A stretch of 64,000 nt of DNA. Source: Dissulfurimicrobium hydrothermale (GTDB lineage Bacteria > Desulfobacterota > Dissulfuribacteria > Dissulfuribacterales > Sh68). The stretch lies in NCBI RefSeq assembly GCF_022026155.1, contig NZ_CP085041.1:1582306-1646305 (forward strand), written 5' to 3'. The notes below the pieces were generated by a model. The model saw only the letters and a list, made by a program, of their open reading frames with translations, was not told the origin of the DNA and ran no database searches. The position numbers and the translations under genes are program-made. Positions within the stretch are counted from its first letter, which is position 1. Every line of letters starts with the position of its first letter. Shown here one piece after another: positions 1-64,000 of this stretch.

Positions 1-1
1 A

Positions 2-1945
2 TTGATCCCGCGGATAGAAACCGAAAAAAGCAACCTATTGACCAAACGCCTGCTTCACAAAAGACCCGATATAAAAACCCTGCTTGTAGACGAAAGTCTT
101 GACAATCTCAACCAACACATCGTCGACATAAGAAACGCCTTTCTTAAAGACAAAGGTATAAGGCGTCTCATCCATGGATATTACACTTTTCTAGGCATAG
201 CGTGCCTGATCGGGGCGGTCTTTGGATTTTGGATCGGGCATACCATGAGGCTCAGGGTTTTATCATGCGGCACAAATGGCCTTTGCGGTAAGGTGTCAAT
301 GGTCCTCCTTGCAACCTGTGCGCGATATCTCCCTGCCGTCATCCCTTTAACCATCTTCACTATATCTCTAGGTTTCTTGACAGGGGATTTCGGCGCCCAT
401 TCGTATTCTATGGTGATTTCCTATGCACTTTGCGTTTACATCTACTCAAGGATCGCCGTAAGAATACTCTTCGCCCCACCCGACCCGGCAACACCCTTAA
501 TAACTCTTCGACAAATCAACACAGGCCACGCTGTATCGATGCGCACAAATCTCTTGCTGATCCTTTTCCTACCCCTGGCGAGTATACTTTTTGCGCCAAG
601 GGTCCAGGGTATCCCACAAAATATCTATGACCTCCTTGACATAGCACTGTTTTCTCTGGTCGACTTTGGTTTTTTATGGGTCATATGGCCACTACTCAAT
701 ATCCAAGGGTCTAAAGGAACAACAAGGGGGATCCGCATTGTTACAGCCTTACTTGTACTCGCCCTTTTTGCCCTCAATCTCTTGGGCTATCGAAACCTTT
801 CACTATTCATACTGCGTGGAACCGCCGGCACGCTTGTCATCTTGGGCGCGCTTAGGATAATGAGGGGATGGGTATGGGATATATCTGCAGGCGTTTCAAA
901 AGGTCTGATGCCGTGGCAGGTATCCATCAGGGAGAAACTTGGTCTGAGACATGATGATACACTTCCAGGGCTTATCTGGCTAAGGCTGATGGTAGACATC
1001 GTCCTTTGGACAACGTCAGGGCTCTTGCTGCTACTTGTATGGGGCATTACAGGTTCTACGTATTCGCGGGTGTCGGCCCTCCTGTTTGAGGGTTTTGAGA
1101 TCGGACAGATAAAGATCGCACCGTTTCGTATCTTGATGGGCGGATTCGTATTTTTCATACTCTGGATGCTTTCGCGATTGATCAAGGTCAAGATCGAGAA
1201 TAAATGCACCGGTCTTGATATAACACCTGATGTAAGAGAAGGTCTTGTCACGATCATAAGATATGCAGGGTTGGTGCTGGCAGCAGTCATCGCCCTTTCA
1301 GTCGCCGGCGTTGATATGTCAAATCTGGCCATTATAGCCGGCGCGCTTTCTGTGGGTGTAGGTTTCGGGCTTCAGAACATTGTAAACAACTTTGTCTCAG
1401 GCCTTATTCTCATCTTTGAAAGACCGATTAAGAAGGGAGACTGGATAGTAGCGGGTGGGACGGAAGGGCATGTCAAGCGGATAGGTGTGAGATCAACAAT
1501 AGTACAAACCTTTGACAATGCAGACGCCATCATTCCTAACTCCGAACTCATCTCTAACCAAGTAACAAACTGGATGTTGGATGAAAGGACTGGCAGGGTA
1601 CGCATAAATATCGGTGTCGCTTATGGAAGCGATACAAAATTGGTAAAAAGACTCCTTCTCGACGTCGCCCATGCCCACGAAGGCATCATTAAAGATGGTT
1701 CACTGCCAACACCGCAGGTCTGGTTTATGGAGTTTGGCAACAGCTCACTCAATTTTCAACTCAATTTCTATATAAAAAATATCAATGATCGTTTTAACAT
1801 AAGAAGCGATATCATGTTTGAAATAGACCGCATCTTTAGGGAAAACGGCATAGAAATACCGTTTCCCCAAAGGGATATCCATATCAGGAACTGGCCGGCG
1901 CCGGACTTGGGCAGACATGAGGCCGCTTCTACATCTAAAATCTAA
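2..1945 (+). CDS. MscS-family mechanosensitive channel, large form, 5' end probably outside window
   Basis: Membrane channel of the MscS superfamily that would open under membrane tension to release solutes. About the first 400 residues are a series of hydrophobic segments. The MscS core follows: a Gly/Ala-rich pore helix (AGALSVGVGFGLQNIVNNF), then the beta domain opening with FERPIKKGDW, and a C-terminal alpha/beta domain ending near IPFPQRD. At 647 residues it is much longer than E. coli MscS (286) and nearer to MscK/MscM-sized paralogues. The frame is open right to the window edge and begins at a TTG, so the true start probably lies upstream. It is convergent with the alcohol dehydrogenase gene and overlaps its stop by four bases. 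Confidence 0.85.
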   Translation: MIPRIETEKSNLLTKRLLHKRPDIKTLLVDESLDNLNQHIVDIRNAFLKDKGIRRLIHGYYTFLGIACLIGAVFGFWIGHTMRLRVLSCGTNGLCGKVSMVLLATCARYLPAVIPLTIFTISLGFLTGDFGAHSYSMVISYALCVYIYSRIAVRILFAPPDPATPLITLRQINTGHAVSMRTNLLLILFLPLASILFAPRVQGIPQNIYDLLDIALFSLVDFGFLWVIWPLLNIQGSKGTTRGIRIVTALLVLALFALNLLGYRNLSLFILRGTAGTLVILGALRIMRGWVWDISAGVSKGLMPWQVSIREKLGLRHDDTLPGLIWLRLMVDIVLWTTSGLLLLLVWGITGSTYSRVSALLFEGFEIGQIKIAPFRILMGGFVFFILWMLSRLIKVKIENKCTGLDITPDVREGLVTIIRYAGLVLAAVIALSVAGVDMSNLAIIAGALSVGVGFGLQNIVNNFVSGLILIFERPIKKGDWIVAGGTEGHVKRIGVRSTIVQTFDNADAIIPNSELISNQVTNWMLDERTGRVRINIGVAYGSDTKLVKRLLLDVAHAHEGIIKDGSLPTPQVWFMEFGNSSLNFQLNFYIKNINDRFNIRSDIMFEIDRIFRENGIEIPFPQRDIHIRNWPAPDLGRHEAASTSKI

Positions 1946-3096
1946 AGCCGAAGATGCAATATCCGACCTATCTCATCGGCGCCAAGATTTTTCAGCTCGC
2001 CGAGCATGGTCCCACGTCCCCTGAAACGCTCTATGACCTTTTTGACGCCGTCTTCATTTATTCCATAATCAATGAGCCTGGTGCCTATCCCAAGGGATAT
2101 GAAAAATATCTCTGTCTTTTCAATCGCGGCCCTTGCCCTTTCGATCGTGTTTGCCTGATCGAGACCCCAAACAATCCTGCCGTACGATGCGAGCCGTTCC
2201 GCCTTGTTGAATATCTGGTGTTCCCACACCCCTGGGAGCACGATTGCAAGGGACTGCGCATGATCAATGCCAAAGAATGCCGTAAGCTCATGACCGATCA
2301 TATGGGTCGCCCAATCGCCCTCAGTCCCACACGATAGAAGCCCATTTAGGGCCTGGGTGGCGCACCACATGAGATTCGCCCTGGCATCATAATCCATCCG
2401 ATCCGAGAGGACCTTCGGTGCGATCTCGACCAGGGTTGCAACAATTGCCAGGGCCTGCCTGTCCTGAAGCGGTGTATTGAGATCATGGGTAGCATATTGC
2501 TCCATGACATGTACGAATGTATCTACAATGCCGTTTGCAAGCTGACGTTTCGGCAGGGAATATGTGACTTCAGGATCGAGAATCGAAAATTTTGGATATA
2601 CAAACGGGCTGCCGAAGTGGAGTTTCTCCTGCGAGGCATCCCTTGAGACCACCGCAAGACAGTTCATCTCGGATCCGGTCGCAGGCAGGGTAAGTACGAC
2701 CCCAAGCGGCACTGCATCTTCGATCGCTGCATTTTTCGCGAGGATGTCCCACGGGTCCCCTTTGGCATATCTCGCCACGGCCGCTATAAATTTTGTACCG
2801 TCTATTACACTTCCTCCCCCGACAGCCAAGAGGAAATCGATCTTTTCACCTTTCACCATCTCAACCGCCTTCATCAAGGTCTCGTATCTGGGATTGGGCT
2901 CAATACCACCGAATTCAAGAACTGTCCTTCCTCTAAGCGCGGCCGCAACCTGGTCATAGACGCCGTTTTTTTTAATGGAACCACCGCCATAGGTCATAAG
3001 GACCCTGGCATCAGCCGGAACAGCCGTCGCAAGTTCCTTGATGGTCCCCTTACCAAAGATAATCTTTACCGGGTTGTGATACACAAAGTTGTTCAT
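1942..3096 (-). CDS. Iron-containing alcohol/aldehyde dehydrogenase, YqhD/BDH type
   Basis: Group III metal-dependent alcohol dehydrogenase of 384 residues, expected to interconvert aldehydes and alcohols with NAD(P)H in the cytoplasm. The N-terminal FGKGTIKEL and the nucleotide-binding GGGSVIDGTKF are typical of the YqhD/butanol dehydrogenase branch. Metal-ligand histidines can be placed in DTFVHVMEQY and in the stretch GHELTAFFGIDHAQSLA. The start codon has a strong ribosome binding site (AAGGAGG) about seven bases upstream. The substrate cannot be decided from sequence; detoxification of short aldehydes is the usual role of this branch. It lies downstream of the broken diguanylate cyclase gene on the same strand. 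Confidence 0.88.
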   Translation of the reverse strand: MNNFVYHNPVKIIFGKGTIKELATAVPADARVLMTYGGGSIKKNGVYDQVAAALRGRTVLEFGGIEPNPRYETLMKAVEMVKGEKIDFLLAVGGGSVIDGTKFIAAVARYAKGDPWDILAKNAAIEDAVPLGVVLTLPATGSEMNCLAVVSRDASQEKLHFGSPFVYPKFSILDPEVTYSLPKRQLANGIVDTFVHVMEQYATHDLNTPLQDRQALAIVATLVEIAPKVLSDRMDYDARANLMWCATQALNGLLSCGTEGDWATHMIGHELTAFFGIDHAQSLAIVLPGVWEHQIFNKAERLASYGRIVWGLDQANTIERARAAIEKTEIFFISLGIGTRLIDYGINEDGVKKVIERFRGRGTMLGELKNLGADEIGRILHLRL

Positions 3097-3152
3097 CCTG
3101 ACCTCCTTTTTAAGGAATTAGGCCTGATCGTTACCCTTTTAACGATATCAGC

Positions 3153-4752
3153 TCATTGTCTTTCAGCCTGCGCCGATTGGATTTTGGCCGCCATAACCCT
3201 ATCGCGGCCGCCACTCTTTGACTCGTAAAGGGCGCTGTCGGCTGCTATCAAAAGGTTGTCTACGCTTGAACCGTGGACAGGACTCGAGGCGACCCCCCAT
3301 AGAGACGGTCAAGGAGAGGGTTTCATTGTGGTGTAAAATGCGCACCTGCTCCCTCACACCCCTACAAAGTCCGTTGGCTATGGTAACGGCATCCTCAAGG
3401 GAGCAATCTGGTAAGAGAATGACAAATTCCTCGCTGCCGTAACGGCAGATCACATCGCTCTTTCTGCACCTTTTTCTGAAAAAATCAGCGATCTCTCTCA
3501 ATGCCGCATCACCTACGTCGTGCCCATATATATCATTGAATCTCTTGAAATGGTCTATGTCGAGCATAATCAATGAAAAACTGGTATGGTTACGCCTAGC
3601 CCTGCTGATCTCTTTCTCTGCAAATTCCTTCATAAAGCGTCGATTAAAAGACCAGTCAGCGGGTCTGTCATCGATTGTTCCCTAAGCCAGTCCTGAAATT
3701 TAAGATTGGCCAAAGACAAACTCAAATAATCGGCGAAGATGGCCGCCGGCCCCATGATTGTTTCCAGACCAATACACCCATTATCGATGCTTAGTCGCGG
3801 TTGGATGTGCAACAGACCAAGGATTTTGCCCTGGGCTATGAGAGGGGTGCATAGATACACAAGATGCTCAAATGGTTGGATCTCGACATGGCCGCAAAAA
3901 GGCTTTATTGCTTTATTGCACACACTGTATGGTTTCCCGCGTTTTATCGCCCAACATTCCTCCTGATCGAATTCCATCTTGAGCCCTTCGGGTGAACCCC
4001 ATGAGACCACCTCCTTAAGCCGCCTCCATTCATTATCGAAAAGAAACACGCCACCTCTGCAATCCGGGAAAAGGATCTCTGCATACTTGGCGATAATAGA
4101 ATAAGATTCATGGGTACTATGGCATAGGTGGAGGAATTCCTCCATTTCATGCATGCGTGATTCCCACACGTTTCGTTGCCCCAACCTCTGCTCTTCCTTG
4201 CAAAACCCCTCGATAATAGTGGTCGTGGAGCCAGTATAGGCCTTGGCGTTCAATGACACACAGATGACGCTGCCATCGCACCGCCTTAAGACGGTCTTGA
4301 AATCTATTACCACGCCATTCTGAACAAGTTCTGTCTTAAGCCGCTCCAGTTCCGATGACTCCCAAAAAGGTGTGCCAACATCGGCGCTTTCCTGCAGAAG
4401 ATACCTCGGGCCCTCGTAACCCAGCATCCTGGCCATGGAGTGATTCACGCTTAAAAACCTACCATCAGGGCCCATGATGAATACCCCCCTCGAAACAATT
4501 ATCAAATATAAGCCTGACGATATCAGAGGTTCGTTCGGCCAAACGTTTTTCAAACTGCTCCTCCAAACAATGTACGTGTTGATCCAACCCTGAGAGCCTT
4601 TCCATAAGATTATTGAAGTAGCCGGCAATCTGGCCAATTTCATCTTGCCCGCCATTTTCGATCCTGATGGAATAATCACCATTTGCCGCCTGTTGAAGGG
4701 CATATATGAGATTTCGGATCTTCATCCCAAGAAATGGCAATATGACATTCAA
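3153..4752 (-). pseudogene. HAMP-PAS-GAF-GGDEF diguanylate cyclase, broken by three one-base indels
   Basis: Putting three frames together gives a protein of about 530 residues: a HAMP segment (NLIYALQQAANGDYSI), a PAS domain (FDNCFEG then IMGPDGRFLSVNHS), a GAF domain and a GGDEF domain with the signature written GSEEF and a normal start (SMTDPLTGL). An intact copy would make cyclic di-GMP. Frame breaks lie near 4485 (six Gs where five restore the frame), near 3640 (four Ts where five are needed, between DPLTGL and FNRRFMKEF) and near 3295 (six Gs where five are needed, inside SMGVASSP). With these repaired the frame ends at 3153-3155. No membrane segment precedes the HAMP domain; a stop codon stands directly before the TTG start, so the amino end may also be lost. 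Confidence 0.8.
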
Positions 4753-5338
4753 TTATAAAACCCCTATCTGATAAAATTGTTTATAATTTTTACACTATAC
4801 TGTCAATATATTGCATATATTTCCTAAGATAAACCGACCATTGCAGCTCAAATTTGATCTTCCATCTCTTTTCTATACCTTTGGCCTTTGTAAATTTATT
4901 TTACTCCCATCCAGCGTTCAATCGGAATCTTGTAAATAATTGAACATTGTTTCTATCAATTATAAATATTTTTTATTTAACATGCTTCTAAAAGTAATAT
5001 ATTATACAACCTTTCATTTTTTAGTGCAGAATGATTCATTACAGCAATGATAAGAGGATCGCCAAGGATCATCAGAAGACTTCATGCATGTCTTTTGCTA
5101 TCAGCCACAGGTAGCCAGTATGGTCTAAGCTAGAAGACAATTACACAATCAGAGCCGGACAGCATTAGATACATTTATAAAAAGGATGAAACGGCCTGGT
5201 TTATAGGCAGCAGGGCCGTAGCGTATTGGCGAAATATTCAAGCCAAGGGAGACGGCCGGCCGCCCAGATGGCCCAACACCCGCATCGTAGTGATTGACGA
5301 CCAGAAGTGGGAAACTAGACGAATCGCCGACGGGTTGG
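4753..5338. other. Intergenic stretch, AT-rich, with an unidentified open fragment
   Basis: Between the broken cyclase gene and uvrC. The part up to about 5040 is very AT-rich and holds a possible promoter for the cyclase on the minus strand (TTGACA at 4801-4806 reversed, TATAAA 15 bases further). On the plus strand a frame without start codon runs from about 5134 into the 3' end of uvrC, with readable text such as DETAWFIGSRAVAYW and RIVVIDDQKWETRRIA. It looks more like a gene fragment than chance, but I do not recognise it. Confidence 0.4.
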
Positions 5339-7162
5339 CTACCGATTCAAATATTTCAATATCTCTTGCGCCAGCTTGAAGGATACACCGCCAACCCTGG
5401 CGATCTCTTCTGCTTGGGCCTCTTTTATCCCCTTGACGCTTCCAAAATGCCTGAGAAGCCTCCGCTCTGTAACCGGCCCCACTCCATGGATATTGCTCAG
5501 CCTTGAGCGCAACCCGACATTGTCCCTTTTTTTTCTGTGGAATGTAATCCCGAACCTGTGAACTTCGTCCCTAACTCGCTGCAAAAAAAGTAAGACCGGG
5601 TGTGATCTCGGAAGGAACAAGGGCTCTGGCCAAAGAGGCCTGTATATCTTTTCGCCTTCACCATCCCTCTCTTTTGCAATCGATACAAACTCCAGCCGCT
5701 CGCCAAGACCAAGACTTGAGGCCGTCCGAACCGCCTCATTCAGCTGGCCTCGCCCGCCGTCTATCAACAGCAGATCAGGGAATTCGCCTGTCTCCAGCCC
5801 GGCCCTCATCCGTCTTTCAACCACCTCGTGGATCATAGCATAGTCATCCATCCCACCGACTGTATTTTTTATATTATAACGCCTATAACCCTTTTTATAA
5901 GATCTACCGTTTCTGAAGGCTACAAGACTCCCTATAGAAAGGTCCCCATCTGTTGTGGATATATCCACCCCCTCTACGAGGCTAGGCGTAACCTTAAGGG
6001 CAAGCGTAGTCTTTATCTCACACGAAAGCCTCTGCCACTCTAGGGCCTCTTCTTTGGCCCCGAGCAAGGCAAGGTCAGCGTTTTGCCTTGCCATATCCAA
6101 AAGCCTACCCCGTTCCCCTCGCACCCTGCCACTATTCAACCTCTTCAGGCCCATCTCGGACAGCCACTCAGACAAAACGGCAAGGTCGGAGGGTGGAGAC
6201 GGCACAAGAATCTCGGGTGGAACCTGATTCTCGCCGTAGTATTCGCGCAAAAAGGCCGACAATACGGCTCCGTCATCTTCCCCTTGGACGGAAACCAGGC
6301 AATGAAGTTCCTGACCGGTAACCACACCCTGCCTCACCCTGATGATGGAGGCAACCGCTCTTTCGTCACCCTTTGCGATGCCTATAGCGTCGAGGTCGGT
6401 ATCCATGCCGACCACAACCCACTGGCCCTCTGTAATCTGCTGAATGGCTCTTATTCTATCTCTGAGCGCAGCAGCCCTCTCAAACTCAAGCTTGGCTGCC
6501 GCCTCTTCCATCTGGGATGAAAGGGATTCAAGCAAAACGGATGTCTTTCCTTCAAAAAACAGCCTGACCCCTTTTATCCGTTCCCCATACTCGTCTCTTG
6601 ATACGGCATTGATGCAAGGGGCGCAGCAGCGTTTTATCTGATATTTGAGGCATGGTCTGGACCTCATCGCCATACGGGCGTCACTGCACGTCCTCAGCCC
6701 AAAAAGGGCCGTCACAAATCTATATGTCTCGCGCACAGCCAGACCTGACGGATACGGCCCGAAATAGAGAGCACCATCCCGCTCCCTTCGTCTTACTACG
6801 GATAATCTTGGGAAATCGTGTTGTATATTGAGCTTTAAAAAGGGATATGCCTTGTCGTCCCTCAGTAGGATGTTGTATATTGGTTTATATTGTTTGATGA
6901 GGGTAGCCTCCAAAAGAAGCGCCTCTTTTTCGGTCATTGTGGCGATAAACTCAAAGGCTGCGGCCTTTTTTAGCATTAAAGATGTCTTTTGAGGGATATC
7001 AACGGATGGTTTCAGGTATGAAGAAAGCCTCTGTCGGAGATCTTTTGCCTTGCCAACATAGAGCACATCTCCATTATCGTTTCTGAAGATGTAAACCCCG
7101 GACGATCTTGGAATACCCAAAAGGGATTCAGGGGAACACTTGAGGCGGATCGGGTGATTCAC
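5339..7162 (-). CDS. uvrC: UvrABC excinuclease subunit C
   Basis: Dual-incision nuclease of nucleotide excision repair, 607 residues, the usual length. The order of domains is complete: GIY-YIG endonuclease at the N-terminus (SSGVYIFRNDNGDVLYVGKA), a Cys-rich middle region, a UVR motif that binds UvrB (around EEAAAKLEFERAAALRDR), an RNase H-like domain that makes the 5' incision, and a C-terminal double helix-hairpin-helix (LSNIHGVGPVTERRLLRHFG). The start ATG overlaps the stop of speE by four bases, so the two genes are translationally coupled. Confidence 0.97.
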   Translation of the reverse strand: MNHPIRLKCSPESLLGIPRSSGVYIFRNDNGDVLYVGKAKDLRQRLSSYLKPSVDIPQKTSLMLKKAAAFEFIATMTEKEALLLEATLIKQYKPIYNILLRDDKAYPFLKLNIQHDFPRLSVVRRRERDGALYFGPYPSGLAVRETYRFVTALFGLRTCSDARMAMRSRPCLKYQIKRCCAPCINAVSRDEYGERIKGVRLFFEGKTSVLLESLSSQMEEAAAKLEFERAAALRDRIRAIQQITEGQWVVVGMDTDLDAIGIAKGDERAVASIIRVRQGVVTGQELHCLVSVQGEDDGAVLSAFLREYYGENQVPPEILVPSPPSDLAVLSEWLSEMGLKRLNSGRVRGERGRLLDMARQNADLALLGAKEEALEWQRLSCEIKTTLALKVTPSLVEGVDISTTDGDLSIGSLVAFRNGRSYKKGYRRYNIKNTVGGMDDYAMIHEVVERRMRAGLETGEFPDLLLIDGGRGQLNEAVRTASSLGLGERLEFVSIAKERDGEGEKIYRPLWPEPLFLPRSHPVLLFLQRVRDEVHRFGITFHRKKRDNVGLRSRLSNIHGVGPVTERRLLRHFGSVKGIKEAQAEEIARVGGVSFKLAQEILKYLNR

Positions 7163-8013
7163 CGGTTAACAGGCTGAAGGGCCTCCTTCATAAAGGCCGG
7201 GAGGGCAAACGATGCCCCGCATATCTCTTGAGTAAAGTATCTTGTGGAGATCTTGTGCACCTTGAACCTTTCCAGGTCGAAATCATTAAGTGGGTCATAT
7301 CTTTTACTGGCCATGACCCAACTCCACATGCCACTTGGATAGGTAGGGATAAAGCCGAGATAGAAATCAACAAACCGGAAACCAGCCTCACGAAGACCAC
7401 TGTTGATATCGGCAACGATTTTAATATCATAGAATGGAGACTCGCTCTGGGCCACCAGTATGCCATCCGATCGAAGGGCGGAAAGGCATTTTTTATAAAA
7501 ATCGGCATTGAAAAGGCCGACAGCCGGACCTATTGGGTCGGTTGAATCAACAATTATTATGTCGAAATCAGACTCATGATCCTCCAAATATTTTATCCCG
7601 TCGCCCACGACTATCGACACTCTGTCGTTTCCTTCGAGCTCACAGGCTATCGAAGGGAAAAACCTCTTGCATGTCTCTATCACAAGGCCGTCTATCTCGC
7701 AGAGGACCACCTTCTCAACATCTGTATGCTTTACGGTCTCCCTGACGGCCCCGCCGTCTCCGCCGCCTATTATCAAGACCTCTCTTGGGCTCGGATGGAG
7801 ATATAAGGAGGGGTGCGTTATCATTTCATGATAAATATATTCATCACGTTCAGTCGTCATGACAAGCCCATCAAGGAGCAAGACCCTGCCATATTCATAG
7901 GTATCCAGGACCTCGATTGTCTGATATTCGGATCTGCCGACAAATAATGTCTCTTTTACCTTAAGTTTGAGACCTGCATTTGGAGTGTGAAGTTCAGTGT
8001 ACCACAGTTCCAT
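7159..8013 (-). CDS. speE: Spermidine synthase (polyamine aminopropyltransferase)
   Basis: Transfers an aminopropyl group from decarboxylated S-adenosylmethionine to putrescine, giving spermidine. The 284-residue protein has the family landmarks: an N-terminal beta domain, the nucleotide-binding loop IIGGGDGGAVRE, and the catalytic DSTDP followed by GPAVGLFNADFY. It is first of a two-gene unit with uvrC, overlapping by ATGA. The enzyme needs decarboxylated SAM from a SpeD; the only SpeD-like gene in the window, at 44.5 kb, appears unable to make it, so a true SpeD should exist elsewhere in this genome. Confidence 0.95.
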   Translation of the reverse strand: MELWYTELHTPNAGLKLKVKETLFVGRSEYQTIEVLDTYEYGRVLLLDGLVMTTERDEYIYHEMITHPSLYLHPSPREVLIIGGGDGGAVRETVKHTDVEKVVLCEIDGLVIETCKRFFPSIACELEGNDRVSIVVGDGIKYLEDHESDFDIIIVDSTDPIGPAVGLFNADFYKKCLSALRSDGILVAQSESPFYDIKIVADINSGLREAGFRFVDFYLGFIPTYPSGMWSWVMASKRYDPLNDFDLERFKVHKISTRYFTQEICGASFALPAFMKEALQPVNR

Positions 8014-8078
8014 TTTGGCCTTATTTCGTTGGAATAAAGAGATTATAAAGCTTGAGTCGCTTCAAGGCAACCAGAATC

Positions 8079-8155
8079 TGGTCGGGGCGAGAGGATTCGA
8101 ACCTCCGGCCCTCTGCTCCCAAAGCAGATGCGCTACCAGACTGCGCCACGCCCCG
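8079..8155 (-). tRNA. tRNA-Pro(TGG)
   Basis: Cloverleaf on the minus strand: acceptor CGGGGCG pairs with CGCCCCG, the anticodon loop is TTTGGGA (anticodon TGG), the T loop is TTCGAAT, and CCA is encoded. Length 77. A second proline isoacceptor lies at 44.3 kb. Confidence 0.97.
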
Positions 8156-8264
8156 AATTCAAATGAATGCTTCTTACCATAGAGCAAAAGAGGCTTCAAT
8201 AGCTCAATGCTGTATTTTATAAATCAGATACAGGGGAAGTTAAATTGGACAGCTGTAATGACCT

Positions 8265-8292
8265 TTGGATAAACTCAAAAAGTTATTATATT
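8265..8292 (+). promoter_or_regulatory. Sigma-70-like promoter of lapA
   Basis: TTGGAT (8265-8270) and TATATT (8287-8292) with a 16-base spacer. Its position downstream of an alternative in-frame TTG at 8291 supports ATG 8333 as the start of lapA. Confidence 0.5.
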
Positions 8293-8332
8293 GGCAAAAA
8301 ATAATAGGCTGAAGGCAATAGGAGGATATAAA

Positions 8333-8605
8333 ATGCCCATATTAATACTTATACTCATAATCATTGCATTAGTAACCATATTTTCAGTGCAGAATGCCAC
8401 ACCTGTTGCTATCTCCTTTTTTGTATGGAAATTTGAGGCATCTCTCGCCATAGTGGTATATCTGTTTGTCATTTTAGGCATATTCCTTGGGATGATCATT
8501 GCATACTGGCGTATGGTTAAATCATCTTTAAAAAAATCTTCTCCGAAAAAAACAGAGGAAATCCCGAGGTTGAACAATAGACCTTTATATGGAGACCTTT
8601 ATTAA
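8333..8605 (+). CDS. LapA/DUF1049-domain small membrane protein
   Basis: Small inner-membrane protein of 90 residues with two hydrophobic segments (PILILILIIIALVTIFSVQN and a second one around LAIVVYLFVILGIFLGMII) and a basic tail rich in Lys and Ser. The pattern FSVQNATPVAISFFVWKFE between the segments is characteristic of the lipopolysaccharide assembly protein A domain; E. coli LapA acts with LapB and FtsH in control of LPS synthesis. ATG 8333 is chosen because AGGAGG lies seven bases upstream and a promoter overlaps the only earlier in-frame start. The next gene, a broken mscS, overlaps its last 17 bases. Confidence 0.8.
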   Translation: MPILILILIIIALVTIFSVQNATPVAISFFVWKFEASLAIVVYLFVILGIFLGMIIAYWRMVKSSLKKSSPKKTEEIPRLNNRPLYGDLY

Positions 8606-8900
8606 ACAATGGCTCGTGGATCCTGTCGTAGGGAAATTTGTTGCAGCCTTTATAGTTATCCTGATAATCAGAGTACTTGTCCGGTTTCTCAAAAATTATC
8701 TTTTACAATACATCAAGGATATCGACAGCCGCTACCACGCCCGGAAATTTGTGACTTTTTTAGGATATATAGCAGGTGTCTCGATGATAGCAGTTATTTC
8801 AACGACAAGCTCGGCAGTTGGAGGTCGCCTTGGGAGGGCCAGTAGTATAATATTTGCCCTTCAGAAGGTCATCGCGAGTGTTGCCAGCTGGCTTGCGGTT
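8589..8900 (+). pseudogene. MscS-type channel, truncated and frameshifted
   Basis: The first part reads as a small MscS channel: hydrophobic N-terminus, then YIAGVSMIAVIF, NDKLGS and FALQKVIASVASWLAVV, the last matching the pore-lining helix and start of the beta domain. Between VIF and the pore helix several small indels must be repaired, since the frame switches around 8797-8860. After WLAVV the sequence turns abruptly into an insertion-sequence end (TGGACACAAAAACTCC from 8902). The whole beta and C-terminal part is missing from the window. Confidence 0.75.
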
Positions 8901-8901
8901 G

Positions 8902-9840
8902 TGGACACAAAAACTCCTCATCATGCTGCCATTTTCTCAAGGAACCGCCATTCATATCATTCATATACAGCAGGAGATAGGTAGCCAAGCCTTACCTGCC
9001 GTCTTATTGATTATATAATTATATATTCGGTGATCTCATTCATAGCCTCCCTCCTAGTTGCAAATTGACAATGATGGACAAGCTCGTTTTTAAGGGTACC
9101 CCAGAAACTCTTCATAGGGACGTTATCATAACAATCGCCCTTTTCACTCATCGATACCTTCATAATCTAATAATTGATTGAGCAGTTTACGGTATTTCCG
9201 TGGACCCATGGCATATCCCACAATCTCTCCGAAAGAGGTCCTTGTGACCTGCAAGATAAAGCCAGCCTTCTGTAATATCTGTAAGCCATATCTGGTTCGG
9301 GGCCCTAGCCTTGAATTGCCGATTGAGCAGGTTCTCGCCACGGGTAATGTATGCCTTGAATAACTCGTCGCCTTAAACTTCCCTTTCTGTTTAGAATATA
9401 TCCCCAGCTTCTTCCTGATCCGTCTGATCCTGAAAATCCCCACTTTGACGCCATGCCTGGCAAGGTCAACCTATAATCCCCTGGTCCACAGGGCTCACGG
9501 GTCCTCTTGTGTGCCGCCCTTATCTCCACCAAGCCTCTGCTCCCCCTGACATGTCTTGAAGGTCTGCGATTGAGCCGTATATAACCGTTTTTTGATACCT
9601 TCAAGATAGGCACATCATAGAAACAGATACTTGAGCCGCATCCACTTCATGACCGCATACCTCGCTGCGACTCCTTCGCAAAGTATGCAGCCGCTTTTTA
9701 ATATGCCACGCTCCATCCTGACCTGGGCCAAATCCCGTTTGAGCCTAGCAATCTCCATCTCCAACTCTGTAAGAGACCTTTGCTTTTTACCTACATCCCC
9801 GGGCTTACCCTCCTTGTGCGCCTTGACCCAGTATCCAATG
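8902..9840 (-). mobile_element. IS3-family insertion sequence remnant (orfA 3' part and orfB, many frameshifts)
   Basis: On the minus strand, pieces of both reading frames of an IS3-type element can be read in order: end of orfA (EGKPGDVGKKQRSLTELEME, then LKRDLAQVRMER, KKAAAYFAKESQRG), then orfB (LKVSKNGY, RRPSRHVRGSRGLVE, FRIRRIRKKLGIYSKQKGKF, GEIVGYAMGPRKYRKL) and the conserved terminus MSEKGDCYDN...ESFWGTLKNELVHH-like text near 9060-9150. At least five frame changes and a stop make it dead. The outer end at about 8902 resembles a terminal repeat. The front of orfA is absent, replaced by an antiporter fragment, so this is a deletion product and not a simple insertion. Confidence 0.8.
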
Positions 9841-10087
9841 CAAACAGCAAAAAACCAAGCATGCCGACCATCAATGTCTTGTTGAAATCAATGTTTTTGA
9901 TCAATGTCGTCCAATACTCGCCAAGCCCCCATCTGTCCCAAAAAGAGGAGTGAGATGGACATCGGGATCGAGATCAACATCAAACCTACGGCGGATGGAA
10001 GGTGGATGGAGCGACTATTGACATATTCAAAAGGGCCGAAAGCGTGACCAACATGGCATTATACATTATTATATTAAAAAATTCCAT
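9841..10087 (-). pseudogene. Na+/H+ antiporter (CPA1 type), N-terminal fragment
   Basis: Starting at an ATG at 10087, the minus strand reads NAMLVTLSALF, then EYVNSRSIHLPSAVGLMLIS, then SISLLFLGQMG, and in another frame NIDFNKTLMVGMLGFLLFA. This is the conserved beginning of bacterial CPA1 sodium/proton antiporters, with the first two or three membrane helices. Two one-base indels (one in a T run near 10035) interrupt it. It runs directly into IS3 orfA text at about 9840. The remaining three quarters of the gene are gone. Confidence 0.7.
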
Positions 10088-10350
10088 CAAATCCGATCGG
10101 TAGTCAGATTGATCAGATTGACATGTAAGATATCTACTAAATCCACCTGGCCAATATGGTTTATATATCCCCTATTTGCTACTGTCAATTTTTTGTGTAA
10201 ATATAAAAAATTATAGCACATGTTTTGTCTAGTTTGTATGGCGCTGGAGATGCACCTAATTAAGATAGATAGAATTGTTATGGTAGGTCAGAAAGTTGAT
10301 AAAGTTATATATTGCATCATAAATTTAACATCAGGTATATTAAAAAATTT

Positions 10351-12468
10351 ATGTCCAATATTGACAATGAAGGTCTAAAAAGACAGAAAAAGCCGTGGGG
10401 CATAGGCCCCATAATAGGCATCATTATAGGTTCCGCCATGCTTGTCACCATCATCGTAGGTGCGCTGCTGGTGGGATACATGATCCTCGACCTGCCCGAC
10501 ATATCGCGCCTGCGCTCATACAACCCCCCGCGTGTGACAGAGGTCTATGACGAAGACCACCACATACTAGCCTATTGGTATAATGAAAAACGCTGGCCTA
10601 TCCCGAGAGACAAGATACCCCAGAGGGTGATCAATGCCTTTCTTGCCGCCGAAGACGCTCGTTTTTACGAACATCCAGGTGTGGATCTCATAGGTGTCCT
10701 CAGAGCGGCAATAAAGGACATAGAGGCGGGCGGCATCGTCCAAGGCGCAAGCACCATCACCCAACAGGTCACAAGGTCGCTCCTGCTCAGTCCGGAGAAG
10801 AGCTGGATCAGAAAGATAAAAGAGGCCATTCTAGCCTGGCAGATCGACAAGGCACTCAGCAAAGATGAAATAATCACCATATATCTCAATCAGATCTATC
10901 TTGGGTATGGGGCCTACGGCATAGAGGCCGCAGCCAGGACATATTTCGGCAAGCATGTAAATGAGCTCAATCTGGCGGAAACGGCTATGTTAGCAGGTCT
11001 TCCACAGGCACCAAGCCGCTATTCCCCATTCAGAAACCTGGCCCTTGCTAAAAAAAGACAGGAATATGTACTAAGGCGCATGGTGGATGATGGTTTTATA
11101 ACAAAAGAGGAGGCGGAAAAGGCCAAAAAGACCCCAATCATCCTAAAACCAGAAGAGATACCGCAGACGCCAGGGGTTGAATACTTTCTGTCAGAGGTAA
11201 GAAAAGAACTTGAAGAAAAATACGGAGAGGACAAATTATTCAATGACGGGTTGACTATTATAACAACGCTGAAAAGGTCATGGCAGATCCAGGCGTATAA
11301 ATCTACAATGCAAGGCCTGAAAGAACTCATCCAGAGACATCCGGAGGACAAGGAACTACCTAACACCCTTCAGGCAGCATTCGTGGCCATGGATCTCAAG
11401 ACTGGTGCTGTAAGGGCCATGCTCGGAGGAAAGGACTTCAGGTCTTCCCAATTCAACTATGCAACACAGGGCAAGATGCAGCCCGGTTCGGCATTTAAAC
11501 CTGTAGTCTACACTACGGCCCTTGCCGAAAAGCTCATATCCCCAAACAGCATCATGGTTGACGAGCCCATATCCCTTACGGGTCCCGATTCTCAACACCC
11601 TTGGATGCCTGAGAACTTTGACAAGAAATATATGGGACCTATCACCATAAGGACGGCCCTGGCGCTTTCAAGAAATGTTATTGCTGTAAAACTGGCCAGG
11701 ATGGTAGGTGTAAAGGCCATTCAGAGGACGGCCCGCCTCATGGGGATCGAGGCCCCATTGGCGAACGATCTATCCATCTCGCTTGGATCGTCAGCCGTAC
11801 CACTCATACAGCTCGTTCAGGCCTACAGCACATTTCCAAACCTTGGAAAGACGGTACGGCCTATGTTCGTAGAAAAGGTTATAGACAAAAATGGCAATAT
11901 ACTTGAAGAATCTAAGCCATCCGTCTCAGAGGCAACAGACCCCATTACGGCATATCAGATGGTGACGCTGCTTGAAGCAGTGATACAGGAGGGTACCGGC
12001 ATCTATGCCAAGACCTTGGGGATCCCGGCAGGAGGCAAGACCGGCACCACGGACAATTACAAAGACGCCTTGTTTATCGGCTTTACGCCCGAAACCGTAG
12101 CAGGAGTCTGGGTGGGCAGGCAGGACATGCAATCTCTTGGGAGGTTAGAAACGGGCGGAAGGGCCGCATGCCCGATCTGGACGTCTTTTATGGAAACAAC
12201 CAAGAAAGACATGAAAAAAGACGCCTTTGACATACCTAAAGGCGTAACCATGGTGGCATTCGATAAAAATACTGGCGATATCGTACCCTACGATCAAAAA
12301 GACGACAACCCTGACATAGCCCTTGAACCAATGCCTTCGGAAGCGGTCCAGCAAACCTCCGAATCGGCCCAACCGCCGCAACAACAGACGCCCACTCAAC
12401 AAAAAGAAACAAACCCACCCCCCTCTGACTCCGGCAGACTTAAATTACCAACGTGGCTTAAATTCTAG
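10351..12468 (+). CDS. Penicillin-binding protein 1A, bifunctional transglycosylase/transpeptidase
   Basis: Class A PBP that polymerises and cross-links peptidoglycan on the outer face of the inner membrane. One N-terminal membrane anchor is followed by the GT51 domain (EDARFYEHPGVD with its catalytic Glu, then QGASTITQQVTRSLLL) and a transpeptidase domain with the active-site GSAFKP, the SRN triad and KTGTT. The C-terminal tail from about residue 660 is rich in Pro, Gln and Ser and probably disordered. ATG 10351 is preferred to the TTG at 10312 because it places a short charged tail before the anchor, but no clear ribosome binding site decides this. About 705 residues, normal for the family. 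Confidence 0.95.
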   Translation: MSNIDNEGLKRQKKPWGIGPIIGIIIGSAMLVTIIVGALLVGYMILDLPDISRLRSYNPPRVTEVYDEDHHILAYWYNEKRWPIPRDKIPQRVINAFLAAEDARFYEHPGVDLIGVLRAAIKDIEAGGIVQGASTITQQVTRSLLLSPEKSWIRKIKEAILAWQIDKALSKDEIITIYLNQIYLGYGAYGIEAAARTYFGKHVNELNLAETAMLAGLPQAPSRYSPFRNLALAKKRQEYVLRRMVDDGFITKEEAEKAKKTPIILKPEEIPQTPGVEYFLSEVRKELEEKYGEDKLFNDGLTIITTLKRSWQIQAYKSTMQGLKELIQRHPEDKELPNTLQAAFVAMDLKTGAVRAMLGGKDFRSSQFNYATQGKMQPGSAFKPVVYTTALAEKLISPNSIMVDEPISLTGPDSQHPWMPENFDKKYMGPITIRTALALSRNVIAVKLARMVGVKAIQRTARLMGIEAPLANDLSISLGSSAVPLIQLVQAYSTFPNLGKTVRPMFVEKVIDKNGNILEESKPSVSEATDPITAYQMVTLLEAVIQEGTGIYAKTLGIPAGGKTGTTDNYKDALFIGFTPETVAGVWVGRQDMQSLGRLETGGRAACPIWTSFMETTKKDMKKDAFDIPKGVTMVAFDKNTGDIVPYDQKDDNPDIALEPMPSEAVQQTSESAQPPQQQTPTQQKETNPPPSDSGRLKLPTWLKF

Positions 12469-12541
12469 CACAGAAGAGAGGTGGGATTATTAAAAGTGGG
12501 ATTAAAAATGCTCCATCCCCAAACAAAACGACTTCAAAATC

Positions 12542-13231
12542 TTAGGATTTTTTAGGCCTTCGCGGTATATCAGTCAATATCTCCCTTTTGACATATAAGA
12601 CCTTGGCCACCTTTTTGAGATCATTTACTAATGAATTAAGCTGGTCTTCAGGTATATCTTTTATGCGCACATATACCTCCTTGCGACCCGGCGTTACATG
12701 ATCCTGCGATGTAAGCACACTTACAAGGCTAGCCTGTCTAGAACGGATGAGGTTCAATACCTCTGCGGTTGCGCCGTGTCTATCTTCAAGATCAAAGGCG
12801 ATCTGTATCGGCCCCCGGTAAATACCAGTAATGCTTATCATCACTTTGAAGACATCGGTCTGGGTTATTATGCCTGTAACGGCGCCTTGGTCATTGACCA
12901 CAGGCAGGCCCGATATCTTATTCTCAAGCATTATCACAGCAGCCTTTTCCACTGAATCGTCCTCCTTGAGTGTTATCGGCTCCTTGGTCATTATGTCTTT
13001 CAATTTGATCTCAGACAAAAGATAATAGAGCTCATGTACATCCAAAGACGTGGCCTTCGATGGGGCCGCTTCTTTTATGTCACGGTCGCTTACGATCCCA
13101 ACCAGGCGATTCTGTCTGATTACCGGTATCCGCCTTATATTATGCTCTTTCATGAGCTGAGTTGCCTTCATGATGGATGCATTTTCGTCAATAGTTATAG
13201 GATTGGAGACCATCCAGTCTTTAACTAGCAT
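12542..13231 (-). CDS. CBS-domain pair with C-terminal ACT domain (AcuB-like)
   Basis: Cytoplasmic ligand-sensing protein of 229 residues. Two CBS repeats occupy roughly residues 1-60 and 75-135 (RRIPVIRQNRLVGIVSDRDI and ISGLPVVNDQGAVTGIITQT), a layout that binds adenine nucleotides. From about residue 140 an ACT-like domain follows, ending in RILTDIPRRPKKS-like basic text. In Bacillus the similar AcuB is linked to acetoin use, but there are no acetoin genes here, so no pathway should be assumed. Convergent with the PBP1A gene. Confidence 0.82.
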   Translation of the reverse strand: MLVKDWMVSNPITIDENASIMKATQLMKEHNIRRIPVIRQNRLVGIVSDRDIKEAAPSKATSLDVHELYYLLSEIKLKDIMTKEPITLKEDDSVEKAAVIMLENKISGLPVVNDQGAVTGIITQTDVFKVMISITGIYRGPIQIAFDLEDRHGATAEVLNLIRSRQASLVSVLTSQDHVTPGRKEVYVRIKDIPEDQLNSLVNDLKKVAKVLYVKREILTDIPRRPKKS

Positions 13232-13411
13232 AATAATCCTCCCTAAATACCTAACTAATTGCTTTTATTAAATTTTGTTGCCATATATGCAAAACTGCAA
13301 CCATAGACATGCGGCCATCCCAAAGTCTTGTTGTTCATCTAATAAGATTGCATCATGATGTCAAGATGCTGTAGTATTTATTGCAAATAATGAAACAAAA
13401 GGAGGTCTTCT

Positions 13412-13732
13412 ATGCCGGAATTCGGAAATCCTTTTTCAGGCCTTGTCAATTCACGAAAACTTACACATGAAGAGCTTATAAGGGGCATACGCTTTTTTAT
13501 AGCGGCAGAGTATGAAGCGGTTCAGCTCTATATGCAGATTGCCGAATCCATCGACGATGAACTTTCAAAGGCCGTTTTAAAAGACATTGCAGACGAAGAA
13601 CGTGTTCATGCTGGTGAATTTCTTAGCTTATTGAAACGTCTAGAACCAGATGAGGAAAAATTCTACATTAAAGGCGCCTCCGAGGTGGAAGAGATATCCG
13701 AAGGGCTGAGAAATAAAAATACTGACAGATAA
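13412..13732 (+). CDS. Small ferritin-like diiron protein, resembling encapsulin-associated ferritin
   Basis: A 106-residue four-helix-type iron protein. Metal-ligand positions are visible: Glu in FIAAEYEAVQLYMQ and the EExxH motif in DIADEERVHAGEF. The arrangement TKEEL-like helix, E...E, EERVH, LDP-like turn and a short acidic tail resembles the N-terminal ferritin-like domain fused to the encapsulin of Pyrococcus furiosus and stand-alone encapsulated ferritins. No encapsulin shell gene is in the window. Likely roles are iron storage or peroxide defence. A good ribosome binding site (AAGGAGG) precedes the ATG. It is divergent from the CBS gene and convergent with clpB. Confidence 0.75.
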   Translation: MPEFGNPFSGLVNSRKLTHEELIRGIRFFIAAEYEAVQLYMQIAESIDDELSKAVLKDIADEERVHAGEFLSLLKRLEPDEEKFYIKGASEVEEISEGLRNKNTDR

Positions 13733-13764
13733 AATGATCAGGATATCCATTGTCGTCTGTTAGC

Positions 13765-13806
13765 GCCCTTGCACAGCCAGCAATCCTGCGCTGATTATGC
13801 AAGGGC
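13765..13806. terminator. Bidirectional hairpin terminator between the ferritin-like gene and clpB
   Basis: A nine-base perfect stem, GCCCTTGCA (13765-13773) against TGCAAGGGC (13798-13806), with a smaller CAGC/GCTG pair inside. It is followed by ATTTTAAT on the plus strand and lies between two converging genes. Confidence 0.65.
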
Positions 13807-13813
13807 ATTTTAA

Positions 13814-16402
13814 TCAACCAGCAAAAAAGACCACATGGCCATTCTCGTCTATATCCACCACTATCTTGCCCCCCTCTTTAAATACCCCTTCAAGAAGTTT
13901 CATGGCAAGCGGATCCTCGATATAACGCTGGATGGCCCGTTTAAGCGGCCTGGCGCCGAATGACGGGTCATAGCCAGCCTCTGCGATCCATTCCTTTGCC
14001 CTGTCGGTTACCTCAAGCATGAGCTTGTTCTCGGAAAGGCGCTCGGCCAGGTGCCCGAGTTGGATATCAACGATCTTTATGAGATGCAGCCTCTCAAGCG
14101 GATGGAATATTATCTTATCATCCACTCTGTTCAGAAATTCCGGCCTAAAGGAAAGACGCAGCACCTCGTTGACCCTCTGTTCCATGGTCTTGTAGTCCCT
14201 GATCTCCTGTATGAGATCACTTCCTATGTTAGAGGTCATGATTATGATGGTATTCTTGAAATCCACCGTTCGACCTTTGCCGTCCGTCAACCTGCCGTCA
14301 TCTAGGATCTGGAGTAAGATATTGAATACATCTGGATGGGCCTTTTCTATCTCATCGAACAGGATTACGGCATAAGGCCTCCTCCGCACCGCCTCTGTTA
14401 AATATCCGCCTTCTTCATAGCCAACATAGCCGGGTGGCGCACCGATAAGTCTAGCGACTGCATGTTTTTCCATATATTCGCTCATATCCACACGGATCAT
14501 TGCCTGCTCCGTATCAAACATGAACTCGGCTAGTGCCCTCGCAAGCTCTGTCTTACCTACCCCGGTTGGACCGAGAAATATGAAAGAGCCCAACGGCCGC
14601 CTCGGATCGTGGAGCCCTGCCCTAGCCCTTCTGACCGCGTTTGAAACCGCCTTTATAGCCGCCTCTTGGCCTACCACCCTCTTGGCAAGACGCTCCTCCA
14701 TATGAACCAGCTTGTCTCTCTCACCCTCTATAAGCCTAGTTACCGGGATACCTGTCCATTTTGAGATGATAGATGCTATGTCCTCTGCATCAACTTCCTC
14801 CTTGAGCATACCAGCGCCGCCTTTCTGTATCTCTTCAATGCGCCGCTGTTCTTCATCGAGTTCTTTTTTTAATCTCGGCAGCTCTCCGTAAAGTATTTCC
14901 GCGACCTTGTTCAGATCGCCTTCTCTTTGATATTTCTCGGCCTGGACCTTCAGCTGATCCATACGTTCCTTGATATCCCGAATCTTTTTGATAAAACTCT
15001 TCTCCTGCTGCCACGAGGCCTTTAAGGCATCGCTTTTTTCCCTTAAATCTGCAAGCTCCTGCTCTATTTTCTTAAGTCTCTCCTGCGAGACCGCGTCTGT
15101 CTCTTTCTTTAAGGCCTCGCGTTCTATCTCAAGCTGCATGATCCTTCGCTCTATCTCGTCTATCTCGGAAGGCAGACTATCTATCTCAATCCTGAGCTTG
15201 GCCGCCGCCTCGTCTATAAGATCAATGGCCTTGTCAGGAAGGAAACGATCTGTAATATAACGATGCGAAAGGGTAGCCGCCGCCACTATGGCCGAGTCTT
15301 TTATCCTTACGCCATGATGTACCTCATACTTCTCCTTGAGCCCCCTCAGTATCGCGATCGTATCTTCCACTGAAGGCTCATCCACAAGTACCGGCTGAAA
15401 ACGTCTTTCGAGTGCAGCGTCTTTTTCTATATATTTCCTGTACTCATCTATGGTCGTTGCACCTATGCAGTGAAGCTCACCCCTTGCAAGCGCCGGTTTC
15501 AGCATATTCGATGCATCCATCGATCCCTGGGCCGCCCCAGCCCCTACCAAGGTATGGATCTCATCAATGAAAAGGATTACCTCGCCTTGGCGCTCTGCCA
15601 CATCTTTGAGCACTGCCTTGAGCCTTTCTTCAAATTCACCGCGATACTTAGCGCCTGCTATAAGTGCACCCATATCAAGGGTAACGACCCTGCGATCGCG
15701 CAACGTTTCAGGGACATCCCCCGAGACTATCCTCTGGGCCAGGCCTTCAACTATAGCAGTCTTCCCGACGCCAGGCTCGCCAATCAAGATAGGGTTGTTC
15801 TTTGTACGGCGGGAAAGTACCTGAATCACCCTCCGGATCTCATCATCTCTACCGATCACCGGATCGAGTCTGCCTGACCTTGCAAGACCAGTAAGGTCAC
15901 GGCCGTACTTTTCGAGGGCCTGGAATTTGTCTTCCGGATTGGGATCGGTGATCCTTTGACTCCCTCTTATGGAGACCAGCGCCTTTAAAAAGGCATCTTT
16001 GGTAACACCGCGGCTGACAAGCGCCTTGGCCGCAACGGTCTGCGGCGACTCAAGCATTGCAAGGATGATATGTTCCTGGCTCACATATTCATCCTTCATT
16101 TCAGCCGCAATGGCAAAAGAGCGCTCAAGTATCTTGTTTAACGCACTTGAAAGATAGACCTGCCCCCCGCCAGGACCACTTATCTGAGGCAACTTTTCAA
16201 TGACGGCATCCATCTCGGCCAAGATCGCAGATGTCTCGACCCCCATTTTTTTAAAAACAGAGGCCGCAACCCCTTCATGCTGGGAGAGCATCACTCTTAA
16301 TAGATGCTCAGGTTCCAGTTGTTGATGACCGCGGCTCTGGGCTAAATGCTGGGCCTCTTGAATGGCCTCTTGTGATTTAAGCGTCAATTTGTCAAATTGC
16401 AT
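13814..16402 (-). CDS. clpB: ClpB disaggregase
   Basis: Hexameric AAA+ chaperone that pulls proteins out of aggregates together with DnaK. All parts are present in 862 residues: the Clp N-domain (1 to about 145), AAA-1 with GEPGVGKT and [10 protein letters not shown], the coiled-coil middle domain (about 400-520, where DnaK docks), and AAA-2 with [11 protein letters not shown] and [11 protein letters not shown]. It lies 77 bases downstream of mgtA on the same strand, with no obvious terminator between, although heat-shock control would be expected. The partner DnaK operon is at 49-52.6 kb. Confidence 0.97.
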
Positions 16403-16479
16403 AAAAACACCTCACGTTGTCATCTGGTGGATTTTGTTTTCAAAAACTAAGGATTAAGATCGACGGTGTCAAGCAAACC

Positions 16480-19101
16480 CTATATCCACCTCTTCCGCAT
16501 CAACCAGACCTTAACGATCTGGGTCAACACCATGTAACAGACAAGCGTGAGGACAACTAATGGCCAATACATAAGCGGCGGTCGCACAAAACCAAGCGTT
16601 CCTGCTATTGGGGAATAGGGCAGCCACATCCCTATCATCATAATGACCATTGTAGTAAGAATGAGCGGCCGACTGGCGAGACTTTCGACAAAAGGGACCT
16701 TTTTAGTCCTGATAACGTGAATAATAAAGGTTTGGGTAAGCAAGGACTCAATAAACCATCCAGTCTGAAAGAGCGGGGCGTTTTTCCAGCAATCGAATAT
16801 ATAAAGCATGATGAAGTAAGTAGTATAGTCAAAAATAGAGCTGCAAGGCCCGATGAACAAGATGAAACGTGTTATCTCGCCCATGGACCAGGGACGCGGA
16901 TTTTTTATTTCATCGTGGTCTACATTATCTGTCGGTATGGGTACCTGAGAAAAATCATAAAGCATGTTGTTGGTCAATATCTGGAGCGGAGCCATTGGCA
17001 GAAAAGGCAGAAAAGCGCTTGCACCTACTACGCTAAACATGTTTCCAAAGGCCGAACTCGCCCCCATACGGATATATTTAAGTATATTTGCGAACACCTT
17101 GCGGCCCTCGAGTATCCCCTCTTCGAGGACCATAAGACTCTTCTCAAGAAGGATCAGGTCTGCAGACTCCTTTGCTATGTCGACTGCGGAATCCACTGAA
17201 ATACCTACATCGGCGGCCCTGAGCGCAGGGGCGTCATTGATCCCGTCCCCCAGAAAGCCCACTACATGTCCTTTTCTTTGGAGCGCCCTTACTATCCGCT
17301 GTTTATGTGCAGGGGCGAGACGGGTGAAGATAGTCGTCTCCTCCACGATACCTTCAAGATCTTCATCGGTCATATGCTCCACATCATCACCGTTTATCAC
17401 ATGTGCCGTAGGTATCTCGACGTCTTTACACACCTTCCTTGTAACAGCCTCGTTGTCGCCCGTGAGTACTTTTACAGCAACCCCATGTCTATGCAAAGCG
17501 GCAACCGCATGGGGCGCGGTTTCTTTTGGCGGATCGAAAAAAGCGACATACCCCTTTAAGATCAGATCTCTCTCATCTTCTTTGGAATAAGCCGGCTTTT
17601 TCTCCATATAGCGGTAGGCTATGGCAAGCACTCTGAAACCGTCTCTGCCCAATTTGTCATACTCTATCCTTATATCATTAAGCCACATTTCATCTATATT
17701 ATACAGATCGTTTTTATATTCGAACCGACTGCAACGTTTAAAGACCTCTTCCGGGGCACCCTTGCAGATGAGAAGGTTTTCACCTTTAGGCGTCTTGAGC
17801 ACAACCGACATCAACCTACGATTGAAATCAAATGGGATCTCATCTTCCTTTATATAATCAGGCACATGAAATTGATCATGCACCTCCCGATGGGCGAGCA
17901 CAGCCCGATCAAGGACATTTTTGAGGCTTGTCTGAAAATGACTGTTTAGATAGGCCAAGAGCAGGACCTCTTCATTTTCCTCCAACATGAGATCACAGTG
18001 CTTTTCGAGGACTACACGGTCCATGGTAAGTGTGCCTGTCTTGTCGGTGCATAAAACGTCCATCGCACCTAGGTTCTGAATGGAATTGAGACGTTTTACT
18101 ATAACCTTCTTTTTTGACATGGCCATGGCACCACGAGAAAGGCATACGGTCACGATCATTGGGAGCATCTCGGGCGTCATGCCCACAGCCACAGACAAGG
18201 CAAAAAAGAAGGCCTCTTTCCAGTCACCTTTTGTAATGCCGTTTATCACAAACACCAAGGGCACCATAACCATCATGAAGCGGATCATGAGCCATGTAAA
18301 CCTGGCGACACCCTTATCAAAGGCCGTCTGTGGCTGTTGTTCAACAATGGATCTCGCCATTCTACCCAGATAGGTGCGGAATCCGGTCTCGATAACAACG
18401 GCGGTAGCTGTTCCACTCTCAACACTGGTGCCAAGAAAACAGATATTTGAAAGTTCTACGGGCGATTTAACCACCTTATTTTCTTTAAGGTGTGTCTTCT
18501 CTACAGGGAAGGATTCGCCTGTGAGTATGGATTGTATCACAAAAAAATCCTTGCTCTCTATAAGACGCACGTCAGCAGGAATCATATCGCCTGCCGAGAA
18601 TTTAACTATATCGCCTGTCACAAGCTCGCTAAGCGGGACCTCGCGCTGCTCTCCATCCCTGACAACCGTAGCTGTAACGCGTATCATGGCCTTTAATTTC
18701 GCCGCAGCCGAATCCGCCCTGGCCTCTTGAATAAAACGCAACAAAACGCTGACGACTACCATAAGAGACATAACAAAGGCCGCACGCAGGTCCCCGGTCA
18801 GCGCCGATACGACGGCCAATATAGAGAGCAGGATAATAAGGGGATTGATCAGGGCCTTCCCGAAGAGATGGAGTCTCCCATACCGTTTTTCCTGCGCAAC
18901 TGTATTGGGACCATATTTTTCAAGTCTATCCAGCGCCTCATCTTCACTGAGACCGGATAATTGCGTACCCACCCTCCGCAAGACCTCGTCTATTTCGCTT
19001 ACAGCGAATTGGGTCAGGCTTTGGGTGGACTGAAACCTGTCGCCGTTTTGTTTTGGCAAGCCGAGACGCCTCGGCAATATTGAAGATGGAAAGATTTTCA
19101 T
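16480..19101 (-). CDS. mgtA: P-type Mg2+ transport ATPase, MgtA type
   Basis: Inner-membrane P3B ATPase that imports magnesium. Among its 873 residues are the actuator motif LTGESFPVEK, the phosphorylation site CTDKTGTLTM, GDGINDAPALRAADVGISVD in the hinge, and ten predicted membrane helices with the MgtA-typical C-terminal set (MLYDFSQVPIPTDNVD). The long soluble N-terminus (VRRVGTQLSGLSEDEALDRL-like text) is also typical. The start ATG is preceded by GAGG at eight bases, but this site lies within a hairpin (see 19102-19146), so translation may be controlled by RNA structure. Confidence 0.95.
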   Translation of the reverse strand: MKIFPSSILPRRLGLPKQNGDRFQSTQSLTQFAVSEIDEVLRRVGTQLSGLSEDEALDRLEKYGPNTVAQEKRYGRLHLFGKALINPLIILLSILAVVSALTGDLRAAFVMSLMVVVSVLLRFIQEARADSAAAKLKAMIRVTATVVRDGEQREVPLSELVTGDIVKFSAGDMIPADVRLIESKDFFVIQSILTGESFPVEKTHLKENKVVKSPVELSNICFLGTSVESGTATAVVIETGFRTYLGRMARSIVEQQPQTAFDKGVARFTWLMIRFMMVMVPLVFVINGITKGDWKEAFFFALSVAVGMTPEMLPMIVTVCLSRGAMAMSKKKVIVKRLNSIQNLGAMDVLCTDKTGTLTMDRVVLEKHCDLMLEENEEVLLLAYLNSHFQTSLKNVLDRAVLAHREVHDQFHVPDYIKEDEIPFDFNRRLMSVVLKTPKGENLLICKGAPEEVFKRCSRFEYKNDLYNIDEMWLNDIRIEYDKLGRDGFRVLAIAYRYMEKKPAYSKEDERDLILKGYVAFFDPPKETAPHAVAALHRHGVAVKVLTGDNEAVTRKVCKDVEIPTAHVINGDDVEHMTDEDLEGIVEETTIFTRLAPAHKQRIVRALQRKGHVVGFLGDGINDAPALRAADVGISVDSAVDIAKESADLILLEKSLMVLEEGILEGRKVFANILKYIRMGASSAFGNMFSVVGASAFLPFLPMAPLQILTNNMLYDFSQVPIPTDNVDHDEIKNPRPWSMGEITRFILFIGPCSSIFDYTTYFIMLYIFDCWKNAPLFQTGWFIESLLTQTFIIHVIRTKKVPFVESLASRPLILTTMVIMMIGMWLPYSPIAGTLGFVRPPLMYWPLVVLTLVCYMVLTQIVKVWLMRKRWI

Positions 19102-19146
19102 GGTTCACACCTCTTTGGACCGCTGATGTAAACGGTCTGGTGAACC
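19102..19146 (-). promoter_or_regulatory. Hairpin enclosing the mgtA ribosome binding site
   Basis: In the mgtA mRNA a seven-base perfect stem (GGTTCAC with GTGAACC, 19140-19146 and 19102-19108) ends directly before the ATG. Nested inside is a second stem (GACCG with CGGTC, 19118-19122 and 19133-19137). The Shine-Dalgarno GAGG lies between the two 3' arms. When folded, the structure should limit ribosome access; this is inference from sequence alone. Confidence 0.6.
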
Positions 19147-19180
19147 GGCTGGGTAGCTAAAAATGGGCTTGATTAACGAT

Positions 19181-19288
19181 TCACAGACCGCATGCGATGA
19201 ATGATCGCGATCCAGGGTCTTCTGATTTTTTCTTCATCTCATTTCCTTTGGTTGAGCGGTGGTTACCACTGCCATCGGATTCGTTCAT
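19181..19288 (-). CDS. Possible 35-residue leader peptide upstream of mgtA
   Basis: A short open frame from ATG 19288 to TGA 19181-19183, with a purine-rich AATAAGAG just before the ATG. It contains a basic stretch (MKKKSEDPGSRS) and ends IACGL. It stops 35 bases before the mgtA hairpin. Enteric mgtA is regulated through a leader peptide in its 5' region, so the position is suggestive, but the peptide shows no likeness to MgtL and coding is unproven. Confidence 0.3.
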   Translation of the reverse strand: MNESDGSGNHRSTKGNEMKKKSEDPGSRSFIACGL

Positions 19289-19401
19289 CTCTTATTCCCC
19301 GCGCACTTTCTTTATTTTTTAAACCAGCAGCACTGATTCAGACAGCGTCTTGTTATAACTATTGATAGATCAAAAGGCAACTCAAAAAATGCATCAAAAG
19401 A

Positions 19402-20277
19402 TCAATCTTCCAAAGAATTGACAATCTTTTTGACCGCGGCGACATCCTGATCCCCCAGCCCCTTTTTCATGGCGTTATCATAAAGCCTAAGGACCGACTG
19501 GCCGATAAAGATGTCAGCGCCACATTCCTTTGCAGTATTTATTACGAAACCAAGGTCTTTGGCCATATGTTTTAAGGGAAATTGCGGCGGGAAGACATCA
19601 TTTTTAAGCATATCCGCCTTGAGATTGAAAAGGCTGCACCCCATGGGACCTGAAAGGATGGTATCAAGCACGGTCTCTATGTCGAGATCGAGGTCTTCGG
19701 CAAGCGAAACAGCCTCGCTCAATCCAGCCACCATGACGGCAAGAAGGAGATTCACGACCATCTTCATGGCAGAGCCTTGGCCTGTCTCTCCGCAATAGAC
19801 AACACGCTTGCCCATTGTCAAAAAAAGTGATTCAAGTCTCTTTATTTGTTCGCGAGGACCGCCTGCAAGGATGATAAGGGTTGCATCTTCGGCTGGCTTT
19901 TTTGAACCTGATACAGGGGCGTCTATCAGTATTATAGAATAGGTTTTGAGCCTTGCAGCAAGACCTCTCGTATAGGAAGGCGGCACGGTGCTCATATTGA
20001 CTATCAAGCCGCCATTTGACATGCCTTTTAAAAGACCGTCATCACCATCCAGGACTGCATCGATCGCCTCGGGCCCAGTAACCATGAGCATCACCACATC
20101 TGCCCATTCACCCACCTCCCTTGGCGTCATCCCTACCCTTGCACCTACCATAGCGAGAGGTATAGTTTTATCATATGTTCGATTATAGACCATGATTTCA
20201 TAGCCAGCCTTGAGGATATTGCGCGCCATGGGCTGACCCATTATACCCATACCAATAAAACCGACCCTCTTAAACAT
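19402..20277 (-). CDS. Beta-hydroxyacid dehydrogenase (GarR / 3-hydroxyisobutyrate dehydrogenase family)
   Basis: NAD(P)-dependent oxidoreductase of 291 residues. The Rossmann motif GFIGMGIMGQPMARN is at the N-terminus, the substrate-binding DAPVSGSKKPAE near residue 118, and the catalytic lysine in GSAMKMVVNLL near residue 170. The family includes tartronate semialdehyde reductase, 3-hydroxyisobutyrate dehydrogenase and glyoxylate/succinic semialdehyde reductases; the text is closest in style to the last two. There are no pathway neighbours to decide the substrate. Divergent from coaE. Confidence 0.85.
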   Translation of the reverse strand: MFKRVGFIGMGIMGQPMARNILKAGYEIMVYNRTYDKTIPLAMVGARVGMTPREVGEWADVVMLMVTGPEAIDAVLDGDDGLLKGMSNGGLIVNMSTVPPSYTRGLAARLKTYSIILIDAPVSGSKKPAEDATLIILAGGPREQIKRLESLFLTMGKRVVYCGETGQGSAMKMVVNLLLAVMVAGLSEAVSLAEDLDLDIETVLDTILSGPMGCSLFNLKADMLKNDVFPPQFPLKHMAKDLGFVINTAKECGADIFIGQSVLRLYDNAMKKGLGDQDVAAVKKIVNSLED

Positions 20278-20350
20278 AAGGCTTCCCTCCTTGTATATCT
20301 TCCGTTAGATTTGAAAATAAATCTTAAAATCCTTTTGCCTATTTTACAGC

Positions 20351-20986
20351 ATGCTGCAATCGTACCTCAAGAAAAAAGACTCCTGGCCTAAAAAAGTCAT
20401 AGGCCTGACCGGCATCATAGCATCTGGAAAAAGTACTACGGCAAGGCTGATATCCCAAATGGGCATCACCGTTCTGGATGCCGACGAACTCGCAAAAGAT
20501 GCGGTAAGACCTGGCACCCAGGCGCTTCAAAGGCTTGTAAATACACTCGGGACTGGAATTCTCAAACAAAACGGCGATCTCGACAGGGCTCGAGTTTTAG
20601 GGCTTATACTGTCGGATGCCGGAATCAAACAAACTGTGGAGAACATCATACACCCTGAGATACTTAAACTCATGGATGAAAGGCTAAAGGCGCTTAAGGC
20701 AAAAGGGGTCGAGATGGTCTTTGTGGAGGTGCCGCTTTTATTCGAGGCCGGCTGGGAAGGCCTTTTTGATATGATCGTCACGGTGTCAGCGCCAGAAAAG
20801 GCCTGCATAAAGCGACTCATTGAAAGAAACAATATAGGACGGCGAAAGGCGATAATGTGGCTAAAACAGCAACTCCCTCAAGGAGAAAAGATTAGACGGT
20901 CTGATTATGTAATTTTTAATGATTTCCAGGAAAATCTACAAAAGCAAGTAGCAAAACTTATTGACGACATCAGCAGGACACCATAA
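20351..20986 (+). CDS. coaE: Dephospho-CoA kinase
   Basis: Catalyses the last step of coenzyme A synthesis, phosphorylating the 3' hydroxyl of dephospho-CoA. The P-loop is GLTGIIASGKST, the CoaE signature DADELAKDAV follows, then the lid region and VEVPLLFEAGW. Length 211 residues is normal. The N-terminus has about ten extra residues (MLQSYLKKKDSW) before the beta strand that leads to the P-loop. A tRNA-Arg gene follows downstream. Confidence 0.95.
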   Translation: MLQSYLKKKDSWPKKVIGLTGIIASGKSTTARLISQMGITVLDADELAKDAVRPGTQALQRLVNTLGTGILKQNGDLDRARVLGLILSDAGIKQTVENIIHPEILKLMDERLKALKAKGVEMVFVEVPLLFEAGWEGLFDMIVTVSAPEKACIKRLIERNNIGRRKAIMWLKQQLPQGEKIRRSDYVIFNDFQENLQKQVAKLIDDISRTP

Positions 20987-21070
20987 AAATTTAATGCGCT
21001 GCAATCTCCCTCAACGGGGCTTTACAAGATATAATTGTAATATTATAAAAGGCGCACTGATCATTCCTAT

Positions 21071-21147
21071 CTGCCCATAGCTCAACAGGATAGAGCAACG
21101 GCCTTCTAAGCCGTAGGTTGTGGGTTCGAGTCCCGCTGGGCAGGCCA
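21071..21147 (+). tRNA. tRNA-Arg(TCT)
   Basis: Acceptor CTGCCCA pairs with TGGGCAG; anticodon loop CTTCTAA gives TCT; T loop TTCGAGT; CCA encoded. Length 77. The 3' end is followed after about 70 bases by a decayed phage repressor, so the gene may have served as an integration site. Confidence 0.96.
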
Positions 21148-21216
21148 AATCAATAAAATCAAGTACTTAGCGCTTCAAAAAAATCGCTTTGGGTAGGGGA
21201 TTAGTTTTCGCCAGCG

Positions 21217-21445
21217 TGACCCCGATATTAAGGATGGCGACACTGCCATGATTGACACCAGCCGCACATAGATCATCGATGGCCGCGTGTATGCCTTTGC
21301 TGATATAGGCGGCAAGACGGGTCAGTTTGAACTCAAGATTAAGGCGCTTAAGTAGGTGATAATGTGGTGATCGAGAGCCACAATGCCACCGAAGGTGCAA
21401 AGAGACAGACCAAGCCAAGGGCTGACATAAAATTGGATGGATACT
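21217..21445 (+). pseudogene. S24/LexA-type phage repressor, C-terminal fragment
   Basis: The plus strand reads DPDIKDGDTAMIDTSRT, stop, IIDGRVYAFADIGG, FELKIKALK, stop, then VQRDRPSQG. This is the S24 peptidase domain of XRE-type phage repressors (usual pattern: P-T-I-x-D-G-D, then D-x-S, R-x-Y, and L-K-I-K-R-L with the catalytic Lys). At least two stops and a frame change show it is dead, and no N-terminal helix-turn-helix remains. Its place just downstream of tRNA-Arg suggests the leftover of an integrated element. Confidence 0.65.
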
Positions 21446-21771
21446 TGATACCAAGGTTGGGCCTATAATCTAGTTCAAGCAGATGAAAAAAATAAGTTCT
21501 GCATAATCCACTGACTGCCAACTATATTATAAGATAATTCAGTTCAAATCTCATATAAATAATTTTGTTCAACATAAGAATCAAAAAAAATTTAAATTCT
21601 TATGCATCTTATAATTGTAAAGAAAATGTTTTTATAAAATTATAAATTTTTGATTAATAATTTTATTGTCTTTGTTTTCATCTTAAGGTTATCAATATCT
21701 TTCGATTTTATATATTTGAATTTTGACATCTTGAATTGTCAACTAACTAATTGAAAATATTAAATTTTTAC
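21446..21771. other. AT-rich intergenic stretch without recognisable gene
   Basis: Extremely AT-rich DNA between the phage repressor remnant and the promoter of the small membrane protein genes. It holds runs of T and A and several weak promoter-like motifs. No open frame or RNA structure could be supported. Confidence 0.5.
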
Positions 21772-21799
21772 TTGACAAAACTAATTAATAAATTATCGT
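21772..21799 (+). promoter_or_regulatory. Promoter of the tandem small membrane protein genes
   Basis: TTGACA (21772-21777), a 16-base AT spacer and TATCGT (21794-21799). The -35 is perfect, the -10 weaker. It stands 41 bases before the first ATG, which has a GGGGGA ribosome binding site. Confidence 0.55.
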
Positions 21800-21839
21800 T
21801 TACTTAAAAGAGGTAAATAAAATAACAAAGGGGGAGATC

Positions 21840-22073
21840 ATGATAAACAATATCGGGACTAAATTAAGAGAAAAGATACATATGAATCTCCTGGAAAACA
21901 ATCGAAGCATTGATTTCGAAAAAGAAGTAAGCGATATAGGTTTAGGAGCAATAGGCATAGCAGCGGGACTTATAGGGGCATGGAGTCTAGTTTGTCTAGC
22001 AGGCGGTCTCATAGCAGCTCATGGTCCGATATCGTTAATAACAAGTTGGTTCGTAGCCGTTTCGGGCAATTAA
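21840..22073 (+). CDS. Small membrane protein of unknown function, first of a tandem pair
   Basis: A 77-residue protein, not recognised. A charged N-terminal third (LREKIHMNLLENNRSIDFEK) is followed by one long or two short hydrophobic stretches rich in Gly, Ala and Leu (IGLGAIGIAAGLIGAWSLVC, then LAGGLIAAHGP), ending in SWFVAVSGN. The next gene is a clear paralogue: FEKE, IAAGLIGxWxxxCLAxGLIAAxGP and WFxAV are shared in the same order. Promoter, strong ribosome binding sites and a terminator after the second gene show that the two form a compact mRNA, probably well expressed. The divergent ftsH 300 bases downstream may or may not be related in function. Confidence 0.75.
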   Translation: MINNIGTKLREKIHMNLLENNRSIDFEKEVSDIGLGAIGIAAGLIGAWSLVCLAGGLIAAHGPISLITSWFVAVSGN

Positions 22074-22101
22074 AATTATTAAAACATAAGGAGGAACTAT
22101 C

Positions 22102-22329
22102 ATGGAAAATTCAGCGACAACCAAGGCAAAAGTAAGAGAAGATGCTGGATTAGATATAGCCAGCGCCGGATTTGAAAAGGAGATTTCAAAGATCACACTT
22201 GCCGCCGGGGGGATTATGGCTGGTCTCGTAGGCATTTGGGGCATTACCTGTCTTGCGGCAGGACTTATCGCCGCTGGTGGTCCTGTAGAGCTTGCGAAGG
22301 CCTGGTTCTCCGCCGTAACAGGCGGCTAA
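22102..22329 (+). CDS. Small membrane protein of unknown function, second of the tandem pair
   Basis: A 75-residue paralogue of the preceding protein. After an N-terminal charged part (TKAKVREDAGLDIASAGFEK) come hydrophobic stretches (GIMAGLVGIWGITCLAAGLI) and the ending AWFSAVTGG. Gly-Pro after the second stretch and the single Cys inside the first are conserved between the two proteins. AGGAGG lies nine bases before the ATG, and the gap to the first gene is 28 bases. I do not know a family for it; bacteriocin, holin and FtsH-substrate roles are all possible and none is supported. Confidence 0.75.
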   Translation: MENSATTKAKVREDAGLDIASAGFEKEISKITLAAGGIMAGLVGIWGITCLAAGLIAAGGPVELAKAWFSAVTGG

Positions 22330-22340
22330 ATAAGAAAGTA

Positions 22341-22376
22341 GGCAGAGGGTAGTGGTAGCCCTCTGCCGCCTATCCT
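22341..22376 (+). terminator. Rho-independent terminator after the small membrane protein genes
   Basis: GGCAGAGGG (22341-22349) pairs perfectly with CCCTCTGCC (22359-22367) around a nine-base loop, followed by a pyrimidine-rich tail (TATCCTTTCATTTT). It closes the two-gene unit before ftsH, which therefore needs its own promoter in the 250 bases that follow; I see no convincing one there. Confidence 0.8.
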
Positions 22377-22630
22377 TTCATTTTGATCCCTTTATCTACT
22401 TTCTTTTCAGTCAGTCTACCTTCCAAAAAATCGCTATTTTCTCTTTCAACCAGCATCCTGATTCTAAAATGCACGATGTATTTGAACTATGCAGGATATA
22501 TTAACTTTTAAAATATAAAACCGGCAAAAACAAAGAGATACACCCTTTTTTGTTGATATTTTTTTATTATAATAATTTAATTGTTCGCATCGTCAATCTT
22601 TTATCTTTTGCATTAAAAGGAGAAAAATAC

Positions 22631-24580
22631 TTGCGCTATATGGTAAGGGCCTTGATGGCCGTCATAATCTGTTCATTTATAGGGATTGCCATATATTTGC
22701 CCTGGCATTTTGAAAGTCATAGTCCTATTATAAAATATAGTGATTTTATAAATGCCGTCAAAAAAGGCAATATTTCTGAAGTAGCAATAAGCAACGGTGA
22801 ATTAAGAATAAAAGACGTCAATGGCGAGACATATTATACCTTTTCGCCAGACGTGTCGAATCTTATTCAACTACTTCTAGAGCAGAAGGTCGCGATCCAG
22901 ACAGAATCCAACAAACCAGGGTTTTTCTTTTATCTGCTTATCGGGATAATCATCACAAGTGTTATAGGTCTTTTTGCCCTATGGGTATTAAATAGATATC
23001 TAAAAAAGAAAGAGGGCAATGAGTTTGCAAAGACAAAGGTGATAAATCTTTGCGAGAGCATGAAATGTGTAACTTTTAATGATGTTGAAGGGATCGATGA
23101 GGCAAAAGAGGAGGTAAAGGAAATAGTCGATTTTCTTAAAGACCCTTCGTCTGTAAATCGTCTTGGCGGAAGGATGCCGAAAGGGGTCCTTCTTATGGGT
23201 CCGCCAGGGACCGGTAAGACATTGCTGGCAAGAGCTATTGCAGGTGAGGCTGGAACGCCGTTTTTCAGCATAAGCGGTTCGGATTTTGTGGAGATGTTCG
23301 TGGGAGTAGGGGCATCAAGGGTAAGGGAACTATTTAGAGAAGCAAAAAAAAATGCACCATGTATAATTTTTATCGATGAAATAGATGCAGTGGGCAAGAA
23401 TAGGGGCGTAGGAGACATCCCTGGTGGGCAGGATGAAAGACAGCAGACCTTAAACGCCCTTCTTGTAGAGATGGACGGTTTCGAGTCAGATGACAATATA
23501 GTAGTTATAGCAGCCACAAACAGGCCCGATGTCTTAGATCCCGCCCTCCTCCGTCCAGGTCGTTTTGATAGGCGCATTTATGTCCCACCTCCAGATATGA
23601 AAGGCCGTTATGCCATCCTTAAAGTACATGCAAGAAATGTAATCCTCGCAAAGGATGTCGATCTTAAAATGATCGCAAAGGGCACCCCTGGATTTACCGG
23701 GGCCGATATACGCAACCTTGTCAATGAAGCGGCGCTGGAAGCGGCAAGAAAGGGAAAGTCTTTCATAGAGATGGAGGACTTCGAAGAGGCTAAAGACAAG
23801 ATCGTCTTGGGAATTGAAAGAAGGGGCGTAGTTATGGATGAAGAGGACCGGCGGATTATTGCCTATCACGAGGTAGGACATGCCATCATGGCAAAGATGC
23901 TGCCCGGAGCAGACCCTGTCCATAAAATAACGATTATCCCGCGTGGAAGATCTATGGGTGTAACCCAGCAACTCCCCATCGATGAACATCATGTATATTC
24001 CATGGAGTATCTGATGAATCGAATAAAGATACTCTTCGGCGGGCGGGCAGCGGAAGAGATAGTTTTCGGCAGGCAGACTACTGCCGTAAGGGACGATCTT
24101 GCCAAGGCTACGGCCATTGCAACCATGATGATATGTCAGTATGGGATGAGCAATAAGATAGGTCCAATATCCTATCAGCATGAGTCAAGCTCTTTTTTGA
24201 CGGGGGTTGAACGTCCACTGTTTTTAAGTGAAGAAATGGCGGCGCTGGCCGACAAAGAAATAAATAGGCTACTTAAAGAATGTTACGAGGCAACAAAAGC
24301 TATAATTATAAAGGAAAGGGCGCTTCTAAACAAGGTCGCCGAGATATTGTTGGTCCAAGAGACCCTTGATGGCGAAGAATTCGATATCATCTATGAATGC
24401 AATAGAAAACTCTCTGGAGACGATGCCGCCCTCCCTGACAAATGTTCTGTCTGTAATATAACTTGGTGCGAAAAAAAGCTCGCCAAGTTGGGGCTGGACA
24501 ACGCCGATAATCAATTAGACCCAAACAACTTCGAGAGCTCATCTGAGGCAACAGCACATTCAAGTCCGAATGGCAGATAG
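22631..24580 (+). CDS. FtsH-type membrane AAA+ zinc protease, divergent paralogue
   Basis: Membrane-anchored protease that extracts and degrades membrane and soluble proteins. Two N-terminal helices flank a periplasmic domain of about 75 residues; then AAA+ with GPPGTGKT (about residue 190), [13 protein letters not shown], and the second-region arginines in LLRPGRFDR; then the M41 site HEVGH (about 415). The start is a TTG at 22631, chosen because AAGGAG lies eight bases upstream. After the protease domain an unusual tail holds CSVCNITWC (Cys 605, 608, 613) and a polar end. The 3' end overlaps the converging membrane protein gene by 70 bases. This may be a second FtsH; the housekeeping one is not in the window. 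Confidence 0.9.
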
Positions 24581-25611
24581 CCGGCGTAGCCCAAGATAGG
24601 CATCTCAAAGACTTGAAAACGTTGCACAAACGGTACGGTATACTCCCAGTGGGCAAAAGAGAAGTAGTTCCACATCTCCCAAAAAAACCCACAAAAGAGC
24701 CCGGCTGCCGCCGGAAGCAGCACAGGCCGCCAGTCACCAGCCTTTATCTTTGAAAAAACCGTCTCTTCGCCAAAAAGCACCTGAAGTGCTATAATAATCG
24801 CGAGCGGCGCGAGCCACGGAAGGGGGAAGAGATAATGCGGCCAGACGCCGATTCCAGTAAGTCCTATACCAGCCAATAAAAGCGTCAACCAAGCCAAAAG
24901 GCGCGGATGCTTGAGCATTGGCATGCGTGGACCTCTGCGGCACCGCCCCAAAAATGGAAAGGTTGCCATCCATTCGGTAGTGCTCGACACCGCTGGCAGG
25001 ACAGTGGCAAAGGGCGGGGTGGCCAGAAGGAAGTACCCTAACGGTCCGACGGGCGGGATCCCAACGTAGTGCCAGTTCTGGACAAAACGATTCAGATACT
25101 CGAAATACCACCAGAAAAAGGCGCTGAAGGGAAAAAGCGCGATTAAATAACCAGGCCGTCTGGTTAAAAGACAGTGCCCTGCCCGCCTTATGGTAAAGGC
25201 GTTGGCGACAAGAATATAGGCCATCCATAATGGAGTAAAGGTATAGCTCTGCCACCGCGCAAACCAGACAAAACGCATCCACGCCAATATCCAAGTCGTA
25301 ATAAGCAGCACCACGCCGAGCCAACCCCACCACGGGAAAAATCTCTTTACCGGCATGGACATAAAAGGCAACGCAGCTCTTGACGAAGGAGACCTGAACC
25401 ATACCACAAACAATGCGACTGCGGCAACAGGCAAGGAGGCCAGCGAAAGAAAAACCGTCCAGGAAAACTGGGGCTGCATAATGGGATGCGCAACAGGCAC
25501 AAAGGTCAAATATGGAGCAAGACCCTTTCCTGAAAGGAAAATGCCCAAGGGCGGCAACCCGAGCAACAGCAAGGATAGGACCAACAACTTGACAAGGGGC
25601 CTTATTGCCAC
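24511..25611 (-). CDS. Multi-pass membrane protein of unknown function
   Basis: A 366-residue protein with about nine or ten hydrophobic helices and many aromatic residues. Notable conserved-looking text is [18 protein letters not shown] near residue 165 and, near the C-terminus, [20 protein letters not shown] followed by [18 protein letters not shown]. The repeated pattern of acidic and aromatic residues at helix ends (E-x-x-N, W-E, F-E-M-P) recalls membrane enzymes of the lycopene cyclase kind, but this is only a resemblance. GTG 25611 is the start, with AAGGAG seven bases upstream. Its last 23 codons overlap ftsH on the other strand. Confidence 0.7.
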
Positions 25612-26050
25612 AACCGCACTCCTTGAGCTGATAAATATTAATATTTTACGTTATCGGATGGAATGGTTCTATGCAAGTGTATGGCTAAAACGGCCACTCA
25701 AGTGTCGAGTGCTGGAGATAAAAATAGTGTTAGAAGCAAATGATTTGACCTCTTTTGTAGCACGTGAATGTCCGGTTTTTATATAGTCAGGAGGACTGGA
25801 CAAAATTGCTACAGGAAGTCAAGGAGATCATTTTGTGGAGATTTACAGGGATTGGAAGAAATGTATGTTGACTCAGGAGAAAAGCGCCTCGCCTTCGCTC
25901 TGACAAAGGAAATATTATTAAAACAAAATCGTTAATGGCGGACATGAACATTGACGCAACAAACAGGACAATTCATTTACTCTATAAGCGGTCAATTCTA
26001 TTTACTCGTAACACTAAAATAGTTGCTTACCTTGCTGGAATATTCTAAAA
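25612..26050. other. Intergenic stretch with no recognised gene
   Basis: Between the GTG of the membrane protein and the methyltransferase promoter. Short frames occur on the plus strand (for example one containing EMYVDSGEKRLAFALTKEIL near 25860-25935) but none has a convincing start and ribosome binding site, and I recognise none. They may be gene remnants. Confidence 0.4.
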
Positions 26051-26056
26051 TATAAT
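26051..26056 (+). promoter_or_regulatory. -10 element of the methyltransferase gene
   Basis: A perfect TATAAT 49 bases before ATG 26105. The -35 is poor (TTACCT, 18 bases upstream). It would place the transcription start near 26063. Confidence 0.4.
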
Positions 26057-26104
26057 TTATTTAGATCTTGCATGGTCCATACAAAGACAGAAAGGACTGA
26101 TGAT

Positions 26105-27106
26105 ATGAACAAAAAAGAATGGGATCCATGTGCCATTCTTAAACTTTCGGGTTCATATTGGGAAGCCTGTGCCTTACATACTGGAGTGCTTCTCGACATA
26201 TTTACACATATAGGCGACATAAGTCTCCCTGCAGAGCAGGTAGCGAGTAAGATCAAGGGCGATGTCAGGGCGACGGCTATGCTGCTTAACGCCCTTACGG
26301 CCATGGATCTTTTGATTAAGGAATCCGATCGATACCGCAACACGGATCATGCCATCCGCTACCTTTCAAAGACGTCAGATCAATATATGGGTTTCATCAT
26401 CCAGCATCATCATCACCTCATGACATCATGGCAGAAGCTGGTAGAGGCCGTAGCAACAGGTAAGCCGGTAAGAAAAAAGGCATCTTTCGACGGTCCCATC
26501 GTAAGAGAAAGTTTTTTGATGGGTATGTTCAATATGGCCATGATTGTAGCGCCCAAGATAGTACCTAAGATAGATCTTACAGGCCGAAGGCGCCTGCTTG
26601 ATCTGGGAGGAGGGCCCGGCACCTATGCCATTCATTTTTGCAAATACAATCCAGGGCTTTCTGCAGTAATCTTTGACCTTCCAACGAGCCGGCATATAGC
26701 TGAAGACATGATAGAACGATCCGGTCTTAAAGGGAAGATAACCTTTATTGGTGGGAACTATATCGAAGATACCTTGCCGCAAGGTTTTGATGTGATTTGG
26801 CTGAGTCAAATACTCCATTCAGAAGGTCCGGAAGAATGCAAAACCATAATCGGAAAGGCCGTAGCCGCCCTTGAGCCGCAGGGATTGATAGCCGTGCATG
26901 AATTTATCCTCAACAATGAAGAAAGTGGTCCGCTTTTCCCCGCCTTATTTTCACTAAACATGCTTGTCGGGACACCACACGGTCAGGCCTATTCAGAAAA
27001 TGCCATCAAATCCATGCTGCTCGAGGCAGGGCTGGATTCGATCCAGCGAATCCCTTTGGATACCCCAAATAATTCAGGAGTGATCATTGGCATAAAGCAC
27101 GCCTAG
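26105..27106 (+). CDS. SAM-dependent O-methyltransferase, plant-type dimeric family
   Basis: A 333-residue methyltransferase of the family with an N-terminal winged-helix dimerisation domain (ALHTGVLLDIF and ALTAMDLL) and a Rossmann catalytic domain with the SAM loop LLDLGGGPGTYAIHF near residue 180, FDLP after the second strand and the helix SQILHSEGPEEC. Members methylate hydroxyl groups of aromatic or macrocyclic substrates, or act in pigment and quinone pathways. No neighbour tells which. ATG 26105 is preferred over the ATG 33 bases earlier because AAAGGA lies at a proper distance before it. Confidence 0.83.
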   Translation: MNKKEWDPCAILKLSGSYWEACALHTGVLLDIFTHIGDISLPAEQVASKIKGDVRATAMLLNALTAMDLLIKESDRYRNTDHAIRYLSKTSDQYMGFIIQHHHHLMTSWQKLVEAVATGKPVRKKASFDGPIVRESFLMGMFNMAMIVAPKIVPKIDLTGRRRLLDLGGGPGTYAIHFCKYNPGLSAVIFDLPTSRHIAEDMIERSGLKGKITFIGGNYIEDTLPQGFDVIWLSQILHSEGPEECKTIIGKAVAALEPQGLIAVHEFILNNEESGPLFPALFSLNMLVGTPHGQAYSENAIKSMLLEAGLDSIQRIPLDTPNNSGVIIGIKHA

Positions 27107-27287
27107 CCTATGGCAACATTACTCAACCCGGCTGCGGCAACCGTCCCACAATTCCTCCTTTTTTAAATTGAAGCTGGTTAACCACAAAATCGTATAGACA
27201 ATTTCATATTAAGGCATGTATTTTTAAATGGATCTGGATCAAAGACGGCAGTGTAAGCCTTGTTAAATTAAAGAGTAGAGGAATACT

Positions 27288-27950
27288 ATGCTAATGTTCG
27301 ATCTTCACTGTCACAGCTTGTTCAGCGACGGCGAGTTGTTGCCCTCAGAGCTTGTGAGACGGGCTGAGGCCATGGGATATAAGGCTGTAGCCATTACAGA
27401 CCATGCCGATTCATCTAATCTGGAACACATACTGCTCAATATCAGGCGGGCAGCAGATGACATAAACAAATACAGCCAGACTAGGCTCATCCCAGGGATT
27501 GAGCTCACCCATGTACACCCAAGGTTGATAGACGACCTTGCCAAAAAGGCTAGGGGGTTTGGGGCAAAGATTGTGGTCTGCCATGGCGAGACAATCGTTG
27601 AGCCGGTTTACCCAGGGACTAATCATGCCGCCCTTAAAGCCGATATAGATATATTGGCACATCCTGGATTTATAACCCCTGACGATGTAAAACTCGCCGC
27701 AGGGCGAGGAATAATGCTAGAACTATCAGGAAGAAAGGGGCACAGCCTTACAAACGGCCATGTAGCAAGGCTTGCCATGAAACATGGTGCCCATTTAGTT
27801 GTAAATTCCGATGGACATGCCCCATCTGACTTTATGACGGCTGAAATGGCAAGAAAGATCGCCATGGGCGCAGGACTTTCAGAAGAGGAGGCTGAAGACG
27901 TCTTTAACGAAACATGGCGTCTAATATCGGCTATCGACCTGCAATCTTAA
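27288..27950 (+). CDS. PHP-domain metal-dependent phosphoesterase
   Basis: A 220-residue hydrolase of the PHP family, which uses a trinuclear metal site made of His and Asp. The ligands appear in the usual order: FDLHCHSLFSDG, ITDHAD, a Glu in PGIELTHV, VCHGE, ILAHPGF and NSDGHAP. Stand-alone PHP proteins of this length act on histidinol phosphate or nucleotide phosphates. The PIEL-H and the HPG motif resemble the TrpH/YcdX-like branch. No his genes are near, so histidine synthesis should not be assumed. Confidence 0.82.
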   Translation: MLMFDLHCHSLFSDGELLPSELVRRAEAMGYKAVAITDHADSSNLEHILLNIRRAADDINKYSQTRLIPGIELTHVHPRLIDDLAKKARGFGAKIVVCHGETIVEPVYPGTNHAALKADIDILAHPGFITPDDVKLAAGRGIMLELSGRKGHSLTNGHVARLAMKHGAHLVVNSDGHAPSDFMTAEMARKIAMGAGLSEEEAEDVFNETWRLISAIDLQS

Positions 27951-28024
27951 AGGACAACCTCAAACACAAGAAATAAAATAAGCATGGTAAGATCTATACA
28001 ACTTGATACAAATTTATTTTTTTA

Positions 28025-28053
28025 TTGGCAACTATCCGACTATATTTTATAAT
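28025..28053 (+). promoter_or_regulatory. Sigma-70 promoter of cheX
   Basis: TTGGCA (28025-28030), a 17-base spacer and a perfect TATAAT (28048-28053). It excludes the in-frame ATG at 28003 as the cheX start. Confidence 0.7.
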
Positions 28054-28104
28054 AGCCAGCCGGCAATCGGCATTAATGACACCTTAAAAACATCTGGAGG
28101 AATA

Positions 28105-28566
28105 ATGGATGCTAGGCTTATAAATCCCTTTCTCGATGCTGCCGTCAATGTGTTGAAGACTATGGCCAAAATTGAACCGAAATCAGGAAAGCCCTTTTTA
28201 AAAAAAGATTTTGTGGCATCAGGCGATGTATCAGGGATTATTGGCATCACCGGTCAAGCACAGGGCTCAATGTCCATTTCTTTTACAGGTCCTTGCATAA
28301 AGGCAATCGTGACAAGTCTGTTTGGCTCCCCTGTAACAGAGATAAATGACGAGGTAAGAGATGCAGTCGGCGAGCTTACCAACATGATCTGCGGAGATGC
28401 ACGGCGAAGGGCCGAGGCTGACGGCATCTCCCTCTCGGCAGGCACGCCTACCGTAGTCTCAGGTGAAAGGCATGTGATCACACATGTCACCAAAGGACCT
28501 ATAATAGCCCTGCCATTTGAAACGCCAAACGGGGGTTTTGTTATAGAAATAGCATTCAGCGACTGA
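28105..28566 (+). CDS. CheX-family CheY-P phosphatase-like protein
   Basis: A 153-residue chemotaxis-type phosphatase domain. The phosphatase motif ExxN appears in VGELTNMICGDAR, preceded by the acidic helix EINDEVRDA; the final strands end in NGGFVIEIAF. CheX speeds removal of phosphate from CheY-P and so resets the flagellar switch. It stands alone: no chemotaxis genes are adjacent, and the motor genes motAB are 17 kb away. ATG 28105 has GGAGGA six bases upstream and follows a strong promoter. Its last 108 bases overlap the converging comEC gene. Confidence 0.85.
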   Translation: MDARLINPFLDAAVNVLKTMAKIEPKSGKPFLKKDFVASGDVSGIIGITGQAQGSMSISFTGPCIKAIVTSLFGSPVTEINDEVRDAVGELTNMICGDARRRAEADGISLSAGTPTVVSGERHVITHVTKGPIIALPFETPNGGFVIEIAFSD

Positions 28567-30936
28567 TTGGTCGCTTCCAACGAAAAGCTGGATGTTGACC
28601 GCATTATGGTCTTTTATCTCAACAGTTATAGTGCCATCCCTGTCAGTCCTTAAGATGCGGCTTTTAATATCCTTATAGCGCTCTATTATTTCTGATTTCG
28701 GCAACCCGAGGTGGTTGCGCCACCCGGATGATACAATAGCCAGTATAGGTCTTGCCGCGTTTATAAAAGCCTGACTGCTCGATCTCTTGCTGCCGTGATG
28801 GGGCACAACCAATACGTCAATATCCGCAAGCCCGTTTGAGACCAAACACGCCTCGCGATTCTTGTCTATATCACCTGTAAGCAACATCGATCTGCCTTTA
28901 TATGAAATCATGATCACAAGACACCTTGCATTAAAGGTGTCTGCCAGCTCATGGCATCCCCCTGGCGTCATAACCTCTATCAAGGCATCTTTTACATAAA
29001 ACGCCTCGTCACTCTCGAGGATCCTGTGCCTTATACCTTTTTTGACACACTCTTTCATTATATCCTGCCACGACTGGGTGCCGTCAGCGCTGTCTCCGTT
29101 TGTCCAAAATTCTCCCACTCTAAACCCCCTTATCAGTGCAGGGAGTCCGCCTATATGATCATATTCAGGATGGGATGCAACAAGTATATCTATCTTCGAA
29201 TAGCCAAGGGTCCTGATGAAAGGCGCGACCACCCGCTCGCCGACGTCAAAGTCGCTACCCATAAGCCCGCCGCCATCAATAACCATGAGCCTCTGTCCGG
29301 GAAGCTCTACAACCTGAGAAAGACCCTGGCCCACATCCAGTACATGAAGCCTCAAGGCGTCTTGCCGCGGAATAATAAGCGGCCACGGGACTGCCGAGAC
29401 TATGGCTGAAACCATGGCTAAAGCCAGGACCACGACCTGAACCTTCTTTCTCTCATTTAAACTGCCTAACGCAAAGGCCAAAAGAATAAATGCAAAATAA
29501 AAAAGCACAACCTGCCATATAATAGGTCTTGGCATAGAAATAGCAGCCCAGTCTAATACTGAGACATGATTAACGATATTTAAGCCAAACCCGATCACAT
29601 ATCCTATAACTTTCCACAAATAAGTCCCAAGCACCGGGCTTACAGCCATTGTCAACGCCCCTAGCATCAAGCCCGGGAGGATCAGCATGCTTGTAAGCGG
29701 GACTAGAATCATATTAACTGGCAACGACAATATGGACACACGCTGAAAGTACCAGGCCACAAGAGGTGCCGTGCCTAATGCCGCGACAATACTTACCAAT
29801 ATAAATGCTCTAAGCTGACCTATCTTAACGGTCAACCAGCCTGCCCCGATTTTGTCTTTTTCCAATATAAAAAAGTAGTTTGAAAACAGGATTAGAAAGA
29901 ATGCAGCTGCAAAGGACAACTCAAATGAGATATTAAAAAGGTCGAGAGGTTCATATATTAGGATGCACCAAGCAGCAATGGCAAGGGAGTTTAGAGGGGT
30001 CTGAGGTCTTCCAAACAGATATGCGGCCCCGAATGCTATTACCATGATCGTGGCGCGTACTGCAGACGGCGAAAGGCCTGCAAGGCCCATATAGATGATG
30101 GCGCCAATGAGCGCGCATAGGGTCGCAATCTTTTTTACCGGTAGATGGAGTGCTATCCATTGGGACCTCAAGAGCAAAAATCTTATCAGACCGCCGATAA
30201 ACAAGGCCATGAGACCCATGTGAAGGCCCGAGACGGCCAAAAGGTGGCTCGTCCCTGTGCGCGAAAATGCCTCTTTAATCTCGGGAGACAACCATGAACT
30301 TTCGCCGACCAGGAGCGCCGCCGCAAACCCTTTGGCGTCACCGATAAACACCCTGTCAATCGCCACAAGGAGCTGTTTTCTCGCGTGCTCAATGAGATAG
30401 CGCGCCCTCCCCATAGCCACTGAGCTGTCCGAATGCCCTATGATTGCGATGTCCAGCGGGCCTTTTACATAACCCGTAACCAGCACCTTGCGTGTGGCCC
30501 ACCAGGTCTCTATGTCAAAGGCACCTGGGGTCTTGAAGTTTCTTACGGGCCTGAGAGACGCCTTGAAACGTATCCAGTCCCCGGGGGAAATATCCATGTA
30601 AGATAGATCCTTGACTGAGAGGCTTAGATATCCTGAGACACCGAGGTCTTTTACGGGCATGTGGTGTCTGAATACTGCCACAAATAACCGTGCCCCGTCA
30701 TCTGTCGGCACAGGGGCACGGATGACCTGGCCGGTCAAGATATGTCGGCCATCTTGATCTGCAAGCGAGATAAGGCCACTGGAAAACACCCTTACATTGT
30801 CTCTTGAGAGGCGGAGGTCGAAATATCCAAGTGAGAAAAAGATAAGCCATACCCCAATGATGATCACCATGGACCCTGTCTTTACCTTATCTCCTTTAAA
30901 GCCGCGAATCACGGCCCCAAAGCCCAGCAATACCAC
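28459..30936 (-). CDS. comEC: ComEC/Rec2 DNA uptake channel
   Basis: Inner-membrane protein thought to pass single-stranded DNA into the cell during natural transformation. The 825 residues show an N-terminal OB-like domain after two helices (residues about 60-150), the Competence domain with many helices (starting near LLVGESSWLSPEIKEAF, then TGTSHLLAVSGLHMGL), and a C-terminal metallo-beta-lactamase-like domain (LDVGQGLSQVVE, then SHPEYDHIGGLP, PHHGSKRS). The last 36 codons overlap cheX and look like a run-on tail beyond the domain (AECYFYNKTPVW and after), perhaps after loss of an earlier stop. Confidence 0.93.
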   Translation of the reverse strand: MVLLGFGAVIRGFKGDKVKTGSMVIIIGVWLIFFSLGYFDLRLSRDNVRVFSSGLISLADQDGRHILTGQVIRAPVPTDDGARLFVAVFRHHMPVKDLGVSGYLSLSVKDLSYMDISPGDWIRFKASLRPVRNFKTPGAFDIETWWATRKVLVTGYVKGPLDIAIIGHSDSSVAMGRARYLIEHARKQLLVAIDRVFIGDAKGFAAALLVGESSWLSPEIKEAFSRTGTSHLLAVSGLHMGLMALFIGGLIRFLLLRSQWIALHLPVKKIATLCALIGAIIYMGLAGLSPSAVRATIMVIAFGAAYLFGRPQTPLNSLAIAAWCILIYEPLDLFNISFELSFAAAFFLILFSNYFFILEKDKIGAGWLTVKIGQLRAFILVSIVAALGTAPLVAWYFQRVSILSLPVNMILVPLTSMLILPGLMLGALTMAVSPVLGTYLWKVIGYVIGFGLNIVNHVSVLDWAAISMPRPIIWQVVLFYFAFILLAFALGSLNERKKVQVVVLALAMVSAIVSAVPWPLIIPRQDALRLHVLDVGQGLSQVVELPGQRLMVIDGGGLMGSDFDVGERVVAPFIRTLGYSKIDILVASHPEYDHIGGLPALIRGFRVGEFWTNGDSADGTQSWQDIMKECVKKGIRHRILESDEAFYVKDALIEVMTPGGCHELADTFNARCLVIMISYKGRSMLLTGDIDKNREACLVSNGLADIDVLVVPHHGSKRSSSQAFINAARPILAIVSSGWRNHLGLPKSEIIERYKDIKSRILRTDRDGTITVEIKDHNAVNIQLFVGSDQSVAECYFYNKTPVWRFKWQGYYRSFGDMCDHMPFT

Positions 30937-31098
30937 AGCGCCTGCCCCGATAAGATAGAACGGAAGATATGGAACGCCAATATGCCAGGTATTCGCCGCA
31001 GTGATGCCGATTGCAAACGGTATAATAAGTATGGCAAGTGGGGTCAGGATGCAGCCTCTCGTTTTAACAACCTCTCTTTACGGAAATTGGCTGATTCT

Positions 31099-31223
31099 GA
31101 TGGCGTAACAAAAAGTCGCCGACTGCCGTGTTGCGCTGCATCCGTCGTCACTGCGGCGTACAAAAATACGCCTCATTCCTCAGGATCTACGCGCCTTGCA
31201 TTTACGATTTTTGCTTAGCCATC
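31099..31223. repeat. 125-bp element with terminal inverted repeats, REP/MITE-like
   Basis: The outer ends are imperfect inverted repeats: GATGGCGTAACAAAAAGTCG at the left and, read on the other strand, GATGGCTAAGCAAAAATCG at the right. Inside are the GC-rich words TGCGGCGTAC and TACGCC, themselves able to pair. The sequence style is that of a dispersed intergenic element found in several delta-type genomes; I recall similar text but cannot check it, and see no second copy in this window. Confidence 0.5.
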
Positions 31224-31323
31224 TCATATAATGACTTTTTATGAGACCATCAATTATATAATTGACGCAAATAATTTATATTTTATTATAAAACAATCGC
31301 ATCGAAAGGAAAAGGGCCATATC

Positions 31324-33753
31324 ATGGAAGCCGAATACTTGCCAGATATAAAACCTACATCCGAATATAAGAACGTCACTTTAGAAAATACCTTCGACTC
31401 TCTGAATTCATCAGAGAACGGGCTTACTGACAATGAAGCCACAAACAGACTCAATAAATTCGGCTATAACGAACTGGTTGAAAAAAAGAGAAACCTTCTT
31501 CTTGAATTTGTCCAGCGCTACTGGGGACCCATGCCCTGGCTCCTGGAACTGGCGATGGGGCTCTCTTTTATATTAAAACATTATCTCGAGGGAATAATAA
31601 TCTTTATACTGCTAACAATTAACGCAATTATCGGCCATATACATGCGCAAGGATCACAAAAGGCTATAGATCTCTTAAAGAAGAAATTAGCTATCAAGGC
31701 AAAAATATTGAGAAATGGAAAATGGATAGAAAAAGATGCAAGAGAACTCGTACCTGGCGATGTAATAGTCATAAAGCTTGGCGATATAATACCCGCTGAT
31801 GCAAAAATTATCGAAGGTGAGTTATCTGTAGACGAATCAGCCTTGACAGGCGAATCAATGCCAGTAAATGTACAGCTATCAGACATAATTTATTCAGGTT
31901 CTATAGTAAAACAGGGAGAAGCAAAATGTATTATAGTAAACACAGGGACAAATACATATTTTGGGAAAACAGCTAACTTGGTAAAAATTGCAAAACCAAA
32001 ATCACATCAACAACAAATAATGATGGCTATAGTCAAATATATGATGTATCTAGCTATAGTTATGTCGATGTTGATTTTTATATATGCATTGAGCACAAAT
32101 ATAGGGATACTTACTATACTTACATTTGCAGTTATATTTCTTATGGGAGCAATTCCTGTAGCTCTGCCTGCAGTACTTACCATAGTGCAAGCTATTGGTG
32201 CAATGGAACTTGTCAAAAAGGGAGTGTTAGTAACTAGACTAGATTCAATAGAAGATGCAGCATCTATAGATGTATTATGTCTAGACAAGACAGGAACAAT
32301 AACTCAGAACAAGTTATCGATTACAGATTATATAACATTCCAACAATACAATAAAGAAGATGTAATACTAATGGCAAGTCTTGCTTCCAAAGAAGAGGGA
32401 ATGGACATAATAGATCTTGCGATTATTAATTATGCCAAATCAATTGGAATAAATTTTACTGCCTACAAACAGCTATCTTATACGCCATTTAATCCATCAA
32501 TTAAGAGAACAGAGGCAATTATTGAAATAAACAAAAAGAGATTTAAAGTAGTTAAAGGTGCAGCACAGATCATTATATCACTATGCCAACCAATGGATAA
32601 AGATGTTATTGATAAGGCAAATAAGATAATAGAAAATTTTTAACAGAAAGGCTATAGGACTATAGCCGTAGCTAAATCAGAAGAAGATTCAGATAATCTT
32701 AAGCTTATAGGTTTACTAGCGCTTTCCGATCCTCCGAGATCTGATTCAAAAGCCATGATAGATGCGGCAAGAAAACATGGCATAAAGCCAATTATGCTTA
32801 CAGGTGACAATATTGCCATAGCGAAACAGATAGCAACTGAGGTAGGTATTGGCAACAAAATTATCCATATGGCAGATATTAAGGATCTAAATGAAGATGA
32901 ACAGGTGAAGATAGTTGAAGAAAGCGATGGCATTGCCGAAATATATCCTGAGGATAAATACATGATAGTAAAGCTTTTGCAATCCAGAGGACATATGGTG
33001 GGCATGACAGGAGATGGTGTTAACGATGCACCTGCTTTAAAACAGGCAGAAATGGGTATAGCAGTACATAATGCCACAGATGTAGCAAAGGCTTCTGCAA
33101 GCGTAGTATTAACACAACCAGGTATAAATGTAATAATTGATGCCATCAATATAAGCAGACAAACATATCAACGGATGCTTTCGTGGGTTCTAAATAAGGT
33201 TACAAAGGTTATAGAATTTGTTGGATTGCTTACAGTATGTTTCATATGGCTGAATAAGATTGTGCTCTCCCTTCTTGGCATGTCACTACTTGTATTCGCA
33301 AATGATTTTGTAACCATGTCGCTGGCTACTGATAATGTAAAACATACAAGCAATCCAAACAGCTGGAACATAAAACATATTACTTTAGCCTCGCTTATCC
33401 CAGGCATACTATTAGTTATTGAAGGCGTCATAGTAGTCTATATCGGATTAAAATATTTTCATCTTGATTGGGATAGACTTCGTACAGCAGTAATGCTTAA
33501 TCTAGTATTCAATAGTCAGTTCAGGGTATTGATAATGAGAGAAAGAAGACACTTCTGGTCATCTTTTCCAAGTATAGAACTATTCCTATCCAGCATCTTA
33601 ACAATAATTGGATTTGCCTTGCTTGGCTTCTATGGAATAATCGTCCACCCTATCAGCATAGATCAGATTATAATTATCTTTGGATTTTCTGCTATCTTTA
33701 CGCTTATTATAGACTTTCCAAAATACTATATGTTCAAAAAATTTGAACTCTAA
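31324..33753 (+). pseudogene. P3A-type plasma-membrane H+-ATPase with an in-frame stop
   Basis: One frame runs through 810 codons with a single TAA at 32641-32643 (codon 440), between ANKIIENF and KGYRTIAVAKS, where homologues read straight on. The motifs are intact: VDESALTGESMPV, the phosphorylation site CLDKTGTITQNKL, TGDGVNDAPALKQAEMGIAV, and a C-terminal membrane half ending FPKYYMFKKF. This matches proton pumps of the PMA1 type found in fungi, plants, acidophilic archaea and some bacteria. Base composition and codon use are clearly more AT-rich than the neighbours, which points to transfer. ATG 31324 is preferred over the ATG at 31231 because AAAGGA lies upstream. Either the stop is a fresh inactivation or the two halves are made separately. 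Confidence 0.78.
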
Positions 33754-34033
33754 TTGGTCGATGCAATTTCTGCAATGCAAACTAAACTGGCTATGTAGGA
33801 TACATACATCAAAATCATTAAAATACCTAGATCACTGGATACAACAGCCTGAATAACAATATCGGCTTAATGAGTGAAGACGCCTAAAGAGAAGGTAATA
33901 CCGCAACCAACAAAGGCCTTATCTATTGCAAAAGAAAAGCTCCAATTGAGACTGGAATACTCTCAGTCGCTGCCCAAGCAAGACAGGAAATGGATACAAT
34001 GAAACCAGTGTTTAATTATTCGATATTGTTTGG

Positions 34034-34109
34034 TGGTGGGCGGTACTGGATTTGAACCAGTGGCTTCCACCGTGTGAGGATGGCACTCTAACCGCTGAGT
34101 TAACCGCCC
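34034..34109 (-). tRNA. tRNA-Val(CAC)
   Basis: On the minus strand the acceptor GGGCGGT pairs with ACCGCCC; the anticodon loop is CTCACAC, giving CAC; the T loop is TTCAAAT; CCA is encoded. Length 76. Confidence 0.95.
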
Positions 34110-34187
34110 GCCGTGCCCGTTATATGTAGCCTATCAGCTGTATATTTGCAAGACTTAAAGGATAAATCATGATATATTTTAATCGCT

Positions 34188-35147
34188 ATGCGCGAAAGAC
34201 CGAAATTGACGATCATAGGTCCAGGGGCCATTGGTTGCCTGATTGCAGGTTATATAGAACGTCTCGGGCAACCGGTTTCTATTTTGGATTATAAAGGTGA
34301 CAGGGCTGAAAGGCTCTCGAAAACAGGTATTGAAATTGACGCGGGCCGAACCAGGTTTAAAGTCTACCCACATATAACTGCAGACGCCGCAACTCTTGGT
34401 GTCCAAGATTGGGTTTTGATCCTTGTCAAGGCAAACCAGACGGACAAGGCCTTAAAAGAGGCTAAGCCATTGATCGGCGCCGAAACCATCGTAATCTCCC
34501 TTCAAAATGGCATCGGGCAAGAAGAAGCCATTCTTAGGGCAGTAAGGCCTGAATGCATCGCACTCGGTATTACGGCACAGGGCGCGACACTTATAAAAGA
34601 AGGATGTGTAAAACATCTTGGAACAGGCGATACCAAGATAGGCCTTTTGAAACCGTGCGATTGGGCTAAGGCCAAAGTAGATTTATTTGCCGATACCCTC
34701 TCAAGGGCAGGATGGTCATGTTCTGTTCCCGATGACATCACTCCATATATTTGGAGAAAATTTTTGGCCAATGTAGGCATAAATGCAATAACGGCCCTTA
34801 CGGGCATAAAAAACGGAGAGATACTTGGGTTCGCAGATGCAAAAAAACTCCAAGAATTGGCAGTGGCTGAGGCATGGAGGGTAGCTGTCAAGAAGGGGAT
34901 CAAGATCGATCTCAACTTACATGAGGCGATTTCATTGGTAAGATCGGTCTGCGAAAGGACATCCGAGAATATATCGTCGATGCTGCAGGATCGCATCTTC
35001 CAAAGGCCAACAGAAATAGATTACATAAATGGGGCGGTGGTGAAGATGGGGCTGGAGCTGGGGGTCGAAACCCCGATCAACGAGGTCCTGAACATGCTTG
35101 TAAAGATAAATTCAATCAAGGGCTGGGAGACAGTCAAACCCGATTGA
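34188..35147 (+). CDS. panE: 2-dehydropantoate 2-reductase (ketopantoate reductase)
   Basis: NADPH-dependent enzyme that makes pantoate for coenzyme A synthesis. The 319-residue protein opens with the Rossmann motif TIIGPGAIGCLIAGYIE, has the conserved VKANQT (catalytic Lys region), SLQNGIGQEE, the lysine in YIWRKFLANVGINAIT and a C-terminal helical domain. ATG 34188 is the only start that keeps the Rossmann strand in frame. The best ribosome binding site (AAGGA at 34158) instead serves an out-of-frame ATG at 34169, so a start further off or weak initiation is possible. coaE of the same pathway is 14 kb away. Confidence 0.9.
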   Translation: MRERPKLTIIGPGAIGCLIAGYIERLGQPVSILDYKGDRAERLSKTGIEIDAGRTRFKVYPHITADAATLGVQDWVLILVKANQTDKALKEAKPLIGAETIVISLQNGIGQEEAILRAVRPECIALGITAQGATLIKEGCVKHLGTGDTKIGLLKPCDWAKAKVDLFADTLSRAGWSCSVPDDITPYIWRKFLANVGINAITALTGIKNGEILGFADAKKLQELAVAEAWRVAVKKGIKIDLNLHEAISLVRSVCERTSENISSMLQDRIFQRPTEIDYINGAVVKMGLELGVETPINEVLNMLVKINSIKGWETVKPD

Positions 35148-35212
35148 CAACGGCGGGCTTCTTGTATTAAAAATCCAATCTGTAGTTGTATAAGGTTTGT
35201 ATAAGGTAAATA

Positions 35213-35296
35213 GCCCGGGTGGTGAAATTGGTAGACACAAGGGACTTAAAATCCCTCGGCCACAAGGCCGTGTCGGTTCGACCCCGACCCCGGGCA
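35213..35296 (+). tRNA. tRNA-Leu(TAA)
   Basis: Class II tRNA: acceptor GCCCGGG pairs with CCCGGGC, anticodon loop CTTAAAA gives TAA, long variable arm CGGCCACAAGGCCGT, T loop TTCGACC. CCA is not encoded; the mature end is A35296. Confidence 0.95.
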
Positions 35297-35305
35297 AATA
35301 TTTAT

Positions 35306-35379
<74 letters not shown>

Positions 35380-35529
35380 TTTGACAACATCGTCATATCA
35401 AAACAATTCTTGTCTTGCGGCAAGATACTTTACCGGTTGTGGCTTGTCAATTTCGTTCTATATTTCAAAAATAATCCTTGTAAATCCTAAAGTTAACTCT
35501 TACATTTTCTGTTCATAATATTCAAAATA

Positions 35530-37164
35530 ATGAAAATAGCACTCGCACAGATAAACCCGACTATAGGGGCGTTCAAAAAAAACGCCGCATTGATAACCAG
35601 TATGGCCAAGACAGCCAGAGATAGTGGCTGCGATCTGATAGTCTTCCCTGAACTTTCCATTTGCGGATACCCACCCCGAGACCTATTAGAACAACCTAGT
35701 TTCATAAAGGACTGTGTAGATACACTCGCATCTCTTATTTCCAACATCAAAGGCATAGGGGTGTTAATTGGTACTGTCACGCCAAACAAAAGCTGCCAAG
35801 GTAAACCTGTTTTCAATACCGCGATATTGTTTGAAAATGGACAAATAATAGGCATGATAAATAAAAGACTCCTTCCAAGCTATGATGTCTTTGACGAAAC
35901 AAGATATTTTGAGCCAGGCCTATCCAGCACACCAATACTATATAAAGGCACACGTCTAGGGATAGCCATATGTGAAGACATATGGAACGACACTACCATC
36001 TTCCCAGGGCATATCTATAAGGTCGATCCCGTTGCCGAGCTCGCTGAAAAGGGGGCTGAAATATTTATCAGTATATCGGCATCGCCGTTCGAGATAGGGA
36101 AAGATTCTTTCCGCTATCGACTTCTAAGACACCTGGCCTCTACCTACAAAAGGAGCTTTATATATGTAAACACCGTTGGGGGACAGGATTCCATAGTCTT
36201 TGACGGCGCAAGCCAAGTGATAACACCTGATGGCAGGATTGTCTGTAAGGCCTCTGATTTTTCAGAGGACATGGTGATATTCGACACCGATCGACTGTAC
36301 GGCGATATACACGATACATCCAAAAGCGTGGAGGAGGCTGTAGTCAAGGCCCTTGAGCTTGCACTAAAGGATTATATGGAAAGATGCGGCTTCAAAAAAG
36401 CGGTTTTGGGCCTAAGCGGCGGAATCGATTCATCTTTGACCGCGGTACTGGCCGCAAGAACACTCGGCAGCGAAAACGTCCTCGGCGTCCTCATGCCATC
36501 CCCTTTCACCTCAAGAGAAAGCATCGAAGACGCCATTGAACTTACACGCAATATCGGGATAGAGACCACAACTGTGCCGATAACGAACATCTTTGAGACC
36601 TATTTGAAGACCTTGAGGCCTATTTTTTCCGACAGACCATTCGATACCGCTGAAGAGAACCTACAGGCCAGGATTAGGGGCGCAATCCTGATGGCCATCT
36701 CCAATAAATTCGGTCATATGGTCCTTGCTACAGGCAATAAGACCGAACTTGCTGTTGGCTATTGCACACTATATGGTGATCTTACAGGCGGCTATGCGCT
36801 AATCTCCGACATCTCAAAGACATTCGTTTACAAGCTTGCAAGATATATAAACTCTATAAAAAAGGTGATCCCGGAAAGGATATTCACAAAACCGCCATCC
36901 GCTGAATTGAGACCCGGCCAAAGAGACCAAGATGAACTTCCTCCATATAACATTCTTGATGCAATATTGGAACTCTATATAGAAAAAAATGCAACGCCAA
37001 GCGAGATAACCGCCAATGGCTTTGATGCCGACGTTGTCAGAAAGATTATAGGCATGGTAACGCGAAGCGAATATAAACGTCAACAGGCACCACCTGGTCC
37101 CAAGGTCACCACTAAAGCCTTTGGATATGGCAGAAGGTTACCGCTTGCCAACGGATATAAATAG
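35530..37164 (+). CDS. nadE: Glutamine-dependent NAD+ synthetase
   Basis: Makes NAD+ from nicotinic acid adenine dinucleotide, taking ammonia from glutamine. Two domains in 544 residues: an N-terminal nitrilase-type amidase with the Glu-Lys-Cys triad (FPELSICGYPPRD, INKRLLPSYDVFDE, AICEDIWND), and a C-terminal synthetase with the PP-loop LSGGIDSSLTAVLAA and the late signature PPSAELRPGQRDQDELPPY. Start ATG at 35530; no neighbour in the same pathway. Confidence 0.96.
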   Translation: MKIALAQINPTIGAFKKNAALITSMAKTARDSGCDLIVFPELSICGYPPRDLLEQPSFIKDCVDTLASLISNIKGIGVLIGTVTPNKSCQGKPVFNTAILFENGQIIGMINKRLLPSYDVFDETRYFEPGLSSTPILYKGTRLGIAICEDIWNDTTIFPGHIYKVDPVAELAEKGAEIFISISASPFEIGKDSFRYRLLRHLASTYKRSFIYVNTVGGQDSIVFDGASQVITPDGRIVCKASDFSEDMVIFDTDRLYGDIHDTSKSVEEAVVKALELALKDYMERCGFKKAVLGLSGGIDSSLTAVLAARTLGSENVLGVLMPSPFTSRESIEDAIELTRNIGIETTTVPITNIFETYLKTLRPIFSDRPFDTAEENLQARIRGAILMAISNKFGHMVLATGNKTELAVGYCTLYGDLTGGYALISDISKTFVYKLARYINSIKKVIPERIFTKPPSAELRPGQRDQDELPPYNILDAILELYIEKNATPSEITANGFDADVVRKIIGMVTRSEYKRQQAPPGPKVTTKAFGYGRRLPLANGYK

Positions 37165-37271
37165 AGGTTGTGAGCTGTTCAATCCAATTCGATGCATCTT
37201 GTTAAAATTATATTGTTAAGGCATATTTTCAATTAATCGAGAAAATACATACGGCAACTGGGGTGACACTG

Positions 37272-38282
37272 GTGAATAACAATAAAACCACCAAGTTTGA
37301 CTGTATAGTCGGACAAAGCCCGGCCATGCGGAAGGTCTTCGATCTTATCGAAAAGGTGGCGGATGTCGACAGCACGGTCCTCATTACAGGCGAAAGCGGC
37401 ACTGGCAAGGAACTCATCGCCCGCGCCATACACAATGCAGGCAGCCGGAACAAAGGACCTTTTATACCCATAAACTGTGCAGCAATACCGAAAGAACTCC
37501 TCGAAAGCGAGCTCTTCGGACATGAAAGGGGGGCCTTCACTCATGCAATCCGCACAAGGATAGGCCGCTTTGAACTTGCCGATCATGGGACTATTTTTCT
37601 CGATGAGATTGGCGAAATGGCGCCAGATATCCAGGTAAAACTCTTGCGCGTACTCCAGGAACGGAGATTTGAAAGGGTGGGCGGGACCAAGACCATAAGC
37701 GTGGACATAAGGGTGATAGCAGCCACAAATATCGTCCTTGAAGAGGCAGTAAAAGACGGAAGGTTCAGAGAAGACCTTTACTATCGCCTCAACGTCATAC
37801 CAATACATGTCCCGCCCTTGAGGGAAAGGCCGGCCGACATACCCATACTCATAGACCATTTTTTAGAAAAAATATGTTCCAACAAAAGACCATGTATAAA
37901 AGGCATAAAAGAAGATGCAAAACGACGCATGATGGCGTATAGTTGGCCAGGTAATGTGCGTGAACTCGAAAATATCATCGAGCGCCTTGTAATACTCGCC
38001 AATGGTTCGGTAATTGACGTGTGCGATTTGCCAGACAGGATAGCAGGGATTGAGTCAGTGACGCCAGCGACCGAACAGGCCAAGGATGAAAGGCAGTTTA
38101 TGCCATGTCTTCCGCAAGAGGGGTTGTGCCTGAGTGAGGCCGTGACTCAATACGAAAAGGCATTGATACTGGAGGCGCTTAAACGGACAAACTGGATCAA
38201 AAACCGTGCGGCGAAACTCCTGCATATGAATAGAACAACCCTTATTGAAAAGATGAAAAAATTAGATCTGATGAGTGGTTAG
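37272..38282 (+). CDS. Sigma-54-dependent activator lacking an N-terminal sensor domain
   Basis: PspF-like enhancer-binding protein: AAA+ domain from the start, then a Fis-type helix-turn-helix. Walker A is [15 protein letters not shown], Walker [12 protein letters not shown], and the arginine-finger region [21 protein letters not shown] is complete. The sigma-54 contact loop reads GAFTHA instead of GAFTGA. The DNA-binding end is [20 protein letters not shown]. With no receiver or GAF domain it must be controlled by a partner or by expression. Start is uncertain between GTG 37263 and GTG 37272; the latter has a GGGG eight bases upstream. The secreted TolB/FlgO-like protein gene follows after about 50 bases. 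Confidence 0.9.
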
Positions 38283-38334
38283 GATATAAACAGACCCAGT
38301 GCAGGCCGCATCATTACAAATATTGGAGGCAGCT

Positions 38335-39687
38335 ATGAACCATACAAAACTACCGGCCTCAACACCGTTTCTATCGTTAGTTATGGTAGTTTTTGCCGTC
38401 TTCCTGGCAATCATGTCGTCAGCCATCAAAGTCTCGGCGGCAGATGCAAAACTAATAGCAATCGCGCCGATTGACACAGCCGGGGCAGGAAATTTTGCAT
38501 ACTTGGGTCCGGCAGTGGAACATATACTGAGCAGCAGGCTCTATAAGCCTGATATCATCAACGTAGCAAACCCTGCGGATGTGAAGGGCCATATCACAAC
38601 CATGCAACCAGGATCAAGTAAAACTTTGGGTGCCGCCATCAAAGAAATGGGTGCCGGATACTTCATAACTGGCAGGGTCTCATTGAACGGCAAGACCCCT
38701 ACGCTCTCTCTCCAATTGGTGGATACAGGTACCAACAAGTCTATTGAATCGCTGGCCCTCAATGATGCATTGGCCCCGGATGCCCTTACAAAAATAGACG
38801 AATTTGCAGTCAAGGTGGCAGAAGCTGTCATAACAGGCCCACAACCCCATACAGCATCTCTGGCTGAGGATAAATTTACAGGCGAAACGGCGAATGCGGC
38901 GGAAATGCCAGTCCAGCCAAAAAATCATATAAAGGAAGACAATGAGGCAGCACTTGCAAGGATAAATCCAGACTATTTATTTTATGAAAAGCTGCTCAAG
39001 ATGGCGGGACAAAAAGCCGAAATGACTGAGGCATCAGCAACCCAACCACCCAAAAAGGAAGGGAAAAAGGCAGAAAAAGCCGCCAATGAGGCCTATGAAA
39101 GCATGCTTCCATATCCTCCTCCTGTCCCGCCAAGCCCACCCAGAGAGGCAAAAACGGTCGACAAAAATATAAGTCAGGGGTTGGTCTCCAGCCTTATAAA
39201 GGCGACACGAAAAGACAAAATTGTGCCGAAACTTCCTGCAATTGCAAACAATCAACCCCCTCCCTATCCGACGCCTGGGGAAATAGAGGCAAAAGATGCC
39301 TTGGTCCTCGCTCATGTCGAAGCAGAAAAGGCCTCTTTCCCACCGGCAAACAGTGGCGGCCATCAGAAACAGTCTGTCCCTCAGGTTCAAGAATCGGCTT
39401 CAGCGAACACCGAGATGCCTTCAGAAAATCAAACACAGCAACAAACAACCTGGCAAAGACACAAGGGAGGGACCAATGAAGAAGGCTGGCTCTCGTGGAT
39501 ATTGAGTCCATTCAAGGCAATCAAAAAGTCGAATGCAGCCCAGGTTCAGGCCTCAAACAGACCACTTCCGGCCCAGGGAAAAGGTGGTGGAGCTACGCCA
39601 TCTTCAGCGCCCGAAACACCTGAAAAGCCGCCAGGCTCATCGACCGCCAGCATGCCTTCTGAGGGGCCTATCTGGCAGTGGTATTAA
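38335..39687 (+). CDS. Exported protein with a TolB/FlgO-like N-terminal domain and a Pro-rich tail
   Basis: A 450-residue protein with a signal peptide (hydrophobic LSLVMVVFAVFLAIM, cleavage near VSAADAK). Residues about 40-165 resemble the assembly-type domain of FlgO, CsgG and TolB N-termini: LIAIAPIDTAGAGNFAYLG, ILSSRLYKP, GAGYFITGRVSLNGKTPTLS, LQLVDTGTNKSIESL. The rest is low-complexity, rich in Pro, Ala, Lys and Gln, with repeated motifs such as YPPPVPPSPP and PPPYPTPGEIEAKDA, and a short conserved-looking WLSWILSPFKAIKK. ATG 38335 has GGAGG seven bases before it. Being next to the sigma-54 activator suggests envelope or motility work, but this is inference. Confidence 0.72.
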   Translation: MNHTKLPASTPFLSLVMVVFAVFLAIMSSAIKVSAADAKLIAIAPIDTAGAGNFAYLGPAVEHILSSRLYKPDIINVANPADVKGHITTMQPGSSKTLGAAIKEMGAGYFITGRVSLNGKTPTLSLQLVDTGTNKSIESLALNDALAPDALTKIDEFAVKVAEAVITGPQPHTASLAEDKFTGETANAAEMPVQPKNHIKEDNEAALARINPDYLFYEKLLKMAGQKAEMTEASATQPPKKEGKKAEKAANEAYESMLPYPPPVPPSPPREAKTVDKNISQGLVSSLIKATRKDKIVPKLPAIANNQPPPYPTPGEIEAKDALVLAHVEAEKASFPPANSGGHQKQSVPQVQESASANTEMPSENQTQQQTTWQRHKGGTNEEGWLSWILSPFKAIKKSNAAQVQASNRPLPAQGKGGGATPSSAPETPEKPPGSSTASMPSEGPIWQWY

Positions 39688-40786
39688 TTTTGCTCTTGCC
39701 ATTGTCCCCTGGTCTTTGCCCAAGGCGAAATTTTATTGTCTTGAGTTCTTTATCCCTGTAAAAAGACACCTGAACAGTACTGCCTGGCTCCTTGGTCTGT
39801 AAAAAACGGATTACAGCCGTATCAGAGTCCACGGGTTTGCCGTCTATGGCGACTATTATATCACCACCTACCGGATAGACATGGTTGCCCAATCTCAACT
39901 CCTTCTTGCTCCCCTCCATGCCGGCCCTTGCAGCCGGACCATCCTTGACAACATCCGTCACCATAGCCCCCTTTTCTACAGGTAAACCAAGCACCCTAGA
40001 CAATGCAGGCGTCACCGCACTCAGCCTTACGCCAAGCCACGGCCTTGATATACGCCCTTTTGAGATGATCTGCGATACAATATTTTGAATAATCTCCGAA
40101 GATATTGCAAACCCGACGCCTTGGGATTGCCCCTGGGGGGTGAAAATAAGCGTGTTCATACCTAAAACCCTACCCGATAAGTCCACAAGCGGTCCGCCGA
40201 TATCGTCAGAATTTATCGGTATGTCAGTCTGTATGATAAGATCGATTACGCGGCCGTCAGGTGTGGATATGCTGCGTATGGGGCCATGGAGCACACCGCA
40301 TGATACTGTATAACCAAGACCGAATGGATTACCGAATGCCATTACAGGCATGCCTGGACTGAGATTGTTTGTTATACTGAAAGAAAGCGGCGGGAACTCC
40401 TCAAGCTCTTTCGGCGGCGCCAGGACCTGCAGTACCGCTATCTGGGTATCCGGATCGATTGCCATAAGACGCGCAGGCCATTTCCTGCCGTCGCTGAAGG
40501 TTACTTCTATGGAATGCATATCGCTTATAATCTGGGCGTCTGTGACGATATGGCCCTGGTAATCAATAATAAAACCTGAACCGCAGCCTTTTGGTGGAAA
40601 TGGGGCCAAGGCCATATCCTGTGTAATGGCAAGGCTTGTTATGTTTACAACGCTCCTCCCGATCCTTTGGCAAAATTGTATCTCCTGCCGACCCTCTCCA
40701 ACAAACCCTGCCGCACCAGACGGACTCAGAAGACCCAAAAACAGGATGATGAATAACACGCCTCCAAGACTAAAAAAGTAGCGCAT
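39668..40786 (-). CDS. HtrA/DegP-like PDZ protein with no catalytic triad (pseudoprotease)
   Basis: Signal peptide (residues 1 to about 25), trypsin-like domain and one PDZ domain in 372 residues, as in periplasmic HtrA proteases. The fold is well kept (GCGSGFIIDYQGHIVT, AFGNPFGLG, VGFAISSEIIQNI). All three catalytic residues are replaced: the His of the usual NNHVV is Gln85 (TDAQII), the Asp of the usual TDIAVL is Gln115 (TQIAVL), and the Ser of GNSGG is Ile196 (DDIGG). It cannot be a serine protease. It may be a chaperone, scaffold or regulator. It is 13 bases downstream of uppP and overlaps the converging gene by 20 bases. Confidence 0.88.
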   Translation of the reverse strand: MRYFFSLGGVLFIILFLGLLSPSGAAGFVGEGRQEIQFCQRIGRSVVNITSLAITQDMALAPFPPKGCGSGFIIDYQGHIVTDAQIISDMHSIEVTFSDGRKWPARLMAIDPDTQIAVLQVLAPPKELEEFPPLSFSITNNLSPGMPVMAFGNPFGLGYTVSCGVLHGPIRSISTPDGRVIDLIIQTDIPINSDDIGGPLVDLSGRVLGMNTLIFTPQGQSQGVGFAISSEIIQNIVSQIISKGRISRPWLGVRLSAVTPALSRVLGLPVEKGAMVTDVVKDGPAARAGMEGSKKELRLGNHVYPVGGDIIVAIDGKPVDSDTAVIRFLQTKEPGSTVQVSFYRDKELKTIKFRLGQRPGDNGKSKINTTAR

Positions 40787-40799
40787 TCCCGATTCAACC

Positions 40800-41633
40800 T
40801 CACTTGATCAATATTATCGCAACAAACAGCGAGACGATTATACGATAATATACAAATGGATAAAAGGTATGCCTTGCAACATAACGCATAAGGAAAGATA
40901 CAGCCAGATAACCCGATACCGCAGCAGCAAGGGGACCCCATACAAAATCTGGGCTGAATGCACCCAGACCTTGTTGCCTGAGCAGCTTAAACCCTTCATA
41001 AAGACCTGAACCGGCTATAATCGGGGCCGAAAGAAGAAACGAAAATCTGGCCGCTGCCTCCCGCTTAAGACCCAGGAGCATAGCGGTACCCATCGTGATC
41101 CCGCTCCTTGAGACGCCAGGTACGATGGCAAGGGCCTGGGAACACCCTATTATCAGGGCATCTTTAAGGCCTATGTTCGAAAATTCCCTTTCCATGCCAG
41201 AAAACCTCTCGGCCAAGGCCAACAAGAATGCCACAGTTAGGAGCATGAACACCACAATCCACGGCGACCTAAAAACCGTCTCGGCGTATCGAGAAAAGAC
41301 CAACCCGCCCAGCCCTCCCGGGATCGTTCCAAGCATCAGACACACGGGCAGGCGTCTGTACAAATTTTTATCTCTTTTATCATCATCTTTATCATCATCC
41401 CGTTTACCCCATTTAAAATAGAACAACGATGACGTCATAGAGAGCCAATCTTTTTGAAAATAAACAAACACAGCAAACAAGGTGCCGATATGAAGCATCA
41501 CATCAAAGACAAGCGGGATATCCGGCAGGCCTAGAAGGTGTTCGGCTAAAATAAGATGGCCTGAGCTTGAGACGGGCAGATATTCGGTTGCGCCTTGGAG
41601 GACGCCCAAAAATACAGCTTCAAAAAATGTCAT
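40800..41633 (-). CDS. uppP: Undecaprenyl-diphosphate phosphatase
   Basis: Membrane phosphatase (BacA/UppP) that recycles the lipid carrier of peptidoglycan synthesis. The two signature regions are present: GATEYLPVSSSGHLIL near the N-terminus and VPGVSRSGITMGTA near residue 170. About eight helices. Unlike most members, the loop after helix 3 carries a short repetitive charged insert (KRDDDKDDDKRDK). 277 residues. It sits between recD2 and the htrA-like gene in the same direction. Confidence 0.95.
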   Translation of the reverse strand: MTFFEAVFLGVLQGATEYLPVSSSGHLILAEHLLGLPDIPLVFDVMLHIGTLFAVFVYFQKDWLSMTSSLFYFKWGKRDDDKDDDKRDKNLYRRLPVCLMLGTIPGGLGGLVFSRYAETVFRSPWIVVFMLLTVAFLLALAERFSGMEREFSNIGLKDALIIGCSQALAIVPGVSRSGITMGTAMLLGLKREAAARFSFLLSAPIIAGSGLYEGFKLLRQQGLGAFSPDFVWGPLAAAVSGYLAVSFLMRYVARHTFYPFVYYRIIVSLFVAIILIK

Positions 41634-41777
41634 AAGCCTTCACAAAATCCTTATTCGGCCATCCTTCATGGCTCTCGGCATAATCTGGCCGAGAGCCCCC
41701 CATTTGACCTATGATACAAACGGTATCCACGAATTTTTATATGGCTCCAGGCGATAAAAAACAAATCCAATCGTTGA

Positions 41778-44132
41778 TCATGATACGGAGCAAGACCTTG
41801 AATACATCCCGAGCCAAGTATTCCGCTGCACACCTTGCACATTTTTACAAGCGCGCCTCAAGGCGGAGGGCTGTCCAACCAGATACACCTTCTCCTCGGC
41901 CCTGGTAATGGCCGTATAGAACCATTTATTGTTGAGCATTATATAATGTGAATTGGTGAGTGGGATGACGACTATACGATACTGCCCACCCTGCGCCTTA
42001 TGTACAGTGAGCGCATAGGCAAGTTCCACAATGTCCCCAATATAGTCGAAATCATAAGCGACCACAATCCGCTCGGGATAGACGACATAAAAACGACCTG
42101 CCTCCTGGTCTATGCCGGCAACAAGACCTATGTTGCCGTTGAATATCCTCCTTATCCCCTCTCGATTGAATATTTTGCCATTCTTTATATAATTCTCCCA
42201 GGCCATAATCTCCATGTCTCTATTTTGGAGATGAACAACCTTGTCGCCGTCGAAGATAGTCATGCCTGCACTTTTGGCTTGGACATACGATCCTGTCTTT
42301 GGATTCAATATACCCTGAAGTATGGGGTTTAGGGCCTCTGTGCCAAGGCGTCCCACCCTCATGGGTGTCAGTACTTGAAAATCCCATATGGGATGGGTCA
42401 ACCTTTCCTTATATTGCCGCGCCAGATCCTCTATCCGCCCCAAAATGGCATTGTTGTTCTTTTCCCTGAAGCTCCTTAACTCAGCCTCGCCCTTATTACC
42501 CTTTTTAAGGGCAAAGATGTTGTATTTTTCCACATTGCAAAAGGCAAAATCTCTCCAGCCCTGCCTTTCAACGCCCTCAGGAACCCGCCCCTGTCTGATC
42601 TCATTTGCAAAGATGGTAAGCACGCTGTCTTCACTCTGCCGATATATCTTGGTCAGATGAACCGCTGGGATAAGTCCCGCCTCAAGGATATCTGAAAAGA
42701 CATTGCCCGCACCAATTGGAGAAAGCTGGGCAGGATCTCCGACCAGAATGAGAAGTGCATCCGGCCTCAGTGCACGGGCAAGGCGGAAAAATATAGGCAG
42801 ATTGACCATAGAGGCCTCATCCAGCACTACAACCCTATGCGGCAAAGGTCTTTCAGGACCATGCTCAAAGCGCCCCTCGCCTTGATACTTCAACAGGCTG
42901 TGGATGGTGAAGGCGTCATATCCAGTGGCCTTTCTGAGCCTCGCCGAGGCCATACCGGTAAAAGCACAGCATACTATTTGGTCCCGTGCCGCAAAATGCT
43001 TGGCAACGAGATCTAAAATAGCCCTGCAGACAGTGGTTTTACCAGTACCTGCATAGCCTGCCAAACCGAAGACAAGCCTCGGCTCAACAGCGATACGCCT
43101 TATTATCTCCTTCTGCTCAAAAGATAGGTCAATGCCGACAGTCTCTTCAAAGCGGCCAGTAAACTCATCGACTGTATCACAGGATACCACCTTACGGTCA
43201 GATTCGCAGGAACGCTCTTTAAAAAAATCAAGAAGCCAGTCCTCCATATGTTTATACTGCGAGAGCCCTATCTCACGGTCAGGTCCTGCAACCAAAACAC
43301 CGTCAAGGATCATGGAGCTTAAAACGCCCTTCAGCATATCGTCCTCAGGCACCTGCCCATCATACGATAAGACATCGGCCATAAGCCCTGTAAGCTTCTT
43401 TTCGCCAAGATAGCAGTGACCCTCCGACTCAGCCGCATTGACCAGGAGATGCACAGCGGCAGCGCGCATGCGTGATGGTGAATGAGGTGCCACACCAAGA
43501 CCAAGCGCTATCCTGTCTGCTGTCTTAAAGCCTATACCCCTTATCTCTGTGAGCCTGTAAGGATCTTCTCTGATGACATCAATGGCCTTGTCTTCAAAAT
43601 GATTATAGATGCGAATGAGGAGATTCGGTGTTATAGCGCCTTTCGCCCCACTTAGATATTCGGCCAGCTCCCTCAACCCCTTGTATTTACGCCATGAACG
43701 AATAATGATCCCAAGGCGTCTTTCCTTTATGCCTTTGACCTCAAGAAGTCTCTCGGGCGCCTCATCCAGCATCTTTATCAGCCCTTCTTCGCCATAGCTC
43801 ACCATAAGCGTCTCGGCGAGTTTAGCGCCAAGCCCTTTTACCACCTTTGAAAAAAAGAATAGCAATTCGCTCCCTACGGGCCTGTAGGCTGAAAAGGCAA
43901 ACTGTCTGCCATATTTCGTAACAGTCCAACGCCCACTGAACTCTAGATCAGCCCCTTCAAGACCTATCTGGTTGACAACATCAGGCACATATCCCGCCGC
44001 CGTAAAAACGGCGCCGTTCTTAGGCCGCACTCTGAGCACCGCAAAACCGGTCTCTGTAGATGCATAAGTGACGCGTTCGACCCGCCCCGACAAGATCAAC
44101 TCTCCATTTTCGGGGGCTATCAAGCTATCCAT
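41778..44132 (-). CDS. recD2: RecD2-type 5'-3' DNA helicase
   Basis: Superfamily 1B helicase found in bacteria without RecBCD, linked to DNA repair and fork stability. The 784 residues have an N-terminal OB-like domain (LILSGRVERVTYASTETGFA), tandem helix-hairpin-helix repeats (around IRGIGFKTADRIALGLG), Walker A GYAGTGKTTVCRAIL, DEASMVNLPIF, and the C-terminal SH3-containing 2A/2B domains ending ALTVHKAQGGQYRIVVIPL and FYTAITRAEEKVYLVG. ATG 44132 is preferred over the earlier ATG since the family begins just before this OB strand. Confidence 0.93.
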   Translation of the reverse strand: MDSLIAPENGELILSGRVERVTYASTETGFAVLRVRPKNGAVFTAAGYVPDVVNQIGLEGADLEFSGRWTVTKYGRQFAFSAYRPVGSELLFFFSKVVKGLGAKLAETLMVSYGEEGLIKMLDEAPERLLEVKGIKERRLGIIIRSWRKYKGLRELAEYLSGAKGAITPNLLIRIYNHFEDKAIDVIREDPYRLTEIRGIGFKTADRIALGLGVAPHSPSRMRAAAVHLLVNAAESEGHCYLGEKKLTGLMADVLSYDGQVPEDDMLKGVLSSMILDGVLVAGPDREIGLSQYKHMEDWLLDFFKERSCESDRKVVSCDTVDEFTGRFEETVGIDLSFEQKEIIRRIAVEPRLVFGLAGYAGTGKTTVCRAILDLVAKHFAARDQIVCCAFTGMASARLRKATGYDAFTIHSLLKYQGEGRFEHGPERPLPHRVVVLDEASMVNLPIFFRLARALRPDALLILVGDPAQLSPIGAGNVFSDILEAGLIPAVHLTKIYRQSEDSVLTIFANEIRQGRVPEGVERQGWRDFAFCNVEKYNIFALKKGNKGEAELRSFREKNNNAILGRIEDLARQYKERLTHPIWDFQVLTPMRVGRLGTEALNPILQGILNPKTGSYVQAKSAGMTIFDGDKVVHLQNRDMEIMAWENYIKNGKIFNREGIRRIFNGNIGLVAGIDQEAGRFYVVYPERIVVAYDFDYIGDIVELAYALTVHKAQGGQYRIVVIPLTNSHYIMLNNKWFYTAITRAEEKVYLVGQPSALRRACKNVQGVQRNTWLGMYSRSCSVS

Positions 44133-44280
44133 AAAAATAATATATACTTTATATTTGATATCTTGCATTATCAATGCTGCTAAACTTTTTGTGAAGTTTT
44201 ATTGCTATTTAATCCTTGACGTAGATAAAAAAAAATGTTATCCGCTCTTATCGTTTCAACATAAGAAAGGAAATAGATCT

Positions 44281-44357
44281 CGGGACGTAGCGCAGCCTGG
44301 TAGCGCACCTGAATGGGGTTCAGGGAGTCGGAGGTTCAAATCCTCTCGTCCCGACCA
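44281..44357 (+). tRNA. tRNA-Pro(GGG)
   Basis: Acceptor CGGGACG pairs with CGTCCCG, anticodon loop ATGGGGT gives GGG, T loop TTCAAAT, CCA encoded. Length 77. Confidence 0.96.
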
Positions 44358-44406
44358 ATTTCATTTGTAGGCTTGAATTCTGGCTGTATCCTGCCGGGAT
44401 CAGCAG

Positions 44407-44440
44407 GCTCTTTACCCATGGCATGGGTAAAGGGCTTTTT
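44407..44440 (+). terminator. Rho-independent terminator between tRNA-Pro(GGG) and the speD-like gene
   Basis: A long, nearly perfect hairpin (GCTCTTTACCCATG, 44407-44420, with the facing arm up to 44435) followed by TTTTT. It ends the tRNA transcript 39 bases before the speD-like ATG, which must either have a promoter inside this short space or depend on read-through. Confidence 0.8.
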
Positions 44441-44478
44441 GCATGTCTAAATTGTTGATTGTTAAGGAGGGCAAGGCC

Positions 44479-44940
44479 ATGACATTTAATCTCGCCGCTG
44501 CAAATGACAACGGATTGAATCAGAAACAGCCTGGGCATGAACTGGCAAGGCAACGGATGGGCGCTGTGATGGACACCCATCTTCTGGCCGAGATATGGCA
44601 ATCTCCATTTGCTACACTGGCCGACGCCAAGGTCATAGAAAAAGCGCTCAATCTTCTCGGCAAGGACGCTACCGGCATAGACGGCCAGGATTCATACATA
44701 TTCGAGGTAATAGTGCACCAATTTAGCCCATACGGCGTATCAGGCACGGCCAAGATGCCCGATGCGCATGTAATCATCCACACATGGCCTGAAAACAAAT
44801 ATGCAGCGGTCGATATCTATGCAAGCGACCGCGAAAAGGCATATATGGTGCTGGAGGGCATCAAAAACGGACTTGAAGCTGGATATGTACAGGTTACAGA
44901 ACTACGTCGCGGCGAACTCCTCGACATCGAAGACACCTGA
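44479..44940 (+). CDS. SpeD-family protein lacking the pyruvoyl-forming serine
   Basis: Clear relative of bacterial class 1b S-adenosylmethionine decarboxylase: FSPYGVSG, IHTWPENKYAAVDIY and the C-terminal helix and strand pattern are all in place (153 residues). In active enzymes the proenzyme cuts itself at Glu-Ser in SESH and the Ser becomes the pyruvoyl cofactor. Here the same position reads DAH (Asp95-Ala96-His97), so no cofactor can form by that route. The catalytic Cys of FTCG is also replaced (YASD, Ser116), while the His of IHTWPE is kept. ATG 44479 is chosen because AAGGAGG stands eight bases upstream; it carries about 25 more residues than Thermotoga SpeD at the N-terminus. Function unknown: a regulatory partner of a true SpeD or a new role. 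Confidence 0.82.
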   Translation: MTFNLAAANDNGLNQKQPGHELARQRMGAVMDTHLLAEIWQSPFATLADAKVIEKALNLLGKDATGIDGQDSYIFEVIVHQFSPYGVSGTAKMPDAHVIIHTWPENKYAAVDIYASDREKAYMVLEGIKNGLEAGYVQVTELRRGELLDIEDT

Positions 44941-45110
44941 CTGGACGGCCAGGCCAGGGAGATGACCTGGCTTAATATTATGATCAATGCAAATTTGTCA
45001 TTCCTGGCAGCCTAATTGGGGATTTCATTGAAGCTACAACGCAGTGGCATTATCGTTAATATTTAAACAATAGCTAAAACCGCCACTCCCAAAGCCGCCG
45101 TGACAATTTC

Positions 45111-45166
45111 ATCCCTTTTAAGATTTGGGAAGTATCCAAATTATCTATAAAAAATAGAAAAGGGAT
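45111..45166. repeat. Nested inverted repeat downstream of pilZ
   Basis: ATCCCTTTT (45111-45119) faces AAAAGGGAT (45158-45166); inside, ATTTGG faces CCAAAT, and CTATAAAAAATAG is a third small palindrome. It lies in the gap between the converging speD-like and pilZ genes and may act as a terminator, though no T-run stands at the usual place. Confidence 0.4.
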
Positions 45167-45193
45167 CAACTACAGGAACAATCCTTATAATAC

Positions 45194-45796
45194 CTAAGAC
45201 TTGGTCTCTTCCCTTTGTCTGCGTACAAGTTGCAGTTGGAGCATCTGTTTATTAAAGATATGCTCGACAAGCAGATCTTGGTCTGCTTCATTTACCCATA
45301 TAAATCTTACGGCTATCCTAAAACCCCCATCGGCATCACTGATGCACCTCAAAACCCTACCATAGCACCTTATAAATATCATCTCAGGCGGGATGAGCAG
45401 CTCTATCCTGAGCAATTGATCCCTTGAAAATGGTTCACTATGCCTAAAACCGATCCCTGCGGCGCTTATGTCGACCTCATAGAGCTCATCAGGAAGACTA
45501 TCCCCCTTACCAACCAATAGATTTTTTAGGATAAAATCCAATTTTTTATCCAACATCTCAAGGATATTCGCCAAGACATCGTCTCTTTCCTTGAGCCTCT
45601 GGATGTACAGGCTTAGCTTTTTATCAAAAAATTGATACGTACTGCCTGACGATCTAAGATCCTGCCCCTTCTCGCGCAGATCCATGGCCTTTGTATATTC
45701 GTCTTCCTCCACTGCTGTAACCCGCAGAAATACCTCATCTTTTATCCTGACATATGATCTGTTGTCTTTTTTCGCCTCATCGTCATATCTCCTCAT
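45194..45796 (-). CDS. PilZ-domain cyclic di-GMP-binding protein
   Basis: A 200-residue cytoplasmic protein. Both PilZ binding elements are visible: RxxxR in NRSYVRIKDEVFLRV near the N-terminus and DxSxxG in YEVDISAAGIGFRHS near residue 130. Between them is an inserted helical region of about 90 residues that is probably a coiled coil (KLSLYIQRLKERDDVLANIL). It is the last gene of the motA-motB-pilZ run, 25 bases after motB, so it likely adjusts flagellar motor output in response to cyclic di-GMP. Confidence 0.85.
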   Translation of the reverse strand: MRRYDDEAKKDNRSYVRIKDEVFLRVTAVEEDEYTKAMDLREKGQDLRSSGSTYQFFDKKLSLYIQRLKERDDVLANILEMLDKKLDFILKNLLVGKGDSLPDELYEVDISAAGIGFRHSEPFSRDQLLRIELLIPPEMIFIRCYGRVLRCISDADGGFRIAVRFIWVNEADQDLLVEHIFNKQMLQLQLVRRQREETKS

Positions 45797-45821
45797 CCTA
45801 CCGTTCTCCTTGTGCTGCCGA

Positions 45822-46589
45822 TCATGACGTCCTCATATTCAGCCCCTTGTCGTCACCGATCTTCTTTTCGATAAGCGGTGTGACGTCAAGGTCGCTTGGA
45901 TGACCTGACTGGACAAAAATGATCTCGACCCTCCTGTTGCCAGCCATATGCTCAGGCGTATCATTCGGAAATCTCGGCTCGCTATCCCCTTTACCAACGA
46001 CGGAAAACCTTTTTGCATCAATGCCCTTGGATTCCAGGAGATAATCAACCACCGACGCCGCCCGCGCGGCGGAAAGGTCCCAATTGGAACGGTAGAGAGG
46101 GCTCTTGATCGGGAGATTATCAGTATGACCCACAACCATTACATCGCCAGGAACATTTACTATTACCTCCCTTATCTTGTCTAAAACAGGCCTTACGTCC
46201 TCCCTTATCTTGGCCTGTCCTATATCGAAGAGGACATCATCTTTCATCCTCAGAACCACCTTGTCATTGACGGTCTCTGCCTCTATCGACTTCTTTGTCA
46301 ATTCCGGCCCGAGCGCCGCCTTTATCTTTTTCATTATGAATTCATTCTTCAGCCTGATCGATGTCTCACGTGAGATATTCTCACCGCTCAGTACCCTTTT
46401 CTCAACCTTTTGCAACCCGAAACTTTGCTTCAAGGAATCCGATATCTCTTTGTATCTAGCTACATCCATTGAAGAAAATGATAGAAGCAACACAAAAAAA
46501 CCGAGTAATAGGGTCATCAAATCACTGAATGAAAGCACCCAAATGGGCGTACCCTTCTTCTTGATCTTCAATCCCCATTTTTTATTCAT
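45822..46589 (-). CDS. motB: Flagellar motor stator protein MotB
   Basis: Stator subunit that anchors to peptidoglycan and carries the ion-binding aspartate. One membrane helix near the N-terminus holds the key Asp in SFSDLMTLLLGFFVLLLSF. An OmpA-like peptidoglycan-binding domain fills the C-terminal half (VVGHTDNLPI, NWDLSAARAASVVDYL, NRRVEIIF). The start overlaps the end of motA by four bases. 255 residues. Confidence 0.95.
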   Translation of the reverse strand: MNKKWGLKIKKKGTPIWVLSFSDLMTLLLGFFVLLLSFSSMDVARYKEISDSLKQSFGLQKVEKRVLSGENISRETSIRLKNEFIMKKIKAALGPELTKKSIEAETVNDKVVLRMKDDVLFDIGQAKIREDVRPVLDKIREVIVNVPGDVMVVGHTDNLPIKSPLYRSNWDLSAARAASVVDYLLESKGIDAKRFSVVGKGDSEPRFPNDTPEHMAGNRRVEIIFVQSGHPSDLDVTPLIEKKIGDDKGLNMRTS

Positions 46590-47347
46590 AAATCAACCGT
46601 CTCAACCTTTTTTTGCGCTGGCAGAAAGCTGTTGAGAAATTCCTCAAGTATCTTTGGATTCAAACCTTTCTGTAGCCCGAGTATACCCTCAACAACCAAT
46701 CTTTTATTTAACTCCTCCTCCTGGCTCCTGCGCTTAAGCTTGTCGGCGATCGGCAAGGCTATGAGGTTGGCTATTACAGCCCCATAGAGCGTAGTAAGCA
46801 GAGCCACAGACATAGACGGTCCGATCGACGAAGGTTCTTTCATATGGCCCAAAAGGGCAACCAGCCCTATCAAGGTGCCAATCAGGCCAAAGGCTGGCGC
46901 AGTCTCTCCTATGGCAATAAAGATGCTTTGGCCAACGCCATGTCTCTCGAGCGTGAATTCTATCTCCCTGTCAAGCGCCTGGGCTATAAATTCTGGCTGA
47001 TAACCATCGACACAATACATGACGGCCTTTCTAAGGAACGGATCGTTAATCGGGACCTTTTCAAGCCTGAGAATCCCTTCCTTCCGTGCAATATGAGAAA
47101 GGAATATTATCTCCTGGATAATCGACTCCGGAGACGGCGTCTTGACAAAAAAGGCCTTTGCTGCAACTCTCATGCTATTTACGAGATCAAAAAATGTAAA
47201 CCTGATAAATGTAGCTGCAAGCGTCCCGCCCAAAACAATCAAGGCCCCGGGTAGGTTTATATAGCTTGCAACGCCACCGCCCAGGAAAATGGCTACCAAG
47301 ATCAGTGCGATACCAGAAATCAGTCCAGCCAGTGTGGCTATATCCAT
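46586..47347 (-). CDS. motA: Flagellar motor stator protein MotA
   Basis: Four-helix stator subunit that, with MotB, turns ion flow into rotation. N-terminal helices (TLAGLISGIALILVAIFLGG), the cytoplasmic loop with charged residues that touch FliG (EGILRLEKVPINDPFLRKAV), then GETAPAFGLIGTLIGLVALL and a last helix with SVALLTTLYGAVIANLIALP. 253 residues. Translationally coupled to motB. Confidence 0.95.
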   Translation of the reverse strand: MDIATLAGLISGIALILVAIFLGGGVASYINLPGALIVLGGTLAATFIRFTFFDLVNSMRVAAKAFFVKTPSPESIIQEIIFLSHIARKEGILRLEKVPINDPFLRKAVMYCVDGYQPEFIAQALDREIEFTLERHGVGQSIFIAIGETAPAFGLIGTLIGLVALLGHMKEPSSIGPSMSVALLTTLYGAVIANLIALPIADKLKRRSQEEELNKRLVVEGILGLQKGLNPKILEEFLNSFLPAQKKVETVDL

Positions 47348-47433
47348 AAAAAGGCCGTCAACCTCGCCGCCCTTAAATTTCCCTCGTATTTTAAAAAAAA
47401 CTAGTTAAATTTTTTGAGGTTGCTTGCTCATTA

Positions 47434-48804
47434 CTATATGCCTGTAGGGAACTTAGGCAAATCCATCAATGCATCGGCTATCTTTTTTTCTGGGTATTCA
47501 AAGTCAATGAGCCGCCCAGCCATATAGTCATCGTAGGCAGAAAGGTCAAAGTGGCCGTGCCCACTTAAACAACAAACTATGCACTTTTCCTCCCCGGTCT
47601 CCTTGCACCGCAAGGCCTCGTCTATCATGGCCCTGATGGCGTGTGATGTCTCTGGCGCAGGGATGATACCTTCTGTCCTTGCAAACAAAAGAGCAGCTTC
47701 AAAGACAGGGTTTTGTGGATAGGCCCTTGCCTTTATCAGGCCCGAATGCACAAGATTGCAAAGGACAGGGGCGTCCCCATGATATCTCAGACCGCCTGCA
47801 TGTATACCCGGCGGTTCAAAGTTATGGCCAAGGGTGTACATAAGAAGCAGCGGGGTCATGCCGGCTGCGTCGCCGAAGTCATATCTGAATTGCCCTTTGG
47901 TAAGCGTCGGGCAGGATGTAGGCTCAACGCCTATCAACTCAACGGTCTCTTTTCCCTTGATCACATCCCTTGCGAAGGGTATGGCCATGCCGCCGAAATT
48001 CGATCCGCCACCCACACAACCTATAACTATATCGGCCTTGTCATCAACAAGATCAAGCTGTTTCTGGGTCTCGAGACCTATGACCGTCTGGTGAAGAAGG
48101 ACATGATTCAAGACACTGCCCAAGGCGTAATTTGTATCTTCATGGGTTGCAGCATCTTCAACCGCCTCTGAAATTGCCATGCCGAGACTACCGTTTGAAT
48201 CAGGATTCTTTGCAAGGACGGCCCTGCCATAACTGGTTCTATCGGTTGGGGACGGATAGACCTCACCACCCCATGCTTGCATAAGGATTCTTCTATACGG
48301 TTTTTGATTGTAACTTACCTTTACCATATAAACCGTACACTTCATATCGAAAAGGGCGCATGCGAAGGAAAGGGCACTTCCCCATTGGCCCGCCCCTGTC
48401 TCCGTAGCAAGTCTATTCATGCCAGCCGCCTTGTTGTAATAGGCCTGCGCTACAGCTGTATTCGGCTTATGACTCCCGGGAGGGCTTACCCCCTCATTTT
48501 TATAATATATCCTGGCCGGTGTCTTTAGGGCCCTTTCCAAGTTCCTTGCCCTGTGAAGCGGGGTCGGTCTCCAGAGCTTATATATCTCTCTGATAGGCCC
48601 TGGTATCTCTATCAATGTCTCCTGGCTCATCTCCTGTTCTATGAGTGCCTCAGGGAATATAGGTTTCAGATCATTAGGCGTGACTGGTTTTCCGGTAACT
48701 GGATGCAGGGGTGGGGCAAGCGGGGTGGGAAGCTCGGGTAGGATGTTGTACCACGCATCAGGAATGTCCTTTTCATCAAGTTGGATTTTAAAACCTTCAC
48801 TCAT
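47434..48804 (-). CDS. trpB: Tryptophan synthase beta chain, TrpB2 type
   Basis: PLP enzyme of 456 residues, longer than the usual TrpB (about 400) and of the TrpB2 branch that does not pair with TrpA. The PLP lysine is in [17 protein letters not shown], the phosphate-binding loop is [10 protein letters not shown], and [16 protein letters not shown] marks the substrate site. TrpB2 makes tryptophan from serine and indole, and may salvage indole. There are no other trp genes here; the motAB genes follow 86 bases downstream. Confidence 0.92.
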
Positions 48805-48881
48805 TTAATCTCTCCTAGAGTTTTAAATATATAACATTAACCTTGGCGGCTATTCAACCTAAAAGTCATATGCCCATCAAG

Positions 48882-48910
48882 TTGACATCCAAACTCGGTG
48901 GAATTATTTT
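48882..48910 (+). promoter_or_regulatory. Sigma-70 promoter of hrcA-grpE-dnaK
   Basis: Perfect TTGACA (48882-48887), a 17-base spacer and TATTTT (48905-48910), 53 bases before the hrcA ATG. Confidence 0.75.
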
Positions 48911-48913
48911 TCA

Positions 48914-48942
48914 CTAGCACTCTCTTATAACCTAAGCGCTAA
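48914..48942 (+). promoter_or_regulatory. CIRCE-like HrcA operator
   Basis: CTAGCACTC (48914-48922), 11 bases, AAGCGCTAA (48934-48942). The CIRCE consensus is TTAGCACTC, nine bases, GAGTGCTAA. The left arm matches at eight of nine positions, the right at seven of nine, and the spacer is two bases longer. It lies directly after the promoter, where HrcA would block transcription. Confidence 0.55.
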
Positions 48943-48962
48943 ATCTAAAATCGGAAAAGTTT

Positions 48963-50006
48963 ATGTTAAAATCCGATCGCACTATAGACATATCGGATCG
49001 CAGCAAGTATCTGCTCAAGGCGATCGTTAATGCTTACATCAGCAAGGGAGGGCCCATAGGATCTAGGACTATCTCGAAGAAATGCGACTTTGGCCTCAGC
49101 CCTGCGACAATACGCAATATTATGGCCGATCTCGAAGAGATGGGGCTTCTCGTACAACCGCACACCTCTGCAGGACGTATGCCAACCGAGGCCGGCATAC
49201 GATATTATATCGACCATCTGATTGAAAAAGAATCCCTTTCGCTGAAGGATCAGGAGGCCATTGAGGAAGGGCTCTCAAGCACACATGATGATCTTACTGC
49301 TATCTTGAGCAGAACGGCGCAGATACTCGCTGTCTTCTCGGGTCACGCCGCCATAGTCAGCGCGCCCAGGCCTGACAGAGACATGCTCAGGCACATCGAG
49401 TTCATACATATAAAACCTGGCCTCGTCCTGGTTGTGACCGTATCCGATTCCGGGGTTGTGCAAAATAGACTGATCAGGACGGAAACTGATCTTTCCCAAA
49501 GGCGAATGGAGAGGTTCTCAGCATATCTAAACAACCTCCTTGATCGCTGCAAGGACTTGAAAGAGGCCAGGGACGCCGTGATGCAGGAACTTCAGGAGGA
49601 AAAGCGCATATTCAACATCTTGATCAACGAACTTTTAGACAGACAGGAATCATCCGAAACCTATGGAGAATTCTTTATAGACGGGAGACAAAATCTCTTA
49701 AATCAACCTGAATTCTACCAAATCACCCGTCTTAGGGCTATGTTAAAGACGCTCGAAGAGAAAAAAAACTTGGTTACCCTCCTGGATAAGTGCCTTGAAT
49801 CAAACAAGATGCAGATATTCATAGGCTATGAAGGCTTTGGAGACAAAGGCCCTTGTTGTGGTATAGTACTTTCTTCATATTCCGATACAGGCCGACCGCT
49901 TGGCACCCTCGGCATATTAGGACCTATGCGGATGAATTACGCCAGAATGATCCCCCTTGTTGAATATACCGCCAAGGTCTTAAGCGAAAAATTAAAGGAG
50001 TTATGA
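48963..50006 (+). CDS. hrcA: Heat-inducible transcription repressor HrcA
   Basis: Repressor of class I heat-shock genes; binds CIRCE and is kept active by GroEL. Winged-helix domain at the N-terminus (SKYLLKAIVNAYISKGGPIG, then LSPATIRNIMADLEEMGLL), the HTSAGRMPTEAGIRYYI signature, a GAF-like dimerisation domain and the C-terminal GPMRMNYARMIPLVEYTA. 347 residues. The stop overlaps the grpE start (ATGA). Confidence 0.96.
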   Translation: MLKSDRTIDISDRSKYLLKAIVNAYISKGGPIGSRTISKKCDFGLSPATIRNIMADLEEMGLLVQPHTSAGRMPTEAGIRYYIDHLIEKESLSLKDQEAIEEGLSSTHDDLTAILSRTAQILAVFSGHAAIVSAPRPDRDMLRHIEFIHIKPGLVLVVTVSDSGVVQNRLIRTETDLSQRRMERFSAYLNNLLDRCKDLKEARDAVMQELQEEKRIFNILINELLDRQESSETYGEFFIDGRQNLLNQPEFYQITRLRAMLKTLEEKKNLVTLLDKCLESNKMQIFIGYEGFGDKGPCCGIVLSSYSDTGRPLGTLGILGPMRMNYARMIPLVEYTAKVLSEKLKEL

Positions 50007-50614
50007 AGATTATGAATATACATGAAACTGAACAACAAGAACAACAAACTGAGGTACAAAATAAAGAACAAGATCAACGGCAAGATCAACAACAAACCCG
50101 TGGACAAGAAGATTACGAAGAGTTAGTCGCCAGACTTAAAGAAAAAGATCAAGAGATAGCTGCATGCAAAGACAAGATGTTGCGCCTGGCAGCAGAGCTT
50201 GAAAACTTCAAAAAACGGATCGAGCGCGAAAAAGAAGAGCACATGAAATATGCCCTTGAGTCCTTTTCAAATGAGCTGCTGCCCTTTCTAGACAATCTCG
50301 AAAGGGCGGTGGCTGCCTCTAAGGAAAGCAGAGACATCGACAGGCTGATCGAAGGACTCGAACTTACACTTTCAGGCTATCTCAAGACCCTTGAAAGGTT
50401 TGGTCTGAAGACCTTTGTAGCGGAAGGACAGAGATTCGACCCAAATCTACATGAGGCCATCTGCATCGAAGAAAGCCACGAACATGAGGAAAACACTGTT
50501 ATAAAAGAACTCTTAAAGGGCTACACCTTGCACGAAAAACTCCTGAGGCCTGCATTGGTGGTCGTATCAAAAAAACCGTGCGGCGGCAGTGGACAAGGCG
50601 AAACAAGTGCTTAG
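50003..50614 (+). CDS. grpE: Nucleotide exchange factor GrpE
   Basis: Releases ADP from DnaK. The first 40 residues are nearly all Gln, Glu, Asp and Asn (ETEQQEQQTEVQNKEQDQRQ), much more Gln-rich than usual and surely disordered. A long coiled coil follows (ELVARLKEKDQEIAACKDKM), then the four-helix region and the beta domain with FDPNLHEAICIEES. 203 residues. Between hrcA and dnaK in one operon. Confidence 0.95.
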   Translation: MKIMNIHETEQQEQQTEVQNKEQDQRQDQQQTRGQEDYEELVARLKEKDQEIAACKDKMLRLAAELENFKKRIEREKEEHMKYALESFSNELLPFLDNLERAVAASKESRDIDRLIEGLELTLSGYLKTLERFGLKTFVAEGQRFDPNLHEAICIEESHEHEENTVIKELLKGYTLHEKLLRPALVVVSKKPCGGSGQGETSA

Positions 50615-50675
50615 TTTATCCAAAAGCGCTATTTTAAACAAAAATACAACGATTTTATAAGGAGGATAAAGAAAT

Positions 50676-52577
50676 ATGGCTAAAGTTATTGGGATAGACC
50701 TAGGCACCACAAATTCCTGTGTTGCCATAATGGAAGGTGGTGATCCGAAGGTCTTGGCCAACGCTGAAGGCGGCCGCACTACCCCTTCGGTTGTAGCCTT
50801 TACCGACAAAGGCGAACGACTGGTAGGCATGCTTGCGAAAAGACAGGCCGTAACCAATGCGGAAAATACGGTCTTTGCGGTAAAGAGGCTGATTGGGAGG
50901 AAATTCTCCGATCCCGAGGTCCAAAAATCAAAGGGCATCGTATCATATAAGATCGTCGAGGGCCCCAACAGTGACGCATATGTCGAAATCAGAGGAAAAC
51001 AATACAGCCCGGCTGAGATATCCGCCATGATACTCACAAAGATGAAACAGACCGCTGAAGACTACCTTGGCGAAAAGGTAACAGATGCGGTAATAACCGT
51101 GCCGGCATATTTTAACGACAGCCAGCGCCAGGCCACAAAGGACGCGGGCCGCATTGCAGGACTTAACGTCCTTCGCATAATAAATGAGCCGACAGCCGCT
51201 TCCCTTGCATACGGCCTCGACAAGAAAAAAGAGGAAAAGATAGCAGTCTTTGACCTTGGCGGCGGTACATTTGATATATCAATCCTCGAGATAGGGGAAG
51301 GCGTATTCGAGGTAAAAGCTACAAATGGAGACACATTCTTGGGCGGCGAGGACTTCGACCTCAAGATCGTCGATTGGCTCGCCAATGAATTCAAGAGGGA
51401 AAATGGCATAGATCTAAGACAGGATCGAATGGCGCTGCAGCGGCTCAAAGAGGCCGCTGAAAAGGCAAAATGTGAACTCTCAACCACTGCCGAGACCGAG
51501 ATCAATCTGCCGTTTATCACGGCAGATGCCTCTGGCCCCAAACACCTGGTGGTTAAGCTGACTAGGGCGAAACTTGAAAGCATGGTTTCCGACCTGATAG
51601 ACCGTGTGGTGCCGCCGTGTATGACGGCGCTCAAAGACGCAGGGCTGACGGCCGCTGATATAGACGAAGTGATCCTTGTGGGTGGCATGACCCGCATGCC
51701 GAGGGTGCAGGAGAAGGTAAAAGAGATATTTGGCAAAGAGCCTCACAAGGGTGTCAATCCTGATGAAGTTGTGGCCATCGGCGCAGCAATCCAAGGCGCT
51801 GTCTTGAAGGGCGAGGTAAAAGATGTACTTCTCCTTGACGTAACGCCGCTTTCACTCGGTATAGAAACCCTTGGCGGCGTTATGACAAAGCTCATAGAAA
51901 AAAATACCACCATCCCCACCAAAAAAAGCCAAATATTTACGACTGCTGCTGACAACCAGAATGCTGTTACCATTCATGTCCTTCAAGGTGAAAGGGAAAT
52001 GGCCTCCGACAATAAGACCATAGGGCGCTTTGAACTCGTAGGCATCCCACCTGCGCCGAGGGGCGTACCACAGATCGAAGTCACCTTCGATATAGATGCA
52101 AATGGAATCCTAAATGTCTCGGCCAAAGACCTTGCAACCGGTAAAGAACAATCAATACGCATCCAGGCATCAAGCGGCCTCACTGAGGAAGAGATCAAAA
52201 AAATGATAAGAGATGCCGAACTTCATGCCGAGGAAGACCGCAAGCGCAAAGAACTCATAGATGCCAGGAATCACGCCGACAGTCTTATCTACAGCACCGA
52301 AAAGAGTCTCGCCGACCTTGGGGACAAGGTGGATGAGGCCATAAAGACCCAGATAAACGACAAGATAGCGGCACTCAAAAGAGAACTTGAAGGGACTGAT
52401 ATCAAGGCCATCAAAAAGGCACAGGATGAACTTATACAGGCATCCCATAAACTGGCTGAAATGATGTATAAAAAGGCATCGGAAGGCGGCACGGCAGGCG
52501 GCGGTGAAGAGTCAGGCAAGGGAAAAGGCGGCGGCAATGAAGATGTAGTAGACGCCGATTTCGAAGACGTAAAATAA
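50676..52577 (+). CDS. dnaK: Chaperone DnaK (Hsp70)
   Basis: ATP-driven chaperone that binds exposed hydrophobic segments; works with GrpE, a DnaJ (not in this window) and ClpB at 14-16 kb. 633 residues: ATPase domain opening [17 protein letters not shown], with [16 protein letters not shown] and the linker [19 protein letters not shown]; substrate domain and helical lid; ending in a Gly-rich tail and [16 protein letters not shown] lies ten bases before the ATG. Its terminator is interrupted by an insertion sequence. Confidence 0.97.
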
Positions 52578-52609
52578 TTTTAAATCCGAACCATCAAAAA
52601 GATAAAGGC

Positions 52610-52617
52610 GCATTGCA
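52610..52617. repeat. Target site duplication GCATTGCA, left copy
   Basis: GCATTGCA immediately before the IS256-type element; the same eight bases follow it at 53937-53944. Eight-base duplications fit the IS256 family. Confidence 0.75.
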
Positions 52618-53936
52618 GAGGGTGTAAAATAATTTGTGTAAATGGCCATTCAGGGGTATGTCGATATCCCACCCTTTAAAAGGAGATCATTATGGCCATT
52701 GAAAAAGAACTGTTGGATCGTCTGTTTGTCGGCTACGACTGTAAAAGACCCGAAGAGCTGATCGGGGAAAACGGGTTGCTCAAGCAACTGACCAAGGCCC
52801 TTCTGGAAAGGGCGCTGCAGGCGGAAATGGCTGTCCATCTGGGACACGAGAAACATGGTGCAATAGCCGTCAAAGGCGGAAATGCCCGTAATGGCAAATC
52901 CGTCAAGACCATCAAGGGTGAGTTTGGCAAGCTGCCGATCGATGTCCCTCGTGACCGCGACAGCAGCTTTGATCCGGTGATCATTCCGAAGGGGCAAACC
53001 CGCTTTTCCGGTTTTGATGACAAGATTATTTCACTCTACACCCGGGGTATGACCACCAGGGAGATTCAGGGGCATCTGGAGGATATCTATGGTGTTGATG
53101 TCTCTCCCAGCCTGATTTCAGCGGTCACTGACGCTGTTGCCGATGAGGTTAAAATCTGGCAGAATCGCCCTCTGGACACTGTTTACCCGATCATCTATAG
53201 GGACGCGATAATGGACATGTTATGAACAAGGCGGTCTATCTGGCTATCGGTATCACCATGGATGGGGTCAAGGATGTCCTGGGGATGTGGGTTGCGGAAA
53301 ACGAAGGCGCCAAGTTCTGGTTGCAGGTAGTGACAGAGTTGAGAAATCGTGGGGTACAGGATATCTTTATTGCCTGTGTGGATGGCCTGAAGGGTTTCCC
53401 CGAGGCCATTGAGACGGTCTTTCCTCGCACCCGGATACAGCTCTGCATTGTCCATATGGTGCGCAATTCCCTGAGATATGTCTAATGGAGACAGCGCAAA
53501 GAGGTAGCTGCGGACCTCAAGACCATCTACCAGGCGACAACCGCCGAGCAGTCTGAGATGAATCTTACGGCCTTTGAGGAAAAATGGGATGAAACGCATC
53601 CGTCCATCGGCCAATCCTGGCGCAGGAACTGGGAGCGCATTATCCCTTTTTTGCCTATCCGCCGGAGATACGCAAGGTGATATACACGACTAACGCTATA
53701 GAATCGTTGAACATGTCGCTGCGCAAAGTTACTAAGAACCGGGGTTCGTTCCCCAATGACGAGGCTATGCTCAAACTGCTTTATCTGGCGCTGAACAATA
53801 TCGCCAGGAAATGGACTATGCCAATCAGAGACTGGAAGGCCGCATTGAACCGCTTTTCCATCTTATTTGGTGACAGAATGCCTGCTTATTGAATATGAAA
53901 AAACAAGACCGTTTACACAAAATTATTTACAGGCCC
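52618..53936 (+). mobile_element. IS256-family insertion sequence, 1319 bp, transposase broken
   Basis: Bounded by imperfect inverted repeats of about 27 bases (left GTGTAAAATAATTTGTGTAA, right, reversed, TGTAAATAATTTTGTGTAAA) and by an eight-base target duplication. The internal gene is a mutator-type transposase with several disabling changes. The ends and duplication are still clean, so the insertion is not ancient, although the gene has already lost function. Confidence 0.88.
52692..53892 (+). pseudogene. IS256-family (mutator type) transposase, frameshifted
   Basis: N-terminal half reads well (ELLDRLFVGYDCKRPEELIG, ALQAEMAVHLGHEKHG, MTTREIQGHLEDIYGVDVS). At 53200-53225 the segment between YPIIY and MNKAVYLA is shortened by roughly eight codons and the frame shifts; this segment normally carries the first DDE aspartate. 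The second Asp is present in [14 protein letters not shown] stop interrupts at 53484 (SLRYV, then WRQRKEVAADLKTIY), and a missing T near 53650 shifts frame before [17 protein letters not shown]. The end, [12 protein letters not shown], is normal. It cannot be active. Confidence 0.88.
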
Positions 53937-53944
53937 GCATTGCA
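53937..53944. repeat. Target site duplication GCATTGCA, right copy
   Basis: Identical to 52610-52617 and directly after the right end of the IS256-type element. Confidence 0.75.
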
Positions 53945-53975
53945 TTGATGCGCCTTTATCTTTTTGATTAAAAGA

Positions 53976-54638
53976 CTATGCAAGAAATTGATTTAATCGG
54001 GCAACCCGCACCCCTGTCTCATCACATTCTATCTCGATCCAGCCGGGCACTTTTAGCATGCCTGGGTTCAATATAACTGTCTTGCCAATCCGATCCTCCC
54101 CCCTGGCTTCATGGATATGGCCTGTGAGACAGAGATCGGGTTGTTTTTCTTCTATAAACCTCCGAATAGCCTCGCTTCCTACATGAACCCCGCTTTTTAT
54201 CCTATCAGCAGAGGTATTGAGGGGCGGCGTATGAGATACAAATATCTTCACAGGGAGCGAAGCTATCTCTTTATACCCCTTTATCGCCAACCTATAGAGC
54301 TCATTCTCTAAAAATTCCGTCGGCGTATTGAACGGCGTTACATTAGATCCACCTACGCCGAATATACCTATTCCACCGATTTTTATACCCTTGCCGTGCA
54401 GATTTATGCCTATCTCGTCGAGAAAGACGCCTACGGCTGGCTGGTCGAGGTTGCCAGGCAGGGCATATATGTTCTTATTGAGGCTGCGGACGGCGCTCAA
54501 CACCGCTTCTGCGTCATCCCTTCCGCCGAAATTGGTTAAATCACCTGTAATGATGAGCAAATCGGCATCCCTCACGACAGGTATATCATCAGCTGCCTGA
54601 TAATCCATATGTATGTCGCCGAATGCTATTATTTTCAT
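53976..54638 (-). CDS. Calcineurin-like metallophosphoesterase
   Basis: A 220-residue phosphoesterase with the metal-binding motifs in order: AFGDIHMD (D-x-H), LIITGDLTNFGG (G-D), ALPGNLDQ (G-N), FVSHTPP and LTGHIHEARG (G-H-x-H). It is of the small YfcE-like or archaeal-type branch whose natural substrate is mostly unknown. Its 3' end faces the dnaK terminator that has been split by an IS. Confidence 0.82.
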   Translation of the reverse strand: MKIIAFGDIHMDYQAADDIPVVRDADLLIITGDLTNFGGRDDAEAVLSAVRSLNKNIYALPGNLDQPAVGVFLDEIGINLHGKGIKIGGIGIFGVGGSNVTPFNTPTEFLENELYRLAIKGYKEIASLPVKIFVSHTPPLNTSADRIKSGVHVGSEAIRRFIEEKQPDLCLTGHIHEARGEDRIGKTVILNPGMLKVPGWIEIECDETGVRVARLNQFLA

Positions 54639-54751
54639 TGTATTGGCCTCCGGATATATTTTTTGTTGATATGAAATTCTAGGCTTTTAAAAAACTTGAT
54701 AAATAAATACTAATTTAGATGAAATGCATATGCAATAATCGACATTACCCA

Positions 54752-54780
54752 TTGACGTCCCAATCCATGCCTATTATTTA
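54752..54780 (+). promoter_or_regulatory. Promoter of the permease-bioDAB operon
   Basis: TTGACG (54752-54757), 17 bases, TATTTA (54775-54780). No BirA-type operator (TTGTAAACC and its complement) was seen around it. Confidence 0.55.
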
Positions 54781-54825
54781 GTTTAATCTGTGCAAGCATC
54801 AAAATTATAGGTGAATGCTGTTGCC

Positions 54826-56226
54826 ATGGATATTAAACGATTATTTCGCACCAAGAAGGTGACAAACGGTCTCTTTTGTGAGACTGAATTAAAGCGCTGT
54901 CTCAATGCCCTAGATCTGACACTGTTCGGCATAGGGGCGATTATAGGGGCCGGCATATTTGTCCTGACCGGTATTGCAGCAGCCACAAAGGCCGGGCCGG
55001 CCATTGTATTCTCCTTTGTGTTGGCCGGCCTTGCATGCGCCTTCTCAGCGCTAGCCTATGCCGAACTCGCTTCCGCTGTTGGAGGTTGCGGGAGCGCTTA
55101 CGGCTATGCCTACGCCGGACTCGGTGAAATTATAGCATGGGTCATAGGCTGGGATCTGATACTTGAATACGGCGTCGCCACCCCTGCCGTAGCTATCGGA
55201 TGGTCAGGTTATTTCAACAACGCATTGACGGCGGCCAATATCCATCTGCCGCAATGCATACTTTCATCATTTGCCGAAAACGCCCACGGCTTTATCAATC
55301 TTCCGGCGGCGGCGGTGATCCTCCTACTGATGCTCCTGCTGATCATAGGCGTAAAGGCTGGCGCACATTTCAATGCAGCCATGGTGGCTGTAAAGCTCTT
55401 TGCTATTGCAGTATTTATAATCATAGCAGCCGGCAACATAAATCCAGCCAACTGGAACCCATTCATGCCGTTTGGGTGGAAAGGCGTGGTGGGAGGCGCC
55501 TCACTCATCTTTTTTGCATATATAGGCTTTGATGCCGTATCAACAGCAGCCGAAGAGGCCCTAAGGCCTCAACGCGATGTACCTATAGGCATCCTGGCCT
55601 CGCTCGGAATATGCACGCTTATATACATGCTCGTCTCCGGTCTGCTGACTGGCATCGTCCCGTATCAAACGCTTAACGTCCCATCCCCTGTTGCAGAGGC
55701 CCTACTTAGGATAGGATATCGTTGGTCATCGGCCTTGATAGCTGCAGGGGCCATTGCAGGACTTACAACCGTCATGCTCGTCCTGTATTACGGCCTGACG
55801 CGGATATTCCTGGCCATGGCCAGAGATGGACTTTTACCAGCTTTTTTTTCAGACGTCTATCCGCACACCAAAACGCCCGTCAAAATAATCTTGACAAGCG
55901 GTATATTAATGGCATTGGTAGCCGGCTTCACGCCGATCTCTCACGTAGCTGAACTTGTCAACATTGGCACGCTTGCAGCATTCACCATAGTCTGTCTCGG
56001 CGTTATCATCATGAAACATACACATCCTGAGCTTAAAAGGCCTTTTAGGACACCTCTAAACCCATTAATACCGGCTCTAGGGGCAGCCTTTTGCATATAT
56101 CTCATGTCCGGTCTGCCGCTCATCACTTGGTTACGGTTTTTTATCTGGCTGGCCATAGGCCTGGTAATCTATTTTACATATTCACAAAAACATAGCCTTC
56201 TTGAATCAAATATCGATTGGCGGTAG
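54826..56226 (+). CDS. APC-family amino acid permease
   Basis: Inner-membrane transporter of about 466 residues with 12 or 13 helices. The first helix holds GIGAIIGAGIFVLTG, the usual substrate-binding glycine motif, and helix 6 holds FFAYIGFDAVSTAAEEALRP, typical of cationic amino acid transporter-like (CAT/YhdG) permeases. GTG 54811 is an alternative start. The stop is only 11 bases before bioD, so it is in the biotin operon; an import role for a biotin precursor or for an amino acid such as alanine or lysine used in the pathway is possible but unproven. Confidence 0.88.
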   Translation: MDIKRLFRTKKVTNGLFCETELKRCLNALDLTLFGIGAIIGAGIFVLTGIAAATKAGPAIVFSFVLAGLACAFSALAYAELASAVGGCGSAYGYAYAGLGEIIAWVIGWDLILEYGVATPAVAIGWSGYFNNALTAANIHLPQCILSSFAENAHGFINLPAAAVILLLMLLLIIGVKAGAHFNAAMVAVKLFAIAVFIIIAAGNINPANWNPFMPFGWKGVVGGASLIFFAYIGFDAVSTAAEEALRPQRDVPIGILASLGICTLIYMLVSGLLTGIVPYQTLNVPSPVAEALLRIGYRWSSALIAAGAIAGLTTVMLVLYYGLTRIFLAMARDGLLPAFFSDVYPHTKTPVKIILTSGILMALVAGFTPISHVAELVNIGTLAAFTIVCLGVIIMKHTHPELKRPFRTPLNPLIPALGAAFCIYLMSGLPLITWLRFFIWLAIGLVIYFTYSQKHSLLESNIDWR

Positions 56227-56237
56227 ATATCTGACTA

Positions 56238-56930
56238 ATGATCATCTTCATCACAGGGACAGATACAGATATAGGAAAGACCTTCGCCGCCAGCCTCCTT
56301 GCCAGGTCCTTTCTTGACCGCGGTCTTGCAGTCAAGGTTCAAAAGTGGGTAAGTACCGGCAGGCGCGCCTATTCAGATGACCTGGCATTTATCTATAGTT
56401 TCATAGGAGAAAAAGACCTGCCAAAGGCAGGCTCCTTTGAATCTCCTTATTGTCTTTCTTTCCCGGCCTCGCCCCACCTTGCTGCTGAAACGGAAGGTGT
56501 ATCCATAGAAAAAAAGCATTTGATCAAGACCTCTCGCTCTCTTGCCGCACAATGTGACATCCTTATTATTGAAGGGGCCGGAGGCGCTCTTGTACCTCTG
56601 TCCCGAGATCTCTTGACCATAGATCTGGTTGGCGAGCTTAAACTGCCAGTCGTCCTGGTGGCAAGGAGCGGACTCGGTACGATAAATCATACTTTACTTA
56701 CAATCGAGGCGATGGAGAGGCGGGGCATTAATATATTGTGCGTGCTTCTTAATAATCAGAACGATGTCCCTGATCCGTTAATCGTCAATGATAACTTAAA
56801 GACAATCGGGGAATTCGGTGACCTCCCGGTATTCGGGCCGATCCAGCGCGTAAAAGAACCCAGAGAGGCCCTTTACACTATAGAACCTATGGTACAGTAT
56901 CTACTCGACTGTTTAAGAGAGACGAATTAG
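56238..56930 (+). CDS. bioD: Dethiobiotin synthetase
   Basis: Closes the ureido ring of dethiobiotin from diaminopelargonate, CO2 and ATP. The P-loop is ITGTDTDIGKTFAAS, the metal and substrate region is IIEGAGGALVPLS and the adenine-binding region is VLVARSGLGTINHTLLT. 230 residues. Seven bases before bioA. Confidence 0.94.
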   Translation: MIIFITGTDTDIGKTFAASLLARSFLDRGLAVKVQKWVSTGRRAYSDDLAFIYSFIGEKDLPKAGSFESPYCLSFPASPHLAAETEGVSIEKKHLIKTSRSLAAQCDILIIEGAGGALVPLSRDLLTIDLVGELKLPVVLVARSGLGTINHTLLTIEAMERRGINILCVLLNNQNDVPDPLIVNDNLKTIGEFGDLPVFGPIQRVKEPREALYTIEPMVQYLLDCLRETN

Positions 56931-56937
56931 GGCCTAA

Positions 56938-58278
56938 ATGGACATAGTTGAAAAAGACAAAAGGTTTCTCTGGCACCCCTATACACAGATGAAAGACCTT
57001 GAAAAGGTGCCCTTGCTCTTTGTGGATCATGCAGACGGCGTATTTTTATATGACAGGGATGGAACAGCGTATTACGACTGCATCTCTTCATGGTGGTGCA
57101 TCGTCCACGGCCACAATCACCCTTATATTAATGCGGCTATAAAGGCCCAGCTCGGACGCCTCGAACAGGTTCATTTTGCAGGAACCACGCATGAAGGCGC
57201 CATCAAACTGGCTGAGCGCCTCGTCGGGATCACCCCGCCCAATCTTACCAGGGTCTTTTATTCCGATAACGGTTCAACAGCGTGCGAGGTTGCATTAAAA
57301 ATGTCATTCCAGTATTGGAAACAGGCAGGACATCCTGAAAGAGAACGATTTGTCGCCCTTGACCGTGGATATCATGGAGATACCATCGGCACAATGAGCG
57401 TAGGCGGCACCGGCGGCTTCCACTCCATATTTTCACCCCTGTTTTTCAAGACCCATCGGCTGCCTTCGCCATATTGTTACCGCTGCGTCTACGAAAAGCC
57501 ATGCGCCGATGACTGCACGCTCGAGTGTCTTTCTCCACTTGAGACCTTACTAGACGAGGGCGGCATAGCAGCCATCATCCTCGAGCCGCTCCTTCAGGCG
57601 GCTGGCGGCATGATAGTTTATCCTGTAAAATATCTCAAAAAATTGGCAAATCTTGCCAAGGCCTACGGGGCACACCTTATCCTTGACGAGGTGGCTACAG
57701 GCTTCGGGCGTACAGGCAGGATGTTCGCCCTTGAACACGCCGGGATCGAGCCGGATTTTCTCTGCCTCTCAAAAGGTATTACAGGGGGATATCTCCCGAT
57801 GGCCGCAACCCTTACGACAGAAGAGGTCTTCCAGGTCTTTTATGACGATTACGAAAAGGGCAAGACCTTCTTCCATGGCCATACATTTACGGCAAATCCT
57901 CTGGCTGTGGCTGCCGCGCTCGCATCACTCGACGTATTTGAACAAGAGATGGTACTTGAGAAGACCGCGGACAAGATCGCATTTCTGCAGAGAGAAAAGG
58001 AACGAGCAAGGGACATACCGATCGTGGGGGATATAAGGGGAATTGGCATGGTTGCCGCCTTCGAGCTGGTGGAGGATAAGGCCACGAAAAGGCCTTTTGA
58101 TCCGAAGATGCGGATGGGGTGGCTCGCATACATGAAGGGGCTCAAAAAAGGCCTGATAATCCGGCCGTTGGGTGATATTATCTATCTATTCCTCCCCCTT
58201 TCCGTAACTATTGGCGAGATCAGAGACATACTCGACCGACTCTTTTCAGTCTTGTCTTCACTTGAGGCCAAGACATGA
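56938..58278 (+). CDS. bioA: Adenosylmethionine-8-amino-7-oxononanoate aminotransferase
   Basis: PLP aminotransferase that makes 7,8-diaminopelargonate, normally with SAM as amino donor. Family text: WHPYTQMKDLEKVPLLFVDH, the substrate-site SSWWCIVHGHNHPYIN, LDEVATGFGRTGRMFA, and the PLP lysine in CLSKGITGGYLPMAAT. 446 residues. Overlaps the bioB start by four bases. Confidence 0.96.
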   Translation: MDIVEKDKRFLWHPYTQMKDLEKVPLLFVDHADGVFLYDRDGTAYYDCISSWWCIVHGHNHPYINAAIKAQLGRLEQVHFAGTTHEGAIKLAERLVGITPPNLTRVFYSDNGSTACEVALKMSFQYWKQAGHPERERFVALDRGYHGDTIGTMSVGGTGGFHSIFSPLFFKTHRLPSPYCYRCVYEKPCADDCTLECLSPLETLLDEGGIAAIILEPLLQAAGGMIVYPVKYLKKLANLAKAYGAHLILDEVATGFGRTGRMFALEHAGIEPDFLCLSKGITGGYLPMAATLTTEEVFQVFYDDYEKGKTFFHGHTFTANPLAVAAALASLDVFEQEMVLEKTADKIAFLQREKERARDIPIVGDIRGIGMVAAFELVEDKATKRPFDPKMRMGWLAYMKGLKKGLIIRPLGDIIYLFLPLSVTIGEIRDILDRLFSVLSSLEAKT

Positions 58279-59252
58279 ATCCCTGGAACGCTATATCGAA
58301 AGAATTATCGCTGCTCTCAGGTCTTCCGTTAAAAACACTCCTGGATCAGGCCCTTGAGGTCAAATTCAAGCATAGGTCCAATCGTCTATCCCTCTGCACG
58401 ATTATGAATGTAAAGTCAGGGCTGTGTACCGAAAACTGCGCATTTTGTGCCCAATCGGCAAGGTTCAAGACCGGCAGCCCTGTCTATGGACTTAAATCCA
58501 CGGCCGAGATCGTCGAAGAGGCACAAAGGGCCAAGGCAGCTGGTTCAATGCGCTTCAGCCTCGTCGCAAGCGGACGCGGCCCCAATGATGAAGAGGTAGA
58601 CCTCTATGCAGAACGGATATCGGCTATAAGGAGCAGAGTCGGAATAAATATCTGCGCCTCCCTTGGGATAATCGACAAATATAGCCTCATAAAACTGAAA
58701 GAGGCTGGGCTGAGCCGCTATCACCATAATATAGAGACATCAGCCAGGTTTTATCCCAATATAGTAACGACCCATAGCTTCAATGAACGGATCAACACAA
58801 TCCTGGCTGCAAAGGAAGCTGGCCTTGAGGTCTGTACCGGCGGCATAATAGGCCTTGGCGAGGCCTCAGAAGACCGCATCGACATGGCCGCTACGCTCAA
58901 ATATCTCAATGTGGATTCCGTACCCATAAACATCCTCGTGCCTATACCAGGCACTCCGCTTGCCTCAACCCCAGCTATCCCTATATATGAAATATTACGT
59001 ACAATAGCCGTCTTCAGAATTGCACTGCCGGACAAGGCCATAAGGATAGCCGGAGGTCGCGAGACCGCGCTCAAGGACTTCCAGGTGCTTGCATTTCTTT
59101 CAGGGGCCGACGCCATGCTCGTAGGCGGATATTTGACCGTCAGAGGCAGAACGATTGAGGAAGATATGGCCTTTGTCAAAAATATCAAAGGGCTTTGGCG
59201 GCATTACATGGAATGGAATCCTAAACCTGATTGGCCTGATCTGTCTTTTTGA
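58275..59252 (+). CDS. bioB: Biotin synthase
   Basis: Radical SAM enzyme that inserts sulfur into dethiobiotin. The cluster motif CxxxCxxC is CTENCAFCAQSARF; later conserved pieces are YHHNIETSARFYP, GGIIGLGEASEDRI, PINILVPIPGTPL and the arginine that binds the second cluster in IRIAGGRETAL. 325 residues. The 3' end overlaps the converging xseA gene by 32 bases. bioF and the pimeloyl genes are not in the window. Confidence 0.96.
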   Translation: MNPWNAISKELSLLSGLPLKTLLDQALEVKFKHRSNRLSLCTIMNVKSGLCTENCAFCAQSARFKTGSPVYGLKSTAEIVEEAQRAKAAGSMRFSLVASGRGPNDEEVDLYAERISAIRSRVGINICASLGIIDKYSLIKLKEAGLSRYHHNIETSARFYPNIVTTHSFNERINTILAAKEAGLEVCTGGIIGLGEASEDRIDMAATLKYLNVDSVPINILVPIPGTPLASTPAIPIYEILRTIAVFRIALPDKAIRIAGGRETALKDFQVLAFLSGADAMLVGGYLTVRGRTIEEDMAFVKNIKGLWRHYMEWNPKPDWPDLSF

Positions 59253-60606
59253 ATACATATCTGTCTTTTGCCACGGACAATGCCTCACAGAGGATGGCCC
59301 CATTCCGTGGAATTATTACCAGCCTTTCCCCGGCCTTAACCTTTTCCGCATCCCTGACCACCTCATCGCCAAGACCTTTATAGACGATGCTGTAGCCCCT
59401 CGAAAGGATCGACAGCGGGCTCGCCGCCTCAAGACGCCCGACAACCCCTGAAAGCGCTGTCCTTTTCCGCTCAATATATAGACTGCCGGCCCTTACGCAT
59501 CTTAAAGAGATGGCCTCCATCTGGGCGCTTAAGACCCTGCAGCGTCTTTTGTATCCATTGAGCGCACCTTCAAGTCTTCCAAAAAGGTTATCATATCTTA
59601 ACTGTCGCTCTCTCAGGGCATGCCTTGGGTCTTTAAGGCGATAGGCAAGCATCTGCACGCCCTTCTTTTCAAACCTTATCCTATTTAAAGCCGCGCGCAG
59701 AAGGTCTTGTCTCAGGCCCTCAAGCCGCCTTAACAATACATTCTGAGATGGAAATATCGCCTGGGCCGCGGCGGTAGGCGTCGCGGCCCTATAATCGGCA
59801 ACAAGATCGGCAATAGTAAAATCTATCTCATGGCCGACCGCAGAGACAACAGGCACCGGTGCCCTAGATATCTCCCAGGCTAGGTCCTCGCTGTTAAAGG
59901 CCCACAGATCTTCTATTGAACCGCCGCCTCTGGTAAGGACTATAACATCGCCATCCCCTACAACCTTAGATATCATCCTTAAGGCCGCGATAATCTCCTC
60001 GCTCGCACCCTCGCCCTGCACCTTTACAGGACAAATAATAATTCTGGCGCCCTTGAACCTGCCCCTTGCCGTACGTATAAAGTCCTGTATGGCCGCTCCT
60101 GTCGGCGATGTAATGACAAATACCCTCTCAGGTATAAGCGGCAGAGGCCTCTTGCGCCCTTCTGAAAAGAGCCCCTCCTTCGCGAGCCTTGCCTTGACCG
60201 CCTCAAGGGCCAGCATCAAGGCCCCCTCCCCTTTCCTTTCAATGGATTCGAGCACGAGCTGAAGGTCTCCCCTGCCGGAATAGACGTTCAGCCTGGCAAG
60301 GCAAGTCACGTGCTGGCCGTCCTGGATGCCGGATGAGCTGGAAGCCGCCTGTGACCTGAACATCACGGCCCTGATCTGTGCATAGTTATCCTTCAATGTG
60401 AAATAAATATGCCCGGAGGAGGCCCTCTTAAAATTAGATACCTCACCCTCGATCCAGATATAATGGAAGGCCCCATCCAGCAGGTAATTTATCTCAGAAA
60501 GGAGCCTTGAGACCTGCCAGACCTGTCTTTCGGGCAGATTATGGCCCTGGCCGGCGGATTCGAGGGCCGAGAACGGGAACAATGACCTTAAAAGCTCTTC
60601 AGACAT
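59221..60606 (-). CDS. xseA: Exodeoxyribonuclease VII large subunit
   Basis: Catalytic subunit of the single-strand exonuclease VII. N-terminal OB fold (FHYIWIEGEVSNFKRASSGH, then IYFTLKD), catalytic domain (VFVITSPTGAAIQDFIRTA, then LTRGGGSIEDLWAFN and VVSAVGHEIDFTIADLVADYRAATPTAAA split over two runs), and a coiled-coil C-terminus. 461 residues. Last gene of a tight four-gene run, seven bases after the M24 peptidase gene. The small subunit xseB would be expected next but the neighbouring converging gene is bioB. Confidence 0.95.
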   Translation of the reverse strand: MSEELLRSLFPFSALESAGQGHNLPERQVWQVSRLLSEINYLLDGAFHYIWIEGEVSNFKRASSGHIYFTLKDNYAQIRAVMFRSQAASSSSGIQDGQHVTCLARLNVYSGRGDLQLVLESIERKGEGALMLALEAVKARLAKEGLFSEGRKRPLPLIPERVFVITSPTGAAIQDFIRTARGRFKGARIIICPVKVQGEGASEEIIAALRMISKVVGDGDVIVLTRGGGSIEDLWAFNSEDLAWEISRAPVPVVSAVGHEIDFTIADLVADYRAATPTAAAQAIFPSQNVLLRRLEGLRQDLLRAALNRIRFEKKGVQMLAYRLKDPRHALRERQLRYDNLFGRLEGALNGYKRRCRVLSAQMEAISLRCVRAGSLYIERKRTALSGVVGRLEAASPLSILSRGYSIVYKGLGDEVVRDAEKVKAGERLVIIPRNGAILCEALSVAKDRYVFKKTDQANQV

Positions 60607-60613
60607 GGCGGAT

Positions 60614-61816
60614 CTAACAGATTATCAGCTCCTGCGGGCTTGTGGTCAGGCGCTCTGCGCCGTTTTGCGTAATCAAATAGGTATCTTCTATGCCAACAAT
60701 GCCTTCATCCGGAAATACAAGCTTCGGCTCAACGGCAACAACCATGCCTTCAGCCAAAGGCATCGGGTTCTTTCTTGAAAGAAACGGGTACTCATCGACC
60801 TCTACACCAAGGCCATGGCCGATAAAAATCACCTGATTTCGGCCAAATCCCATAAAATTCTGCGCATATCCAAGACCTTCCATCCGATTTATCGCCCAGT
60901 CATATATCGAGGAACAGCTTGCACCCGGGACAAGCCGCTCTTTGATCCCCTGATGAACCTCCAAGACCGCCTTATAGGCATCCAAAAGGCGCTCAGGCAG
61001 GCCTTTTATGCAAAAAAGCCTTGTCTGGTCACAGAGATAGCCGTTTGATGAACCACCAAAATCGATGCACACGGGCTCAAAGGTCCTGATTGTCCTTGTG
61101 CCTGCGCCCAGACCATAGGCAGGCGATGTCCCAAGGCCTCCGCCAGGCGTATTGGTCCATGATGGCATGGCCCCATCCGCGCCGGAGAGCACATGTCCCA
61201 TACCGCACTCCTGATTCCATCCCCTCATGCGGAGGTAGCCGGGATGTCCTTGCAATCTGAGCCTGGTTTCAATCTGGCTGGATAGCTCCAGCTCGGTAAG
61301 GCCTTCACGCAGGGTTTCCTGGACGCAGGCCACGGCTTCGGCCACCTGGCCGCACGCCTCCCTGATCCGATCGATCTCCCAGCGGGACTTTACGGCACGG
61401 GTAAGACGCACTGCATGGGTTACATCAACAAATCTCGCACCTGGCCAGATATTTTTACTGTAGTAGAGGTATAAGGCCGCTGGAAGACAATCAAGCTCAA
61501 GCCCGACAACCGCGGCATCCAGAAGGCCCTTTTCCTTGAGCGCCTCATTCAGGCCGCTCATGCCAGAAAGCGGTCTTATATCTCTTAAAGCAGACTCCTT
61601 GATGGCCCTTTCAAAGACCCTCCAGACCAGAAAAAGCGGCTCACCATGAGCAGGTATGAACAGATGTCCATCCTGCACCGTACCGGTAAAGTAATAAAGA
61701 TCGGCATTTTGGCGCAGCATGGCAAGCTCTATCCCCAGATCCCTCAAATGCCCTTGAAATCGCCTCGTACGCTCAAAAAGCTCGGCTTGCGGCGTCAGGG
61801 ACCCCTGCAACAACAC
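60614..61816 (-). CDS. M24-family metallopeptidase (Xaa-Pro aminopeptidase-like)
   Basis: A 400-residue pita-bread metallopeptidase. An N-terminal creatinase-like domain (residues 1-140, LAMLRQNADLYYFTGT) precedes the catalytic domain whose five metal ligands are in order: CIDFGGSSNGYLCDQTRLF (two Asp), GHGLGVEVDEYP (His), AVEPKLVFP (Glu) and GIEDTYLIT (Glu). It could trim peptides with proline in second place; substrate range cannot be fixed. Its start lies 44 bases inside the end of the transglycosylase gene, an unusually long overlap. Confidence 0.88.
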   Translation of the reverse strand: MLLQGSLTPQAELFERTRRFQGHLRDLGIELAMLRQNADLYYFTGTVQDGHLFIPAHGEPLFLVWRVFERAIKESALRDIRPLSGMSGLNEALKEKGLLDAAVVGLELDCLPAALYLYYSKNIWPGARFVDVTHAVRLTRAVKSRWEIDRIREACGQVAEAVACVQETLREGLTELELSSQIETRLRLQGHPGYLRMRGWNQECGMGHVLSGADGAMPSWTNTPGGGLGTSPAYGLGAGTRTIRTFEPVCIDFGGSSNGYLCDQTRLFCIKGLPERLLDAYKAVLEVHQGIKERLVPGASCSSIYDWAINRMEGLGYAQNFMGFGRNQVIFIGHGLGVEVDEYPFLSRKNPMPLAEGMVVAVEPKLVFPDEGIVGIEDTYLITQNGAERLTTSPQELIIC

Positions 61817-62711
61817 TGTTATCTCCTATCTTAAGACCCAATCTTTCCGCCACCTGAAGGACCGTCTCTGCATACGGCCGACTGTAGTTATATTTTAAAA
61901 TAACTTGCACCGCATCATCATAATTAAGCCCAGGCGACCAGCCATAGCTTTTAAGATAATTGGCCATGCTTGCAATAGCGTCCGCCTTGGAGAAGAGATC
62001 AATCCTGCCGTCTTTGTCCTCGTCAACCCCAAAAAGAATGGCGTTCGTCGGCATAAATTGGCATATCCCTATGGCACCGAATATGGAGCCCCTTATACTC
62101 AAAGGATCTATATTGTTTTGATAGGCATAATCCAAAAAGGCATGGAGCTCATGATACGCCCACTCCGACTTCTTTTGGATACTTGCCATTAGCATATCGT
62201 TTTCGCTGGACGAAAAGAGGGTATCCGGAAGCCATGGACGCACTTGTTTTAGATCAGAGGCCAGGGCCATGCTTGCAAGTACATTGAAGACAAGAGCGCC
62301 GCCTGGATTTCTCCCGAGATCAGTCTCAACAAGAAGTATAGCGACACATACCTCCTTTGGAACGCCATATTCCTGCTCGATCCTTGTCAATAATTGATAA
62401 TTTGCATAAATAAATCTCTCAGCCCTGGCTATCCTGTCAGGACGCAGAAACTGGGCGTAATCAAGTTTTGCCTCACTGTGGGTCAGTTTTCTAGGCATTA
62501 CTCTCGGGTCGAATCTAACCTCCGACCTGGCAAATAGGCGCCTCATCTTCGCCCCATCTTCACCGTCTTTTATAAGGCGTTCTATCAAAGGGGTCCAATT
62601 CACAGCCACCCTGTTTGCCTCTGAAGACGGATGAGGGAGACAGACAGCAAATAAGATAGCCACTGTTATAAAAAATAACGGCCTTGAATATCTACTAGCC
62701 AAGCCAGCCAT
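61773..62711 (-). CDS. Lytic murein transglycosylase, MltB (GH103) type
   Basis: Cleaves peptidoglycan glycan strands from the periplasm. Starting at ATG 62711 gives a signal peptide (SRPLFFITVAILFAVCLPHP), then the GH103 domain with the catalytic Glu in VAILLVETDLGRNPGG, followed by IGICQFMPTNAILFG and a calcium-like DEDKDGRIDLF. There is no lipobox Cys, so it is probably soluble or only loosely bound. An earlier ATG (62744) would add 11 residues before the signal. It overlaps the preceding peptidase gene by 17 bases. Confidence 0.87.
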   Translation of the reverse strand: MAGLASRYSRPLFFITVAILFAVCLPHPSSEANRVAVNWTPLIERLIKDGEDGAKMRRLFARSEVRFDPRVMPRKLTHSEAKLDYAQFLRPDRIARAERFIYANYQLLTRIEQEYGVPKEVCVAILLVETDLGRNPGGALVFNVLASMALASDLKQVRPWLPDTLFSSSENDMLMASIQKKSEWAYHELHAFLDYAYQNNIDPLSIRGSIFGAIGICQFMPTNAILFGVDEDKDGRIDLFSKADAIASMANYLKSYGWSPGLNYDDAVQVILKYNYSRPYAETVLQVAERLGLKIGDNSVVAGVPDAASRAF

Positions 62712-63996
62712 CAGGGGGCCCTTTGACCTTGCGCAATTCCACAAATAGTACCTTTTTGGCAGGATTTTCCTGTCTTAAACAGGCCATCCATTTAGAGGAT
62801 TGGGACTCAAAACGCTTGAGATCGGCCCTTGCAAGTATGGATTTCGGCATGAATTTTACGCTGAATGGGTCTTTAAACACACCTTTTACGGCAAGTCGAT
62901 AATCAAGATGAGGGCCGGTGGCAAGACCGCTCATGCCAACATAGCCGATCACCTGCTTTTGCTTCACCCTCGCTCCAACCGCTATGCCCTTTGCAAACCT
63001 TGACAGATGCGCATACTGGGTCTCGATCCCGCCAGAGTGCCTTAGACGCACGGTTTTCCCAAAGCCGTTCTCCCACCCTGCGAATTCGACCTTGCCGTCT
63101 GCCGCAGCCATGACCGGAGTGCCTATAGGGGCTGCAAGGTCAACACCCAGATGGGGGCGTTCAGACCCCAGGATCGGGTCCAATCTGTGAAAGCTGAATC
63201 TGGACGTGATCTTGATTACTGGAAGAGGCGACCTCAGAAAGGCCGTACCTATCTCACGTCCGTTTGCATCGAAATAATGCCCTTCTTTGGCCCCTTTCCT
63301 CCTGAAATAATAGGCGTTTATATCTTTCAACACCCCGTCGTACCTGGCTGCCAGTATCCGGCCATACCCTATGAATCTGCCGTGTTTAAAATACTTTTCG
63401 ACGATCAGGTCGAACCTGTCTTCCGGCATGGATTCGGTATTGAAATCTATCTGTGATGAAAAGATATTGGCAAAGGCCCGTGCCAGCTTCGGCTGCTCGC
63501 CGATATTCGAAAAACCGTCGAAAAGCGAATCACCTACGACACCGGACAACTTGACCACCTTGCGTTCAAGCGTCACATCTTCTTGATAGACCTTATATCC
63601 GCCGTCTTGATCGGGTTCGATGGCATACAGCTCAAAGGGCCCTCTCTCGTATGTACATCTTACAAGGTGCCCTGCATAATCTGTAGAGACGGAAAAGACG
63701 TCGCCGGGTTGCAATCTTTTAAAATTTATAAGTCTAGAGAGCTTCTTTGTCACGTCCGCGGCCAACTCGTCCCCGATATCTCTTTTTTGAAAAATCTTGT
63801 CTATCAAGGCCTGGAAGCTGTCCCCTTGTTCCAGCGTCATAGATGTCGTCTCAAGCCTTTTACCTTCGGCAGAGGGGCCATGGTATTGGATCCTTGACGA
63901 TTGCGCACCAAAAATAAAGGACGGTCTAGCTGCTGATCCTGGTGCATCCGGATACCCGGCCGATTGTAAAAGAGGACCATAAGGATCTGTTTGCAT
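62695..63996 (-). CDS. M23-family cell-wall endopeptidase (MepM-like), 5' end probably outside window
   Basis: Zinc peptidase that cuts peptidoglycan cross-links. Residues about 60-260 form the LysM-like/OB-type N-terminal region seen in MepM (LINFKRLQPGDVFSVSTDY). The M23 domain follows, with metal ligands in RPHLGVDLAAPIGTPV (H and D) and GPHLDYRLAV (H-x-D variant of the usual H-x-H), and GKTVRLRHSGGIETQYAHLS in between. The ATG at 63996 is only five bases from the window edge, and no signal peptide is visible, so the real start is probably further out. First of four overlapping genes on this strand. Confidence 0.85.
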   Translation of the reverse strand: MQTDPYGPLLQSAGYPDAPGSAARPSFIFGAQSSRIQYHGPSAEGKRLETTSMTLEQGDSFQALIDKIFQKRDIGDELAADVTKKLSRLINFKRLQPGDVFSVSTDYAGHLVRCTYERGPFELYAIEPDQDGGYKVYQEDVTLERKVVKLSGVVGDSLFDGFSNIGEQPKLARAFANIFSSQIDFNTESMPEDRFDLIVEKYFKHGRFIGYGRILAARYDGVLKDINAYYFRRKGAKEGHYFDANGREIGTAFLRSPLPVIKITSRFSFHRLDPILGSERPHLGVDLAAPIGTPVMAAADGKVEFAGWENGFGKTVRLRHSGGIETQYAHLSRFAKGIAVGARVKQKQVIGYVGMSGLATGPHLDYRLAVKGVFKDPFSVKFMPKSILARADLKRFESQSSKWMACLRQENPAKKVLFVELRKVKGPPDGWLG

Positions 63997-64000
63997 AAAG

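Follow-up and report, generated by a model that had tools for sequence, protein, structure and literature searches.

A SpeD homologue without processing serine or catalytic cysteine: a candidate subunit of a two-gene AdoMet decarboxylase in Dissulfurimicrobium hydrothermale and its relatives

Introduction

What can a homologue of AdoMet decarboxylase (AdoMetDC) contribute to a cell once the serine that yields the pyruvoyl cofactor has gone? The question is raised by a gene of Dissulfurimicrobium hydrothermale Sh68, a thermophilic sulfur disproportionator (PMC8780430). The gene lies in a stretch of 64,000 nucleotides, here termed the window (contig NZ_CP085041.1, positions 1,582,306 to 1,646,305), of a genome that forms a single contig of 2,025,450 bases (G000). 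An earlier note, made from the sequence of the window alone, described the product as a SpeD homologue lacking both the self-cleavage serine and the catalytic cysteine, and suggested a counterpart of the trypanosome prozyme or an AdoMet-binding regulator. We refer to gene and product as dead speD and dead SpeD.

AdoMetDC is built from two similar halves, the pyruvoyl-forming serine and the cysteine being placed in one, the histidine and the ribose-binding glutamate in the other. The bacterial enzyme, a sandwich of two identical chains, carries the union of both halves, and in the eukaryotic enzyme the C-terminal half is altered and no longer cleaves (PMC1282579). The AdoMet contacts of human AdoMetDC include Phe223 and Glu247, both from the C-terminal half (PMC3686867). 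Dead AdoMetDC units are already known from trypanosomes, from animal spermine synthase and from bacterial SpeD fusions.

Sequence and predicted structure

The SpeD homology claimed by the earlier note is secure. Dead SpeD matches PF02675 (AdoMet_dc) over model positions 1-107 of 107 with an E-value of 2.1e-22 and 79.9 bits, against a curated cut-off of 25, and constitutes one 153-residue domain rather than two SpeD domains in one chain. The score against the NCBIfam adenosylmethionine decarboxylase equivalog TIGR03330, 72.5 bits, falls slightly below the cut-off of 75.65. Features of the locus are given in Table 1, with the self-cleavage site and the catalytic cysteine in T. maritima numbering. 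Alignment places Phe82, Ser88, His101, Trp103, Pro104 and Glu105 on F49, S55, H68, W70, P71 and E72 of T. maritima SpeD. A bona fide class 1b SpeD would have all six of these together with Ser63 and Cys83; in dead SpeD the six are present, whilst Ala96 and Ser116 occupy the other two positions. Judged from its sequence the protein is unable to form a pyruvoyl group of its own, and the earlier note was right that decarboxylation by the known route is closed to it when alone.

Table 1. Coordinates of features in the window.
Feature	Position	Strand	Remark
speE	7159..8013	-	sole strong spermidine synthase match of the genome (TIGR00417, NF002010), 36 kb from dead speD
PAS/GAF/GGDEF protein	3199-4703	-	split across two frames at the start of the GGDEF domain
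P-type cation ATPase	31231-33753	+	split across two reading frames; possibly frameshift or pseudogene
tRNA-Pro(GGG)	44281..44357	+	upstream neighbour conserved in both classes, 48/65 loci
Shine-Dalgarno sequence	44464..44470	+	AAGGAGG, 8 nt 5' of ATG
dead speD	44479..44940	+	AdoMet_dc-fold protein, 153 aa, without processing Ser or catalytic Cys
Codons 82-105	44722..44793	+	F82, S88, H101, W103, P104, E105; invariant, 65/65 homologues
Codons D95-A96-H97	44761..44769	+	replace E62-S63-H64, self-cleavage site
Codon S116	44824..44826	+	replaces catalytic C83
Vestige of ancestral speE overlap	44929..44946	+	GAAGACACCTGACTGG

The best sequence match in the PDB is 1tmi, an engineered S63A mutant that does not process. 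An AlphaFold2 model calculated with 26 orthologues is confident in the core, with pLDDT of 92-97 in most core blocks, and of low confidence in the first 28 residues. The top Foldseek matches of the model are the T. maritima and A. aeolicus SpeD, followed by human spermine synthase and eukaryotic AdoMetDC; the comparison with T. maritima SpeD (1TLU/1VR7) gives an E-value of 1.6e-10 and a TM score of 0.78 by target. The strong ribosome binding site reported previously is present, and an AGGAGG-type sequence precedes most of the orthologues. Elsewhere in the window two genes are split between reading frames (Table 1).

Distribution, conservation and selection

Is the loss peculiar to D. hydrothermale? 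Among 60 related genomes 27 orthologues were identified, all in the order of the window, and serine and cysteine are absent from all 27, which rules out a recent point mutation or a sequencing error. A scan of named genomes then placed dead SpeD in the Thermodesulfatator/Thermosulfurimonas group also, and members were found in 37 of the 41 genomes searched in the class Thermodesulfobacteria. The earlier note had proposed a homologue search and a tree for the variant; these gave 65 distinct proteins, from the order of the window and the Thermodesulfobacteria, and the members tested form one fully supported branch, separate from both canonical SpeD and the live paralogue (113 columns, with the inner branching order unsure). 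A family profile run against 395 genomes of the phylum gave scores that fall into two sets, with none between 134 and 98 bits; the higher-scoring set is restricted to the order of the window and to families f39, f72 and f97, which are taken to be Thermodesulfobacteria as they match in contig coordinates.

The note had also considered that homologues retaining the serine would point to a recent mutation. Such proteins exist, seven among the 37 from Thermodesulfobacteria and none in the order of the window, and all seven lack the cysteine, as does every one of the 37. The residue preceding the serine in these seven varies (D, E, S, C or K), so position 63 looks free rather than catalytic.

Two sets of active-site positions behave very differently in the dead clade. 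In the set that we call trans (F49, S55, H68, W70 and E72) all 325 of 325 cells are invariant, and H7, E11, P51, G53, T69, P71, A77 and D79 are likewise kept in all 65 proteins. The cis set of E62, S63 and C83 has drifted, with 10 of 195 cells retained (E62 in three proteins, S63 in seven and C83 in none). Over both classes 21 of 111 core columns are invariant. For 33 pairs with dS below 2 the dN/dS ratio is 0.03-0.23, with a median of 0.11, compared to 0.06 for the live paralogue, far from the value near one that the earlier note named as evidence against its view of an intact gene. Dead SpeD is a maintained protein under purifying selection, and a decaying gene is ruled out by the ratio together with the invariant residues.

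The locus

The ancestral gene order is tRNA-Pro(GGG), dead speD, speE. The tRNA gene is directly 5' of dead speD in 48 of the 65 loci and a shared transcript is possible. On the other side speE follows directly in 59 of the 65 loci; its ancestral start is a TTG overlapping the dead speD stop codon TGA (TTGA), and its Shine-Dalgarno sequence, GAGG and similar, sits inside the last codons of dead speD. Relatives with speE carry GAGGACACTTGACTGG where the window has the vestige listed in Table 1, the TTG being the speE start. In D. hydrothermale the linked gene has been lost, and the speE 36 kb away, at the distance first reported, is a different one.

Such loss has occurred in six loci (the window, L032, L037, L049, L054 and L055), in all of which dead SpeD is kept. 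The Shine-Dalgarno sequence there has changed to GAAG or AAAG and the protein still ends in EDT, or KDT in one case. As the tail residues were mostly spared while the ribosome binding site eroded and speE disappeared, dead SpeD is selected for itself and not just as a leader. We also considered whether the EDT conserved at the C-terminus is a functional peptide; its conservation is largely explained by the speE Shine-Dalgarno sequence and overlapping start, despite which the residues persist in the six loci without speE (with E changed to K in one).

These observations bear on two other explanations. The first is that the gene is what remains of an old speD, either in slow decay or kept only to lead translation into speE, with the paralogue alone making decarboxylated AdoMet. 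The arrangement of the TTGA overlap and the GAGG-type sequence in the 3' end does suggest translational coupling, but the median dN/dS, the invariant core columns and the retention of dead SpeD after the loss of speE have already largely refuted this reading, which we regard as very improbable.

The second is that dead SpeD is a structural partner of SpeE, a two-gene counterpart of the N-terminal domain that animal spermine synthase needs for dimerisation. That domain has lost AdoMetDC function yet is essential for activity (PMC12803844), human spermine synthase (3c6k, E-value 2e-5) is among the structural matches of our model, and the overlapping order with speE is seen in 59 of the 65 loci. 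However, dead SpeD survives in the six loci without an overlapping speE and in one genome (G011) without any SpeE match, and the animal domain keeps its fold but not its sequence (PMC12803844), whereas the active-site residues of dead SpeD, for which a structural partner has no need, are invariant. A purely structural role is accordingly judged improbable.

The live paralogue and the polyamine pathway

The only other SpeD homologue in D. hydrothermale (L001) is at genome position 1,946,770, adjoining speB, and keeps E62, S63, H64 and C83. The earlier note asked whether carriers of the variant always have a second, canonical SpeD. A serine- and cysteine-intact second SpeD is nearly always there, in 26 of 28 carriers in the order, 34 of 37 in the Thermodesulfobacteria and all eight single-chromosome genomes with the dead gene, but it is not plainly canonical and has the look of an arginine decarboxylase. 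The 64 proteins of this partner type retain the cis set in 192/192 cells and the trans set in 170/320, the reverse of the dead clade; all 64 have E11 replaced by Asp, F49 by Tyr and W70 by Phe or Tyr. With one exception (L062) speB lies 3' of the partner gene wherever the contig reaches. In the tree the partner groups with L164_6450, which is the second SpeD in a genome of the Vampirovibrionales; the SpeD pair of Vampirovibrio chlorellavorus has been shown to consist of an AdoMetDC and an arginine decarboxylase (PMC10407285). By resemblance of sequence the partner is probably of the arginine decarboxylase type, with a link to the V. chlorellavorus enzyme. Given the speB neighbour and the grouping with L164_6450 we did not take it at face value as an ordinary AdoMetDC, yet a purely arginine decarboxylase is also counter-indicated, since P71 and Glu or Asp at position 72 are kept and the AdoMetDC cut-off is passed (88.7 against 75.65 bits).

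What else in the genome might supply the pathway? Decarboxylated AdoMet is required by the SpeE of D. hydrothermale, and agmatine by its SpeB. A single PF02784 protein is LysA, encoded between argH and dapF; profile searches of the genome returned no PF01276 and no PF01862 match, whereas the lack of PF01536 matches, shared by the controls, carries no weight. No arginine decarboxylase (ADC), ornithine decarboxylase (ODC) or AdoMetDC other than the two SpeD homologues was found in this genome, so that decarboxylation of both arginine or ornithine and AdoMet falls to the two SpeD genes. The argument is weaker in the Thermodesulfobacteria, since in approximately half of the genomes PF02784 matches two proteins, the second mostly about 455 residues long, and the PF01862 search covered other genomes; three genomes of the class encode an additional SpeD homologue whose type is uncertain (L230, L252 and L253). 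That decarboxylated AdoMet is made in the class is indicated by Thermodesulfobacterium thermophilum, which belongs with the Thermodesulfatator members and accumulates spermine/thermospermine, with two working aminopropyltransferases (PMC11107197).

Within the order 26 of the 28 genomes carrying dead speD, and 5 of the 18 that do not, have a strong SpeE match (Fisher p 6e-6, a value that rests on related rather than independent genomes). Two of these five have an ordinary intact SpeD, and in the other three, incomplete drafts, the partner alone was found. Mutual exclusion of the dead gene and a canonical SpeD in the order rests on two genomes (p 0.15) and is only suggestive. One genome of 97% completeness, G011, encodes both dead SpeD and the partner but gave no SpeE or BpsA match.

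These data could also be read as a prozyme-like activator or an AdoMet sensor, the partner then being an AdoMetDC complete in itself, or a decarboxylase of both arginine and AdoMet. Dead SpeD would bind AdoMet in its own pocket and either tune the partner allosterically or act as an AdoMet-responsive regulator elsewhere. Consistent with this, every AdoMet-contact position of the trans half is invariant, and the partner passes the equivalog cut-off and keeps the proline that we take as the residue diagnostic of AdoMetDC as opposed to ADC in PMC10407285; the trypanosome prozyme provides a precedent (PMC5201418). But S55 and H68, which serve processing and catalysis beside the pyruvoyl group and are unnecessary for binding alone, are invariant in all 65 proteins, the prozyme itself lost its ligand-binding residues and so does not predict such a pattern, and arginine or ornithine would need a decarboxylase of its own, of which D. 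hydrothermale yielded none. We consider an activator or sensor rather unlikely.

A possible composite active site

The residue pattern, the single clade, purifying selection, operon logic, co-occurrence and the lack of other candidate decarboxylases lead us to a different proposal, namely that dead SpeD is the non-cleaving subunit of a two-gene AdoMetDC, the active site of which would be completed by the paralogue. We put the probability of this at a little under one half. In the bacterial homodimer each active site draws on both chains, one giving the pyruvoyl group (Ser63) and Cys83, the other F49, S55, H68 and E72, and it is just this latter set that dead SpeD keeps. A non-cleaving half of a composite site should have lost the serine and cysteine and preserved the Phe, Ser, His and Glu that act in trans, which is what is found. 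The speB-adjacent SpeD homologue would be the partner and the source of the Ser63 pyruvoyl group and Cys83. In the putative heterodimer AdoMet would be bound by the dead chain, its adenine and ribose lying against F49, W70 and E72, and S55 and H68 of that chain would aid processing of the partner, the pyruvoyl group of which would decarboxylate the bound AdoMet to feed SpeE. A homodimer of the partner would be an arginine decarboxylase feeding SpeB. Heterodimerisation, AdoMet binding and both decarboxylase activities are what we infer from the patterns described.

Several observations favour the composite site. The trans set is invariant and the cis set drifts in the dead clade, with the reverse in the partner, and this division agrees with the two halves of eukaryotic AdoMetDC: Phe223 and Glu247 of the human enzyme align with F49 and E72, and human Ser229 and His243 presumably with S55 and H68. 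Dead speD occupies the slot usual for an AdoMetDC gene, ahead of an overlapping speE; speB lies 3' of the partner, SpeE co-occurs with the dead gene, and dead SpeD has outlived six losses of the overlapping speE. That a sensor has no need of S55 and H68, nor a structural partner of SpeE of any of the set, favours the composite site over both.

Other observations count against it. The partner keeps its own S55, H68, P71 and Glu or Asp72 and passes the AdoMetDC cut-off, and thus may act unaided. Tyrosine at position 49 is tolerated in T. brucei AdoMetDC (Y243), so the partner, with the same substitution, may decarboxylate AdoMet alone. In the Vampirovibrionales genome L164 an arginine-decarboxylase-like paralogue stands beside an intact SpeD, which argues that a dead partner is dispensable in principle, and in G011 dead SpeD and the partner occur with no SpeE or BpsA match.

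An extended form of the proposal, a decarboxylase with subunit exchange in which one pyruvoyl protein acts as a homodimer on arginine for SpeB and with dead SpeD on AdoMet for SpeE, is possible but doubtful.

Comparison with known systems

Dead SpeD resembles the class 1b SpeD (T. maritima 1TLU, 3IWC) in fold, in substrate-contact residues and in its slot beside speE, and differs in having Ala96 and Ser116 for the processing serine and catalytic cysteine, the cysteine being absent clade-wide. In common with the C-terminal half of eukaryotic class 2 AdoMetDC (PMC1282579) it has lost Ser and Cys and kept Phe, Ser, His and Glu; that half is covalently part of one chain, whereas dead SpeD would be a separate subunit if our model holds.

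The prozyme analogy of the earlier note stands insofar as the trypanosomatid prozyme is also a dead AdoMetDC paralogue beside a live one in the same genome (PMC5201418). A strict prozyme is unlikely. The prozyme has lost ligand-binding residues and works by dimer-interface allostery in a class 2 fold (PMC5201418, PMC3686867), whereas dead SpeD, of class 1b fold, shows no such loss, its ligand-binding residues being invariant and S55 and H68 kept. The N-terminal domain of animal spermine synthase (PMC12803844) is likewise a dead AdoMetDC-fold unit tied to an aminopropyltransferase, but its sequence is unconserved, and dead SpeD is a separate protein with conserved active-site residues.

The note regarded a bacterial counterpart of the prozyme, or an AdoMet-binding regulator, as new. 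Dead SpeD domains as such are known from bacteria, at the C-terminus of the SpeD1-SpeD2 fusions of Victivallis vadensis and Desulfobacter latus (PMC10407285). There too a bacterial SpeD domain without cleavage residues accompanies a live one, but in a single polypeptide, with the dead domain inferred to be a former ODC (PMC10407285); dead SpeD is encoded by a gene of its own, which is linked to speE but not to the live paralogue. No free-standing bacterial dead SpeD with such deep conservation and a tie to speE was found in the literature outside subscription journals. SpeDA arginine decarboxylases (PMC10407285) similarly involve a SpeD homologue paired with a second one, and the partner resembles SpeDA. 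These enzymes keep Ser63, His68 and Cys83, of which dead SpeD keeps His68 only, and it belongs with neither SpeDA nor SpeDC. SpeD homologues resembling the Gln/Thr/Phe/Tyr pattern described for SpeDC ornithine decarboxylases were seen in two genomes (L046 and L056).

Other variants were encountered. In genome G072 a SpeD (L118:4979-6333) keeps ESH, has lost Cys83 and overlaps a gene for the branched-chain polyamine synthase BpsA; the genome also has a partner-type SpeD beside speB (L181). The tree gives this protein no supported grouping with the dead clade, and its lineage hints at a third case pointing the same way. In both of two neighbouring genes of a Planctomycetaceae MAG (L153:3917-4852 and 5944-6924) an AdoMet_dc domain is joined to a SET domain; the second of them lacks Cys83 and has GSR in place of ESH. 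An AdoMet_dc protein of genome G050 (L051:2711-3307) with a signal-peptide- or lipoprotein-like start has neither Ser63 (EGH) nor His68 (IATWPE).

Concluding remarks

In most of the organisms checked in both classes no other AdoMetDC can be recognised, and at least one species of the Thermodesulfobacteria produces spermine/thermospermine, so that on paper a step of polyamine synthesis goes to a gene incapable of doing it alone. The genes of the dead clade should not be named speD by homology. If the composite site is true, the division of labour that has been proposed to underlie the origin of eukaryotic AdoMetDC would have a present-day case in two separate genes, and with it a pseudoenzyme that changes the substrate of its live paralogue. 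Should subunit exchange also be true, the choice of partner would set the substrate and with it the balance of putrescine and spermidine, and the pair would be a natural two-gene counterpart of the two specialised halves of the eukaryotic enzyme.
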